Positions 1 to 46,284 of a stretch of DNA of 46,284 nucleotides are shown in pieces. Position numbers and translations under genes: made by a program. Source of the DNA: a virus; IMG/VR virus record IMGVR_UViG_3300032291_003030, positions 1-46,284 of that record. The stretch is one strand, 5' to 3'. How positions within the stretch are numbered: position 1 is the first letter of the stretch; each line of letters starts with the position of its first letter. The notes beneath the pieces were generated by a model. It did not search any database and was not told the DNA's origin. It worked only from the letters and a program-made list of their open reading frames with translations.

Positions 1-144
1 AACTAGTGCATCATATTCAAATAATAGTACAAATACATTATCAGCATCATATGCATTAAATGCAACAAGCGCCTCGTATGCATTAAATGCAACTAGTGCA
101 TCATATTCAAATAATAGTACAAATACATTATCTGCATCATATGC
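1..144 (+). repeat. 54-bp direct repeat in the fibre stalk coding region
   Basis: Bases 1-54 recur at 91-144 with one mismatch (offset 90). They encode the repeated SASYSNNSTNTLSASYA-type stalk segment, with a shorter SASYALNAT unit in between. This is an in-frame protein repeat, not a CRISPR array. Confidence 0.8.
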
Positions 145-1351
145 CCAAACAGCATCATATGCTGATACTTTTACAGTAGCGGGAACACTAACAGCACAAA
201 AGCTAGTTGTTCAAACTATAACGTCAAGCATTGTTTATTCAAGCGGATCTAATGTGTTTGGCAACTCCGTATCCAACACACAATCAATGACAGGATCAGT
301 GGGTATTAGTGGTTCATTAGCAGTAGCAGGAGCAGGTACGTTTACCGCAGCAGTAACTCCATTACTTATAAAATCTACTAATGCTACAACAATGTATACA
401 GAGTATTATTACAATACTTCTACAGTGAGTGGTTATATAGGTAATGGTGGTGGTTTATTAACTGGGGCAAACAATAGCGATTTTATCATTAGAAGTGAAG
501 CTGATTTTGTTGTTGCAACAGGTGGTAATAATAGAAGATTAACCATAGCATCCACAGGAGCAGCTACGTTTAGCGGAGCCGTTGGGGTTGGAATATCAAC
601 TCCTTTTACCTTAGAAAATTACAACTTTGTAAATACAAACGGAGTTTCTGGTGGTGGATTATATATGAGTAAAGCCGGGGTGGGTAAAGCGGTTGTATAT
701 TCGGCGAATGATGATTTATACCTCGAATCAACCGGAAGTTTGGTATTTGCAACGGGAGGGATATTAGGAGCCACTCCAAGATTGACGATTGCATCTACTG
801 GTGCTTCAACTTTTAGTAAATCCGTTACGATAAATGATGCTGCAAGAATAGATGCAGCCAACGGAAATCAATTAATATTAGACAATGCAGGGGAGCGATT
901 TACTCAAATAGATTGGTATAACAACAATTCTGGCAAATCGGTTATATTTTGGGATAATACAAATAATTATTTTCAAATACAATCAACTCCGGCATCCTCT
1001 ACTATTCGAGCAGTTGCAGGGACTAACGGCGTTGAACTTGCTAACGGTGGGACTTCATGGACTGGGCTATCTGATATACGCGAGAAAACAATAATTAAAC
1101 CAATTACAGAAGCAATTAATGCGATTAGAGATTTTAGAACTGTCATTGGTAGGTATAAAACAGATTCTGAAGATGTTGAAAGGTCTTTTTTAATTGCTCA
1201 AGATGTTCAGAAAACTTACCCCTATGCCGTAACGGTTGGACAAGATGGTAATAAAACATTAAGGTTAGCGTATACCGAATTAATACCTCTAATAATTAAA
1301 GCTATACAAGAACTTAAAGCTGAAATAGACATTTTAAAAAATAAACAATGA
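2..1351 (+). CDS. Tail fibre/spike protein with S74 chaperone C-terminus (5'-partial)
   Basis: The reading frame is open from the left edge, so the N-terminus lies outside the window; the first in-window ATG (254) is not the true start. The visible N-terminal part is a low-complexity Ala/Ser/Thr/Asn/Tyr repeat (units like SASYALNAT), followed by short beta-rich repeats typical of trimeric fibres (TIASTGAATFSG). The last ~95 residues resemble the intramolecular chaperone/peptidase S74 domain, with the SDIREK start carrying the Ser-Asp autocleavage site and a helical end. In this family the domain trimerises the fibre and then cuts itself off. The gene shares a module with the fibre gene at 1538. 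The role in host-receptor binding is inferred. Confidence 0.85.
   Translation, partial: TSASYSNNSTNTLSASYALNATSASYALNATSASYSNNSTNTLSASYAQTASYADTFTVAGTLTAQKLVVQTITSSIVYSSGSNVFGNSVSNTQSMTGSVGISGSLAVAGAGTFTAAVTPLLIKSTNATTMYTEYYYNTSTVSGYIGNGGGLLTGANNSDFIIRSEADFVVATGGNNRRLTIASTGAATFSGAVGVGISTPFTLENYNFVNTNGVSGGGLYMSKAGVGKAVVYSANDDLYLESTGSLVFATGGILGATPRLTIASTGASTFSKSVTINDAARIDAANGNQLILDNAGERFTQIDWYNNNSGKSVIFWDNTNNYFQIQSTPASSTIRAVAGTNGVELANGGTSWTGLSDIREKTIIKPITEAINAIRDFRTVIGRYKTDSEDVERSFLIAQDVQKTYPYAVTVGQDGNKTLRLAYTELIPLIIKAIQELKAEIDILKNKQ
153..333 (+). repeat. 181-bp module shared between two fibre genes (copy 1)
   Basis: This segment matches 1719-1899 with only two mismatches (offset 1566). It encodes the conserved fibre segment around TFTVAGTLTAQKLVVQ through SVGISGSLAVAGA. 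Downstream of it the two genes diverge into different distal domains. Confidence 0.9.
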
Positions 1352-1521
1352 AATACTACATACTAAAACAATTCTACCCAGGAGCAGAAATTTGGGTACT
1401 ACAATTAAATGATGACGATAATATTTATGAATATACCACATTAGAGGAGGCAGAAACAGCACTACCAGAAGTGCAATTACTATACCCTGATAATGTTTGT
1501 AAAGTAAGTAATGTAATATAA
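1348..1521 (+). CDS. Small hypothetical protein between fibre genes (57 aa)
   Basis: The ATG overlaps the stop codon of the upstream fibre gene (ATGA junction), which suggests translational coupling. The product starts MKYYILKQFYPGAEIW, continues with an acidic stretch (NDDDNIYEY), and ends near a VCKVSNVI tail. I do not recognise a family. Its position between two fibre genes suggests a fibre-assembly or accessory role, but this is inference. Confidence 0.7.
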   Translation: MKYYILKQFYPGAEIWVLQLNDDDNIYEYTTLEEAETALPEVQLLYPDNVCKVSNVI

Positions 1522-1537
1522 AAATAAATATTAATAT

Positions 1538-2917
1538 ATGATACTGAATTCCCCATATATCTCCGGATCATCAACTATAACCGGTAATCTAACTGTATTA
1601 GGTTCAATAAGTGGATCTGCAGGAAATGCTATTTCTGCATCATATGCATTGAATGCAACTAGTGCCTCGTATGCATTAAATTCTACAGCTACATTATCTT
1701 CTTCTTATGCCGCTACTTCATCATATGCTGATACTTTTACAGTAGCGGGAACACTAACAGCACAAAAACTAGTTGTTCAAACTATAACGTCAAGCATCGT
1801 TTATTCAAGCGGATCTAATGTGTTTGGCAACTCCGTATCCAACACACAATCAATGACAGGATCAGTGGGTATTAGTGGTTCATTAGCAGTAGCAGGAGCG
1901 TTGAGTGGAGCGACAACAGGGGTATTCACAGATAGGGTTACGGTTGGAGATTTAAGCGGTTCGAGTCCTTTAGCTTGGGCTAGGTCTGGCGGTTTAAGCG
2001 GATATTTATATTCGGATATGGATAATGTTGGATTTACTAATGTCTTAGATTTTGGTGCAGGATATGAAGGTATTTTATTAAATGCTTCAACTTCTGCTAT
2101 TAATTTTTACACAAACGGTATTTCTACACCAAGGTTATCTATAGCATCCACAGGAGCAGCTACGTTTACAGGTACATTAATTCAACAAAATATAACTGAT
2201 GGAACTAACTTAATAGGATTAAATACTTCTAATTCTGTTAGGCAATTTAATTTATTTTCAACTACAACATATTCATCTCTTGGAACGGTAACGAACAATC
2301 CATTATTAATTAGTACAAATGATACCGAACGTATGCGTATCACATCAGGTGGTGATGTCGGAATAGGGAGTTCAACTATATCTAACCCCCCTGGAATTGC
2401 AAGGGTTTTAAATATTTCAAGTGCGACAAATTCGGGATTAGTTATAACACAAGGTGCTAATAGTTACTCTATTGGAGTGGTTTCAAATGTTTTTAGAATT
2501 TACAAAGAAGGCACTGAAAAGTTTTCTATGGACGCAGATGGAGTAGTTACAATAGTGAATTTAGCAGGTGCAGGAAGTAGAGCAGTAAATGCAGACGCAA
2601 GTGGTAATTTATCAGCAGCTTCAGATTCAAGATTAAAGCAAGAGGTTTTAGATTATAAAGTTGAAGGACTTGCTGAAATATTAAAGATGCAACCAAGAGC
2701 ATACAAATGGTTATCTGATATTGAAAATAGAGGCGAAAACGCAGCTACTGAAATAGGTTTCTTTGCAAACGAAGTCGCATCAATTATTCCAAGTGCAGCA
2801 CCAATGGGAAACGATGGTTATTACGGATTTTATGACAGAGCAGTTATTGCCGCATTGGTAAATGCAATTCAAGAACAACAAACACAAATAGAAGAACTAA
2901 AACTATTAATCAAATAA
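1538..2917 (+). CDS. Tail fibre/spike protein with S74 chaperone C-terminus (459 aa)
   Basis: This is a complete fibre gene. The N-terminus is short (MILNSPYISGSSTITGN), followed by the SASYALNAT repeat and the segment almost identical to that of the upstream partial fibre gene (1719-1899). The middle is beta-repeat sequence (RLSIASTGAATFTG, TERMRITSGGDVGIG). The last ~100 residues form an S74 endosialidase-type chaperone beginning ASDSRLKQEV, with the Ser-Asp cleavage dyad, and end in a coiled-coil-like helix (QEQQTQIEELKLLIK). The short head suggests it attaches through the shared module. An alternative is a product that assembles with the upstream fibre. Host recognition is inferred. Confidence 0.88.
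   Translation: MILNSPYISGSSTITGNLTVLGSISGSAGNAISASYALNATSASYALNSTATLSSSYAATSSYADTFTVAGTLTAQKLVVQTITSSIVYSSGSNVFGNSVSNTQSMTGSVGISGSLAVAGALSGATTGVFTDRVTVGDLSGSSPLAWARSGGLSGYLYSDMDNVGFTNVLDFGAGYEGILLNASTSAINFYTNGISTPRLSIASTGAATFTGTLIQQNITDGTNLIGLNTSNSVRQFNLFSTTTYSSLGTVTNNPLLISTNDTERMRITSGGDVGIGSSTISNPPGIARVLNISSATNSGLVITQGANSYSIGVVSNVFRIYKEGTEKFSMDADGVVTIVNLAGAGSRAVNADASGNLSAASDSRLKQEVLDYKVEGLAEILKMQPRAYKWLSDIENRGENAATEIGFFANEVASIIPSAAPMGNDGYYGFYDRAVIAALVNAIQEQQTQIEELKLLIK
1719..1899 (+). repeat. 181-bp module shared between two fibre genes (copy 2)
   Basis: This is the second copy of the segment at 153-333, differing at two positions. A further 28-bp identity (545-572 and 2141-2168, encoding IASTGAATF) lies downstream in both genes, consistent with modular exchange. 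Confidence 0.9.
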
Positions 2918-2918
2918 T

Positions 2919-3260
2919 ATGGAAACAAACTTTCAATGGGTAATTGCCCAACTTAATTGTGCAGTAGAATCAGAAGGATTACTGAATGTAATCAATATAA
3001 TACATTGGAGATATAACGCCACACAAGTAGATGGTGATAAGACATATTTTGCAGACATTTATGGTTCATCAAGCGTAGCTCAACCTAATCCTCAAAACTT
3101 TATTCCTTATGAAGATGTAACAGAAGAAGAAGTGATAAATTGGTTAGAGCAAATATTGCCTATTGAAGATATGCAATTATCATTAGAAAATAATATTGCT
3201 TTACAAATCACTCCTGTGGAGATTACATTGCCTTTGCCTTGGTTGCCTGTTATTGAATAA
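2919..3260 (+). CDS. Small phage protein of unknown function, tail-fibre region (113 aa)
   Basis: The gene starts two bases after the second fibre gene. The product opens METNFQWVIAQLNCAVESEG and contains IIHWRYNATQVDGDKTY, FIPYEDVTEEEVINWLEQ and a C-terminal LPLPWLPVIE. Small proteins with a W-rich start and an 'FIPYEDxTEExVxxW' segment recur in tail regions of T4-like marine phages, in my recollection, but no function is known to me. It could be a fibre-associated or assembly protein. Confidence 0.7.
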   Translation: METNFQWVIAQLNCAVESEGLLNVINIIHWRYNATQVDGDKTYFADIYGSSSVAQPNPQNFIPYEDVTEEEVINWLEQILPIEDMQLSLENNIALQITPVEITLPLPWLPVIE

Positions 3261-3351
3261 ATCACCAATTAATAAAATAATTAACAATAAATTTGGATAT
3301 ATAAAATATATTACGTATATTACACTACATAAATAAAGATTAAAACACAAC

Positions 3352-3807
3352 ATGGAAAAAATCACATTAAAATTACATGAAGTTTATGAATTAAACTTAG
3401 AACTAAAAGGAAGCATCAACCAACAAACAGGAGAAGTCATTAGAAAAGGTATTCTAGATGAAAAATTATCCATCTCTGTTAAATATTGGTTGGACAAACT
3501 TTCAGAAAAATTAAAAACAGAAATTGATTTTATTGAAAAACTTAAAGAAGAAAGCATTAGAAAATTAGGTGTAGTAGATGAACAAGGTAATTATTCAATC
3601 CCATTAAGAATTAATGAAAAATTCAACGATAAAGATGAATTATTATCATACGATGTTAACCCAACATTCCTTGAATACCAATCAGAATTTGAAAAATTAA
3701 TAAATCAAGAAGTTGAAATTGAATATAATGCTATTAATTTAGAAGATATCAATATTCAATCAGAAGTATATCCAAGAATATTATTTAAGTTAACTAAACA
3801 ATCATAA
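3352..3807 (+). CDS. Hypothetical protein, charged, helical (151 aa)
   Basis: The gene follows an AT-rich 90-base leader (3261-3351) that probably holds a promoter, although no clear motif was identified. The product is rich in Lys/Glu and predicted helices in its first half (YWLDKLSEKLKTEIDFIEKLKEE), then a mixed segment ending PRILFKLTKQS. There is no membrane segment and no catalytic motif that I recognise. It sits directly upstream of the tail module. Confidence 0.65.
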   Translation: MEKITLKLHEVYELNLELKGSINQQTGEVIRKGILDEKLSISVKYWLDKLSEKLKTEIDFIEKLKEESIRKLGVVDEQGNYSIPLRINEKFNDKDELLSYDVNPTFLEYQSEFEKLINQEVEIEYNAINLEDINIQSEVYPRILFKLTKQS

Positions 3808-3832
3808 ATTAAAACAAATTAAAACTATCGTT

Positions 3833-4042
3833 ATGGAAACATTTTTTTATATTATACTTTTTTTTATAGGCATTCCGTTAGGAGTATTTGCCTATTTAAT
3901 AATAAAATCATATATTAAAAATCCTAAATCAGAAATTAAAAAAGAATTAGATCAGTTACCAATAGAAAATCCTGAAGCATCAGAACCAATAAAAGTAAAA
4001 AAACCTTACAAACGTAAAAACAAAAAACCAACTACAAAATAA
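3833..4042 (+). CDS. Small single-span membrane protein (69 aa)
   Basis: Residues ~4-25 form one hydrophobic transmembrane segment (FFYIILFFIGIPLGVFAYLII). It is followed by a charged tail that ends in a Lys-rich, Pro-containing stretch (KKPYKRKNKKPTTK). This looks like an inner-membrane anchor with a basic cytoplasmic tail. The function is unknown; a role in superinfection exclusion or lysis timing is possible but unsupported. Confidence 0.65.
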   Translation: METFFYIILFFIGIPLGVFAYLIIKSYIKNPKSEIKKELDQLPIENPEASEPIKVKKPYKRKNKKPTTK

Positions 4043-4078
4043 TTAAATAGAGAATGTAGTTATTATTTAAGTTATAAA

Positions 4079-4351
4079 ATGGAAAATATCAAAAAATTAA
4101 CAACAGAAGAAATTGATTCAATTAAAGATCTTCAAAAACAATACAACACACACATATTTGAATTAGGTTCAATTGAGGCTCAACTACATCTATTATTAGC
4201 TCAAACTAAATTATTAGAAGCAGAAAAAAACAATATCCTAACTGATTTAAATAAAATTGGTGAAAGAGAAAAAGAACTAGTTGATTCTCTTCAAGAAAAA
4301 TATGGTGCTGGAAATATTGATTTAGAAACAGGAGTAATTTCTGTTCTTTAA
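4079..4351 (+). CDS. Coiled-coil hypothetical protein (90 aa)
   Basis: Almost the whole protein is predicted alpha-helical with heptad-like spacing of Leu/Ile (LTTEEIDSIKDLQKQY ... LLLAQTKLLEAEKNNILTDL). It ends in a short conserved-looking tail (KYGAGNIDLETGVISVL). I recognise the pattern from small phage proteins next to tail genes but know no function. It could be a structural or assembly factor. Confidence 0.65.
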   Translation: MENIKKLTTEEIDSIKDLQKQYNTHIFELGSIEAQLHLLLAQTKLLEAEKNNILTDLNKIGEREKELVDSLQEKYGAGNIDLETGVISVL

Positions 4352-4378
4352 TTAATTAATATGGTTTTATAATTTTCC

Positions 4379-4390
4379 TAATATTTATTA
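4379..4390 (+). promoter_or_regulatory. ATATTTAT-type motif upstream of the sheath gene
   Basis: TAATATTTATTA lies 45 bases before the sheath start. Very similar motifs precede the tube, gp26-like, tape measure and 9877 genes (see findings). It is a candidate late-promoter element; AT-richness makes chance matches common. Confidence 0.3.
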
Positions 4391-4435
4391 TTAGATAAAT
4401 TTTATTAAAATATAATAAATAATTAAAAATATAAA

Positions 4436-6151
4436 ATGTCAGAACAAATAATTTCTCCTGGAGTATTCCAAAATGAATCCGACCAAAGTGCGTATACCCA
4501 AGGCCCTCAAGTAATAGGTGCTGCTATTGTAGGTCCTACTGTAAAAGGTGTTCCGATGGTTCCAACGTATGTAACTACGTATAGTCAATTCCAATCTATA
4601 TTTGGTGAAACTTTTAAAAGTGGTTCATATTATTATGAATACTTTACTTCTTTGGCAGCTAAGGATTATTTCTCAAATGGTGGTCAAACATTATTAGTAA
4701 CTAAAATTATTAGTGGATCTAGTAATCTTAGCACTTATGCTAATGCAAGTATTCCTTCATTTGCAAGTGCTGCAACAGCATCATTTACATTAGAAACATT
4801 AGCATGGGGTAACCAAATGAACAATACTTCAAGTATGGTTAGTGGTGCTTTAGCTAGTGGATCAATAGATAATGTTCGTTGGGAAGTTACTAATGTATCT
4901 ACAGGAAGTGGTGTATTCAATATTGTTATTCGTCGTGGAGATGATAATGATGCTCAAAAGAATATATTAGAAACATGGGCTAATTTATCATTAGATCCTC
5001 AACAACCAAATTATATTTCTCGTGTAATTGGTGATAATGAACCAGTATATGATGCTACTAATGGATATGTAAATTATACAGGTTCATTTGCTAACGCATC
5101 CCAATATGTTAGAGTTGCATCAGTTATAGTTCCTCAAGTGGATTCAATTGATAATAATGGTAATTATAAAGCCGCTTTATATAGTGGTTCTCTACCTGCA
5201 TTAGGAAGTGGTCCTTATAGTGGATCATTTGCTGGTGGTGTTGCTGCAACAAATAGAGTACAATTAATGAATGAAAGTATAACAACTACAAACATACAAG
5301 GATTTGCTCCAGTTGATTATACAGCTGCATTCACATTATTACAAAATGCTGATGAATATCAATATAATGTATTACTAGCTCCTGGTGTTGGTTTAGATAC
5401 GACTGGTGCTTCATTAATGATTTCTACTGTAGAAGGTAGAGGTGATGCAATTGCTATTGTTGATAACGGAGTGTATGGTACTTCAATTAATGGTGCTACT
5501 ACAAACGCTGGTGGTTCTTCAAGTAATTATGGTGCTACTTATTATCCATGGGTTCAATTATTTAGCTCAAACTTAGGCAAAGTTGTATGGGCTCCACCAT
5601 CAGTAGTAATGGGTGGTGTTTATGCATTTAATGATCAAGTTGGTGCTGAATGGTTTGCTCCAGCTGGTTTAAACAGAGGTGGAATTCCATCAGTAGTAAG
5701 AGCAGAACGTAGATTACAACAATCAGATAGAGATACATTGTATCAAGGAAATGTAAATCCATTAGCAACATTCCCTGGAAACGGAGTTGTAGCATTTGGT
5801 CAGAAAACATTACAACGTAAACAAACATCTTTAGATAGAGTAAATGTTCGTCGTTTATTAATTGCATTAAAAGGATATATTGGTAATGTTTCTCGTGAAT
5901 TAGTGTTTGAACAAAATACTGCAGTAACAAGAAATCGTTTCTTATCACAAGTTAATCCATACTTAGAGTCAGTAGTACAACGTCAAGGTTTGTTTGCTTT
6001 CAAAGTAGTGATGGATGATTCTAATAATACAGCTGATGTAATTGATAGAAATCAATTAGTAGGTACAATTTATATTCAACCAACTAAAACTGCTGAATTT
6101 ATTATATTAAACTTTAATATCCTTCCAACAGGAGCTAGTTTCCCAGCATAA
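4436..6151 (+). CDS. gp18: Contractile tail sheath protein (T4 gp18-like)
   Basis: The 571-residue product has the opening and closing signatures of phage sheath subunits: an N-terminal MSEQIISPGVFQNESDQSA, where 'SPGV' is the usual sheath start, and a C-terminal core with NPLATFPGNGVVAFGQKTL, RVNVRRLLIALKGYI and a final IYIQPTKTAEFIILNFNI strand. The C-terminal domain forms the interlocking strand mesh around the tube in this family, and the variable middle part (about residues 100-330) faces outward. The gene lies directly before the tail tube gene, as in T4. At 571 residues it is somewhat shorter than T4 gp18 (659). Confidence 0.97.
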   Translation: MSEQIISPGVFQNESDQSAYTQGPQVIGAAIVGPTVKGVPMVPTYVTTYSQFQSIFGETFKSGSYYYEYFTSLAAKDYFSNGGQTLLVTKIISGSSNLSTYANASIPSFASAATASFTLETLAWGNQMNNTSSMVSGALASGSIDNVRWEVTNVSTGSGVFNIVIRRGDDNDAQKNILETWANLSLDPQQPNYISRVIGDNEPVYDATNGYVNYTGSFANASQYVRVASVIVPQVDSIDNNGNYKAALYSGSLPALGSGPYSGSFAGGVAATNRVQLMNESITTTNIQGFAPVDYTAAFTLLQNADEYQYNVLLAPGVGLDTTGASLMISTVEGRGDAIAIVDNGVYGTSINGATTNAGGSSSNYGATYYPWVQLFSSNLGKVVWAPPSVVMGGVYAFNDQVGAEWFAPAGLNRGGIPSVVRAERRLQQSDRDTLYQGNVNPLATFPGNGVVAFGQKTLQRKQTSLDRVNVRRLLIALKGYIGNVSRELVFEQNTAVTRNRFLSQVNPYLESVVQRQGLFAFKVVMDDSNNTADVIDRNQLVGTIYIQPTKTAEFIILNFNILPTGASFPA

Positions 6152-6163
6152 AATATAGATGAT

Positions 6164-6175
6164 TAATATTTATTA
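6164..6175 (+). promoter_or_regulatory. ATATTTAT-type motif upstream of the tube gene
   Basis: TAATATTTATTA lies 32 bases before the tube start, matching the element before the sheath gene. It is a candidate late-promoter element only. Confidence 0.3.
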
Positions 6176-6207
6176 ATAACAAACTAAAAATAAAAATTTA
6201 AAATATT

Positions 6208-6696
6208 ATGGCAATATTAGATGCAAACGAAATTATGTTTTCAGCTTTCGAACCGAAAGTAGCGAATCGTTTTATAATGTACATAGATGGAATTCCTGCT
6301 TATTTAATTAAAAAAGCAAGTGCTCCTGGATTTGAAGCTAACGAAATCATATTAGATCATATCAACGTATATCGCAAAATTAAAGGTAAAGTTAGATGGG
6401 CTGATATGACTTTAGAATTATACGATCCAATCGCCCCATCTGGTGCTCAAGCAGTAATGGAATGGGCTCGTTTAGCTCACGAATCAGTAACAGGTAGAGA
6501 TGGTTATTCAGATTTTTATAAGAAAGATGTAACATTAAATATATTAGGTCCTGTTGGTGATGTAGTTGGTGAATGGATTGTAAAAGGTGCATTCGTTAAA
6601 ACTGCAAACTTTGGAGAATATGATTGGTCAAGTGGTGAAGCAGCTATTGCATTGAGTGTTACTATCGCTATGGATTATTGTGTCTTAAATTACTAA
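6208..6696 (+). CDS. gp19: Tail tube protein (T4 gp19-like)
   Basis: The product is 162 residues, about the size of T4 gp19 (163). It contains the typical tube-protein features EPKVANRFIMYIDGIPAYLIKKASAPGF near the N-terminus, a central YDPIAPSGAQAVMEWARL segment, and a C-terminal SSGEAAIALSVTIAMDYCVLNY. This fold makes hexameric rings stacked inside the sheath. The gene follows the sheath gene and is followed by a strong terminator, so sheath and tube probably form one high-level transcript. Confidence 0.96.
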   Translation: MAILDANEIMFSAFEPKVANRFIMYIDGIPAYLIKKASAPGFEANEIILDHINVYRKIKGKVRWADMTLELYDPIAPSGAQAVMEWARLAHESVTGRDGYSDFYKKDVTLNILGPVGDVVGEWIVKGAFVKTANFGEYDWSSGEAAIALSVTIAMDYCVLNY

Positions 6697-6720
6697 AATA
6701 CTTTTAAATATTATACATAG

Positions 6721-6745
6721 AGCTCATCATTTGATGAGCTTTTTT
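6721..6745 (+). terminator. Rho-independent terminator after the tail tube gene
   Basis: AGCTCATC and GATGAGCT form a perfect 8-bp stem around ATTT, followed by a run of T (6741-6745) and a further T-rich stretch. It lies 24 bases after the tube stop codon. Confidence 0.92.
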
Positions 6746-6788
6746 ATTTTCTATATATTTATATACGCACAAAAATTAAAAACGTTAT

Positions 6789-7544
6789 ATGTCAGAACTA
6801 AAGTTACCAACCGAAGAAATTACATTACCCTCAAAAGGTTTATTGTATTCAAAAGAAAATCCATTATCATCTGGAAAGATTGAAATGAAGTACATGACTG
6901 CTAAAGAAGAAGATATTCTTACCAATAGCAATTATATTAAACAAGGAGTAGTAATTGATAAATTATTACAAGCATTAATCGTTACTCCAATCAATTATGA
7001 TGATTTATTAGTAGGTGATAAAAACGCCATATTAGTAGCTGCTCGTATATTAGGATATGGTAAAGATTATTCATTTAAATATGTTAATCAATACAATCAA
7101 GAGGTAGAGGCTAATGTTGATTTAACTACATTAAAAGATAAAGAATTAAATGAATCAATATACACTTCAGGCAATGAATTTTCATTTAATCTACCTAAAT
7201 CAGGAAACGAAGTAACATTTAAATTACTGAGTCACGGTGATGAAAAATTAATTGAGGCAGAAACCAAAGGATTAAAGAAAATTGATCCAACAAAAACATA
7301 CGATGTTACTACTAGATTAAAATTCATCATCACTTCAGTAGAGGGGAAACGTGATCAAAAATCAATACGTGATTTTGTTGATAACTATTTATTAGCTCCT
7401 GATGCTAGAGCATTACGTGAATACTATTCAGAACTACAACCCGATATTAATATGAAATTTATTCCTGAGGATGAAAACTATGAAGGGGAGGGCATAGACA
7501 TTCCAGTAAATCTTAACTTTTTTTGGCCTGACTCCGGAATATAG
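6789..7544 (+). CDS. gp26: T4 gp26-like tail/baseplate assembly protein (251 aa)
   Basis: The N-terminus LPTEEITLPSKGLLYSKENPLSSG, followed by KIEMKYMTAKEEDIL and a block with VGDKNAILVAARILGYG, is the pattern I associate with the T4 gp26-type base plate protein family. In T4 gp26 is needed for hub/tail assembly. The gene lies just upstream of the tape measure, the usual position of tail assembly chaperones. The in-frame protein stops after FFWPDSGI. A second open frame begins by overlap at 7510 and continues to 7797, and a T7 run at 7518-7524 sits at the join, so a frameshifted longer product (or an assembly indel) is likely. Confidence 0.75.
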   Translation: MSELKLPTEEITLPSKGLLYSKENPLSSGKIEMKYMTAKEEDILTNSNYIKQGVVIDKLLQALIVTPINYDDLLVGDKNAILVAARILGYGKDYSFKYVNQYNQEVEANVDLTTLKDKELNESIYTSGNEFSFNLPKSGNEVTFKLLSHGDEKLIEAETKGLKKIDPTKTYDVTTRLKFIITSVEGKRDQKSIRDFVDNYLLAPDARALREYYSELQPDINMKFIPEDENYEGEGIDIPVNLNFFWPDSGI

Positions 7545-7797
7545 AATAGTATTTTTCTCACAAATTCATGATATAATATTTCATGGTGGTGGTGGATATG
7601 ATTGGAATACTGTTTATAATATGCCAATTTGGCTTCGTAAATTTACATTCAATAAATTAAAGGAACATTTTGATAAACAAAATGAGGAAGCTGAAAAACA
7701 ACAGAATATGTTGAAAAATAAACAGACTCCGTCTAAAGAAATATCACGACCAAATATAGCACCAACATATACCACATCGAAAGCTCCTAAAAAATAG
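7510..7797 (+). CDS. Shifted-frame extension of the gp26-like gene (or separate 58-aa gene from ATG 7621)
   Basis: This frame is open from 7510 to the TAG at 7795-7797. It encodes a protein-like sequence: TPEYRIVFFSQIHDIIFHGG, a GGYDWNTVYNMPIWLRKF segment, and a charged helical tail (KLKEHFDKQNEEAEKQQ). Most of the conserved-looking part lies before the first in-frame ATG (7621), so independent initiation would lose it. That argues for production as a frameshifted fusion with the 6789 gene, analogous to the G/GT tail assembly chaperones of other tailed phages. If ATG 7621 is used, the product is a 58-aa protein beginning MPIWLRKFTF. Confidence 0.6.
   Translation: MLTFFGLTPEYRIVFFSQIHDIIFHGGGGYDWNTVYNMPIWLRKFTFNKLKEHFDKQNEEAEKQQNMLKNKQTPSKEISRPNIAPTYTTSKAPKK
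7518..7524 (+). other. Candidate programmed frameshift site (T7 run)
   Basis: Frame 0 reads AAC TTT TTT TGG CCT and ends at TAG 7542-7544. The frame used by the downstream open segment is +1 (equivalently -2) relative to it. Seven consecutive T allow such a slip, giving NFF(F)GLTPEYRIVFF. A sequencing or assembly error in the homopolymer is the main alternative. Confidence 0.45.
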
Positions 7798-7805
7798 GGG
7801 CTTTC
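7779..7805 (+). terminator. Hairpin spanning the stop codon of the shifted frame
   Basis: GAAAGCTCCT (7779-7788) pairs with AGGGGCTTTC (7796-7805), with one G-U, around an A-rich loop; the TAG stop lies at the loop/stem border. There is no T-run after it, so it may attenuate or stabilise rather than terminate. Confidence 0.4.
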
Positions 7806-7832
7806 AATATTTATATGATATAATATAATAAT

Positions 7833-9836
7833 ATGGCTAATTTAGATAAATTTAACCAAGAATTAGAAAATGCTGAAAATTTAGTAAATAATTTAAGTAT
7901 TACTCTTTCTGATAAAATAACTAAAGCTTTAGAATCAAATATTTCAAAAGTAAAAGATTTAAGAGATGCGTTTATTGATGGGGAAAATATCGTTAAAGAT
8001 ATTGAAAAAGCAATTAAAAAATTAGATAGAGAAAGTGAAAATCTTGGTGTACGTCAAGTTAATGTTGCTGCAAAATTGAATAATGCTATAAATAGTCAAA
8101 ATATAAAATTAGAAAAAAAATATAAAAAAGAATTACAAAGTATTAATGCTCAAATTAAGTTAAATCAAGAATTAGATAATACTTTAACTTATTTACAAGA
8201 AGAAGCTAAATTAAAAGAAAAACAATTAACTTTATCTAATTCATTAAAAACTACTTCTGAAAAAATATTAGATACATCCTTATCTACTATCACTAGTATG
8301 TTTACTTTATCCGGTATATTTGCTTTAATTATAGAAAGTGCATTACAATTTAATAAAGCATCAGTTGCTAGTGGAAAACTTTTAGGATATGGAGCTGAAA
8401 AAGCTGATGAAATACAAAGTAATTTTATTAGTATTGCTCGATCAACTGGTGATGTTAATATTACTAGCAGAAGTCTAAATGAGGCTTTTAATCAATTAGC
8501 TGAATCAACTGGATATGTAGCTGAATACTCAGAAGATGCTTTAAAAACTCAAATAATGTTAACCAAACAATTTGGTTTAACAGGAGCAGAAGCAGCAAGA
8601 ATATATGAATTATCTGTATTAACAGGAAAATCATCATCTCAAGTTAATGATGAAATGGTTGGGGCATTTGTAGCAACAAGAAACCAATTAAAAGTTGGTG
8701 TTCCTTTTAAAGCTACATTAGCTGCTGCTGCTAAAATATCAGGTCAATTATCAGCAAACTTACAAAATAATCCTTCATTAATTACTAAAGCCGTTGTACA
8801 AGCTGCTGCCTTAGGTACTACATTAGAACAAACAGCAAATCAAGGTGAAAGATTACTTGATTTTAGTTCATCAATTGAAAATGAATTAAAAGCAGAATTA
8901 TTAACAGGAAGACAATTAAATTTAGAAAGAGCAAGAGCAGCAGCATTAGCTGGAGATCAAGTAACATTAGCTCAAGAATTAAATAAAAATGTTGGAAGTT
9001 TAGAAGATTTCCAAAAAATGAATGTACTACAGCAAAAATCATTAGCTGAAGCTGTAGGATTAACTGCTGATCAATTAGCAGAACAATTAAAAAAGCAAAA
9101 ATTAGCACAAGAAACTGGTAAATCTTTAGCTCAAATAACTAAAGAAGAAGCATTAGAAGCACAAAAACGTCAAGGTATACAAGATAAATTTAATGCTTCT
9201 GTTTTAAAATTACAAGATTTTTTTGGTAATCTAGTATCAGGACCTGTAGGAAAATTTTTAGAAATATTAACTGCTGCTTTACCACTTATAGAAGGTATTG
9301 CTGTTGGAATGGGAGTATTTTATTCTTTATCTAAAGGTATAGCATTATATAATACAATATCATCTGGAGCTTTGCTTAAACAACTAGCTACTTTACCCGC
9401 TTTATTAGGATTTAAAAGTACTGAAGCAATAATATCATCAGAAATAGCAGTTGCTTCAATCTCAGCAGCATCAGCAATAACTTTAGGAGTTGGTATTGTT
9501 GCCGTTATAGCAGGTATTGCTGCCGCTGTAGGAGCTATGAAATCAATGGAAGATGGTATTATTGGCCCCGGAGGAGAAACAATAGTATCAGGTCCTAAAG
9601 GATCAATTCAATTAGATAAAAATGATTCAATAATAGCAGGTACTGATTTATTTAGTAAAGGAACGGCTAATGGTAGTCAAACAATATCCCCATCAATAGA
9701 CCTAACACCAATGATCACTGCAATCAATGAAGTTAAATCAGCTGTAGATAGATTATATTCTAAAAACACTACAATTAGCATGGATGGTAAAGCTGTAGGT
9801 ACTACATTAACACAAGGTTCTTATAAATTTGCTTAA
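7833..9836 (+). CDS. Tail tape measure protein (667 aa)
   Basis: The product is the long helical protein expected right after the tail assembly gene. It has an N-terminal coiled coil (about residues 1-145), Ala/Gln/Leu-rich helices in the middle, and hydrophobic segments near residues 150-175, 480-510 and 540-570 (for example ITLGVGIVAVIAGIAAAVGA). The C-terminal part reads GGETIVSGPKGSIQLDKNDS, as is common near the end of tape measures. It sets tail length and leaves the tube during DNA ejection. At roughly 0.15 nm per residue it would correspond to a tail near 100 nm; that rule is general knowledge and the value is only an estimate. Confidence 0.88.
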   Translation: MANLDKFNQELENAENLVNNLSITLSDKITKALESNISKVKDLRDAFIDGENIVKDIEKAIKKLDRESENLGVRQVNVAAKLNNAINSQNIKLEKKYKKELQSINAQIKLNQELDNTLTYLQEEAKLKEKQLTLSNSLKTTSEKILDTSLSTITSMFTLSGIFALIIESALQFNKASVASGKLLGYGAEKADEIQSNFISIARSTGDVNITSRSLNEAFNQLAESTGYVAEYSEDALKTQIMLTKQFGLTGAEAARIYELSVLTGKSSSQVNDEMVGAFVATRNQLKVGVPFKATLAAAAKISGQLSANLQNNPSLITKAVVQAAALGTTLEQTANQGERLLDFSSSIENELKAELLTGRQLNLERARAAALAGDQVTLAQELNKNVGSLEDFQKMNVLQQKSLAEAVGLTADQLAEQLKKQKLAQETGKSLAQITKEEALEAQKRQGIQDKFNASVLKLQDFFGNLVSGPVGKFLEILTAALPLIEGIAVGMGVFYSLSKGIALYNTISSGALLKQLATLPALLGFKSTEAIISSEIAVASISAASAITLGVGIVAVIAGIAAAVGAMKSMEDGIIGPGGETIVSGPKGSIQLDKNDSIIAGTDLFSKGTANGSQTISPSIDLTPMITAINEVKSAVDRLYSKNTTISMDGKAVGTTLTQGSYKFA

Positions 9837-9876
9837 TATATTAATATTTATACTAAATCAATAAACATAACAAATC

Positions 9877-10164
9877 ATGGGATTACTAGAAAAATTAAAA
9901 TCAAGTGTTCTAGGCTTAGGAGGTATTAAACCAGCTAACTTTGGAGTTAATCCAGTACCACCTAATTCACTACACAACCAATACTCAGTAGATGGTAAAC
10001 CAAATGTAACTTGGAGAACTATTAAAGGAACTGGTATGAAACCACAACCATCACAATTAGATGAATTAGATCCAAATGCTCCAAAATTAAAAGTTACTGG
10101 TGTTGTATCCAAAATATATAAATCAGTCAATGGTCAAAGATATTTGGATAACAAACCAAAGTAA
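9877..10164 (+). CDS. Small tail/baseplate-region protein (95 aa)
   Basis: A TAATATTTATA motif at 9842-9852 precedes the gene, and it ends exactly where the next gene begins (TAA then ATG). The product is Pro/Gly-rich with GLGGIKPANFGVNPVPPNS and NVTWRTIKGTGMKPQPSQ, and ends in a basic GQRYLDNKPK. There are no catalytic motifs or membrane segments. I do not recognise a family. Being locked between the tape measure and a baseplate gene, it is probably a minor virion or assembly protein. Confidence 0.65.
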   Translation: MGLLEKLKSSVLGLGGIKPANFGVNPVPPNSLHNQYSVDGKPNVTWRTIKGTGMKPQPSQLDELDPNAPKLKVTGVVSKIYKSVNGQRYLDNKPK

Positions 10165-12171
10165 ATGTCACTACTTAATTTAACTACAAATTTAAAATCA
10201 CTTAAATACGGTAAAGATAGACCTGGTGGTGGTGATAGCGGTCAACCTTATATTCAATCAGATATTAACATTGGTAATCAAACAGTAGAAGCTAATGATG
10301 ATGGACGTATTAGAGGAGGGGCTAAAGGTGCTGAAAATGCATCAACCACAGATTTATTACGTATTAAAAGGTTTATTAACAGTAAACCTAAGGGAAATTT
10401 ATTTATTACAAATCAAGTAGGTTTACAATTTTCTAATCCAAAATTAGAAACTAGAAAAATATCTTTAGGTAATGGAACTGGTATTTTAGGTTTTGTAAAT
10501 ACAGCAGTTAATGCTATTAGTAGTAATTTTGGACCTACTAGAATATATAATTTAGGTATTAATACTCTAGCACAAGTTCCAGTTAATGCTTTTGGTATTC
10601 ATTTTAATAGACATGGTTTAACACCTGTACAAGATGATAATACAAAATATTTTGCTGTTGTTACTAATAATAATAAAAGTAATCAAGATGTAGCTAAACC
10701 TAGTAATAGATTAGCATCATTAAATAAAAAATTTCAATTAGGAGTTAAATCTTCAAATTTTAATAATATTCCAGAAATAACTAGAACTCAACAATTATTA
10801 AGAACACTTAACCCGATAGCAAGAACTATTGGTGGATTGATTGGTGGTAGAGCTGGAAGAGTTATTAATAATGTTTCAAGATTATCAACATTATTCTTTA
10901 ATAATAATGATTTAGTAATTGATAATTATTTAGGAGGACCAGGTTCTACATATGGTGTTGGAAAAACATTAATTAGACGATATGATATTACTGAAGATGG
11001 ACAAAAAATTAATAATGCTTTTGAGAAAAGTAAAGAAAAAGCTAGATTAGCTAAAATTAATTTGAATCCTGTTTTAAATGGAATTTATTCTAATTCTAAT
11101 CCAAATTCTCCTACAAATTTCGCTAAATCTTTAGATAATAAAACTGAAATAGAAAAAACAAATGTTGAAAATCAAAATGTAATAAAAGATTTATCTTTAT
11201 CCCCAACACTTAAAAGTTATAAAGCTATACAAGATGCTGTTAAATTTGTTCAAGATAAAAAACAAATTCCACCTGTTTATGATAAATTATCTAAACGTAA
11301 TGATGGAAAGTTTAAATATTATGGTAAATCAACAATAAGTTCAGATAAAAGTAGAATAACATATGAAAATCCTATAAATGGATTATCAAGAGTAGATTCA
11401 GATATATTAACTAATGTATTTACAATAATTGATCCATTCTCTACAAATGAAGATAAAATATTTCTATCTTCATATATGAAAGGATTTAAAGAAGATTTTA
11501 ATGCTACTTGGGGTGAAATTAATTATGCTGGTAGAGCTGAAAGTTTCTATGTTTATAATAAATTTAAACGTACTGTATCTTTTAACCTTCAAATTCCCTG
11601 TTTTAATAAAGATGAATTATTTAAAAAACACAGAGCATTAGGTCAATTAGCATCTACGACTGCCGGTTCTTATAATAGTAATGGATTTTTAAATGGAGTT
11701 TTAATTAAATTAAATATTGGAAATTATATTGTTGGAGAATATAGTATATTAAATAGTTTAAATTATAATATTCCTGATGATGCTTCTTGGGATATTACTC
11801 CTGATGGGAGATTAGCTATGTTAATTGATGCATCTTTTAATTTTACAATTATACATAAAGAACTACCTCAATATAAAAAAGATCAAGGTTTCTTTAAACA
11901 TCTACCTCTTCAAAGTGGAAATTATAGTTACAAAGATTCTAAATCTGTTTATGTTGTTAATAGAACAGGAGATCAAGCAACATATGCAAATAATAGTTGG
12001 GCGGTAAATTCTTTAACTCCAAGAGAAGCAGAAATTTTCAATGCTTCAGATCCTAATGAAGTTCCTTTAATTGAATCAGTCATCCCCCCTAATCAATTAC
12101 GTACACAAGGATTTATAGATAGTCCTATAAATAATCCAAATTTACCAAGTTCACAAACACCGTTTGCATAA
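10165..12171 (+). CDS. Baseplate/tail-tube-end structural protein (668 aa)
   Basis: The large middle part is low in recognisable motifs (Asn-rich). The C-terminal ~270 residues carry a pattern I associate with baseplate proteins of T4-like and related phages: SFNLQIPCFNKDELFKKHRAL, a LIKLNIGNYIVGEYSILNSL strand region, and DASWDITPDGRLAMLIDASF leading into FTIIHKELP. It starts immediately after the previous stop and overlaps the next start (TAATG), so it is in one operon with the gp53-like and hub genes. A role as tail-tube cap or hub component is inferred from position; exact T4 equivalence is not established. Confidence 0.6.
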   Translation: MSLLNLTTNLKSLKYGKDRPGGGDSGQPYIQSDINIGNQTVEANDDGRIRGGAKGAENASTTDLLRIKRFINSKPKGNLFITNQVGLQFSNPKLETRKISLGNGTGILGFVNTAVNAISSNFGPTRIYNLGINTLAQVPVNAFGIHFNRHGLTPVQDDNTKYFAVVTNNNKSNQDVAKPSNRLASLNKKFQLGVKSSNFNNIPEITRTQQLLRTLNPIARTIGGLIGGRAGRVINNVSRLSTLFFNNNDLVIDNYLGGPGSTYGVGKTLIRRYDITEDGQKINNAFEKSKEKARLAKINLNPVLNGIYSNSNPNSPTNFAKSLDNKTEIEKTNVENQNVIKDLSLSPTLKSYKAIQDAVKFVQDKKQIPPVYDKLSKRNDGKFKYYGKSTISSDKSRITYENPINGLSRVDSDILTNVFTIIDPFSTNEDKIFLSSYMKGFKEDFNATWGEINYAGRAESFYVYNKFKRTVSFNLQIPCFNKDELFKKHRALGQLASTTAGSYNSNGFLNGVLIKLNIGNYIVGEYSILNSLNYNIPDDASWDITPDGRLAMLIDASFNFTIIHKELPQYKKDQGFFKHLPLQSGNYSYKDSKSVYVVNRTGDQATYANNSWAVNSLTPREAEIFNASDPNEVPLIESVIPPNQLRTQGFIDSPINNPNLPSSQTPFA

Positions 12172-12476
12172 TGAATAGATACGATAATCCAACAATATTA
12201 ACAACTGATCAAGGTAAACCATATCTAAAAACAAAAGGATATCCAAACATTCCTGTGTCAGAATTTGATGTGTATGTTATAACAACAGTTGGAGATAGAC
12301 TAGATTCATTAGCATATCAATTTTATCGTGATGCTACATTATGGTGGGTAATATCTATGGCTAATAATAATGTAACTAAAGGATTAATGTTTCCTGAACC
12401 AGGAACGCAATTAAGAATACCTACTGATTTAAATGCTGTTTTAGCATTGTTTAATAATTATAATATAGCTAGATAA
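12171..12476 (+). CDS. LysM/gp53-like baseplate wedge protein (101 aa)
   Basis: This short protein has the LysM-like core seen in baseplate proteins: VYVITTVGDRLDSLAYQFYR, then DATLWWVISMANNN and PEPGTQLRIPTD. In T4, gp53 carries a LysM-like domain and clamps the wedge; many contractile injection systems have a similar small LysM protein. It begins inside the stop codon of the preceding gene (TAATG) and sits just before the hub gene. Assignment to the LysM class is firm from the motif; direct gp53 orthology is inference. Confidence 0.8.
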   Translation: MNRYDNPTILTTDQGKPYLKTKGYPNIPVSEFDVYVITTVGDRLDSLAYQFYRDATLWWVISMANNNVTKGLMFPEPGTQLRIPTDLNAVLALFNNYNIAR

Positions 12477-12480
12477 TGTT

Positions 12481-15480
12481 ATGTCAATATTTAAAGATAC
12501 ATTTATACCTGAAGTTCAAGGTCAATTAAAAGCACGTCAAAATTCACTTAAAAAACGTGATGTTAATTCTATTAAATATTTAAATTCACGTAACGCTTGG
12601 ATTAAAATGTCATCGAGTGTTAATGTTAATGGTACAAGTGATTTAGCTGATAATTACCAACTTAAGGGAGGAATTCTATCTCCTCAAGGTTTAAGAGCAG
12701 GAGTTTTTAATCCAAATAATCTTAATGCTACTTATGATACCCAAACTCCATTAGGAGAGTCACATCTACGAGGTTTACGTCCAATGCCTGGTATTAATTC
12801 AATTGATATTAGATCAAAATCAGCATACGGATCTTTACGTGAAGTAGTAGTTAAATTTCAATGTTGGGATATTAAACAACTAGAGGATTTAGAATTATTA
12901 TATATGCGTCCAGGATATACAGTATTAGTTGAATGGGGATGGACACCATATTTACAATCAAATGATGCTGGAGATCAGATTGGTATAATATATAATACTC
13001 AAACATTTGATATAATAAAACAAATACTATCTAAAGAAGATATTTGGAAAGAATTATTTGATAAATCAAAAAATACAGGTGGTAATTACGATGCAATGTT
13101 TGGTTATGTTAAAAACTATAGTTGGTCTGCTCGTGAGGATGGAGGTTATGATTGTAGTACTACAATAATATCAATTGGGGAAATATTAGAATCTTTAAAA
13201 GTTAATTATTCTCCCTTTACAACTAAATTAACCAAAGGAACAAAAGGTTTATTAAATAAAATATCTTTAGATAATGATTTAGTAGAAAAATATAAAAAAA
13301 ATATATTAGCAGGATTATTTGGAGAATTGTATGCTATTGCTATTAAAAATAAACCATTCTCTAATGAAGATGATAAACAATATTCATTCCCAGATCTTAA
13401 GAATGATGGAAAAAAATATAATTTTTATTTAAGAAAATTACAAAAAACAAATTTAACATTAGATGCTAATAAAATAGTTAATAGTAATATTAATGAAATA
13501 GATATATATATTACATTAGACTCATTATTTGAAATTTTAAATAAATATGTTATATTAAAAGATGAAAAAAGCAAAACCCCAATGGTTAAACTTTCATCTT
13601 ATGAAAGAGAATATGACAAAAAAGACCCAAAACCACCCAAACCATTACTATGTTTAGGGAATCCCCTTCAAATATCTGTTGACCCAACAATATGTTTAAT
13701 AGGAAATACTTTTTGGGGATCTTCTCTTCCTATTAATAATAATCAATTATCTATATCTGAATCTTTAATTGTTGGAGCAGCATCTTTACCAATATCAGGG
13801 ATTACAGGTGTTAGTAGTGTTTTATTTGGAGAATCTAAAAAAGAAAGAATTGAAAATAATACAAAATATTTAAAAAATTTAGAAAATTATTTTTATAAAG
13901 AAGATCCAAAAACAGAATTAGGAATAATAGGAAATATATATTTAAATCTTCAATTTTTATATTCATTATCATTAGATAATAACTTAGAATCACAAGATAA
14001 AAAAGAAAAACAAGAGATATCGGTATATGATTTTTTAAAAAATGTAATGTCTCAAGTATCTAATTGTATTGGTAATATTAATAATTTTGATATTCATATT
14101 GATCCTATTGACAATATTGCTCGAATTATTGATATAAATTATGTAAACGATAAACCTAAAATAGAAATATATCCTCCAAAACCACCCCCAGAAAATAAAT
14201 CTAAACCAGAAGAAAATATTTTTACACTACAAATACAAAATTTATCATCAACTGTAAGATCATATAAATTAGAATCTCAAATATTTCAAGAACAATCAAC
14301 TATAATTGCTATAGGAGCACAAGTACAAGGTGGTGCTTTAGGTACAGATGGTAATACTATGAATGGATTTAATAGAGGTATAACTGATAGGATAATTCCT
14401 ATTAAAGAAGAACCACTAATAAATACTAAAGCTACAATAGAAGAAACTAGAAGAGAACAATTAAAAAATTTAAAAGATAATTTATCAATTATATATGATT
14501 ATTTTGGGGACACTACTCCAGAATGGATTTTTTGGTCACAAGCATCATATGATGCTAATAGAGCTGGAGAATATAAAGGTGCTTTAAGAGATTTAATTAA
14601 TGGATTCAAGAGTTTTACAGATACAAAATCAAAATACAATGCTATTATCCCAACAAAGCTATCTATTACTATGGATGGTATTGGTGGATTAGTAATAGGA
14701 CATATATTTAAAATTCCTGATGATTTATTACCAAAAGGATATAAAGGTGGTGGATTAGGTTCTAAATTAGGACATATAATTACTAGTATAGGACATAGTA
14801 TATCAAATAATGATTGGGTTACTAATATTGATGCTCAAACAATTATTTTAGATGATCCTAGACCTGGGATTGATGGGGAGACACTATCTTATCAACAGTT
14901 AATAGATTTAATAAATAATCCTCCACCAGATACTTTTTTTAAAGATTATTTAAATGATATAGAACAACGTCAAGGATTGTTTGTTCCACCTCCATTAGAA
15001 ACTTCTTCTATAAGTACTTTATCTTTAAATCAACAAAATATAAAAACAGCAGTAAATTTCTTTTTAAATAAAGGATATACAGATTTTCAAACAGCTGCTT
15101 TAGTTGGTGGTTTTTTATATGAATCAAATTTAAATCCTTTATCTATTAACCCAAATGGTGGTGCTTATGGTATTGCTCAATGGTTAGGATCTAGACAAAA
15201 ATCATTAAAAAACAAACCAAATTTTGATACATTACAAGTTCAATTAAATTATATAATTGAAGAATTTAATAATAATGAAAAAGGACCAGGAATAAAATTA
15301 AAATCTTCTCCTACATTTGAGACAGCAATAGCAGCTGCTGCATCGTATGAAAGATTCGAAGATATAAATCGAGGAATAAAAACAACATATGATGAAGTAT
15401 TAAGAGCTAGAGGTACAGGAAAAAGAATTGGATATGCTAAAGATATTCTATACAGAATAAGAAAAGGAGATTTTAAATAA
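12481..15480 (+). CDS. Baseplate hub protein with C-terminal tail lysozyme (999 aa)
   Basis: The N-terminal ~250 residues contain SAYGSLREVVVKFQCWDIKQ and LELLYMRPGYTVLVEWGWTP, features I associate with central hub proteins (T4 gp27-like role). A long middle region is Asn/Lys-rich. The last ~150 residues look like the phage tail lysozyme family: NIKTAVNFFLNKGYTDFQTA, then ALVGGFLYESNLNP with the probable catalytic Glu, GGAYGIAQWLGSRQKSL, and a terminal helix set. The protein thus probably combines hub and cell-wall-cutting functions, as gp27 and gp5 do separately in T4. It overlaps the next gene by one base (TAATG). Confidence 0.82.
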   Translation: MSIFKDTFIPEVQGQLKARQNSLKKRDVNSIKYLNSRNAWIKMSSSVNVNGTSDLADNYQLKGGILSPQGLRAGVFNPNNLNATYDTQTPLGESHLRGLRPMPGINSIDIRSKSAYGSLREVVVKFQCWDIKQLEDLELLYMRPGYTVLVEWGWTPYLQSNDAGDQIGIIYNTQTFDIIKQILSKEDIWKELFDKSKNTGGNYDAMFGYVKNYSWSAREDGGYDCSTTIISIGEILESLKVNYSPFTTKLTKGTKGLLNKISLDNDLVEKYKKNILAGLFGELYAIAIKNKPFSNEDDKQYSFPDLKNDGKKYNFYLRKLQKTNLTLDANKIVNSNINEIDIYITLDSLFEILNKYVILKDEKSKTPMVKLSSYEREYDKKDPKPPKPLLCLGNPLQISVDPTICLIGNTFWGSSLPINNNQLSISESLIVGAASLPISGITGVSSVLFGESKKERIENNTKYLKNLENYFYKEDPKTELGIIGNIYLNLQFLYSLSLDNNLESQDKKEKQEISVYDFLKNVMSQVSNCIGNINNFDIHIDPIDNIARIIDINYVNDKPKIEIYPPKPPPENKSKPEENIFTLQIQNLSSTVRSYKLESQIFQEQSTIIAIGAQVQGGALGTDGNTMNGFNRGITDRIIPIKEEPLINTKATIEETRREQLKNLKDNLSIIYDYFGDTTPEWIFWSQASYDANRAGEYKGALRDLINGFKSFTDTKSKYNAIIPTKLSITMDGIGGLVIGHIFKIPDDLLPKGYKGGGLGSKLGHIITSIGHSISNNDWVTNIDAQTIILDDPRPGIDGETLSYQQLIDLINNPPPDTFFKDYLNDIEQRQGLFVPPPLETSSISTLSLNQQNIKTAVNFFLNKGYTDFQTAALVGGFLYESNLNPLSINPNGGAYGIAQWLGSRQKSLKNKPNFDTLQVQLNYIIEEFNNNEKGPGIKLKSSPTFETAIAAAASYERFEDINRGIKTTYDEVLRARGTGKRIGYAKDILYRIRKGDFK

Positions 15481-15989
15481 TGGCAATTAGAATACCACAA
15501 AATATAATAATAGAATCTAAATATACTATAGGTAATGAATTTATATTATTATCATCATATCAAGTATATCAAGGATATTATTATGAAATGAATGGTAAAT
15601 ATTTTGTTGGGAAAGAATTTAGTCAGAATGCTCCTGAATTACAAAAAATTATATCTTCAACATCCAATAATTTATTAAAAATTGCATCTAGTTTTTTATT
15701 TGGGAAAATATCTGGAATTAATATTAATCAAAAAAATACTCCTACTTCAGTAATATATCAACCAACACAAGAAGACTATGATAGAGGATATTCAATAAGA
15801 TATTTTTATAAGAAAATTAATACCACTCCAATTATTATTAAAGAAACAAATAAAGAAAATTACGATTTATTGGTTAATGATCCATTATATCAAGTAACTT
15901 CAATAAAATGGGATGAAGTTAGATTTAATAATGATTTAACTCAAGCAGAACAACAAATGCCAGGATTAAAAGCATTTTTGGGTGTCTAA
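15480..15989 (+). CDS. Tail-module hypothetical protein (169 aa)
   Basis: The start codon overlaps the stop of the hub/lysozyme gene, so the two are probably co-translated. The product begins MAIRIPQNIIIESKYTIGNE, has alternating Tyr/Gln strands (SSYQVYQGYYYEMNGKYFVG), and ends AEQQMPGLKAFLGV. Similar short proteins with a YYxxxGKYF element occur in tail regions of related phages, in my recollection, with no known function. A baseplate accessory role is inferred only from position. It is the last gene of the tail block. Confidence 0.65.
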   Translation: MAIRIPQNIIIESKYTIGNEFILLSSYQVYQGYYYEMNGKYFVGKEFSQNAPELQKIISSTSNNLLKIASSFLFGKISGININQKNTPTSVIYQPTQEDYDRGYSIRYFYKKINTTPIIIKETNKENYDLLVNDPLYQVTSIKWDEVRFNNDLTQAEQQMPGLKAFLGV

Positions 15990-16022
15990 ATTCTAATTCG
16001 TACATTACATTAAATAAAGGTT

Positions 16023-16067
16023 ATGACACATGTTTTATATTATAGAGCGAAAAGAACAACTAGCTAA
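16023..16067 (+). CDS. Short upstream ORF overlapping the polA-like start (14 codons)
   Basis: ATG at 16023 follows an AAAGGTT stretch, the same setting as several real starts here, and reads 14 codons to TAA at 16065-16067 in a different frame from the 16030 gene. It may be a coupling leader or may be fortuitous. Confidence 0.25.
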   Translation: MTHVLYYRAKRTTS

Positions 16068-17313
16068 ATTACAAGATTTAGGAGATTGTTTTATTAATTT
16101 CATCCCACTAAACAATAATTTTCATCCTAAATTAACGGACATAAGTGTAATATACATTAGGCCAATAAATCATAAAAAAGGATGGATGATATGTATCAAA
16201 CACAATGAGGCATTTAGTTTAGATAAGGGTGAAGTACTAAATCATATTTTTAATAATACCGATAAAATATTTGTATTACAAAAGAAGGAAACACTGTATT
16301 ACTTCCCACATCCCGAAAAATTATACGATATCAATTTTATTGAATACGTTAATATAAATGACAATATTATTGTAAATAAATGTATTGAATTCTACTACAG
16401 AAAACATTACAACAACCCAATAATAAATTCATTAATCCCCATCAGTAAACACTATGAGGAGCAAGATAGTATATTTGATATGGTTATACCAATAATACGT
16501 AAATACAACGCAAATGACGTCATTTATCAATTTAATAACAACTTATCTAGCGTAGCATTTAACCGTATTGAGGAAGCAGGTATAGCGTTGAATAAACGTT
16601 GTTTTGTAGAACATTATAGTGATAAACTACATTATCCTGAATTTAATATTTGTAAAGGTAAAATATATACTCAATACAATTTATACACAACCACATCACG
16701 TCCTTCAAATAGATTTAATGGCATTAATTTTGCTGCTTTAAATAAAAATGATGATGAAAGATTATGTTACGAGCCATCTAACGATATGTTTATTGAGATG
16801 GATTTTTCTGGATACCATCCCCGCTTAATTGGTGAATTAATTAATTATCCATTAACAGCTGATAATATATACGATAGTTTAAATGTAGGTAAGGAAGAAA
16901 TGTTCCAAAATCTATATGGTGGTATAAGAAAGGAATATAAAGATAAACCATTCTTTAAAGAAGCATCACAATATATAGATAATGTATGGATATTATTAAA
17001 TGAGGATGGTAAAATACATACTGTGAATAATATATTTTATTTAGATAAAATTGAAAATCCAAATCCTACAAAAGTATTTAACTACATTATTCAGAGTTAT
17101 GAAACATCAACAAATGTTAAAATTATATTAGATATTGTAGAATATTTAAAAGATAAACAAACTAAATTAGTGCTCTACACATATGATGCGATGCTTTTTG
17201 ATTATTCAGAATCAGATGGTGTTGAATTATTAAAAGAAATTAAAAAAATTATGAAATATCCTGTTAAAATTAAACAAGGAATTAATTACAAAACCATGGA
17301 AAGTTATGTATAG
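16030..17313 (+). CDS. Compact family A DNA polymerase-like protein (427 aa)
   Basis: The C-terminal half matches the palm/fingers of family A polymerases. It has the helix before the palm (SSVAFNRIEEAGIALNKRCF), a TTTSRPSNRFNGINFAAL block equivalent to the T-x-T-G-R-L-S-S/PNLQNIP region, and motif A DFSGYHPR (D258, S260, R265). A motif B pattern K288-x3-F292-x3-Y296-G follows, and motif C is YTYDAMLFD (D386). Both catalytic aspartates are present. The Arg four residues before motif B Lys is missing, and motif A to C spans ~128 residues rather than ~180, so the fingers are shortened. No exonuclease motifs are visible in the first ~170 residues. A full family B polymerase is encoded at 38833, so this is a second polymerase, perhaps for repair or priming. 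Confidence 0.8.
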   Translation: MFYIIERKEQLAKLQDLGDCFINFIPLNNNFHPKLTDISVIYIRPINHKKGWMICIKHNEAFSLDKGEVLNHIFNNTDKIFVLQKKETLYYFPHPEKLYDINFIEYVNINDNIIVNKCIEFYYRKHYNNPIINSLIPISKHYEEQDSIFDMVIPIIRKYNANDVIYQFNNNLSSVAFNRIEEAGIALNKRCFVEHYSDKLHYPEFNICKGKIYTQYNLYTTTSRPSNRFNGINFAALNKNDDERLCYEPSNDMFIEMDFSGYHPRLIGELINYPLTADNIYDSLNVGKEEMFQNLYGGIRKEYKDKPFFKEASQYIDNVWILLNEDGKIHTVNNIFYLDKIENPNPTKVFNYIIQSYETSTNVKIILDIVEYLKDKQTKLVLYTYDAMLFDYSESDGVELLKEIKKIMKYPVKIKQGINYKTMESYV

Positions 17314-17755
17314 TGTTGTTTCTCAATATCCTGATATATTTATTTCGGATATAACTAACGAAAATATTTTGAATAAATTATTCTGTACATTTACCGCACA
17401 AGATGCTGTTGATGACACCATATCTAAAATAAATAATAAATATTCAATATTATTTAATAAAATATTTATCCTTGAATCTCCACATTCTGAGGAATTGATT
17501 TGTACATATAATATTGATGCGGGAAATGTCTCTAGTATTCCTCTACCCAACACAATATTGCTACATCGTAAAAAAGAATCAAATACATTATATACAATTA
17601 ACGCACTTAATACATTAATTAAATCATTAAATGATGGTTTATTAGATAATAGATATCAGATTAAATGGGATAACTATAAAAATTGTATTTTGTTGACTAC
17701 CGGAGTAGAGCTTCGTAGATTAGATACAAAGATATTTAAAATAATTAATTTATAA
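17306..17755 (+). CDS. Hypothetical protein coupled to the polA-like gene (149 aa)
   Basis: It starts inside the end of the polymerase-like gene (8-base overlap), which suggests coupled translation. The product begins MYSVVSQYPDIFISDITNEN and has mixed alpha/beta character, with SILFNKIFILESPHSEELI and a C-terminal NCILLTTGVELRRLDTKIF. I recognise no domain. The tight coupling suggests it works with the polymerase-like protein, perhaps as a partner or processivity factor; that is speculation. Confidence 0.7.
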   Translation: MYSVVSQYPDIFISDITNENILNKLFCTFTAQDAVDDTISKINNKYSILFNKIFILESPHSEELICTYNIDAGNVSSIPLPNTILLHRKKESNTLYTINALNTLIKSLNDGLLDNRYQIKWDNYKNCILLTTGVELRRLDTKIFKIINL

Positions 17756-17756
17756 A

Positions 17757-18335
17757 ATGAAAACACAAATAAACGAAATTAAAAGAATGCAGCAATTAGC
17801 TGGTATTATTAATGAAAATGAAATAGATGTTAAATCTATGGTAAAAGACTTTTATGATTATAATTCTCAAGGTTTTATTAACGGTAGTAGTTTAATTAAA
17901 CAAAAAATCATTAATAAAATAGGTCGTCCTTTAACTTCTATTGAAAAAGGTAAAATTACTAGAGAATTTGAAAAATTATATTTTGAAGATTTTAATAAAA
18001 AAAATAAAGAAGATAGTATAAAATCATTACAAAATATTAAAGATCGTGCTGAAAAAAATATATTACCTACTGAATTAGATGACTATTTTTTCACCCCAGA
18101 CCCACGTTATTATAAACCTGTTCTTAAACAGGATACTGATTGGAGATCAGGATATCTAACAGGAACAACAAGTCACGTAAAAAGTAGAGAAGGATATGGC
18201 GAATATATTATTAAAGATGAGTACAGAGATAAACCAATTTCTGGAACTATAAAAATAGAAAAAACCCTTAATGATAAACTTAAAGGAGAATATAGTGTTA
18301 TTGATTTTTATAGAATATTAGGGTATAAAATTTAA
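17757..18335 (+). CDS. Leader-bearing protein 1 of 5 (192 aa), possible head-packaged protein
   Basis: The N-terminus MKTQINEIKRMQQLAGIINE is shared, with small changes, by five consecutive genes. The leader is a probable amphipathic helix (hydrophobics at 5, 8, 11, 14, 17, 18) ending in I-N-E, which fits the (I/L)-x-E site cut by T4-type prohead proteases. The remaining ~172 residues are Lys/Asp-rich and mostly helical at first (SSLIKQKIINKIGRPLTSIE), then contain YLTGTTSHVKSREGYGEYII. I recognise no enzyme. By analogy with T4 internal proteins it may be packaged in the head and injected, but no direct evidence is available. Confidence 0.75.
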   Translation: MKTQINEIKRMQQLAGIINENEIDVKSMVKDFYDYNSQGFINGSSLIKQKIINKIGRPLTSIEKGKITREFEKLYFEDFNKKNKEDSIKSLQNIKDRAEKNILPTELDDYFFTPDPRYYKPVLKQDTDWRSGYLTGTTSHVKSREGYGEYIIKDEYRDKPISGTIKIEKTLNDKLKGEYSVIDFYRILGYKI

Positions 18336-18342
18336 AAATAAA

Positions 18343-18618
18343 ATGAACGAAACCAAGAGAATGCAGCAATTAGCTGGTTTAATTAATGAATCTCAATCAT
18401 CAATCCATGAAGGGAAATTAGTCAACACTAAATTTTATGGATTATGGCAATCAGAAGATGGAAGAAAGAGTGGATCACCTGATATCTATATAGAAGCTAA
18501 TTCTGAAGAAGAAGCTAAAGAGTTAGCTAATGATTATACAGAGGGTCAATTTACTGAATTTCCTGGATTTTACAATTTAGAACCAGTAAAATTAAACATT
18601 TATAGAAAAAGTGTTTAA
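18343..18618 (+). CDS. Leader-bearing protein 2 of 5 (91 aa)
   Basis: It starts with a shortened version of the shared leader (MNETKRMQQLAGLINE), again ending I-N-E, followed by SQSSIHE, where I-H-E could be a second site. The mature part is a small alpha/beta domain with VNTKFYGLWQSEDGRKSGSP and a DIYIEANSEEEAKELANDYT segment, a layout common in small 'EA-rich helix after strand' domains. The function is unknown. It lies 7 bases after leader-bearing protein 1. Confidence 0.72.
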   Translation: MNETKRMQQLAGLINESQSSIHEGKLVNTKFYGLWQSEDGRKSGSPDIYIEANSEEEAKELANDYTEGQFTEFPGFYNLEPVKLNIYRKSV

Positions 18619-18623
18619 TTAAT

Positions 18624-18830
18624 ATGAAAATAAATAGACTACAAGAACTAGCAGGAATAATTACCGAAGGAGCATTAGATCCAGCTAATGAAGAAAACAT
18701 ATTTGATAATTTAATAGATACTGACCATTCAGAACTTGTAAATAAATTATTAGAGGCAGCAGATACTAATCCAACATTAACATTAGTAGATTTTCTAAAG
18801 ACATTTGATATTGGTGCTGGAGAAGAGTAA
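18624..18830 (+). CDS. Leader-bearing protein 3 of 5 (68 aa), acidic
   Basis: The leader is a divergent form, MKINRLQELAGIITE, keeping the hydrophobic spacing and ending I-T-E. The rest is short and very acidic (DPANEENIFDNLIDTDHSEL, ending GAGEE) with predicted helices. It could be a DNA-mimic-like or inhibitor peptide on charge alone, but this is only a suggestion. It is directly followed by the promoter-like element at 18831. Confidence 0.7.
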   Translation: MKINRLQELAGIITEGALDPANEENIFDNLIDTDHSELVNKLLEAADTNPTLTLVDFLKTFDIGAGEE

Positions 18831-18854
18831 TTGTCAAAATTAAATTAATATATT
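18831..18854 (+). promoter_or_regulatory. Middle-promoter-like element upstream of leader gene 4
   Basis: TTGTCA (18831-18836), 12 bases, TATATT (18849-18854). It lies 25 bases before the ATG at 18880 and is nearly identical to the copy at 19661. Confidence 0.6.
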
Positions 18855-18860
18855 ATTAAA

Positions 18861-18939
18861 ATAACAAAAATTAAACAAAATGAAAATACAAATAAACGAA
18901 ATTAAAAGAATGCAGCAATTAGCTGGTATTATCAATGAA
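18861..18939 (+). repeat. 79-bp direct repeat covering leader and 5' region (copy 1)
   Basis: It matches 19161-19239 with three mismatches at an offset of exactly 300 bases. It includes the ~20 bases before the ATG and the leader codons, showing that the leader was copied together with its translation signal. Confidence 0.85.
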
Positions 18940-19164
18940 AATCAAATAATAGAAAATCAATATGAAGATGGCTTCGAACCAATTAAAGATGATACATCAA
19001 ATATCCAACCAGGAGATGGTGTAGTAAGTGTTAATGGATATTTTGGTGAGTTTAAAGGTATCAATAATAAAGGAAAATATGTTATTATATATGATGCTTA
19101 TGGTGAAAGAGGAGTATATTCAAAAGATAATTTTATAAAATATTTTCAAGTACAAAAGAAATAA
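18880..19164 (+). CDS. Leader-bearing protein 4 of 5 (94 aa)
   Basis: It has the full leader MKIQINEIKRMQQLAGIINE, almost identical to that of protein 1. The mature part begins with an acidic linker and continues as a small beta-rich domain: IQPGDGVVSVNGYFGEFKGI and GKYVIIYDAYGERGVYSKDN. The Gly-containing strand pattern suggests a small SH3/KOW-like barrel, though this is only a visual guess. Its own promoter-like element lies at 18831. Confidence 0.73.
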   Translation: MKIQINEIKRMQQLAGIINENQIIENQYEDGFEPIKDDTSNIQPGDGVVSVNGYFGEFKGINNKGKYVIIYDAYGERGVYSKDNFIKYFQVQKK

Positions 19165-19239
19165 CAAAAATTAAACAAAATGAAAATACAAATAAACGAA
19201 ATTAAAAGAATTCAGCAATTGGCTGGTATTATTAATGAA
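19161..19239 (+). repeat. 79-bp direct repeat covering leader and 5' region (copy 2)
   Basis: This is the second copy of 18861-18939 (three mismatches), including the A-rich pre-ATG sequence and leader codons of the gene at 19180. Confidence 0.85.
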
Positions 19240-19653
19240 TCTAAAAGAACTCCTGATTTAAAATCATTAAATGAGAATACTACTCCTATTAATTATGAAA
19301 AATTAAAACAAATATTACTTCTAGCTTGCAACACATATCCAGAAGGAGATCATGGATATGGGGATGTAGAACCTTTATATGAAAAAGATGAAGTAAAAAA
19401 TACTATAAAGTATATAATGAAATTAGAAAAAGGAGTAAAAAATAATGATGAAGATATTTTTGATAAATTAGAAGACCAAGAACCTTCAACTTTTATAGGA
19501 GCAGTGCATTTAGATGATGCTCAAAAAGCCAAATGGGATGGTTTTGATCTAGCATTAGGTGTATTATCAGATATAGCATATGAGTATGATCTTGATGATG
19601 CAGCATCAGCACTTAATGATTTAGCACAAGAAATTAATTCATTCCAATTATAA
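19180..19653 (+). CDS. Leader-bearing protein 5 of 5 (157 aa), acidic
   Basis: The leader is MKIQINEIKRIQQLAGIINE, one residue different from protein 4. A second (I/L)-x-E possibility, L-N-E, occurs near residue 30. The rest is acidic and helical, with LKQILLLACNTYPEGDHGYG and a C-terminal DGFDLALGVLSDIAYEYDLD segment rich in Asp/Ala. I recognise no family. It closes the cluster and is followed by a promoter-like element and a terminator. Confidence 0.73.
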   Translation: MKIQINEIKRIQQLAGIINESKRTPDLKSLNENTTPINYEKLKQILLLACNTYPEGDHGYGDVEPLYEKDEVKNTIKYIMKLEKGVKNNDEDIFDKLEDQEPSTFIGAVHLDDAQKAKWDGFDLALGVLSDIAYEYDLDDAASALNDLAQEINSFQL

Positions 19654-19660
19654 TAAGTAA

Positions 19661-19684
19661 TTGTCAAAATTAAATTAATATATT
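19661..19684 (+). promoter_or_regulatory. Middle-promoter-like element (second copy of the 18831 site)
   Basis: TTGTCA (19661-19666), 12 bases, TATATT (19679-19684). The surrounding ~37 bases match 18827-18863 with one change. It points into a terminator that begins only 12 bases later. Confidence 0.5.
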
Positions 19685-19695
19685 ACTAAAATAAT

Positions 19696-19719
19696 AAAAC
19701 CCGCTCTCGCGGGTTTTTT
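19696..19719 (+). terminator. Rho-independent terminator before gp32
   Basis: CCCGC and GCGGG form a 5-bp GC stem around TCTC, preceded by AAAA and followed by six T (19714-19719). It is a strong bidirectional-looking terminator that ends the leader-gene cluster. Confidence 0.93.
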
Positions 19720-19721
19720 GG

Positions 19722-19746
19722 ACGTCACAATAAAGGTTATTATATT
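19722..19746 (+). promoter_or_regulatory. Middle-promoter-like element upstream of gp32
   Basis: ACGTCA (19722-19727), 13 bases starting CAATAAAGG, TATATT (19741-19746). It lies directly after the terminator and 41 bases before the gp32 start, and presumably drives gp32-uvsX-rnh. Confidence 0.55.
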
Positions 19747-19787
19747 AACAATGTTATAAAAACTATTTAAAAACAAATTTAAAAAAC

Positions 19788-20621
19788 ATGGATTTATCCC
19801 TTATTAAAAACAAATTGGCAGGTTTGCAACAAAAGCCTGGAACTTATGAAAAAGTAGACTACACTAAAATCTTTTGGAAACCAAAAGTAGGAACACATTT
19901 AATACGTGTTGTACCTTCAAAATTCGATAAACAAAACCCCTTTAAAGAAGTATTTTTCCATTATGGATTTACTAAAGGTCCTATCTTAGCATTAACAAAT
20001 TGGGGTGAAAAAGATCCTATTGTTGAGTTTGCTAAAGGATTACGTAAATCATCAGATAAGGAAGATTGGCAATTAGCTAAAAAATTAGATGCTAAAATGC
20101 GTATTTTTGTTCCTATAATTGTTCGTGGTGAAGAACAAATGGGTACTCGTTTATGGGAATTTGGAAAAGAAATATATCAACAATTGTTAGGTATTGCTGC
20201 TGACGAGGATTATGGTGATTTTACTGATATTCAAGATGGTCGTGACTTTACGATTGAAGGAACTAATGATGTTGTTGCTGGTCGCAGTATTGTAAAATGT
20301 ACTGTTCGCCCAAAGCCAAAACAAACTCCAATTACTAATGATGCTGCTCTATTACAGAAATTATTAGATGAACAACCTGATATTTTGTCAATTAATAGAA
20401 GATATAATTTTGATGATTTAAAAGAAATACTACAAAAATTCTTAAATCCTGAAGAAAGCAATGAAAGTGATGTTATTGCTGAAGCTGTTCCTTCTGCTGA
20501 AACTGATGATGAACCTTCAGATTTACCTTGGGAGACTGAAACTCCATCAAAACCATACACTTTAGAGAATAATACTCCTAAAGCAACTAATGTCGATAAA
20601 TTTGATTCATTATTCTCCTAA
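19788..20621 (+). CDS. gp32: Single-stranded DNA-binding protein (T4 gp32-like)
   Basis: The 277-residue product begins with a short basic helix region (MDLSLIKNKLAGLQQKPGTY) and continues with KIFWKPKVGTHLIRVVPSKF and FHYGFTKGPILALTNWGEKD, the OB-fold core known from T4-like gp32. It ends in an acidic tail with DETDDE-like content and a terminal KFDSLFS, as expected for the partner-binding C-terminus. The zinc-ribbon cysteines of T4 gp32 are absent; only one Cys is visible. It heads a replication-recombination cluster with uvsX. A terminator and a promoter-like element sit just upstream. Confidence 0.93.
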   Translation: MDLSLIKNKLAGLQQKPGTYEKVDYTKIFWKPKVGTHLIRVVPSKFDKQNPFKEVFFHYGFTKGPILALTNWGEKDPIVEFAKGLRKSSDKEDWQLAKKLDAKMRIFVPIIVRGEEQMGTRLWEFGKEIYQQLLGIAADEDYGDFTDIQDGRDFTIEGTNDVVAGRSIVKCTVRPKPKQTPITNDAALLQKLLDEQPDILSINRRYNFDDLKEILQKFLNPEESNESDVIAEAVPSAETDDEPSDLPWETETPSKPYTLENNTPKATNVDKFDSLFS

Positions 20622-20635
20622 AATAAAAATAAGTT

Positions 20636-21727
20636 ATGGCTAAAAAAGCAAACATTAGTTTGACAGAAGTAGTATCTAAATCATTGGGTAAAACCTTTGA
20701 TTTAGATGTATTTAAAAAATCTAAATTCCTCGATAAATCTGTTAAATTTAAATCACAAAGATGGATCCCATTATCTAAAGCATTCCAGGATGTAATCTCA
20801 CTACCTGGTATTCCTATGGGACATATTACGTTATTACGAGGCCATTCAGATACTGGTAAAACAACAGCATTATTGGAAGCTGCTGTAAATGCTCAGAAGA
20901 TGGGTGTATTACCTGTTTTTATTGTTACTGAAATGAAATGGAATTGGGACCATGCTAAACAGATGGGATTTGAACTTAATGAAGTAGTTGATAAAGAAAC
21001 AGGAGAAATTATTGATTATAATGGATTTTTTATCTATGTCGATAGAGGTTCATTAAATACTATTGAGGATGTTGCAGCATTCATTGCTGATTTATTAAAT
21101 GAGCAAGCACTTGGTAAATTACCATATGATTTATGTTTCTTCTGGGATTCAGTTGGTTCAATTCCATGTAGAATGTCGGTTGAAAAATCATCAAATAATA
21201 ATGAATGGAATGCTGGTGCAATGTCTCAACAATTTGGTAATTTTATCAATCAAAAATTAATATTATCCCGTAAAGAAAATATGCCTTTTACAAATTCATT
21301 AGTAGCTGTTAATAAGGTATGGGTTGCAAAACCTAATTCACCAATGGAGCAACCAAAAATGAAAAACAAAGGTGGAGATACAATGTTCTTTGATTCATCA
21401 TTAGTAGTAACATTTGGTAACATTACAAATAGTGGAACTAATAAATTAAAAGCTACTAAAGATGGTAAAGATGTTGAATTTGCTAAACGTACTAAAATTT
21501 CAGTAGATAAAAATCACGTTACAGGTGTACAAACTAAAGGTACCGTAACAATGACAGTTCATGGTTTTATTGATGACGATAAAAAAGCAATTGATAATTA
21601 CAAGAAAGATCATGCTGATGAATGGTTGAAAATTCTAGGTACTCTTGATTTTGATTTAGTTGAAGATGAATCAGATTGGTTTGAAAATAATAACAACCTA
21701 ATTGAAGTGGTAGATGGCGAAGAATAG
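20636..21727 (+). CDS. uvsX: RecA-like recombinase UvsX
   Basis: This RecA-fold ATPase has Walker A RGHSDTGKTT at about residues 68-77 and a Walker B strand LCFFWDSVGSIPCR. It also has the conserved block NAGAMSQQFGNFINQK and a GGDTMFFDSSLVVTFGN segment. It would polymerise on ssDNA coated by gp32 and drive recombination-dependent replication and repair. It is 363 residues, slightly shorter than T4 UvsX (391). It starts 14 bases after gp32 and overlaps the following nuclease gene by 14 bases, so all three are probably co-transcribed. Confidence 0.95.
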   Translation: MAKKANISLTEVVSKSLGKTFDLDVFKKSKFLDKSVKFKSQRWIPLSKAFQDVISLPGIPMGHITLLRGHSDTGKTTALLEAAVNAQKMGVLPVFIVTEMKWNWDHAKQMGFELNEVVDKETGEIIDYNGFFIYVDRGSLNTIEDVAAFIADLLNEQALGKLPYDLCFFWDSVGSIPCRMSVEKSSNNNEWNAGAMSQQFGNFINQKLILSRKENMPFTNSLVAVNKVWVAKPNSPMEQPKMKNKGGDTMFFDSSLVVTFGNITNSGTNKLKATKDGKDVEFAKRTKISVDKNHVTGVQTKGTVTMTVHGFIDDDKKAIDNYKKDHADEWLKILGTLDFDLVEDESDWFENNNNLIEVVDGEE

Positions 21728-22733
21728 ATTCGCAGAAATGCTATCCAATATCACCAACGAACCAGAAACAGAAAATCAATCAGTATTAATAATAGATGGT
21801 TTAAACACATTTCTTAGGTCATTCGCTATTATTAATGCAATCCATCCTTCCTCCGGCCAACATGTCGGGGGAATGATTGGATTTTTAAAATCTGTAGGAT
21901 ATGCTATTAAATTAAACTCACCAACAAAAGTAATTATTACGTTTGATGGAGTTGGTGGTTCAAATTCAAAACGTAATTTATTCTTTGATTATAAAACTAA
22001 TCGTAATGCTGATCGTATCACAAATTACAAAATGTTTACTGATAAGGAGGAAGAAAGCGAATCAATAACTAATCAAATGGAGAGATTAATTCAATATCTT
22101 CAATCTCTCCCCGTTAGTTTAATTATAATTGACGGGATTGAGGCAGACGACGTAATGGGGTACTTAGCGCAGAAATACGAAGGTATAGCGGAAACTAAGC
22201 GCATTACTATTATGTCAGCGGATCAAGATTTCTTGCAATTAATAAGTGAAAAAGTTAATATATATTCTCCCACAAAAAAGAAAATATATAACGTAGATAA
22301 CTTTAAAGATGAATATCATATCCACCCAAAAAATTATTTATTGTATAAAACATTTATGGGTGATAAGGGAGATAATGTTCCAAAAGTTAAGGGATTAGGT
22401 GAAGATAAATTATTTAAAATACTCCCACAATTAACAGGTACCGAATCACTACATTTAGAAACATTATTAGAGTCTTTAGATCCTAACGATAAATGGGGAT
22501 CTCAATTATTAAATTTCCAACATCAATTAAAAATTAATTATAGATTGATGAATTTAAAAGATATTCCACTCTCAAATGAAAATATTGAAATTATTGAAGA
22601 TGCAGTAGCATATAAACGTGAATATAATAAACCTGGATTCCTTCATTTATATTATAAGGACAATCTTGGGAATGGAATACCTAATGTTGAGAATTGGTTA
22701 AATGATTGTTTTGCTAGTTTAAGTACATTTTAA
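21714..22733 (+). CDS. rnh: 5'-3' exonuclease/flap endonuclease (T4 RNase H-like)
   Basis: The product shows the PIN/FEN pattern: SVLIIDGLNTFLRSFA (first metal Asp), VIITFDGVGGSNSKRNLF, the acidic pair in IIDGIEADDVMGYLA, ITIMSADQDFLQLI, and the helix-hairpin DKGDNVPKVKGLGEDKLFKI. In T4 the equivalent RNase H removes RNA primers with gp32. Length (339) is close to T4 RNase H (305). The start codon lies inside the end of uvsX, which suggests translational coupling. A homing endonuclease gene follows it, at a site where T4-like phages often carry such elements. Confidence 0.92.
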   Translation: MAKNRFAEMLSNITNEPETENQSVLIIDGLNTFLRSFAIINAIHPSSGQHVGGMIGFLKSVGYAIKLNSPTKVIITFDGVGGSNSKRNLFFDYKTNRNADRITNYKMFTDKEEESESITNQMERLIQYLQSLPVSLIIIDGIEADDVMGYLAQKYEGIAETKRITIMSADQDFLQLISEKVNIYSPTKKKIYNVDNFKDEYHIHPKNYLLYKTFMGDKGDNVPKVKGLGEDKLFKILPQLTGTESLHLETLLESLDPNDKWGSQLLNFQHQLKINYRLMNLKDIPLSNENIEIIEDAVAYKREYNKPGFLHLYYKDNLGNGIPNVENWLNDCFASLSTF

Positions 22734-22787
22734 CATAGTTTTTAAGTAATTTGGTATTGTCATATATTTATTATCAAATTAAATATT

Positions 22788-23465
22788 ATGATAATATATC
22801 AAACTACAAATCTTAAAACTAACATAAAATATATTGGTAAAGATAAAAACAATAATCCTAAATATCTAGGTTCAGGAACTGATCTTAAAAACGCTATTAA
22901 AGAATACGGACGGGATAATTTTGAAAAGATTATTTTAGAATATTGTTTAAATATAGAAGAATTAATCCAAAAAGAAAGTTATTGGCTCCAAAAATATGAT
23001 GTTGAAAATAATCCTAATTTCTATAATAAAACTAATAAACCCTTTGGAAATTCTGGATTAAGTGAAGAAACTAAAAATAAAATTAGTAAAGCTTTAAAAG
23101 GATATGTACATAGTAATGAACATAATGATAATGTTAGAAAAGGAAGAATAGGAATAAAATGTAAACCTTATAAAACAAGAAAAGATAAAGGTTTAAAACA
23201 TATTAAAACTCCCGGAATTAAATTAGGAGCACCTGTAGGGAGAAAGTTAAGTGAAGAACATAAAAATAATATTAAAAATAATAGACAAAATTGTATTTTA
23301 TCAAAAATAAAACCTATTATTCAAAAAGATTTAGATGGAAATATTCTTAAAATGTGGGATTCTATTACTGAAGCTAAGAAAAAAACAGGAATAATAGGAA
23401 TACCTAATGTCCTTACAAATAAGGCAAAAACAGCAGGTAAATTTAGATGGGAATATCAGAAATAA
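22788..23465 (+). mobile_element. GIY-YIG homing endonuclease, free-standing (225 aa)
   Basis: The N-terminal nuclease domain shows the GIY-YIG-type strands (IIYQTTNLKTNIKYIGKD), a RDNFEKIILEY block and the catalytic-Glu helix EELIQKESYWLQKY. It is followed by a NUMOD3-like helix (LSEETKNKISKALKG, repeated as LSEEHKNNIKNN) and a C-terminal NUMOD1-like helix-turn-helix (KDLDGNILKMWDSITEAKKK). It lies between the rnh and helicase genes and probably spreads by cutting alleles lacking it. No intron signs are visible because both flanking genes are intact. The promoter-like element for the helicase overlaps its 3' end. Confidence 0.93.
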
Positions 23466-23476
23466 ATTAATATATT
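23453..23476 (+). promoter_or_regulatory. Middle-promoter-like element inside the end of the homing endonuclease gene
   Basis: ATATCA (23453-23458), 12 bases, TATATT (23471-23476). The first box is coding (last codons of the endonuclease). An ATG follows exactly 7 bases after the -10 hexamer, at 23483. Confidence 0.5.
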
Positions 23477-23482
23477 CAAGTT

Positions 23483-23542
23483 ATGAAAAAAGTTATGAAA
23501 TTAAATAAAATGAAAGGAGTTACAATTGACTACCTTAAATAG
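23483..23542 (+). CDS. Short leader ORF overlapping the helicase start (19 codons)
   Basis: It reads MKKVMKLNKMKGVTIDYLK and stops at TAG 23540-23542, overlapping the TTG start of gp41 in another frame. If the 23453 promoter is real, this ATG would be the 5' end of the mRNA. A coupling role is possible; coding significance is uncertain. Confidence 0.35.
   Translation: MKKVMKLNKMKGVTIDYLK
23513..23519 (+). promoter_or_regulatory. Strong Shine-Dalgarno AAAGGAG before the gp41 TTG start
   Basis: This is one of the few clear Shine-Dalgarno sequences in the window, 6 bases before TTG 23526. It decides the start because no ATG in that frame precedes residue ~120. Confidence 0.65.
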
Positions 23543-24899
23543 TTTAGAGAGATATGGCTCATCATTCCAAATCAAAGTATTAGGAGCATTATTAACACAA
23601 CGACAATTCTTACTAAACATTTCAGATGCTTTAGAGAGTGAATATTTTAGTAATACAGCACATCAATGGATTGTTGATTTTATAATCAAATATTTCAGTG
23701 AATATCATACAATTCCATCATTAGAAACATTATCTATTGAAGTAAAAAAGATAGATAACGAAATATTACGTATTGCTTTAACTGAGGCGCTACGTGAGGC
23801 TTATAAAGCAGCAGATTCAAAAGACTTAGAATATGTTGAAACAGAATTTACAGCATTCTGTAGTAATCAACAAATGAAAAAAGCACTAATGACGTCTGTT
23901 GATTTACTTAATGTTGGAGATTTTGATGGTATTCGAAGATTAATCAATAATGCAATGAAAGCTGGTGAGGAAAAAAACATCGGTCATGAATATGAATTAG
24001 ATATTGAAACTCGCTATAGATTAAATGATAGAAATGCAATTCCCTTCCCATGGCCTATATTTAATGATTTAACACAAGGTGGTGTTGGTAAAGGTGATTT
24101 AGTATTAATGTTTGGTAATCCAGGTGGTGGTAAATCATGGGCTGTAATTGCAATGGGTGCATTCGCTGCAGCATTAGGTTATAACGTTATCCATTATACA
24201 TTAGAATTAGGTGAAGGATATGTAGGAAAACGATATGATGCTGTATTTTCAGGAATACCTGTAGATAAATTAGATGAAAATCGTCAAGCTGTTGAAGAAA
24301 TTATTAAACAAGTTAAGGGCAAAATTGTAATTAAAGAATATGCTCCAAAACGTGCATCTTTAGAAACAATAGAAGCACACATCCAACAATTAGAGAATCA
24401 AAACGAATTTAAACCTGATATTATCATTATTGACTATTTAGATTTATTACGTGGTAAATCTAGAAAAGAACGTAAAGATGAAATTGATGATGTTTACACT
24501 GATGCTAAAGGTTTAGCAAAAACATTAAATATTCCTATTGTATCTCCATCACAAGCAAATAGAACAGGTGCTAATAAAAATATTATTGAAGGTGATAATG
24601 CTGCAGGATCTTATGATAAAATAATGATTGGGGATATTATAATTTCAGTAGCTAGAAATAAAAAATCTAAAGTAAATGGGACGGGAATGTGGCATTTTAT
24701 GAAAAATAGATATGGTGCTGATGGTTTAACATTTAAATCCACTATTGATACATCTAATGGTAAAATTGTTATTGATTCTGAACCAGTAGATGATGATGAT
24801 GAAGAAGTTACACCAACTAAAGTTGGATATTCAAATTTTGATACTGATGATAGAGATATCCTAAAGAAAAAATTCTTTGAATTATCCAAAGAATATTAA
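23526..24899 (+). CDS. gp41: Replicative DNA helicase (T4 gp41/DnaB-like)
   Basis: The product is 457 residues (T4 gp41 is 475). A helical N-terminal domain contains FQIKVLGALLTQRQFLLNIS. The RecA-like motor has Walker A FGNPGGGKSW near residues 196-205, a HYTLELGEGYVGKRYDAVFS segment, Walker B IIIIDYLDLLRGKSRKERKD and the AGSYDKIMIGDIIISVARNK C-terminal sensor region. It ends in an acidic tail. It unwinds DNA ahead of the polymerase. The start is TTG with a good Shine-Dalgarno, unusual for this genome; no primase gene is in the window. Confidence 0.95.
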   Translation: MTTLNSLERYGSSFQIKVLGALLTQRQFLLNISDALESEYFSNTAHQWIVDFIIKYFSEYHTIPSLETLSIEVKKIDNEILRIALTEALREAYKAADSKDLEYVETEFTAFCSNQQMKKALMTSVDLLNVGDFDGIRRLINNAMKAGEEKNIGHEYELDIETRYRLNDRNAIPFPWPIFNDLTQGGVGKGDLVLMFGNPGGGKSWAVIAMGAFAAALGYNVIHYTLELGEGYVGKRYDAVFSGIPVDKLDENRQAVEEIIKQVKGKIVIKEYAPKRASLETIEAHIQQLENQNEFKPDIIIIDYLDLLRGKSRKERKDEIDDVYTDAKGLAKTLNIPIVSPSQANRTGANKNIIEGDNAAGSYDKIMIGDIIISVARNKKSKVNGTGMWHFMKNRYGADGLTFKSTIDTSNGKIVIDSEPVDDDDEEVTPTKVGYSNFDTDDRDILKKKFFELSKEY

Positions 24900-24908
24900 T
24901 ATTTATTA
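24897..24908 (+). promoter_or_regulatory. ATATTTAT-type motif upstream of thioredoxin
   Basis: TAATATTTATTA spans the end of the helicase stop codon and lies 19 bases before the thioredoxin start. It is identical to the motifs before the sheath and tube genes. Confidence 0.25.
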
Positions 24909-24927
24909 ACCCAAACAATAAAGATAT

Positions 24928-25188
24928 ATGATAAAAATAATACGTTTTACGAGTACATGGTGTCAACCATGTAAAATACTAGCTCCAATATTTGGGGAAA
25001 TTCAAAATGAAGTTTCTGGAGTTTCTTTTGAAACTGTTGATGTTGATTATAATAAAGATAAAGCATCACAATATTCAGTATCTGGTATACCAACCGTTAT
25101 AATTGAGAAAGATGGACAAATAGTAAATCGTTTTTCAGGAGTAAAACCAAAAATGGCTATAATTAGCTTAATAAATCAATACAAATAA
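24928..25188 (+). CDS. Thioredoxin
   Basis: The 86-residue product has a complete thioredoxin core: IIRFTSTWCQPCKILAP with the C12-x-x-C15 active site, VDVDYNKDKASQYSVSGIPT with the cis-Pro, and VIIEKDGQIVNRFSGVK. It is a minimal form, shorter than the ~105-residue bacterial thioredoxin. The gene is immediately upstream of the ribonucleotide reductase, whose C-terminal Cys pair needs such a reductant, so supply of electrons to the reductase is the likely role. Confidence 0.93.
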   Translation: MIKIIRFTSTWCQPCKILAPIFGEIQNEVSGVSFETVDVDYNKDKASQYSVSGIPTVIIEKDGQIVNRFSGVKPKMAIISLINQYK

Positions 25189-25212
25189 ATAATTTAATAA
25201 TTTTTAATTAAA

Positions 25213-27069
25213 ATGGATACCACACAATCGATTTTATCTGATATAACGACCTATATGAAATATAGTAAATATATTCCTGAGATAAAGAGAAGAGAAACTT
25301 GGGTAGAACTAGTAACCCGAAACAAAGAAATGCATCAAAAGAAATTTCCTCAATTATTTGATGAAATAGAAAATGCGTATAAACTAGTATATGACAAAAA
25401 AGTATTACCATCAATGCGTTCATTACAATTCTCTGGAAAGCCAATTGAACTTAATAATGCTCGTATATTTAATTGTTCATTTCTACCAATAAATGATTGG
25501 AGATCATTTTCAGAAACTATGTTCCTCCTTCTATCGGGTTGTGGAGTTGGATACAGTGTACAAACCCATCATATAGATCAACTTCCTGAAATTAAAATCC
25601 CAATTAAAACAAAACGTTATTTAGTAGGTGATAGTATTGAAGGATGGGCAGATGCTGTTAGAATGCTATGTAAAGCATATTTTCAAGGGGCTCCACTACC
25701 TGTATTTGACTTTAGAGACATTAGAGCAAAAGGTGCTCAATTAATTACTGTAGGTGGTAAAGCACCAGGTCCAGAACCACTTAAAGAATGTTTATTTAAT
25801 CTACAAAAAATATTTGATCGTAAACAAAATGGGGATAAAATAACATCAGTTGAGGCTCATGATATGGAATGCCATATTGCTGATGCTGTATTGTCAGGTG
25901 GTATTAGAAGAGCAGCGTTGATTGCTTTGTTTGACCTTGATGATGAATTAATGTTAACTTCTAAATTTGGAAATTGGTGGGAAGAAAATCCTCAACGTGG
26001 TAGAGCAAATAATTCAGCTGTAGTAATGCGTCACGCTATTACTGAAAATGAATTCTTTAAATTATGGAAAAAAATTGAATTAAGTGGATCTGGTGAACCA
26101 GGTATATATTTTAGTAATGATAAAGATTGGGGAACTAATCCATGTTGTGAAATTGCTCTTAAACCAAATCAATTCTGTAACTTATGTGAAGTAAATGCAT
26201 CAACAGTTGAATCCCAAGAAGATTTAAATGAAAGAGTTAAAGTAGCAGCATTCATAGGTACATTACAAGCATCATACACAAATTTCCATTATTTAAGAGA
26301 TATATGGCAAAAAACAACTGAAAAAGAAGCATTATTAGGAGTTGGAATGACTGGTATTGGTTCAGGTGCTGTATTATCATTAGATCTAAAAATATCAGCA
26401 AATATTGCTAAAGAAGAAAATGCTAGAGTTGCTGAATTAATTGGAATTAATAAAGCTGCTCGTGTAACAACAGTAAAACCATCAGGAACTTCATCTCTAG
26501 TACTAGGTACTTCATCAGGTATTCACGCTTGGCACAATGATTATTATGTTCGCCGTATCCGCGTAGGTAAAAATGAAGCAATTTATAATTATCTAGCAAT
26601 TAATCACCCTGAACTAGTTGAAGATGATTTCTTTAAACCAACAATTCAAGCTGTAATTTCAGTACCTCAAAAAGCACCAGAAGGTTCAATTTTAAGAACT
26701 GAAAATGTAATTGATATGCTTGAGCGTGTTAAGAAATTTAATATGCAATGGGTTAAAAAAGGACATCGTAAAGGAGCTAATACAAATAATGTATCCGCTA
26801 CAGTATCTATTAATGAGAATGAATGGGAACAAGTTGGAAAATGGATGTGGGAAAATAAAGATACATTTAATGGTCTATCAGTATTACCTTATCATGGGGG
26901 TTCATATGTACAAAGTCCATATGAAGATATTACTGAAGAACAATTCAATGAATTATCTAAAAATCTTCATAACATAGATTTATCTCAAATTGTTGAGTTT
27001 AGTGATAATACAAACTTAATGGAGCAAGCAGCATGTGGGGGTGCAGGTGGTTCTTGTGAAATAGTGTAA
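25213..27069 (+). CDS. nrdJ: Class II (adenosylcobalamin-dependent) ribonucleotide reductase, monomeric type
   Basis: The 618-residue product looks like the monomeric B12-dependent reductase: early Cys88 in RIFNCSFLPIND, LLLSGCGVGYSVQ, VLSGGIRRAALIALFDLDDE, the radical-site motif NPCCEI (C311, E313; usually NPCGEI), VKPSGTSSLVLGTSSGIHAW, and the C-terminal redox pair C608/C615 in ACGGAGGSCEIV. It reduces ribonucleotides using cobalamin and thioredoxin. No NrdB-like or NrdD/G genes are nearby. It is shorter than the 739-residue Lactobacillus enzyme. The substitution of Gly by Cys in NPCCEI is odd. Dependence on host cobalamin is inferred from the family. Confidence 0.92.
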   Translation: MDTTQSILSDITTYMKYSKYIPEIKRRETWVELVTRNKEMHQKKFPQLFDEIENAYKLVYDKKVLPSMRSLQFSGKPIELNNARIFNCSFLPINDWRSFSETMFLLLSGCGVGYSVQTHHIDQLPEIKIPIKTKRYLVGDSIEGWADAVRMLCKAYFQGAPLPVFDFRDIRAKGAQLITVGGKAPGPEPLKECLFNLQKIFDRKQNGDKITSVEAHDMECHIADAVLSGGIRRAALIALFDLDDELMLTSKFGNWWEENPQRGRANNSAVVMRHAITENEFFKLWKKIELSGSGEPGIYFSNDKDWGTNPCCEIALKPNQFCNLCEVNASTVESQEDLNERVKVAAFIGTLQASYTNFHYLRDIWQKTTEKEALLGVGMTGIGSGAVLSLDLKISANIAKEENARVAELIGINKAARVTTVKPSGTSSLVLGTSSGIHAWHNDYYVRRIRVGKNEAIYNYLAINHPELVEDDFFKPTIQAVISVPQKAPEGSILRTENVIDMLERVKKFNMQWVKKGHRKGANTNNVSATVSINENEWEQVGKWMWENKDTFNGLSVLPYHGGSYVQSPYEDITEEQFNELSKNLHNIDLSQIVEFSDNTNLMEQAACGGAGGSCEIV

Positions 27070-27071
27070 TA

Positions 27072-27239
27072 ATGACTAAAAAAACATTTGAAGAAGGAAA
27101 ACACTACTATCTTGAAAAAGGGATGGTAGTGTTTACTGAGTTATGGCATCTTAATAGAGGTTATTGTTGTGGAAATAAATGTAGACATTGTCCATACGAT
27201 CCAAAACACCAAAAAGATAATACTAAATTGTCAAAATAA
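27072..27239 (+). CDS. DUF5522-like Cys-rich small protein (55 aa)
   Basis: The product reads MTKKTFEEGKHYYLEKGMVV, then FTELWHLNRG, then a cluster of four cysteines in GYCCGNKCRHCPYDP. This matches a short conserved protein of Bacteroidetes (DUF5522 as I recall), probably a metal-binding knuckle. It is short but clearly coding because the motif is so specific. It lies two bases after the reductase gene. Its function is unknown; presence in a phage suggests acquisition from the host. Confidence 0.85.
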   Translation: MTKKTFEEGKHYYLEKGMVVFTELWHLNRGYCCGNKCRHCPYDPKHQKDNTKLSK

Positions 27240-27251
27240 AGATTGTATATT
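27228..27251 (+). promoter_or_regulatory. Middle-promoter-like element upstream of the 27258 gene
   Basis: TTGTCA (27228-27233), 12 bases, TATATT (27246-27251). The ATG at 27258 begins exactly 7 bases after the hexamer, predicting a leaderless mRNA. Confidence 0.55.
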
Positions 27252-27257
27252 AAGGTT

Positions 27258-27704
27258 ATGAACATAGAAACAGATATCCCTAAATTTACTCCTTCAACAT
27301 ATAACAAATTTTATTGGTATCGTAGGTTTAAACCACGTACTCCACCATTTAAACACCGTCCCTTATTAGATAAAATAAAAAATGGTGATTATGATTATTC
27401 TGATTATCGTGTTCAAGCATTATATGAAATAGAATTATCCAAAGAAAAAGCAAATACATACCCTACATATGCTTATACTGAACGTGATGAAGCATTAAAA
27501 ATGGGTAGATTACGCCATAATAAATTAATGGAGGATTTCATGAAAGATGAATTTAATCTACTTAAAACCATTGAAAAAGAATTTTGTGATGAATTCTATA
27601 TTAATAAAGAGGATTTTACAAAATATTTAAATGATTGTGATGGTAGTCTAGAGGATTTATACCATACTATTAAAGAAAATACATTATATAAATTTACAAA
27701 ATGA
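27258..27704 (+). CDS. Hypothetical protein (148 aa)
   Basis: I take ATG 27258 rather than an in-frame TTG at 27243 because the TTG would overlap the -10 element. The product begins MNIETDIPKFTPSTYNKFYW and is basic and aromatic early (YRRFKPRTPPFKHRPL), then helical and acidic (MKDEFNLLKTIEKEFCDEFY). No known domain is visible. It overlaps the next gene by an ATGA junction. Confidence 0.72.
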   Translation: MNIETDIPKFTPSTYNKFYWYRRFKPRTPPFKHRPLLDKIKNGDYDYSDYRVQALYEIELSKEKANTYPTYAYTERDEALKMGRLRHNKLMEDFMKDEFNLLKTIEKEFCDEFYINKEDFTKYLNDCDGSLEDLYHTIKENTLYKFTK

Positions 27705-27862
27705 AAGACCCCTTAAAAGAATTAGAAGAACAATCAAAATCTCTTCAAGAACTTAAAGTTACTGAAGATAATCAACAAGATACTTTGAAATCTATAGAAA
27801 ATTTATTATATTCAATGGATGAAAAATTAGAATTAATATTTAAATCATTAATAGAAGAATAA
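27701..27862 (+). CDS. Small coiled-coil protein (53 aa)
   Basis: It starts inside the preceding stop codon (ATGA). The product MKDPLKELEEQSKSLQELKV continues as one long charged helix ending KLELIFKSLIEE. It is probably a short coiled coil. The gene ends one base before the next ATG, so the three genes 27258-28070 form a compact operon. Function unknown. Confidence 0.65.
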   Translation: MKDPLKELEEQSKSLQELKVTEDNQQDTLKSIENLLYSMDEKLELIFKSLIEE

Positions 27863-27863
27863 T

Positions 27864-28070
27864 ATGGAATATTTAGGTGAAATTTTGGGAATTGTTGCTA
27901 TAATATGCTTAGCATGTTTATTATTAGGTTTACCTCTAATGTTATTATGGAATTGGTTAATGCCTATATTATTTGGTATGCCATATATTACATTCTGGCA
28001 AGCAGTAGGATTAAATATCTTATCAACAATATTATTTAAATCAACATCAACAACAACTAATAAATCATAA
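27864..28070 (+). CDS. Small membrane protein with two transmembrane segments (68 aa)
   Basis: Residues ~4-30 (YLGEILGIVAIICLACLLLG) and ~34-60 (ITFWQAVGLNILSTILF) are hydrophobic, with WNWLMPILFGMPYI between them and a Ser/Thr-rich tail. The LWNWLMP-LFG-P-ITFWQA pattern resembles small predicted membrane proteins that I recall from Bacteroidetes genomes, so it may be host-derived. Function unknown. It is followed by queD after one base. Confidence 0.7.
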   Translation: MEYLGEILGIVAIICLACLLLGLPLMLLWNWLMPILFGMPYITFWQAVGLNILSTILFKSTSTTTNKS

Positions 28071-28071
28071 T

Positions 28072-28542
28072 ATGAGTAAATTTCAATCAACAAAAGTATT
28101 TGATGGATTCAGTTGCGTATTTCGTCAATGGCGAGCAGAAGGAACACACTGTCGTTTCTTACATGGTTATGCTTTATCTTTTAGAGTATGGTTTGAAGGA
28201 GAATTAGACGAACGTAATTGGGTTTGGGATTTTGGGCATGCTAAGCGTTCTAAATATATGATTGATGATATGAATCCTAAAGTATGGATGGATTATATGT
28301 TTGATCATACTACAATTATAGCGGAAGATGATCCAGGTTTAGGTGGATTTAAAACAATGAATGACTTAGGCATTATTCAGCTCAGAATCGTTCCGGCTGT
28401 TGGGGCTGAACAATTTGCAAAATATATATTTGATAAATTAACTCCATGGGTTGAAAGTGATTCAGAAGGTAGAGTTAAAATTGTAAGAGTAGAGGTAAGA
28501 GAACATGAAAAAAACACAGCTATATATGAAAATATCACATGA
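28072..28542 (+). CDS. queD: QueD-like 6-carboxy-tetrahydropterin synthase family protein
   Basis: The product resembles the PTPS/QueD fold: an N-terminal strand FDGFSCVFRQWRAEGTHCRF followed by LHGYALSFRVWFEG, WVWDFGHAKRSKYMID, the conserved MFDHTTIIAEDDP, and a C-terminal VRVEVREHEKNTAIYEN with the conserved Glu. The active-site Cys and the first His of LHG are kept, but the usual H-G-H reads H-G-Y and the first Zn His of the F-x-A-A-H motif is replaced. I believe a divergent subgroup looks like this. It should make CPH4, the queuosine/7-deazaguanine precursor. FolE, QueC and a TGT-like enzyme lie nearby. Confidence 0.82.
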   Translation: MSKFQSTKVFDGFSCVFRQWRAEGTHCRFLHGYALSFRVWFEGELDERNWVWDFGHAKRSKYMIDDMNPKVWMDYMFDHTTIIAEDDPGLGGFKTMNDLGIIQLRIVPAVGAEQFAKYIFDKLTPWVESDSEGRVKIVRVEVREHEKNTAIYENIT

Positions 28543-29308
28543 AGTACCACTACAATTACTCCCATGGAGTAAAACAATAAATGATTATGAGTATATTCTA
28601 CCTTATTTCTACTATCGTTCTCCAGAATATAAAGAATTTTATTTACAATGTAAACAGGAAGGACGTTTCTCCATTTTAGACAACGGTTTATTTGAGGGTG
28701 AAACATATACCACAGAGCAATTAATTGATTTAAATAACGAATTAAAACCCGATATATTCATAGTACCTGATGAATGGAATGACTTTCATAAAACATATAG
28801 TCATGCTAAAACATGGTCTGAAATATCTATTAATCCTGAAACTAAATTAATGGTAGTATTGCAGGGTGAAAAATTTGATGAAATTAGATTATTATATAAA
28901 TTCTGTTATGATTTAGGATATAGGCATTTTGCTCTTAATCACTCCTCATCATCATATTTAAAAGCATTCCCTCATAAAAATAAATTAATATCTAAGATGA
29001 TGGGCAGAATTCAGTTAGTAAATTTCATGTATGAATTATTTGATAGAAGTGATTCATATGTACATTTATTAGGTGCTACTTTACCACAAGAATTTATGTA
29101 TTATAAAGGATATAAATTTATAAAATCAGTAGATACATCAAATCCTATATTAGTGGGAGCAAAGAAAGAAACATATCCTATGTTTGGTTTATTAGATAAA
29201 CCTAAAGAAACAATGAAAGAATTCTTTGATAAAGATGTAATGCCAAATATTAATTATATAGATAATAATGTAAAGATGTTTAGAAACCTTGTAAATTTAA
29301 GCAAATAA
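28505..29308 (+). CDS. TGT/DpdA-like guanine transglycosylase (267 aa)
   Basis: The sequence has the order of motifs of the tRNA-guanine transglycosylase barrel in a short form: SILDNGLFEGETY (compare D-S-G-G-F-Q), DIFIVPDEWNDFH, KLMVVLQGEKFDE (compare I-V-Q-G), HLLGATLPQEF and KSVDTSNPI. Phages that insert 7-deazaguanines into DNA encode such TGT-like DpdA enzymes beside QueD, QueC and FolE, which is exactly this context. It overlaps queD by 38 bases. I infer base exchange in phage DNA rather than tRNA. It is shorter than bacterial TGT (~375) and lacks the zinc site. Confidence 0.68.
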   Translation: MKKTQLYMKISHEVPLQLLPWSKTINDYEYILPYFYYRSPEYKEFYLQCKQEGRFSILDNGLFEGETYTTEQLIDLNNELKPDIFIVPDEWNDFHKTYSHAKTWSEISINPETKLMVVLQGEKFDEIRLLYKFCYDLGYRHFALNHSSSSYLKAFPHKNKLISKMMGRIQLVNFMYELFDRSDSYVHLLGATLPQEFMYYKGYKFIKSVDTSNPILVGAKKETYPMFGLLDKPKETMKEFFDKDVMPNINYIDNNVKMFRNLVNLSK

Positions 29309-29309
29309 T

Positions 29310-29843
29310 ATGACATACGAAAATTTTTTAAAAGTAATACTCCATCAACAAAAGATGGATAGACAAATTAATGAAGCATATAAACTAAAGATTGATTTAA
29401 TAGAATTTGTAGATGGATATAATGAAATTATCTCTACATTAATTAAAGAAATATATGGTGAACAAGGATATGAATGGTATTCATGGTTCTGCTATGAAAA
29501 TGACTATGGAACCGGTACATTAACAGCAAACGAAATAGATGGAACTCCCATTTGTTACTCTCATGAAACATTATGGGAATATTTAGAAAAAAATCACTTA
29601 ATTATAAATAAAGAAAAAACAACAGTTATGAAAGAAACACAAGAAGAATTTATCTCCTTATATGATTATGTAGGACATAAAGATCAAGACAATAATGCTA
29701 AAAATTTATATATTTTTGCTATTAGTTGTGGAATTAAACCCGGAGAAAGACAAATTTCAAACCCTAAATACACAGGAATTGTAAGAACATATCCTAGATT
29801 AGTAATTGAACGTTTCTTCGAATTAACATCTTTAAATAAATAA
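29310..29843 (+). CDS. Two-part protein: unknown N-domain fused to a small repeated domain (177 aa)
   Basis: Residues 1-101 include GEQGYEWYSWFCYENDYGTG and EIDGTPICYSHETLWEYLEK, a pattern seen in small phage proteins. From M107 onward the sequence (MKETQEEFISLYDYVGHKD) is a close copy of the separate gene at 29856. The codon at 29613 is GAA where the equivalent position before the second copy is TAA, so loss of a stop codon appears to have fused two genes. M107 (29628) keeps the same pre-ATG sequence as the second copy and could also start a 71-residue product. Function unknown. Confidence 0.78.
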   Translation: MTYENFLKVILHQQKMDRQINEAYKLKIDLIEFVDGYNEIISTLIKEIYGEQGYEWYSWFCYENDYGTGTLTANEIDGTPICYSHETLWEYLEKNHLIINKEKTTVMKETQEEFISLYDYVGHKDQDNNAKNLYIFAISCGIKPGERQISNPKYTGIVRTYPRLVIERFFELTSLNK

Positions 29844-29855
29844 AAAACAACAGTT

Positions 29856-30071
29856 ATGAAAGAAACACAAGAAGAATTTATCTCCCTATATGATTATGTA
29901 GGACATAAAGATGAAAAAGGTATTGGAAAAAATTTATACAATTTTGCTATTAGTTGTGGAGTTAAACCATTATCAAGACAAATTAATAACCCAAAATATG
30001 AAGGAAAAGTAATGACATATCCTAGATCAGTAATTAAAAGTTTCTTTACCTCATCATCTTTAAATAAATAA
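29856..30071 (+). CDS. Stand-alone copy of the repeated small domain (71 aa)
   Basis: The product MKETQEEFISLYDYVGHKDE with GVKPLSRQINNPKYEGKV and a C-terminal TYPRSVIKSFF is a paralogue of the C-terminal part of the preceding gene. The duplication includes the ~15 bases before the ATG (AAAAACAACAGTT). No known function. It lies four bases before queC, inside the 7-deazaguanine cluster, so a link with that pathway is conceivable but unsupported. Confidence 0.78.
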   Translation: MKETQEEFISLYDYVGHKDEKGIGKNLYNFAISCGVKPLSRQINNPKYEGKVMTYPRSVIKSFFTSSSLNK

Positions 30072-30075
30072 AGTT

Positions 30076-30966
30076 ATGCAAAAACATGTTGTAGTTTCAC
30101 TTTCAGGTGGAATGGACTCCAGTACATTATTGTTACGTTGTTTAAAAGAGTACGATACAGTAACAGCAATTTCATTTGATTACGGTCAAAAACACAGAGT
30201 AGAGCTAGAAAGAGCTCAATCATTAGTAGATTATTTAAATGGTGCTTATGATTTGGATTTTGAACATGGTATATTAGCTGAAGATATACCATACTCAAAA
30301 ATCACTTATCGTCAAATCCAATTAAACGGATTATCCGATCTACTAGATTCAGCATTAGTAACAGGTGGTGAAGATGTACCTGAAGGACATTATGCTGAGG
30401 ATAATATGAAAGCAACTGTAGTACCTAATCGTAATAAGATATTTGCTTCAATCACACAAGCAGTAGCATTATCAGTTGCTCAAAGAACTGGAGAAACATG
30501 CGATATTGCTTTAGGTATTCATGCTGGAGATTTTTCAGTTTATCCTGATTGTCGTCAAGAATTTAGAGATGCTGATGATGCAGCGTTTAGATTAGGAAAT
30601 TGGGGTTCTGAAATGGTAGGATACTTTACTCCTTATTTACATGGAAATAAACATACTATTCTTCAAGATGGAGAAATATTATGTGATGAATTAGGTTTAA
30701 ACTTTAATGAAGTATATAGTAGAACTAATACATCATATAAACCAATTAAAATTAAAACAGGAATAACTCCATTATTTGGAGGTGGAGGTATCCCAACATA
30801 TGAATGGTTTTCAGATTATAAATCAGCATCATCTGTAGAACGTATTGAAGCATTTATTAAATTAGGACGTAAAGATCCTGTAAGTTATGCTGATAAGAAT
30901 GGTCCTGTAGATTGGGAAGTTGCTAAAACTCATGTTGAAAAAATATTGTTGGATCATCAGAATTAA
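30076..30966 (+). CDS. queC: QueC-like 7-cyano-7-deazaguanine synthase family protein
   Basis: The N-terminal PP-loop VVVSLSGGMDSSTLLL and a downstream TVVPNRNKIFASITQA plus SVYPDCRQEFRDADDAAF block match QueC (ATP-dependent conversion of CDG, through its amide ADG, to preQ0). The C-terminal zinc site of QueC (SCY plus CGxCxxC) is replaced: here the region reads NTSYKPIKIKTGITPLFGGG with no cysteines, then KLGRKDPVSYADK. This may alter the reaction, for example stopping at the amide. It is 296 residues, longer than typical (~230). FolE follows after 17 bases. Confidence 0.85.
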   Translation: MQKHVVVSLSGGMDSSTLLLRCLKEYDTVTAISFDYGQKHRVELERAQSLVDYLNGAYDLDFEHGILAEDIPYSKITYRQIQLNGLSDLLDSALVTGGEDVPEGHYAEDNMKATVVPNRNKIFASITQAVALSVAQRTGETCDIALGIHAGDFSVYPDCRQEFRDADDAAFRLGNWGSEMVGYFTPYLHGNKHTILQDGEILCDELGLNFNEVYSRTNTSYKPIKIKTGITPLFGGGGIPTYEWFSDYKSASSVERIEAFIKLGRKDPVSYADKNGPVDWEVAKTHVEKILLDHQN

Positions 30967-30977
30967 ATCATTATATT
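30954..30977 (+). promoter_or_regulatory. Middle-promoter-like element upstream of folE
   Basis: TCATCA (30954-30959), 12 bases, TATATT (30972-30977), overlapping the end of queC. The folE ATG (30984) begins exactly 7 bases after the hexamer. Confidence 0.5.
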
Positions 30978-30983
30978 TAAAAT

Positions 30984-31622
30984 ATGAAAGAATTATTAAA
31001 AAAATCAAACGGTAATATTCCCCGTACATCCAAAGAAATTGAACAAATGATCACAGATGCTGCAGAAGCATATGCTAATTTCTTAACAGCAGTTGGTTTT
31101 GATTATACAGCAGATAGACAAACAGTAGATACTCCTCTTCGTGTAGCTAAAGCATGGCTTAAAGATTTAATTGTAGGATCTATTACACCTGAACCAAATA
31201 TTACAGTATTTCCTAATGATGAAGGATATGATGGTTTAGTAATACAAAGCGGTATTCCAATCGTTAGTATGTGTGCGCACCATAACCTGGCCTTCACTGG
31301 ATATGCTACTGTAGCGTATGTACCTGCGGAAAACGTCATAGGTTTATCCAAACTGAACCGCATTGTCGAATGGTTTGCTCGTAGACCACAAATGCAAGAA
31401 TCATTAACACAACAAATCCATGATTATATTTCTGATAAAATGGATTGTGAATCAGTAGCAGTTAGTATTGCATGTAAACACACATGTTGTTCACATAGAG
31501 GTATTAAACATCCATCAGTAATGACTACTAATAAGTTTAGTGGAGTATTTCTTGAAAAAGATAATCTTGTTAGAGAAGAATTAATGTCTGCTATTGCTAT
31601 GAATGGAATTCCTATGAACTAA
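30984..31622 (+). CDS. folE: GTP cyclohydrolase I (FolE-like)
   Basis: The 212-residue product matches FolE throughout: TPLRVAKAWLKDLI, IPIVSMCAHHNLAFTGYATV (zinc Cys97, His99/His100; usual CEHH reads CAHH), VIGLSKLNRIVEWFARRPQM, and KHTCCSHRGIKHPSVMTTN with the second zinc Cys. It makes dihydroneopterin triphosphate from GTP, the first step to CPH4 and 7-deazaguanines. The Glu-to-Ala change beside the zinc Cys is unusual. Its own promoter-like element precedes it. In this context it feeds queD, not folate synthesis (inference). Confidence 0.93.
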   Translation: MKELLKKSNGNIPRTSKEIEQMITDAAEAYANFLTAVGFDYTADRQTVDTPLRVAKAWLKDLIVGSITPEPNITVFPNDEGYDGLVIQSGIPIVSMCAHHNLAFTGYATVAYVPAENVIGLSKLNRIVEWFARRPQMQESLTQQIHDYISDKMDCESVAVSIACKHTCCSHRGIKHPSVMTTNKFSGVFLEKDNLVREELMSAIAMNGIPMN

Positions 31623-31645
31623 ATTAAAAATAAAATTAAATTAAT

Positions 31646-32167
31646 ATGTTAAACTGTGAACAAATATTAGAACAAGGATTAGTAAAAATTACTAATAGTA
31701 AAGGCAAACCAGCGCAAGTGGGGTATGATCTATCAGCAAAATCAATTAATGTAATTGGAGAAATTCATGAAAATGAAACTACTCCTGCTATAGGTATGGT
31801 TTTAAAAGATAAAACTATATTAAATACTTATACACCAGTGCCACTTACAAAAATTGATGGTGTTGAAGGATGGCTACTATATTCAGGAGCATACGATATA
31901 ACATTCCATGAAGGATGTAAAATTGCTTCAAATCGCGTAGGAATGATCCGTCAACGTTCCTCACTACTACGTAACGGAGCAATTATTGCTTCTTCAATTT
32001 TTGATCCTGGTTTTGAAACAGAAAACATGGGTACAATTATGATTGTAACAGCAACTATCTTTATTGAAAAAGATGCTAGAGTAGGACAAATGTATTTTCA
32101 TGAGTGCGATGAAGTAGCTGAGGAAAATTTATACAATGGTCAATTTGCATATGACAAACAGAGATAA
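31646..32167 (+). CDS. dCTP deaminase/dUTPase-family protein (173 aa)
   Basis: The product has the trimeric dUTPase/dCTP deaminase core: an N-terminal KPAQVGYDLSAKSINV (family D-L residues), RVGMIRQRSSLLRNGAIIAS (R-S-S-L motif), IFDPGFETENMGTIMIV and IFIEKDARVGQMYFHEC. It would lower dUTP or make dUMP precursors for thymidine synthesis, fitting the neighbouring ribonucleotide reductase and FolE. Which of the two reactions it performs cannot be told from motifs alone. It overlaps the next gene. Confidence 0.85.
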   Translation: MLNCEQILEQGLVKITNSKGKPAQVGYDLSAKSINVIGEIHENETTPAIGMVLKDKTILNTYTPVPLTKIDGVEGWLLYSGAYDITFHEGCKIASNRVGMIRQRSSLLRNGAIIASSIFDPGFETENMGTIMIVTATIFIEKDARVGQMYFHECDEVAEENLYNGQFAYDKQR

Positions 32168-32345
32168 TATTCTATCAGAAGAGGAGTACTGCCATTATAG
32201 CGGTCTCCCTTCTGTTAAATTTTATGAAAATATGGAAAAATTAAAAAAAAAGATTTTTGATAAAAATAAAACTGGATTAATTAAACGTGATTCTGAAGAA
32301 ATTAAGAAGTCAAGATGTAAAGCTTATAAATATTTAATTCCTTAA
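32151..32345 (+). CDS. Hypothetical small basic protein (64 aa)
   Basis: Two starts are possible: ATG 32136 or ATG 32151, both inside the end of the dUTPase-like gene; I prefer 32151 as the shorter overlap. The product includes NILSEEEYCHYSGLPSVKFY and a Lys-rich helix (MEKLKKKIFDKNKTGLIKRD). There is no domain that I recognise. It is tightly packed with its neighbours, which supports coding. Confidence 0.6.
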   Translation: MTNRDNILSEEEYCHYSGLPSVKFYENMEKLKKKIFDKNKTGLIKRDSEEIKKSRCKAYKYLIP

Positions 32346-32347
32346 TT

Positions 32348-32512
32348 ATGATACAAGAAAAAGAATCAAAAACAAATTGGCATTTTAAAATTAGCTTAGC
32401 TAAATCCTGTCTTCGAATAGTAGCAGGCATTACTCTAATTAGAGGTGAATTATTAATAGCTGGTACATTATTAATATTAGCAGAAGTATTAGGTATATTT
32501 GAAGAATTATGA
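32348..32512 (+). CDS. Small protein with a hydrophobic C-terminal segment (54 aa)
   Basis: The product starts MIQEKESKTNWHFKISLAKS, followed by CLRIVAGITLIRGELLIAGT and LLILAEVLGIFEEL, probably one or two membrane-associated helices. It ends in an ATGA overlap with the following membrane protein gene, suggesting that the two are co-translated and may act together. Function unknown. Confidence 0.6.
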   Translation: MIQEKESKTNWHFKISLAKSCLRIVAGITLIRGELLIAGTLLILAEVLGIFEEL

Positions 32513-33561
32513 AATTAGATAAATATTATAAATTAAAAAACGAATTAGAAACATTTAGTTTTGAAAAAAATTTCAATCCATTAAGTAAAACTTTATATTA
32601 TTTCTCATTTTTAGGAAATATATTTTTAATATTATTTTCATATTTTTTTATTAAAGATATTACAAATAGTATAAATAAATTATTTCCCGGACAAGATATA
32701 TTTTTTTCTGTCTTTATTATATTATTCATGATTGGATATGAGTTGTTTAAGAGATTTACTTTTGAACAACTTATAATAGCAATAGTAAAAAATAGTAAAA
32801 TAAATATAAATATTATATTAGGTGCTATGATATCTATTGTACTAGCAGCTGGATCATTTTACTTATCATTAAATGGAGCACATAGATTGGTTGATAATAC
32901 ATCTCAAATAGAAATACAATTAGATACTGTTCAAAATAAAAATACTGAGTCTATTAATGATGTATATCAATCTAGAATAAAGCTTAAAGAAAGTCAAATA
33001 CAAGCTATTAATGATAATGATAATGATGGTGTTTTATCGTCAAGGCAACGTAAAATAATAAAGGATTTAGAAAAAGATATTACTCAATTAGAAACTGATA
33101 GAGATACACGTATTAAACAAGTTGAAGTTAAATTGGGAGATAAACTAAGTAAAAAAGAAAATAAAGTACAAGAAAATAGCTTTGCTTTTGCAATAGTAGT
33201 ATTTTTTCTAGAGATTGTAATATTAATAGGTGTATCATTTAATTCTTTCTACTCATGGCATTCATATGTAGAGATGAAAAATGTAATGAATATACCTAAA
33301 TATAAACAATTAGAAATTAATATGAATCTACTTAAATTATATTATCAAAATGGAAGGAAAAAAGAATCAGACCCTGTAATTCCAGCAAGTAATCTTAAAA
33401 TATTAGTTAGTAATTCAAAATTAAAATATACACAAAAAGATATTACTAATTTTTTAGCAATATGTTCTGAATTAGATATTACTGTAGGATTAAAAAGAGA
33501 TAAAGTATATAATATGAGTTTTGAAAAAGCCAAATCTTTATTAGAAAACCAAGAAATATAA
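32509..33561 (+). CDS. Membrane protein with central coiled coil (350 aa)
   Basis: There are about four hydrophobic segments: near residues 30-50 (YYFSFLGNIFLILFSYFFI), 62-80 (DIFFSVFIILFMIGYELF), 100-122 (NIILGAMISIVLAAGSFYLS) and ~225-247 (FAFAIVVFFLEIVILIGVSF). A charged coiled-coil domain lies between the third and fourth (about residues 130-220, RQRKIIKDLEKDITQLETD). The C-terminal ~100 residues look soluble and helical. The topology resembles a sensor or an envelope-anchored complex, but I recognise no family. Confidence 0.75.
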   Translation: MKLDKYYKLKNELETFSFEKNFNPLSKTLYYFSFLGNIFLILFSYFFIKDITNSINKLFPGQDIFFSVFIILFMIGYELFKRFTFEQLIIAIVKNSKININIILGAMISIVLAAGSFYLSLNGAHRLVDNTSQIEIQLDTVQNKNTESINDVYQSRIKLKESQIQAINDNDNDGVLSSRQRKIIKDLEKDITQLETDRDTRIKQVEVKLGDKLSKKENKVQENSFAFAIVVFFLEIVILIGVSFNSFYSWHSYVEMKNVMNIPKYKQLEINMNLLKLYYQNGRKKESDPVIPASNLKILVSNSKLKYTQKDITNFLAICSELDITVGLKRDKVYNMSFEKAKSLLENQEI

Positions 33562-33562
33562 C

Positions 33563-33886
33563 ATGAAAATAAATAATAAACAACAATCAGAAGGGTTAGG
33601 AGATACAATAGCTAAAATTACTAATTTTTTTGGGATAGATAAAGTAGCAGATGCTGCCGCTAAATTATTAGGTGCTGAAGGGTGTGGATGTGAAGAACGT
33701 AGAGAATTATTAAATCATCTATTCCCTTACGAAACATCATCACGTCATTTTAAAGTTAAAGAACAATTTACATTTTTAGGTAAAGAATTTTTTAAGGATC
33801 AAAATATAAAAATAACTAAAGCTGATAATGTGTATCATAATGTTATCCAATTAGTACAGGATGGAAAATTAGAAGAAATAATTTAA
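33563..33886 (+). CDS. Small phage protein with CGC motif (107 aa)
   Basis: It has GLGDTIAKITNFFGIDKVAD, a short amphipathic helix, then LLGAEGCGCEERRELLNHLF and PYETSSRHFKVKE. The CGC-x2-R-x3-L-N-x-L-F-P-Y pattern is one I recall from small proteins of marine phages and prophages, without known function. The two cysteines may bind metal. It starts one base after the membrane protein gene. Confidence 0.7.
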   Translation: MKINNKQQSEGLGDTIAKITNFFGIDKVADAAAKLLGAEGCGCEERRELLNHLFPYETSSRHFKVKEQFTFLGKEFFKDQNIKITKADNVYHNVIQLVQDGKLEEII

Positions 33887-33909
33887 TATTTAAAACAATA
33901 AAAACTGTT

Positions 33910-35163
33910 ATGACTAACACAATCTTCATTCAGATAGCATCTTATCGTGATCCTGAATTACTTCCAACAATTAAAGATTGTATTGATAAAGCAAAGTATC
34001 CTGAAAATTTACGATTTGGTATTACCTGGCAACATTCTGAAGAAGATGAATGGGATAAGTTAACTGAATATGAAAATGATTCTAGATTTAAAATAATTGA
34101 TATTGACTATAAAGATGCTAAAGGTGCTTGTTGGGCAAGAAATAAACTTCAACAAGAATATAATAATGAAAAATATACTCTTCAATTAGATTCACATCAC
34201 AGATTTATTCAAGATTGGGATGATGAATTAATTCAAATGATTGAACAACTTCAATTAAAAGGATATGAAAAACCATTATTAACATCTTATATATCTTCAT
34301 TTAATCCACAAGATGATCCAGCTGGTAGAATTAAAGAACCATGGTGGATGACTTTTGATAGATTTATACCTGAAGGTGCAATATTTTTTCTACCTGCTAC
34401 TATACCAGGGTGGCAAGATATGACTGAACCAATCCCTTCACGTTTTTATTCAGCACATTTTTGTTTCACGTTAGGTAAATTTGTAAAAGAGGTACCACAT
34501 GATCCAGAATATTACTTTCATGGAGAAGAAATCTCAATTGCTGTTAGAGCATATACATGGGGATATGATTTATTTCACCCTCATAAAATAATTGCTTGGC
34601 ATGAATATACTCGTAATGGTAGAACAAAACATTGGGATGATAATTCAGAGTGGGGAAAACTTAACACTGTATCTCATAATCGTAATCGTATTTTATTTGG
34701 GATGGATGGAAATTGTTCATGTCAGTTAGATTTTGGGATTTATGGATTTGGTAAAGAACGCACATTAAAAGATTATGAAAAATATGCTGGGATTAAATTT
34801 AGAAATAGAGGAGTACAACAATATACTTTAGATAATAAATTTGCCCCTAACCCTATTATTGAAAATAATGAAGATTATGAAAATTCATTTTTAACAATAT
34901 TTAAACATTGTATTGATGTACATAAAGGGTCATTTACCGAAACTGATTATGATTTTTGGGCGGTGATTTTTGAAGATGAGAATAATCAACAATTATATAG
35001 AGAAGATATTATATCTTTAGATATAATGAATTTACTCAAAACAACTGATGAATTTATTAAAATATGGAGAACGTTTAACACAGAAAAAAAACCAAATAAA
35101 TGGATAGTATGGTCACATTCAGAATCTAAGGGTTGGTTAGATAAAATCGAAGGTAAAATTTAA
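33910..35163 (+). CDS. Glycosyltransferase, GlcNAc-transferase (GT60-like) family (417 aa)
   Basis: The N-terminus IFIQIASYRDPELLPTIKDC and NLRFGITWQHSEEDEWDK, followed by GACWARNKLQQEY and the donor-site TLQLDSHHRFIQDWDDEL, match the GlcNAc-type GT-A family whose members include Skp1 GlcNAc transferases. It also has FSAHFCF-like, YFHGEEISIAVRAYTWGYDL and RNRILFGMDG-type segments. The acceptor is unknown. It begins a five-gene glycan cluster and overlaps the next gene at TAATG. Confidence 0.85.
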   Translation: MTNTIFIQIASYRDPELLPTIKDCIDKAKYPENLRFGITWQHSEEDEWDKLTEYENDSRFKIIDIDYKDAKGACWARNKLQQEYNNEKYTLQLDSHHRFIQDWDDELIQMIEQLQLKGYEKPLLTSYISSFNPQDDPAGRIKEPWWMTFDRFIPEGAIFFLPATIPGWQDMTEPIPSRFYSAHFCFTLGKFVKEVPHDPEYYFHGEEISIAVRAYTWGYDLFHPHKIIAWHEYTRNGRTKHWDDNSEWGKLNTVSHNRNRILFGMDGNCSCQLDFGIYGFGKERTLKDYEKYAGIKFRNRGVQQYTLDNKFAPNPIIENNEDYENSFLTIFKHCIDVHKGSFTETDYDFWAVIFEDENNQQLYREDIISLDIMNLLKTTDEFIKIWRTFNTEKKPNKWIVWSHSESKGWLDKIEGKI

Positions 35164-35810
35164 TGAGTAAAGTTTTTGATTTAATACAAATAGGATGTCA
35201 TATTGGTAATACTTTAAATGATAAAAAAACAATTGGATTATTTAATCAAAAATCAAATGCAATATTTATGGAACCAATAAAAAGATTCTACGATTTAATG
35301 GTGAATAATCATAATAGAGATTATCATGATAATAATTTTATTTTTTTAAATATGGCTTGTAGTAGTAAGGTCGGGGAATTAGATTTATATGAACCCGATA
35401 TTATTACATTTTCACGTGAAACGGAACCTGAATATATTGATCGAGCATTACCCAACTGGATCGATCAATTAACTTCAGTTTATCCTGATCATGTTAAAAA
35501 TCATCATTTAAACATAGAGTCTAATTTAGTAAAAGTTCCTTGTACGACGTTGAATCAAATAATAAAGGAATATGGTATTTCTAAATTAAAATTATTAGTT
35601 ATAGATACTGAAGGACATGATTTTGAAATTCTTAATGGTTTAAATTTAAATGTATTAAAACCAAAGAAAATAATTTTTGAACATAAACATATAGAAGGAA
35701 CAAATAAAACGGTCGGAGAAAAATATAATACAATTTTAAATAAGTTATTTAGTTTCGGATATATTAAGACACATATGGATACGGAAGATACTTATTTAGA
35801 GTTAATTTAA
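35163..35810 (+). CDS. FkbM-family methyltransferase (215 aa)
   Basis: The fold pattern is DLIQIGCHIGNTLNDKKTIG (SAM-binding first loop), AIFMEPIKRFYDLM, FIFLNMACSSKVGELDLY, VPCTTLNQIIKEYGISKLKL and LLVIDTEGHDFEILNGLNLN with the conserved D-T-E-G-H-D signature of FkbM enzymes. These usually O-methylate sugars or polyketides. Its start overlaps the glycosyltransferase stop, so sugar methylation of the same glycan is plausible. Confidence 0.87.
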   Translation: MSKVFDLIQIGCHIGNTLNDKKTIGLFNQKSNAIFMEPIKRFYDLMVNNHNRDYHDNNFIFLNMACSSKVGELDLYEPDIITFSRETEPEYIDRALPNWIDQLTSVYPDHVKNHHLNIESNLVKVPCTTLNQIIKEYGISKLKLLVIDTEGHDFEILNGLNLNVLKPKKIIFEHKHIEGTNKTVGEKYNTILNKLFSFGYIKTHMDTEDTYLELI

Positions 35811-35816
35811 TTTAAT

Positions 35817-36635
35817 ATGAAAAAAGCGTTATTGGGGTTGTCAAATAACATTGGTCAACACAAAGAAAAAATAAAGATTTGGGCAAATAGTTTTAGAAAG
35901 TTTTCGGACGGAGAAGTAATTCTATTAGCTGCAAATTCAAATGAAGAAGATATAAAGGTTTGTAATGAGTTAAATATTAGACCAATTCCCGTGGTTGTAG
36001 AAGACACTTGGTATATTAACCATAAAAGATTAGAACATACATATAACTTTTTAAAAGACACTGACATTGATTTATTTATGATTACAGATGTCTTTGATGT
36101 TGTGTTCCAATCAGATCCATTTCAAAAATTTGATTTGGAAAATTATGATTTATTTGTAGGTGCTGAGGGTATTTTAATTTCGGAAGAACCGTGGAATACA
36201 GATGTTATTAACAAAGTATTTCCAGGTGAAATAGAAGTTTGTAAACATCATGAAATTATTTGTAGTGGTGTTATTGGTGGTAAAAAGGAACAATTAATTT
36301 CATTATATAAACGTATGTATGATAAATGTGAGGCTGGAACCAATAATCACAATATTAAAGATCAGGCGGCATTAATCATTATAATTGCAAAAAATAAAAT
36401 TGAGAAATTAAAAATTTTTAATTTAAATGATGCGTGGGCAATGCATTGTTCAACTTCAGGACCAACACAATTTTTTGAATCGTGGGGACTTAGAAGAACT
36501 ATTGAAAAGAGATATAACGTTCCTAAAATGGTAGATAGTAAAATCTACACAAACGATAATAAACTTTACGATATTGTACACCAATTCAATAGAGTACCTG
36601 AATGGAAAGATATTTTAACAGATGAATTTAAATAA
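35817..36635 (+). CDS. Glycosyltransferase-like protein (272 aa)
   Basis: The product has a GT-A style layout: KKALLGLSNNIGQHKEKIKI, then EVILLAANSNEEDIKVCNEL, and the acidic metal/donor site DLFMITDVFDVVFQSDPFQK. A later ICSGVIGGKKEQLISLYKRM and NNHNIKDQAALIIII resemble the acceptor half of this fold. It could be a galactosyl- or related transferase; the substrate is unknown. It overlaps the next gene by 14 bases. Confidence 0.75.
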   Translation: MKKALLGLSNNIGQHKEKIKIWANSFRKFSDGEVILLAANSNEEDIKVCNELNIRPIPVVVEDTWYINHKRLEHTYNFLKDTDIDLFMITDVFDVVFQSDPFQKFDLENYDLFVGAEGILISEEPWNTDVINKVFPGEIEVCKHHEIICSGVIGGKKEQLISLYKRMYDKCEAGTNNHNIKDQAALIIIIAKNKIEKLKIFNLNDAWAMHCSTSGPTQFFESWGLRRTIEKRYNVPKMVDSKIYTNDNKLYDIVHQFNRVPEWKDILTDEFK

Positions 36636-37383
36636 TGTATATTGTGTATGTACAGTACCAAGTACATATAAATCATACGTCAAACATTGGGATTCTTTTA
36701 AAGAAACCGGAAGAGAATTAACATTTGTGTCCGACATTAGTTCTGATAGTTTATTTGATGTTGGATTTTTATATAATGAAACAAACATTAGAATGAATTT
36801 GAATTTTTCTAAGGATGTTAATAAAAAGAATTTTTGGAATTCAGTCGGTAATAGAAATATTATTTGGTTTTATGCTCACTTTAGAATGTTAAATTATTAC
36901 ATACATTATCCACATTATGATAACTATTGGTTTTTTGATGATGATGTAAGAATGGATAATTGGAATTTATTTTTTGAAGGTGTAGACAAAGATGATTCAG
37001 ATTTTATGTCATACTTTTGTTTTAAAAATAAAGATGTAGAATCTCAATTATCGATACCAAAAATCGACAGTAATACTCATTCTTGTGATGCTTGGTTTTT
37101 AAGATTTCCAGGACCAGGAGATGTTGTACCTGAAAATGTAAAAGAAATATTTGGGTCGTTTTTTCCTATTGTTAAATTTTCAAATAGAGCAATAAAAAAA
37201 TTATTAGAATTAAATAATGAAGGATTAAGTGGTTATTCAGAAGGGTTTGTACCAACAATGTTAAACAAACACAAAATGAAATTAAATACATTAATTAAAT
37301 CAGACGATACATCAAATTTATTTGATGTTGATCAAGTCGGTATTAAACATAAAAATATAAAAATAGAATGGTCATGGATATAA
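36622..37383 (+). CDS. Probable glycosyltransferase (253 aa)
   Basis: It starts inside the end of the preceding gene. Features are NVYCVCTVPSTYKSYVKHWD, IIWFYAHFRMLNYYIHYPHY and the acidic NYWFFDDDVRMDNW, where D-D-D may be the DxD metal site. A SCDAWFLRFPGPGDVVPENV segment follows. I recognise it as glycosyltransferase-like from this pattern and from its neighbours, not from a precise family. It overlaps the following fusion gene by 16 bases. Confidence 0.65.
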   Translation: MNLNNVYCVCTVPSTYKSYVKHWDSFKETGRELTFVSDISSDSLFDVGFLYNETNIRMNLNFSKDVNKKNFWNSVGNRNIIWFYAHFRMLNYYIHYPHYDNYWFFDDDVRMDNWNLFFEGVDKDDSDFMSYFCFKNKDVESQLSIPKIDSNTHSCDAWFLRFPGPGDVVPENVKEIFGSFFPIVKFSNRAIKKLLELNNEGLSGYSEGFVPTMLNKHKMKLNTLIKSDDTSNLFDVDQVGIKHKNIKIEWSWI

Positions 37384-38750
37384 AAAAACCAGTAATAGTA
37401 ACGGCATTATATGATATAGGTAGAGATAAATGGGAAAAGTTTACCTCGTCTTATGGTGGATATATTCATTTAATGGAGAGAACATTATCTATTGATAATG
37501 AGATAGTTATATATACACAAGAAAAATTTAAAGATCAAATTTTAGAACTTAGAAAAAAATATGATACTAACTTAGAAAAAACGGTTTTAATTGTTCAAGA
37601 ATTAGAAGAGTTAGATGCTTATAAATTATATAATGAAAAATTAACCGAATTAATATTTTCCGATGAATTTGTTAAAAAGGTTTCATTTCCTGATGTTCCT
37701 GAAATGTCTAAACCATTATATAATGTAATTATGTTTAATAAAGTTTATTGGATTAAACATTGTGTTGATAATGAGTATTTTGATAACGACTTTGTTATTT
37801 GGGCAGACGCGGGAGGTTTAAGAGAACTTGTTGAAGTTTATCAAGGTAAGGTTTGGCCAAACATTGAAAAACTAAATAAATTAGACCCAAATAAAATTAC
37901 ATTCTTTAGTCATAGTGCTCAGTTTGATATCCATGATAAAGAATTTCATTCATTGTCTCAAATTAGACACATTCAAGGTACAGCATTTTTTATACCATCA
38001 CACATGATTGATGATTTAATTATAGAATTTAATCAAACAATTGAAGAGTCTTTATCTAAAAATTATATTGGTAGTGATGAGAAAGTTTTTGATATCACAT
38101 ACTGTAAAGACAAAAATAAATATAATTTAATACAATGTACCTGGAGAACATATTTTAATTTATTTAAATATGATGATTTAAAATCTTTGGATAGCGTTAA
38201 AAAAGTTTTTTTAGATTTTGGAACACATGAATGTCAAGGTTTAAATCATTTTATTAATTACGAATTAAATATGGATAGTAGTTGGGAGATTCACACATTC
38301 GAACCAAATCCATTAATTGATGTTGATACTTGCGTTAAAAATTTCTTAAATAGAAATATTACGGTTCACCGAAAAGCAGTATGGATTAGGAATGATAAAA
38401 TCATTTTTAAACAATATGGTGGGGATGGAACAAGTCAGGGGTCATTATTAGAAGAAACAAATGGTGGTAAATCATATAAGGATTACTATAATGAAACAGA
38501 AGTAGAATGTATTGACGTTTTAGAATTTATAAATACTTTTGACGCAGAATCTCAAATATATATAAAAATGGATATAGAGTGGGCTGAATATGAAATATTT
38601 AAATATATGTTAGAAAAAGGTTGGCCTAAGAATATAAAAAAAATATGGGTAGAATGGCACAATATTGCGAAAGATGAATTTAAAATTAAAATGGAAACTT
38701 TAACAAATAAAATTGAAAAACATAATACAAAAATTATAAATTGGCATTAA
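37368..38750 (+). CDS. Fusion of HtrL/YibB-like glycosyltransferase and FkbM methyltransferase (460 aa)
   Basis: Residues ~1-270 have VIVTALYDIGRDKWEKF, YIHLMERTLSIDNEIVIYT and NDFVIWADAGGLREL, the pattern of HtrL/YibB (WlaTC-type) glycosyltransferases. From ~280 on, KKVFLDFGTHECQGLNHFIN, EIHTFEPNPLIDV, CIDVLEFINTFDAESQIYIK and MDIEWAEYEIFKYML show an FkbM methyltransferase. The whole would add and methylate a sugar in one polypeptide. Both halves look complete. It ends the glycan cluster. Confidence 0.8.
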   Translation: MVMDIKKPVIVTALYDIGRDKWEKFTSSYGGYIHLMERTLSIDNEIVIYTQEKFKDQILELRKKYDTNLEKTVLIVQELEELDAYKLYNEKLTELIFSDEFVKKVSFPDVPEMSKPLYNVIMFNKVYWIKHCVDNEYFDNDFVIWADAGGLRELVEVYQGKVWPNIEKLNKLDPNKITFFSHSAQFDIHDKEFHSLSQIRHIQGTAFFIPSHMIDDLIIEFNQTIEESLSKNYIGSDEKVFDITYCKDKNKYNLIQCTWRTYFNLFKYDDLKSLDSVKKVFLDFGTHECQGLNHFINYELNMDSSWEIHTFEPNPLIDVDTCVKNFLNRNITVHRKAVWIRNDKIIFKQYGGDGTSQGSLLEETNGGKSYKDYYNETEVECIDVLEFINTFDAESQIYIKMDIEWAEYEIFKYMLEKGWPKNIKKIWVEWHNIAKDEFKIKMETLTNKIEKHNTKIINWH

Positions 38751-38802
38751 TATAAAAATAAAATTAATATTATTAAATTAGAAATATAATACTTAATTTG
38801 GT

Positions 38803-38826
38803 TTGTCTCAATAATAAGGTTATATT
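38803..38826 (+). promoter_or_regulatory. Middle-promoter-like element upstream of DNA polymerase gp43
   Basis: TTGTCT (38803-38808), 12 bases starting CAATAATAAGG, TATATT (38821-38826). The polymerase ATG (38833) begins exactly 7 bases after the hexamer. Confidence 0.55.
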
Positions 38827-38832
38827 CCACCC

Positions 38833-41421
38833 ATGTATCAATCAATATATTACGATTTTAGCGACTATTCATATTCTCTTAGGGACGATAAAAAAGGATG
38901 GTCCCATTTTAATTACCAACCAACATACTATAAGTTAGATGAATATGGAACTGTTCCAACATTAGATGGACAGATGGCTACTCCTACAAAAAAATTTGAA
39001 AGAGGAGATTTAACATTATATGAAAGAGATGTAGATAAACGTACACGATTATTAATAGACAATTATTATGAAAGTGATGATGTTGCTGAATGGCAAAATA
39101 TAGTTTATTTTGATATTGAGTGTGAAATTGGTGGAGCATTAACTCCAGAATACATTAAGTCAGCTCCTATGAAGATGACTTCAATAGCAATATATGATCA
39201 TAGTTCAAAAATTTATTATTGTTTAATATTAGATGAAAAGAATCAATTAACATCCACCAAACAACCTAATAGAGAAATAATACCTTTCCCTACTGAAAAA
39301 GATATGTTAATATATTTTCTTCAATTATGGGAAAGATTAGATGCTACTATTATTACAGGATGGAATAGTGGATATTTCGATATTCCTTATATGTACTATA
39401 GAATGTGTAAAGTTCTGTCTGTTGAAGATGCTACTCGTTTATCTCCTATACAAAAAATTGATTTTAGTGAATACGATAAGGAACAACCTATTGAATTAGG
39501 TGGTATTAACCACTTAGATTATATGTTATTGTTTAAGAAATTCGTTACTAAACAAGAACCATCATATAAATTAAATGATATAGGAGAAAAATATGTTAAA
39601 TTAGGTAAGGTTGAATATGAAGGATCATTAGATAGATTATTTAAAGAAGATATAAATAAATTTATTGATTATAACATTCGAGATGTTGAAATTATTATTG
39701 AATTAGAGAAGAAACTTAAATTTATAGATCTAACAGTAACAATTTGTCATTTGTGTCATGTACCATATGAGCAAATATACATGTCTACTACGTTAAATGA
39801 TGGCGCTATACTAACGTATTTAAAACGTAAAGGCATAGCATCACCAAATAAACCAACAACAATAAACCCGCAGTTAAAAATTAGAGATGAAGAAAATGAT
39901 AGTTATGCTGGTGGTTATTTAAAGGATCCTATTCCTGGATTATATGAATGGGTTATTGACTTAGATTTTACATCATTGTATCCTTCCATTATTAGATCAC
40001 TTAATATTGGAATTGAAACATTTGTAGGAAGAATTGTAAATCATAACAAATACGATAATCAGTGGTCTCTTGATGAATTATTGGAAATGGATGATAACGA
40101 TTTAATTGTTATTGAAAAACTAAATTCAAATTTTACAACTACTAAATCTCAAGTTACGGTTAGTAAAATTAGAGATTACATTATTGAAAATAATATTATA
40201 GTTGCTGCATCCGGAGCCTTATTTCGAACTGATAAATCATCTGTAGTTTGTGAAGTACTAACAGATTGGTTTAATAAACGTGTTGAATATAAAAATTTAA
40301 TGAAGAAAGCTTATAAAGCTGGAGATATTGAAAAAGGTGAATTTTATGACCGTAGACAACATGCTTATAAAATTAAATTAAATGATGTTTATGGTGTATT
40401 TGCTATTAATGGGTGGCGATATACTGATGGGCATAAAATGATATCATCCGCTATTACTTTAACAGGCCAACGTGTAACTCAAGAATCCATTAAATATGTT
40501 AATATATGGATGAATGAAAGTTTAAATACAATAGATAAAGATTATGTTGTAACCTCAGATACTGATTCTTTATTTATTCAGGTTAAAGATATATTATTAG
40601 CTAGAGGTGTTGATTTAAAAAATAAAGAACAATGTATTAAAGCTACATTAGAAATAGCTACTGAAATACAAAAAGTATCAAATAAATTTATTGGGGAATT
40701 TGCTTTAAAAGCATTTAATATTCCTAATGATAGAAATCATTTCTTTGAATTAAAACAAGAAGTAGTAATTGAGAGAGGATACTTTTCAGGAAAACGTCGT
40801 TATGCAATGTATATTGTAAATAAAGAAGGTGTTGATACTGAAGAATTAGTAATGATGGGACTAGATTTAATGAAATCTAATATGCCTGTAACTTACAAGA
40901 GGTTTGGTGAATCAATCATTCAAGAAATTATGTTTGGTAAGACTAGAGATGATATTAATAAACGTATTGTTGAATTTAAAAAATATTTAAAAACACAATC
41001 TTGGGAAGTAGTAGCAAAACCCACAGGAGTAAAACAAATACGTAAATATATTAAACGTTCTCCTCGTAACGGAGAAATATTTAGTGAATTAGAAACTAAA
41101 TGCCCTATTAATACTAAAGCTGCTATATACACTAATGATCTACTTAGATTTAAAAAACTTGATAAACAATATTCATGTTTTGTTGAAGGAGATAAAATGA
41201 AATATGTTACATTAAAGAAAAATCCATACAATATTAGTGTAATTGGATTTAAAGGAAATGGTGAGGATCCTCCATTTATTACTTCATTAATTGAAGAGTT
41301 TGTAGATAAAGATGAAATATTTAATTCAGTATTATTAAATAAATTAGAAACAATTTATAGTGATTTAGGTTGGGAATTTGTATCTTTAAATGAAAATGTA
41401 GCTAAATTCTTTTCATTTTGA
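38833..41421 (+). CDS. gp43: Family B DNA polymerase (T4 gp43-like)
   Basis: The 862-residue product (T4 gp43 is 898) has an intact 3'-5' exonuclease: YFDIECEIGG (D94, E96), TIITGWNSGYFDIPYMYYR and FIDYNIRDVEIIIELE. The polymerase motifs are motif A DLDFTSLYPSIIRSLNIG (D378), motif B KIKLNDVYGVFA and motif C TSDTDSLFI (D576, D578), plus SGKRRYAMYI. It should be the replicative enzyme, working with the clamp at 41874 and loader at 45622. The ATG lies at the predicted transcription start, so its mRNA may be leaderless. Confidence 0.97.
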   Translation: MYQSIYYDFSDYSYSLRDDKKGWSHFNYQPTYYKLDEYGTVPTLDGQMATPTKKFERGDLTLYERDVDKRTRLLIDNYYESDDVAEWQNIVYFDIECEIGGALTPEYIKSAPMKMTSIAIYDHSSKIYYCLILDEKNQLTSTKQPNREIIPFPTEKDMLIYFLQLWERLDATIITGWNSGYFDIPYMYYRMCKVLSVEDATRLSPIQKIDFSEYDKEQPIELGGINHLDYMLLFKKFVTKQEPSYKLNDIGEKYVKLGKVEYEGSLDRLFKEDINKFIDYNIRDVEIIIELEKKLKFIDLTVTICHLCHVPYEQIYMSTTLNDGAILTYLKRKGIASPNKPTTINPQLKIRDEENDSYAGGYLKDPIPGLYEWVIDLDFTSLYPSIIRSLNIGIETFVGRIVNHNKYDNQWSLDELLEMDDNDLIVIEKLNSNFTTTKSQVTVSKIRDYIIENNIIVAASGALFRTDKSSVVCEVLTDWFNKRVEYKNLMKKAYKAGDIEKGEFYDRRQHAYKIKLNDVYGVFAINGWRYTDGHKMISSAITLTGQRVTQESIKYVNIWMNESLNTIDKDYVVTSDTDSLFIQVKDILLARGVDLKNKEQCIKATLEIATEIQKVSNKFIGEFALKAFNIPNDRNHFFELKQEVVIERGYFSGKRRYAMYIVNKEGVDTEELVMMGLDLMKSNMPVTYKRFGESIIQEIMFGKTRDDINKRIVEFKKYLKTQSWEVVAKPTGVKQIRKYIKRSPRNGEIFSELETKCPINTKAAIYTNDLLRFKKLDKQYSCFVEGDKMKYVTLKKNPYNISVIGFKGNGEDPPFITSLIEEFVDKDEIFNSVLLNKLETIYSDLGWEFVSLNENVAKFFSF

Positions 41422-41445
41422 TTATCACAATAAAATTAATATATT
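41422..41445 (+). promoter_or_regulatory. Middle-promoter-like element upstream of the 41467 gene
   Basis: TTATCA (41422-41427), 12 bases, TATATT (41440-41445), starting directly after the polymerase stop codon. The downstream ATG is 22 bases away. Confidence 0.55.
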
Positions 41446-41466
41446 GAATATAAATAAAATAAAGTT

Positions 41467-41874
41467 ATGAGATTAATTAGAAATATTAAATTTAAATTTA
41501 GAAAAAAATGGAGTAAATTTCATAATACTCCTACTACCATTGTGATGACTTCGACACATTCCTCTGTAGCTTCCATTTTTAGAATTGCTCTAAAAAACAA
41601 AAATTCAGAATTAATTTATATACCAAATGATGAGAAACGAATTGTAAAAATGGAAAAATATGATTTATATATTAAATTAGAAAAGTTTAATATATCTCTT
41701 ACAAATTCTCAATATAATTATATGATTGAAATTCCTTATACATTATATGAAAAATTAACTATTATGTTTGATAGAAAAATTAATACTAAGTATCAAGAAG
41801 AGGAAAAACTAATTAATAGTCAAATAGAAATTGGAATAAAAAATGTTTTAAAACTAGTAACAAAAACAAAATAA
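41467..41874 (+). CDS. Hypothetical protein before the sliding clamp (135 aa)
   Basis: The N-terminus is very basic (MRLIRNIKFKFRKKWSKFHN), followed by TTIVMTSTHSSVASIFRIAL and a mixed strand/helix region, ending with an acidic helix (YQEEEKLINSQIEIGIKNVL). No known domain is seen. Its stop overlaps the clamp gene start (TAATG), suggesting an accessory role in replication, which is inferred from position only. Confidence 0.68.
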   Translation: MRLIRNIKFKFRKKWSKFHNTPTTIVMTSTHSSVASIFRIALKNKNSELIYIPNDEKRIVKMEKYDLYIKLEKFNISLTNSQYNYMIEIPYTLYEKLTIMFDRKINTKYQEEEKLINSQIEIGIKNVLKLVTKTK

Positions 41875-42596
41875 TGGATAAATTACACTTAGTATCAACA
41901 CTAGAAAAATATTACCTTAACGGTATAGTTGAAAAGATAAAATTACAAGTTAAGGATAAAAATATAACAATTAAATTTGTTGCTCCTAATAAAGATTTAG
42001 TTGGATCAATTACCGCTAATAATTTTGAATTAGAAGATACTGAAGTTGGGATATATGATACCTCTCAACTATTAAAATTAATTAATATTACTAATCACTT
42101 TTTAATATTAGATATTGTTAAACAACATAATATTCCTACTAAATTATTGATTGCTGATAATGAATATAATTTAGAATATGTTTTAGCAGATACTACAATG
42201 ATTCCAAATGCTCCTACAGTAACTGAACCTGAATACGCTATTGAATCTAATATTGATTTAGAATTTATTAATAAATTTATTAAAGCTAAAAAAGCAATCG
42301 ATAATGAAATAGTTTCAGTAGATGCAAATTATGATGAAAATAATACTAAAGTAGTACGATTTACATTAGGTGGAAATGAAGGATATAATAATAAAATTCA
42401 ATTTTCTATCCCTGCAATATATGAAGGTATACACCCTCAACAATTACAATTTAATGTAAATTATATTCGTGAAATCCTAGATAATAATAAAGATCTAACA
42501 TTTGGTAGATTACGTATTAGTGGTGAAGGATTAATGAGATTGGAATTTACATCAGAAAAAGGAACTTCTTTATATCTTCTAGTGGCTAAAGAATAA
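41874..42596 (+). CDS. gp45: Sliding clamp (T4 gp45-like)
   Basis: The 240-residue product (T4 gp45 is 228) shows HLVSTLEKYYLNGIVEKIKL with NITIKFVAPNKDLVGSITAN, GIYDTSQLLKLINITNHFLI, and a second half with NKIQFSIPAIYEGIHPQQLQ and LRISGEGLMRLEFTSEKGTS. This matches gp45 clamps of T4-like phages. The trimeric ring tethers gp43 to DNA and in T4 also drives late transcription. The start overlaps the previous stop by one base. Confidence 0.85.
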   Translation: MDKLHLVSTLEKYYLNGIVEKIKLQVKDKNITIKFVAPNKDLVGSITANNFELEDTEVGIYDTSQLLKLINITNHFLILDIVKQHNIPTKLLIADNEYNLEYVLADTTMIPNAPTVTEPEYAIESNIDLEFINKFIKAKKAIDNEIVSVDANYDENNTKVVRFTLGGNEGYNNKIQFSIPAIYEGIHPQQLQFNVNYIREILDNNKDLTFGRLRISGEGLMRLEFTSEKGTSLYLLVAKE

Positions 42597-42630
42597 AAGC
42601 TATATATTTATATATGTAATAAAGAGATAC

Positions 42631-42643
42631 ATGATAGGTCTCC
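42631..42643 (+). repeat. 13-bp inverted repeat, left arm, before hsp20
   Basis: ATGATAGGTCTCC is the exact reverse complement of 43344-43356. Together they flank the hsp20 gene. Confidence 0.85.
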
Positions 42644-42697
42644 ATTATTAACAATTATTTATTAACCGCTACCTTAGGGAGCACAAACAACAAAAAA

Positions 42698-43321
42698 ATG
42701 AAAAAACAAACTACAGACGTATTCGTAGTATTTGAAGATTTACACAGTGGTACTATTTTGACCGGAACTGGTTCAACATCAAGCGGATTATCATTAACAG
42801 GTACAACCTGTAATTCAACTTTAACTACTACTAACGCATCCAATTATCTTGCTAATTTTGGTACTACAAATCTTTGGCAGCAACCTTATTACCCACCCCA
42901 AACTTATAATGAATATTGGAACTTTGATGAAGGTATGGATTTATTATGGAAGTCTTTCTTTGATAAAAATGCCCACTATAGACCAATTTCAGAAAAAGCA
43001 GTTCAACATCCCGTTGATATTCAAGAGACCGACAATGGTTTAAAAATTGAAATTGCTGCTGTTGGACTAGAAAAATCAGATATAGATATTATTGTAGATT
43101 CAGAAACTCTTAGAGTTGCTTATCGTAAAGATAAGGAAGAAGAGAAAGATGAATATAGATATTTACATCGTTCAATTAAAAAGGCAGGTTTTGATATTGC
43201 TTGGAAGGTATCTTCTAAGTATGAATTATCTAAATTAGAAGCTGGTTTAGATAAAGGTTTATTAATTTTAGAGATTCCATTCGCTAAAGAAAACAAACCA
43301 AAGAAAATCGAAATAAAATAA
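42698..43321 (+). CDS. Hsp20-family small heat-shock protein (207 aa)
   Basis: The C-terminal ~110 residues form the alpha-crystallin domain: HPVDIQETDNGLKIEIAAVG, LEKSDIDIIVDSETLRVAYR, YRYLHRSIKKAGFDIAWKVS and LDKGLLILEIPF, followed by a short basic tail. The N-terminal ~90 residues are Thr/Ser/Asn-rich and unlike usual Hsp20 (SGTILTGTGSTSSGLSLTGT). It would hold unfolding phage or host proteins. T4-like marine phages often encode such a protein. GroES and GroEL follow, making a full chaperone set. Confidence 0.93.
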   Translation: MKKQTTDVFVVFEDLHSGTILTGTGSTSSGLSLTGTTCNSTLTTTNASNYLANFGTTNLWQQPYYPPQTYNEYWNFDEGMDLLWKSFFDKNAHYRPISEKAVQHPVDIQETDNGLKIEIAAVGLEKSDIDIIVDSETLRVAYRKDKEEEKDEYRYLHRSIKKAGFDIAWKVSSKYELSKLEAGLDKGLLILEIPFAKENKPKKIEIK

Positions 43322-43343
43322 TTTCGATATAGTTTTGAAACCC

Positions 43344-43356
43344 GGAGACCTATCAT
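43344..43356 (+). repeat. 13-bp inverted repeat, right arm, after hsp20
   Basis: GGAGACCTATCAT is the exact reverse complement of 42631-42643. On an mRNA spanning the gene the two arms could pair 5' UTR with 3' UTR. Confidence 0.85.
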
Positions 43357-43390
43357 TATATTCAAGTAAACAAATTTAAACATATAAAAT

Positions 43391-43684
43391 ATGAAAGTTA
43401 TACCTTTGCACAGTAACGTGCTTATTAAACAACAAGATGAGGCTGAGGTTATGTATGGAAACATCATTGTACCTGATGCTGGAAAAGAGAAAGTTATGGT
43501 TGGAGAAATCATAGCAGTAGGACCAGGAGCATATAGTGTGACTGGTGAAGTATTTTTAGAAACTAAATTAAAAGTAGGTCAAGTAGTAACATTTCCTTCA
43601 TTTGGTGGACAACGCATTACAATAGAAGGTGAAGATTATTTAATATACAAAGAACAAGACATATACGCAATTTTAGAAAAATAA
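43391..43684 (+). CDS. groES: Co-chaperonin GroES
   Basis: The 97-residue product has the 10-kDa chaperonin pattern: MKVIPLHSNVLIKQQDEAEV, the mobile loop YGNIIVPDAGKEKVMVGEII, AVGPGAYSVTGE, LKVGQVVTFPSFGG and a final EDYLIYKEQDIYAILEK. It resembles bacterial GroES rather than T4 gp31 in layout. It would cap the GroEL encoded three bases downstream. No promoter-like element of the TTRTCA type was found in its leader. Confidence 0.94.
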   Translation: MKVIPLHSNVLIKQQDEAEVMYGNIIVPDAGKEKVMVGEIIAVGPGAYSVTGEVFLETKLKVGQVVTFPSFGGQRITIEGEDYLIYKEQDIYAILEK

Positions 43685-43687
43685 GAA

Positions 43688-45313
43688 ATGAGTAAAATTA
43701 TTAGTTTCGATAGAGAAGCAAAAGAAAAATTACAATCAGGTATTGATAAAGTAAATAAAGCAGTATCAGTAACTTTTGGACCTTATGGAAGAAATGTCCT
43801 AATAGAGGATTCAGTTAATGGAGTAAAAAGTACAAAAGATGGTGTAACGGTTGCTAAATCTATTACATTAGAAGACCCCATTGAAAATATGGCTGCTACG
43901 ATTATTAAACAAGCAGCATCTAAAACAGTGGATGCAGCAGGTGATGGTACAACTACTTCAACAGTATTAGCTCACGCTATTGCTTCTGGAGCATTAAGTG
44001 CTACATCTTATCCATCAACAAATGCTACTCAGGTAAAACGTGGTATTGAGGCTGCTGTAAAAGAAGTGGTTGATGAATTAAAAAAGATATCTATTGATAT
44101 TACTGATGAAAAGCAAATTAAACAAATTGCTACATTATCAGCAAATGGAGATGAAGAAATTGGAAATCTAGTTACCGAAGCATTAGATAGAGTAGGAAGA
44201 GATGGTGTAGTTACAGTAGAGGAATCTCGTACTGGAGAAACATCATTAGAAGTAGTTGAAGGTTTACAATTTGATAGGGGATATAAATCTCCATATTTTG
44301 TAACTGACAATAGCACGATGCAAGCCGTATTAAATGACGCTTTAATATTGTTATTCAACGGTAGAATCAGTGCTGTTAAGGACTTATTGCCTCTATTAGA
44401 ATCCGTTTCTCAACAAAATAAATCACTATTGATTGTTGCTGAGGAATTAGATGGAGAAGCATTAGCTACTCTAATTGTAAATAAAATGCGTGGATCACTT
44501 AAAGTAGCTGCTGTAAAAGCACCTGATTTTGGAGAACGCAGATTACATATTCTAGAGGATATGGCAACTTTAACTGGAGGTCAAGTTGTATCAACTGATA
44601 AAGGTATGAAGTTGGATAAATTCAATACAGATTGGTTCGGTAATGCACGTGTTATAACTGTAGGTAAAGAAACTACTACAATTGTTGATGGTAAAGGAGA
44701 TGCAGATAAAATTGAGACGCGTATTCTAGATTTAAAACAACAATTAGATAATTCAAAATCTCCATATGAAGTTGAAAAGTTACAAGAACGTTTAGCTAAA
44801 ATGGTAGGTGGAGTTGCAATTATTAATGTTGGTGGTGGTACTGAAATTGAAATGAAAGAGAAGAAAGATCGTTTAGACGATGCTTTACAAGCTACTAAAG
44901 CTGCTCTTGAAGAAGGTATTCTACCTGGTGCTGGTATTGCATTATTACATGCTAGAAAATCTATTAATTTAAAAGGTGAAAATGATAAAGTAAAAGGTGC
45001 ACAAATTGTATTCCAAGCTTGTGCTACTCCATTTAAACAAATTTTAAATAATGCTGGAGAAGATCCTCAAGAATGGTGGGATAAAATTTACAATAATCAT
45101 TTCTCTAATATGGTACCAGAATTATCAACTGGAGAAGTAACAGATGCTTTCAAATCAGGTATTATTGATCCTACTAAAGTAGTTAGATGTGCATTAGAGA
45201 ATGCAGCAGCGGCCGCAGTAACACTATTAATGACTGAATGTGTAATCTATGATAAACCTGAAGAAAAAAAATCAGGTGGTAATGATGTAGATATGTCACA
45301 ATTTGGAATGTAA
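43688..45313 (+). CDS. groEL: Chaperonin GroEL (541 aa)
   Basis: Full-length chaperonin: SVTFGPYGRNVLIEDS, GVTVAKSITLEDPIENMAA, the ATP-site VDAAGDGTTTSTVLAHAI (GDGTTT 85-90), APDFGERRLHILEDMATLTG in the apical domain, KMVGGVAIINVGGGTEIEM, EGILPGAGIALLHAR, and a C-terminal GNDVDMSQFGM (the flexible GGM-type tail is short). Phages carrying both GroES and GroEL are uncommon. It is followed by a terminator. It probably folds large amounts of capsid and tail proteins. Confidence 0.96.
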   Translation: MSKIISFDREAKEKLQSGIDKVNKAVSVTFGPYGRNVLIEDSVNGVKSTKDGVTVAKSITLEDPIENMAATIIKQAASKTVDAAGDGTTTSTVLAHAIASGALSATSYPSTNATQVKRGIEAAVKEVVDELKKISIDITDEKQIKQIATLSANGDEEIGNLVTEALDRVGRDGVVTVEESRTGETSLEVVEGLQFDRGYKSPYFVTDNSTMQAVLNDALILLFNGRISAVKDLLPLLESVSQQNKSLLIVAEELDGEALATLIVNKMRGSLKVAAVKAPDFGERRLHILEDMATLTGGQVVSTDKGMKLDKFNTDWFGNARVITVGKETTTIVDGKGDADKIETRILDLKQQLDNSKSPYEVEKLQERLAKMVGGVAIINVGGGTEIEMKEKKDRLDDALQATKAALEEGILPGAGIALLHARKSINLKGENDKVKGAQIVFQACATPFKQILNNAGEDPQEWWDKIYNNHFSNMVPELSTGEVTDAFKSGIIDPTKVVRCALENAAAAAVTLLMTECVIYDKPEEKKSGGNDVDMSQFGM

Positions 45314-45316
45314 AAT

Positions 45317-45342
45317 AATGAGGGACGAAAGTCCCTTATTTT
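45317..45342 (+). terminator. Rho-independent terminator after groEL
   Basis: AATGAGGGAC pairs with GTCCCTTATT (one G-U) around a GAAA tetraloop, followed by TT. It starts four bases after the groEL stop. Confidence 0.88.
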
Positions 45343-45354
45343 AATTTAAAATAT

Positions 45355-45603
45355 ATGCCTTTAACCCCCCAATCAATTAGAAAAACAGTTTCTATTTACG
45401 TAAATGGAGAATTAGTAGAAAAACAAACAGTACTTGATTTAAGTAATGATTGGAGTGAATCTCAAATCAATTTCTTTAAAAAGATGATTAAACAAGGGGG
45501 TTCATTTAAAATTAATGGAAATTCATTTGAAATTAAACCTGCAGAACCTTTATTAACATCAAAAGGAGAAAAGGACCAAGGCATTATTGTTTATCCAGAA
45601 TAA
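45355..45603 (+). CDS. Hypothetical protein between groEL and gp44 (82 aa)
   Basis: The product opens MPLTPQSIRKTVSIYVNGEL, a beta-rich start, then DLSNDWSESQINFFKKMIKQ and SFKINGNSFEIKPAEPLLTS. There is no recognised domain. It lies just after the terminator, so it needs its own promoter, or it is read from termination leak-through. Function unknown. Confidence 0.68.
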   Translation: MPLTPQSIRKTVSIYVNGELVEKQTVLDLSNDWSESQINFFKKMIKQGGSFKINGNSFEIKPAEPLLTSKGEKDQGIIVYPE

Positions 45604-45615
45604 ATTTATTATATT
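45591..45615 (+). promoter_or_regulatory. Middle-promoter-like element upstream of gp44
   Basis: TTATCC (45591-45596), 13 bases starting AGAATAAA, TATATT (45610-45615). The gp44 ATG (45622) begins exactly 7 bases after the hexamer. Confidence 0.45.
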
Positions 45616-45621
45616 ATAGTT

Positions 45622-46284
45622 ATGAAGAAACAACACACATTATGGATTGAACGTTACCGTAGTGAAAATCTAGACCAATACATAGGCAATGAAGTAATTA
45701 AATCTCGTATTACTGATTGTATTGCTCAAAACGATATTCCTCATTTTATCTTTAGCGGTACGGCAGGAACAGGAAAAACAACTTTAGCTAAAATTATAGT
45801 CAACAACATCAAATGTGATTATATATACATTAATGCTAGTGATGAAAACGGTATTGATATGATTAGGGATAAAGTTAAAGGATTTGCATCTTCTGCTACT
45901 TTTAACCCGATTAAAGTAATAATACTAGATGAAGCGGATTTTTTAACAGGTCCTGGCCAAGCAGCATTACGTAATATAATTGAAGAATATTCAGCATCAA
46001 CACGATTTGTATTGACTTGTAACTATATTGAACGCTTAATTGAACCGTTAACATCTCGTTGCGAAATCCATATATTAAAACCACCTTCAATGGGTGAGGT
46101 TGCTAAACACGTATGTACTAATATTTTAGATATAGAAAAAGTAGAATATGATATTAAAGAAGTAGCAGCATTAATTAAAGATTCATATCCTGATATTCGT
46201 TCAATCATTAAAAATCTACAAGCAGGAACTAAAGATAATCAATTTAAATTTACTGTATCAAGTACTGATTGGTTAAATAAATTA
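45622..46284 (+). CDS. gp44: Clamp loader large subunit (T4 gp44-like AAA+ ATPase), 3'-partial
   Basis: The frame is open to the right edge (221 codons visible; T4 gp44 has 319). Visible features are LWIERYRSENLDQYIGNEVI (RFC box), Walker A FSGTAGTGKTT (residues 44-54), Walker B IILDEADFLTG (DEAD 103-106), sensor 1 RFVLTCNYIERLIEPLTSRC with the SRC motif (145-147). It loads the gp45 clamp onto primer ends. The small clamp-loader subunit (gp62) is not in the window. Confidence 0.95.
   Translation, partial: MKKQHTLWIERYRSENLDQYIGNEVIKSRITDCIAQNDIPHFIFSGTAGTGKTTLAKIIVNNIKCDYIYINASDENGIDMIRDKVKGFASSATFNPIKVIILDEADFLTGPGQAALRNIIEEYSASTRFVLTCNYIERLIEPLTSRCEIHILKPPSMGEVAKHVCTNILDIEKVEYDIKEVAALIKDSYPDIRSIIKNLQAGTKDNQFKFTVSSTDWLNKL

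Follow-up and report, generated by a model that had tools for sequence, protein, structure and literature searches.

A probable phage-encoded 7-deazaguanine DNA modification cassette with a predicted DpdA3-like transglycosylase and a QueC without the zinc motif

Phages that carry DpdA together with preQ0-pathway genes contain 7-deazaguanines in their DNA that block restriction (PMC6884629), and in firehammervirus DNA dG is completely replaced (PMC10273834). The Enterobacteria phage 9g / CAjan DpdA systems pair precursor genes with a DNA transglycosylase, as does Campylobacter firehammervirus CP220, which encodes QueD, QueC and FolE in addition to its transglycosylase. We take the family to which the latter enzyme (CP220 gp056) belongs to be DpdA3, the subfamily associated with complete dG replacement. 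CP220-type phages carry 2'-deoxy-7-amido-7-deazaguanosine (dADG), as reported by Crippen et al. 2019, a study cited in PMC6884629. The locus described here lies in a 46,284-bp stretch of viral DNA (GC 28.8%), which is the whole of IMG/VR virus record IMGVR_UViG_3300032291_003030 and is referred to below as the window; it also holds GroEL and genes for a contractile tail and T4-type replication. The locus is of a known kind, and what is new is a zinc-free QueC, a QueE with CX3CX35C cysteines, a small domain by queC and an exchange of folE between close relatives.

A sequence-only reading of this DNA had placed a QueD, a TGT-like protein, a QueC and a FolE gene at 28072-31622. All four are located there on the + strand, and Pfam and PHROGs both strongly support the family assignments of QueD, QueC and FolE. 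The first gene, queD (28072..28542), encodes a 6-carboxytetrahydropterin synthase of the PTPS family, in a phage subtype with the motif THCxFLHGY (Pfam QueD/PTPS, E 6e-16; PHROGs QueD-like phrog_2389, 7e-41). It is followed by dpdA (28505..29308, probable start 28526), a predicted DNA guanine transglycosylase gene of the CP220/immuto type; by queC (30076..30966), predicted to encode an ATP-dependent synthase converting CDG to ADG/preQ0 (Pfam PF06508, 1.7e-36; PHROGs QueC-like, 1.4e-38); and by folE (30984..31622), encoding a GTP cyclohydrolase I (Pfam PF01227, 2.7e-47; PHROGs GTP cyclohydrolase, 1e-58) in which the zinc ligands at the CAHH and C168/C169 positions are kept. Two more ORFs (29310-29843 and 29856-30071), which had gone unmentioned, lie inside the same interval.

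Comparison with known systems reveals likeness to several phages. CP220 has a full-length DpdA homolog (35%, 1e-26); in contrast to the clustered window genes, its own are scattered, and its QueC has the zinc cysteines that the window QueC lacks. These cysteines are absent as well from the QueC of Flavobacterium phage vB_FspM_immuto (Immutovirus), which is 74% identical to that of the window, and immuto further shares a QueD (68%), a DpdA annotated as such (33%), a small domain 5' of QueC and GroEL. Points of difference are that immuto encodes QueF, that some 15 kb separate its QueC from its DpdA, and that its QueE is of another type. Kinship to immuto, and only this, suggests Flavobacterium as the host. 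The QueD of Cellulophaga phage phi13:1 is 64% identical and is adjoined by QueE and FolE; beside queD, queE and folE lies gp036 (L223 11294-12073), which is annotated only as hypothetical and matches the DpdA profile (1.5e-17 at nominal database size), whereas no QueC is annotated within the retrieved stretch. The 9g system shares a DSGAF-like site but has a DpdA of 317 aa that gives no significant full-length match to the window DpdA family, and it uses a Gat-QueC.

The TGT-like gene matched no Pfam or NCBIfam family and only an unnamed PHROG. The experimentally validated 9g DpdA is itself without a Pfam TGT match, so the missing Pfam match is no objection to the window DpdA. A tblastn search of annotated phages returned CP220 and its relatives as full-length matches at 34-36% identity and about 1e-26 (CP220: 35% over 99%), together with a full-length immuto match annotated 'DNA guanine transglycosylase' (33%, 1e-34). 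An AlphaFold2 model generated from a 48-sequence alignment of related viral loci reached a mean pLDDT of 93.5, and among PDB structures Foldseek matched it best to TGT (from 2.2e-6) and to DpdA 7ui4, a DNA preQ0 insertase (4.9e-6). Of the 30 highest-ranking PDB entries, 29 are TGT or DpdA 7ui4 and one is PdxJ. Inspection of the alignment shows no variation in 48/48 sequences at Asp59 (codon 28679-28681), Asp210 (29132-29134), Gln120 or the His187-Gly190 motif. Global hhalign against 9g DpdA and TGT was uninformative and the alignment profile gave chance matches only among PDB sequences, leaving local hhalign and the fold comparison as the informative tests. Two local matches, both weak, aligned D59-N-G-L-F with the DSGAF motif of 9g DpdA (E 0.064) and VLQG with IIQG of E. 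coli TGT (E 0.007). The register of Asp59 thus follows a weak local profile match, and Asp210, assigned by eye against 9g DpdA, is a candidate catalytic residue.

The homologs in CP220 and immuto, the modelled TGT/DpdA fold and the two invariant putative catalytic Asp agree with the TGT-like/DpdA call made earlier, and on the model the assignment to the TGT/DpdA superfamily holds. Within that superfamily, sequence similarity would place the window protein with the CP220-type DNA transglycosylase. Its relatives start at 'M(K)xSHE', which makes 28526 (Met8) a more likely start for dpdA than 28505. Viral contigs hold at least 575 stretches that code for a DpdA of the window type; a scan of bacterial genomes found it only in ten MAG contigs, which are probably phage contigs in bins.

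QueC was compared across the window and 73 relatives. The SGGxDS, VPxRN and YPDC motifs are each present in 74/74 proteins and YxQxHxxE in 73/74, whereas the C(x)8CxxCxxC-type zinc motif occurs in 0/74 of these clade QueCs and is kept in all seven comparators (CP220, CC_R7, a rosebushvirus, Finch, an Acinetobacter phage, HCTV-16 and the 9g Gat-QueC). The zinc motif is among the signature motifs of canonical QueC (PF06508 cluster 1), and Tyr189 of E. coli QueC, within the zinc region, is essential (PMC13329287). By alignment, Tyr221 of the window protein, in a TSYKP stretch, corresponds to this residue. Because the window QueC is without the zinc motif of the canonical enzyme, its activity or product could differ. 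The zinc-free protein would provide a direct test of the zinc need for QueC activity, as it seems to retain the rest of the known catalytic motifs and, with them, the essential tyrosine position. QueD of this clade departs from the classical PTPS sequence too: Tyr replaces the second His of HGH (HGY), and in the window protein, by alignment, the first classical zinc position is not occupied by His. With related QueD proteins in 105 phage records, the HGY feature is unlikely to be peculiar to this clade.

Directly 5' of queC lies an ORF on the + strand (29856..30071) for a small conserved domain of 71 aa ('SLYDYLGxAAG...NPKYxG...'). The 177-aa ORF upstream of it (29310..29843, + strand) consists of an N-terminal part of ~100 aa followed by a C-terminal copy of the same domain. 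A direct repeat with 84% DNA identity (29605-29844 and 29833-30072) duplicates the small domain (about 65-70 aa), and its two copies, 29628-29840, fused to the upstream ORF, and 29856-30068, are 73% identical in amino acids. Of 15 relatives, 14 have a single copy of the domain. It sits in or beside the module in 13/14, and it usually overlaps queC or ends within ~60 bp upstream. In immuto and in relative G006, where dpdA is 9-16 kb distant, the domain is still close to queC. A model of its fold (pLDDT 78.6) found no match in the PDB. In 20 loci, one from a 173-kb record, a zinc-free QueC occurs without the small domain, from which it follows that the domain is not essential to the cassette. 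The same loci weaken the idea that it compensates for the zinc loss of QueC.

Across 80 related loci the usual gene order is QueD, DpdA, small domain, QueC, QueE, FolE. In 14/14 relatives, whose records measure 43-174 kb, a span of 20 kb takes in QueD, DpdA, QueC, QueE and FolE, the FolE of one being truncated at the border of the stretch retrieved; DpdA is present in 15/15 QueE-bearing records. The relatives come from pattern-seeded scans, so these counts are lower bounds, and as the loci were chosen for their DpdA or QueE, co-occurrence is overestimated. Co-location of the genes in most of the 80 loci and in all 14 relatives argues that the cassette is not due to chance. In the window and in its relative G002, no QueE stands between QueC and FolE, an arrangement that looks derived.

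The sequence-only reading had also reported QueE missing from the window, and neither the Pfam Radical_SAM HMM nor a direct protein search detects one in these 46 kb; none is found in G001, a record 99.98% identical to the window. The first 37.7 kb of G002 (113,980 bp) match window positions 5182-46284; DNA identity is 89-96% for the most part, falling to 74% and 82% in two blocks, and the match is interrupted by gaps. This record carries a 298-aa QueE at 73039-73935 (L013 13039-13935), ~35 kb past its match to the end of the window. The Radical_SAM search was blank in four relatives as well, a result that proved a false negative for G002, where tblastn with a phage QueE found the gene. Cluster cysteines of the form CX3CX35C, in an N-terminal QGEG context, are present in 80/80 related loci (L021-L100), and this unusual spacing is probably why the Radical_SAM model misses the QueE of this clade. 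The PDB matches of this QueE are weak but include solved QueE structures. Judged from their sequences, QueC and QueE thus appear to be two enzymes with metal-binding sites unlike the textbook versions. Two QueE types recur in the clade; in relative G004 a QueE start lies directly 3' of QueD and is cut by the contig end. Clade QueE is encoded in 161 stretches of viral contigs, many of them in records of 155-174 kb. The full genome of the window phage is probably 150-180 kb, the length of the long relatives, of which the window represents 46 kb; G001 is likewise far shorter. Given a QueE beyond the span of the window in G002 and one close to the other cassette genes in 14/14 other relatives, the gap in the window is most likely a fragment effect. 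Of the two sources that had been proposed for QueE, elsewhere in the genome or the host, the former is favored by the G002 gene and by the placement of QueE inside the cassette in other relatives, and the host option has become the less favored one. The completeness of the pathway in the window phage is accordingly read from its relative.

Taken together, homology, fold and synteny support the pathway proposed earlier, in which FolE and QueD lead to CPH4, QueC acts on CDG and a TGT-like enzyme inserts the base. With high confidence, we consider the locus to hold most of a phage-encoded cassette for 7-deazaguanine modification of DNA, with DpdA3-like insertion, a QueE encoded outside the fragment and a product that is likely dADG, otherwise dPreQ0. 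FolE would convert GTP to dihydroneopterin triphosphate, from which QueD would form CPH4; QueE, encoded beyond the window, would yield CDG, and QueC would use ATP and ammonia to turn CDG into ADG or possibly preQ0. The DpdA3-like enzyme would then put the free base in place of existing guanines in the phage DNA, with Asp210 as putative nucleophile and Asp59 as putative general base. Possibly all dG would be replaced, and the modified DNA would resist host nucleases. Residue roles, base identity, extent of replacement and protective function are those we infer from the comparisons above. More tentatively, the window may belong to an immuto-related clade that combines the zinc-free QueC and a split-cysteine (35-residue) QueE with the small domain as a partner of QueC and a DpdA3-type enzyme replacing all dG. 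If confirmed, (near-)complete guanine replacement would reach beyond Campylobacter phages into a widespread environmental virus group, with consequences for how standard methods handle such viral DNA.

Other explanations of the same genes were weighed against this one. The phage could truly be without QueE and boost only the flux through FolE, QueD and QueC, with CDG supplied by the queuosine pathway of the host before DpdA insertion. Host participation has been discussed for phages with incomplete sets (PMC6884629), and the lack of QueE in both the window and G001 fits it; yet the QueE gene of so close a relative as G002, the 161 QueE-encoding stretches and the shortness of both records relative to 150-180 kb make such dependence improbable. 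Still less credible is a role in tRNA queuosine, whereby the genes would raise precursor levels and improve translation through a TGT-like enzyme acting on tRNA. FolE, QueD and QueC have been so interpreted in some phages that lack DpdA (PMC6884629), but the window protein has only 267 aa and is without the CxCxxC zinc subdomain present in E. coli TGT, its closest likeness is to phage proteins linked to DNA modification, and no tRNA gene occurs in the window. That the QueC-like protein is a QatC/Cap9-like protein modifier and no base synthase is the least plausible of these readings. PF06508 does include such members (PMC13329287) and the canonical zinc motif is missing; against this, the protein keeps SGGxDS, YxQxHxxE, VPxRN and YPDC, the last three of which are reported absent from QatC (PMC13329287), and in relatives queC sits with queD, queE and folE, a hallmark of canonical QueC neighborhoods.

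The identity of the product is a closer matter. There is an appreciable, if minority, chance that it is preQ0 (dPreQ0 in DNA) in place of ADG, or some other derivative, completed by an enzyme whose gene lies elsewhere in the genome. QueC can perform both steps, several phages with the FolE/QueD/QueE/QueC/DpdA set make dPreQ0 (PMC6884629), and immuto adds QueF. In contrast, among the DpdA homologs for which a product is reported, the closest are those of CP220-type phages, and that product is dADG. QueF exceeded the family cut-off only in immuto and in 0/15 relatives, which points to ADG or preQ0, not preQ1. Counting against the modification cassette itself are the mere 35% identity of its DpdA to that of CP220 and the weakness of the local profile matches to classical TGT/DpdA (E 0.064 and E 0.007).

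Inspection of the alignment between the window and G002 indicates an exchange at folE. The two share 95% identity in DpdA and 91% in the dCTP deaminase-like protein encoded downstream, compared with 42% for FolE, although folE (window 30984-31622; G002 27280-28008) occupies the same place among neighbors that are 78-95% identical. DNA similarity breaks at the folE edges, and both FolE types recur throughout the clade in the same position. Separately, G002 carries between queD and dpdA an inserted ORF of 216 aa (24135-24785; L011 4135-4785) that has the appearance of a homing-endonuclease-like insertion. At the left end of the window, two tail-fiber genes have in common a repeat that is 91% identical (71-333 and 1637-1899), and toward the right end, at 43688-45313, lies the phage GroEL (phrog_5725, 1e-150), which is found together with GroES in immuto.
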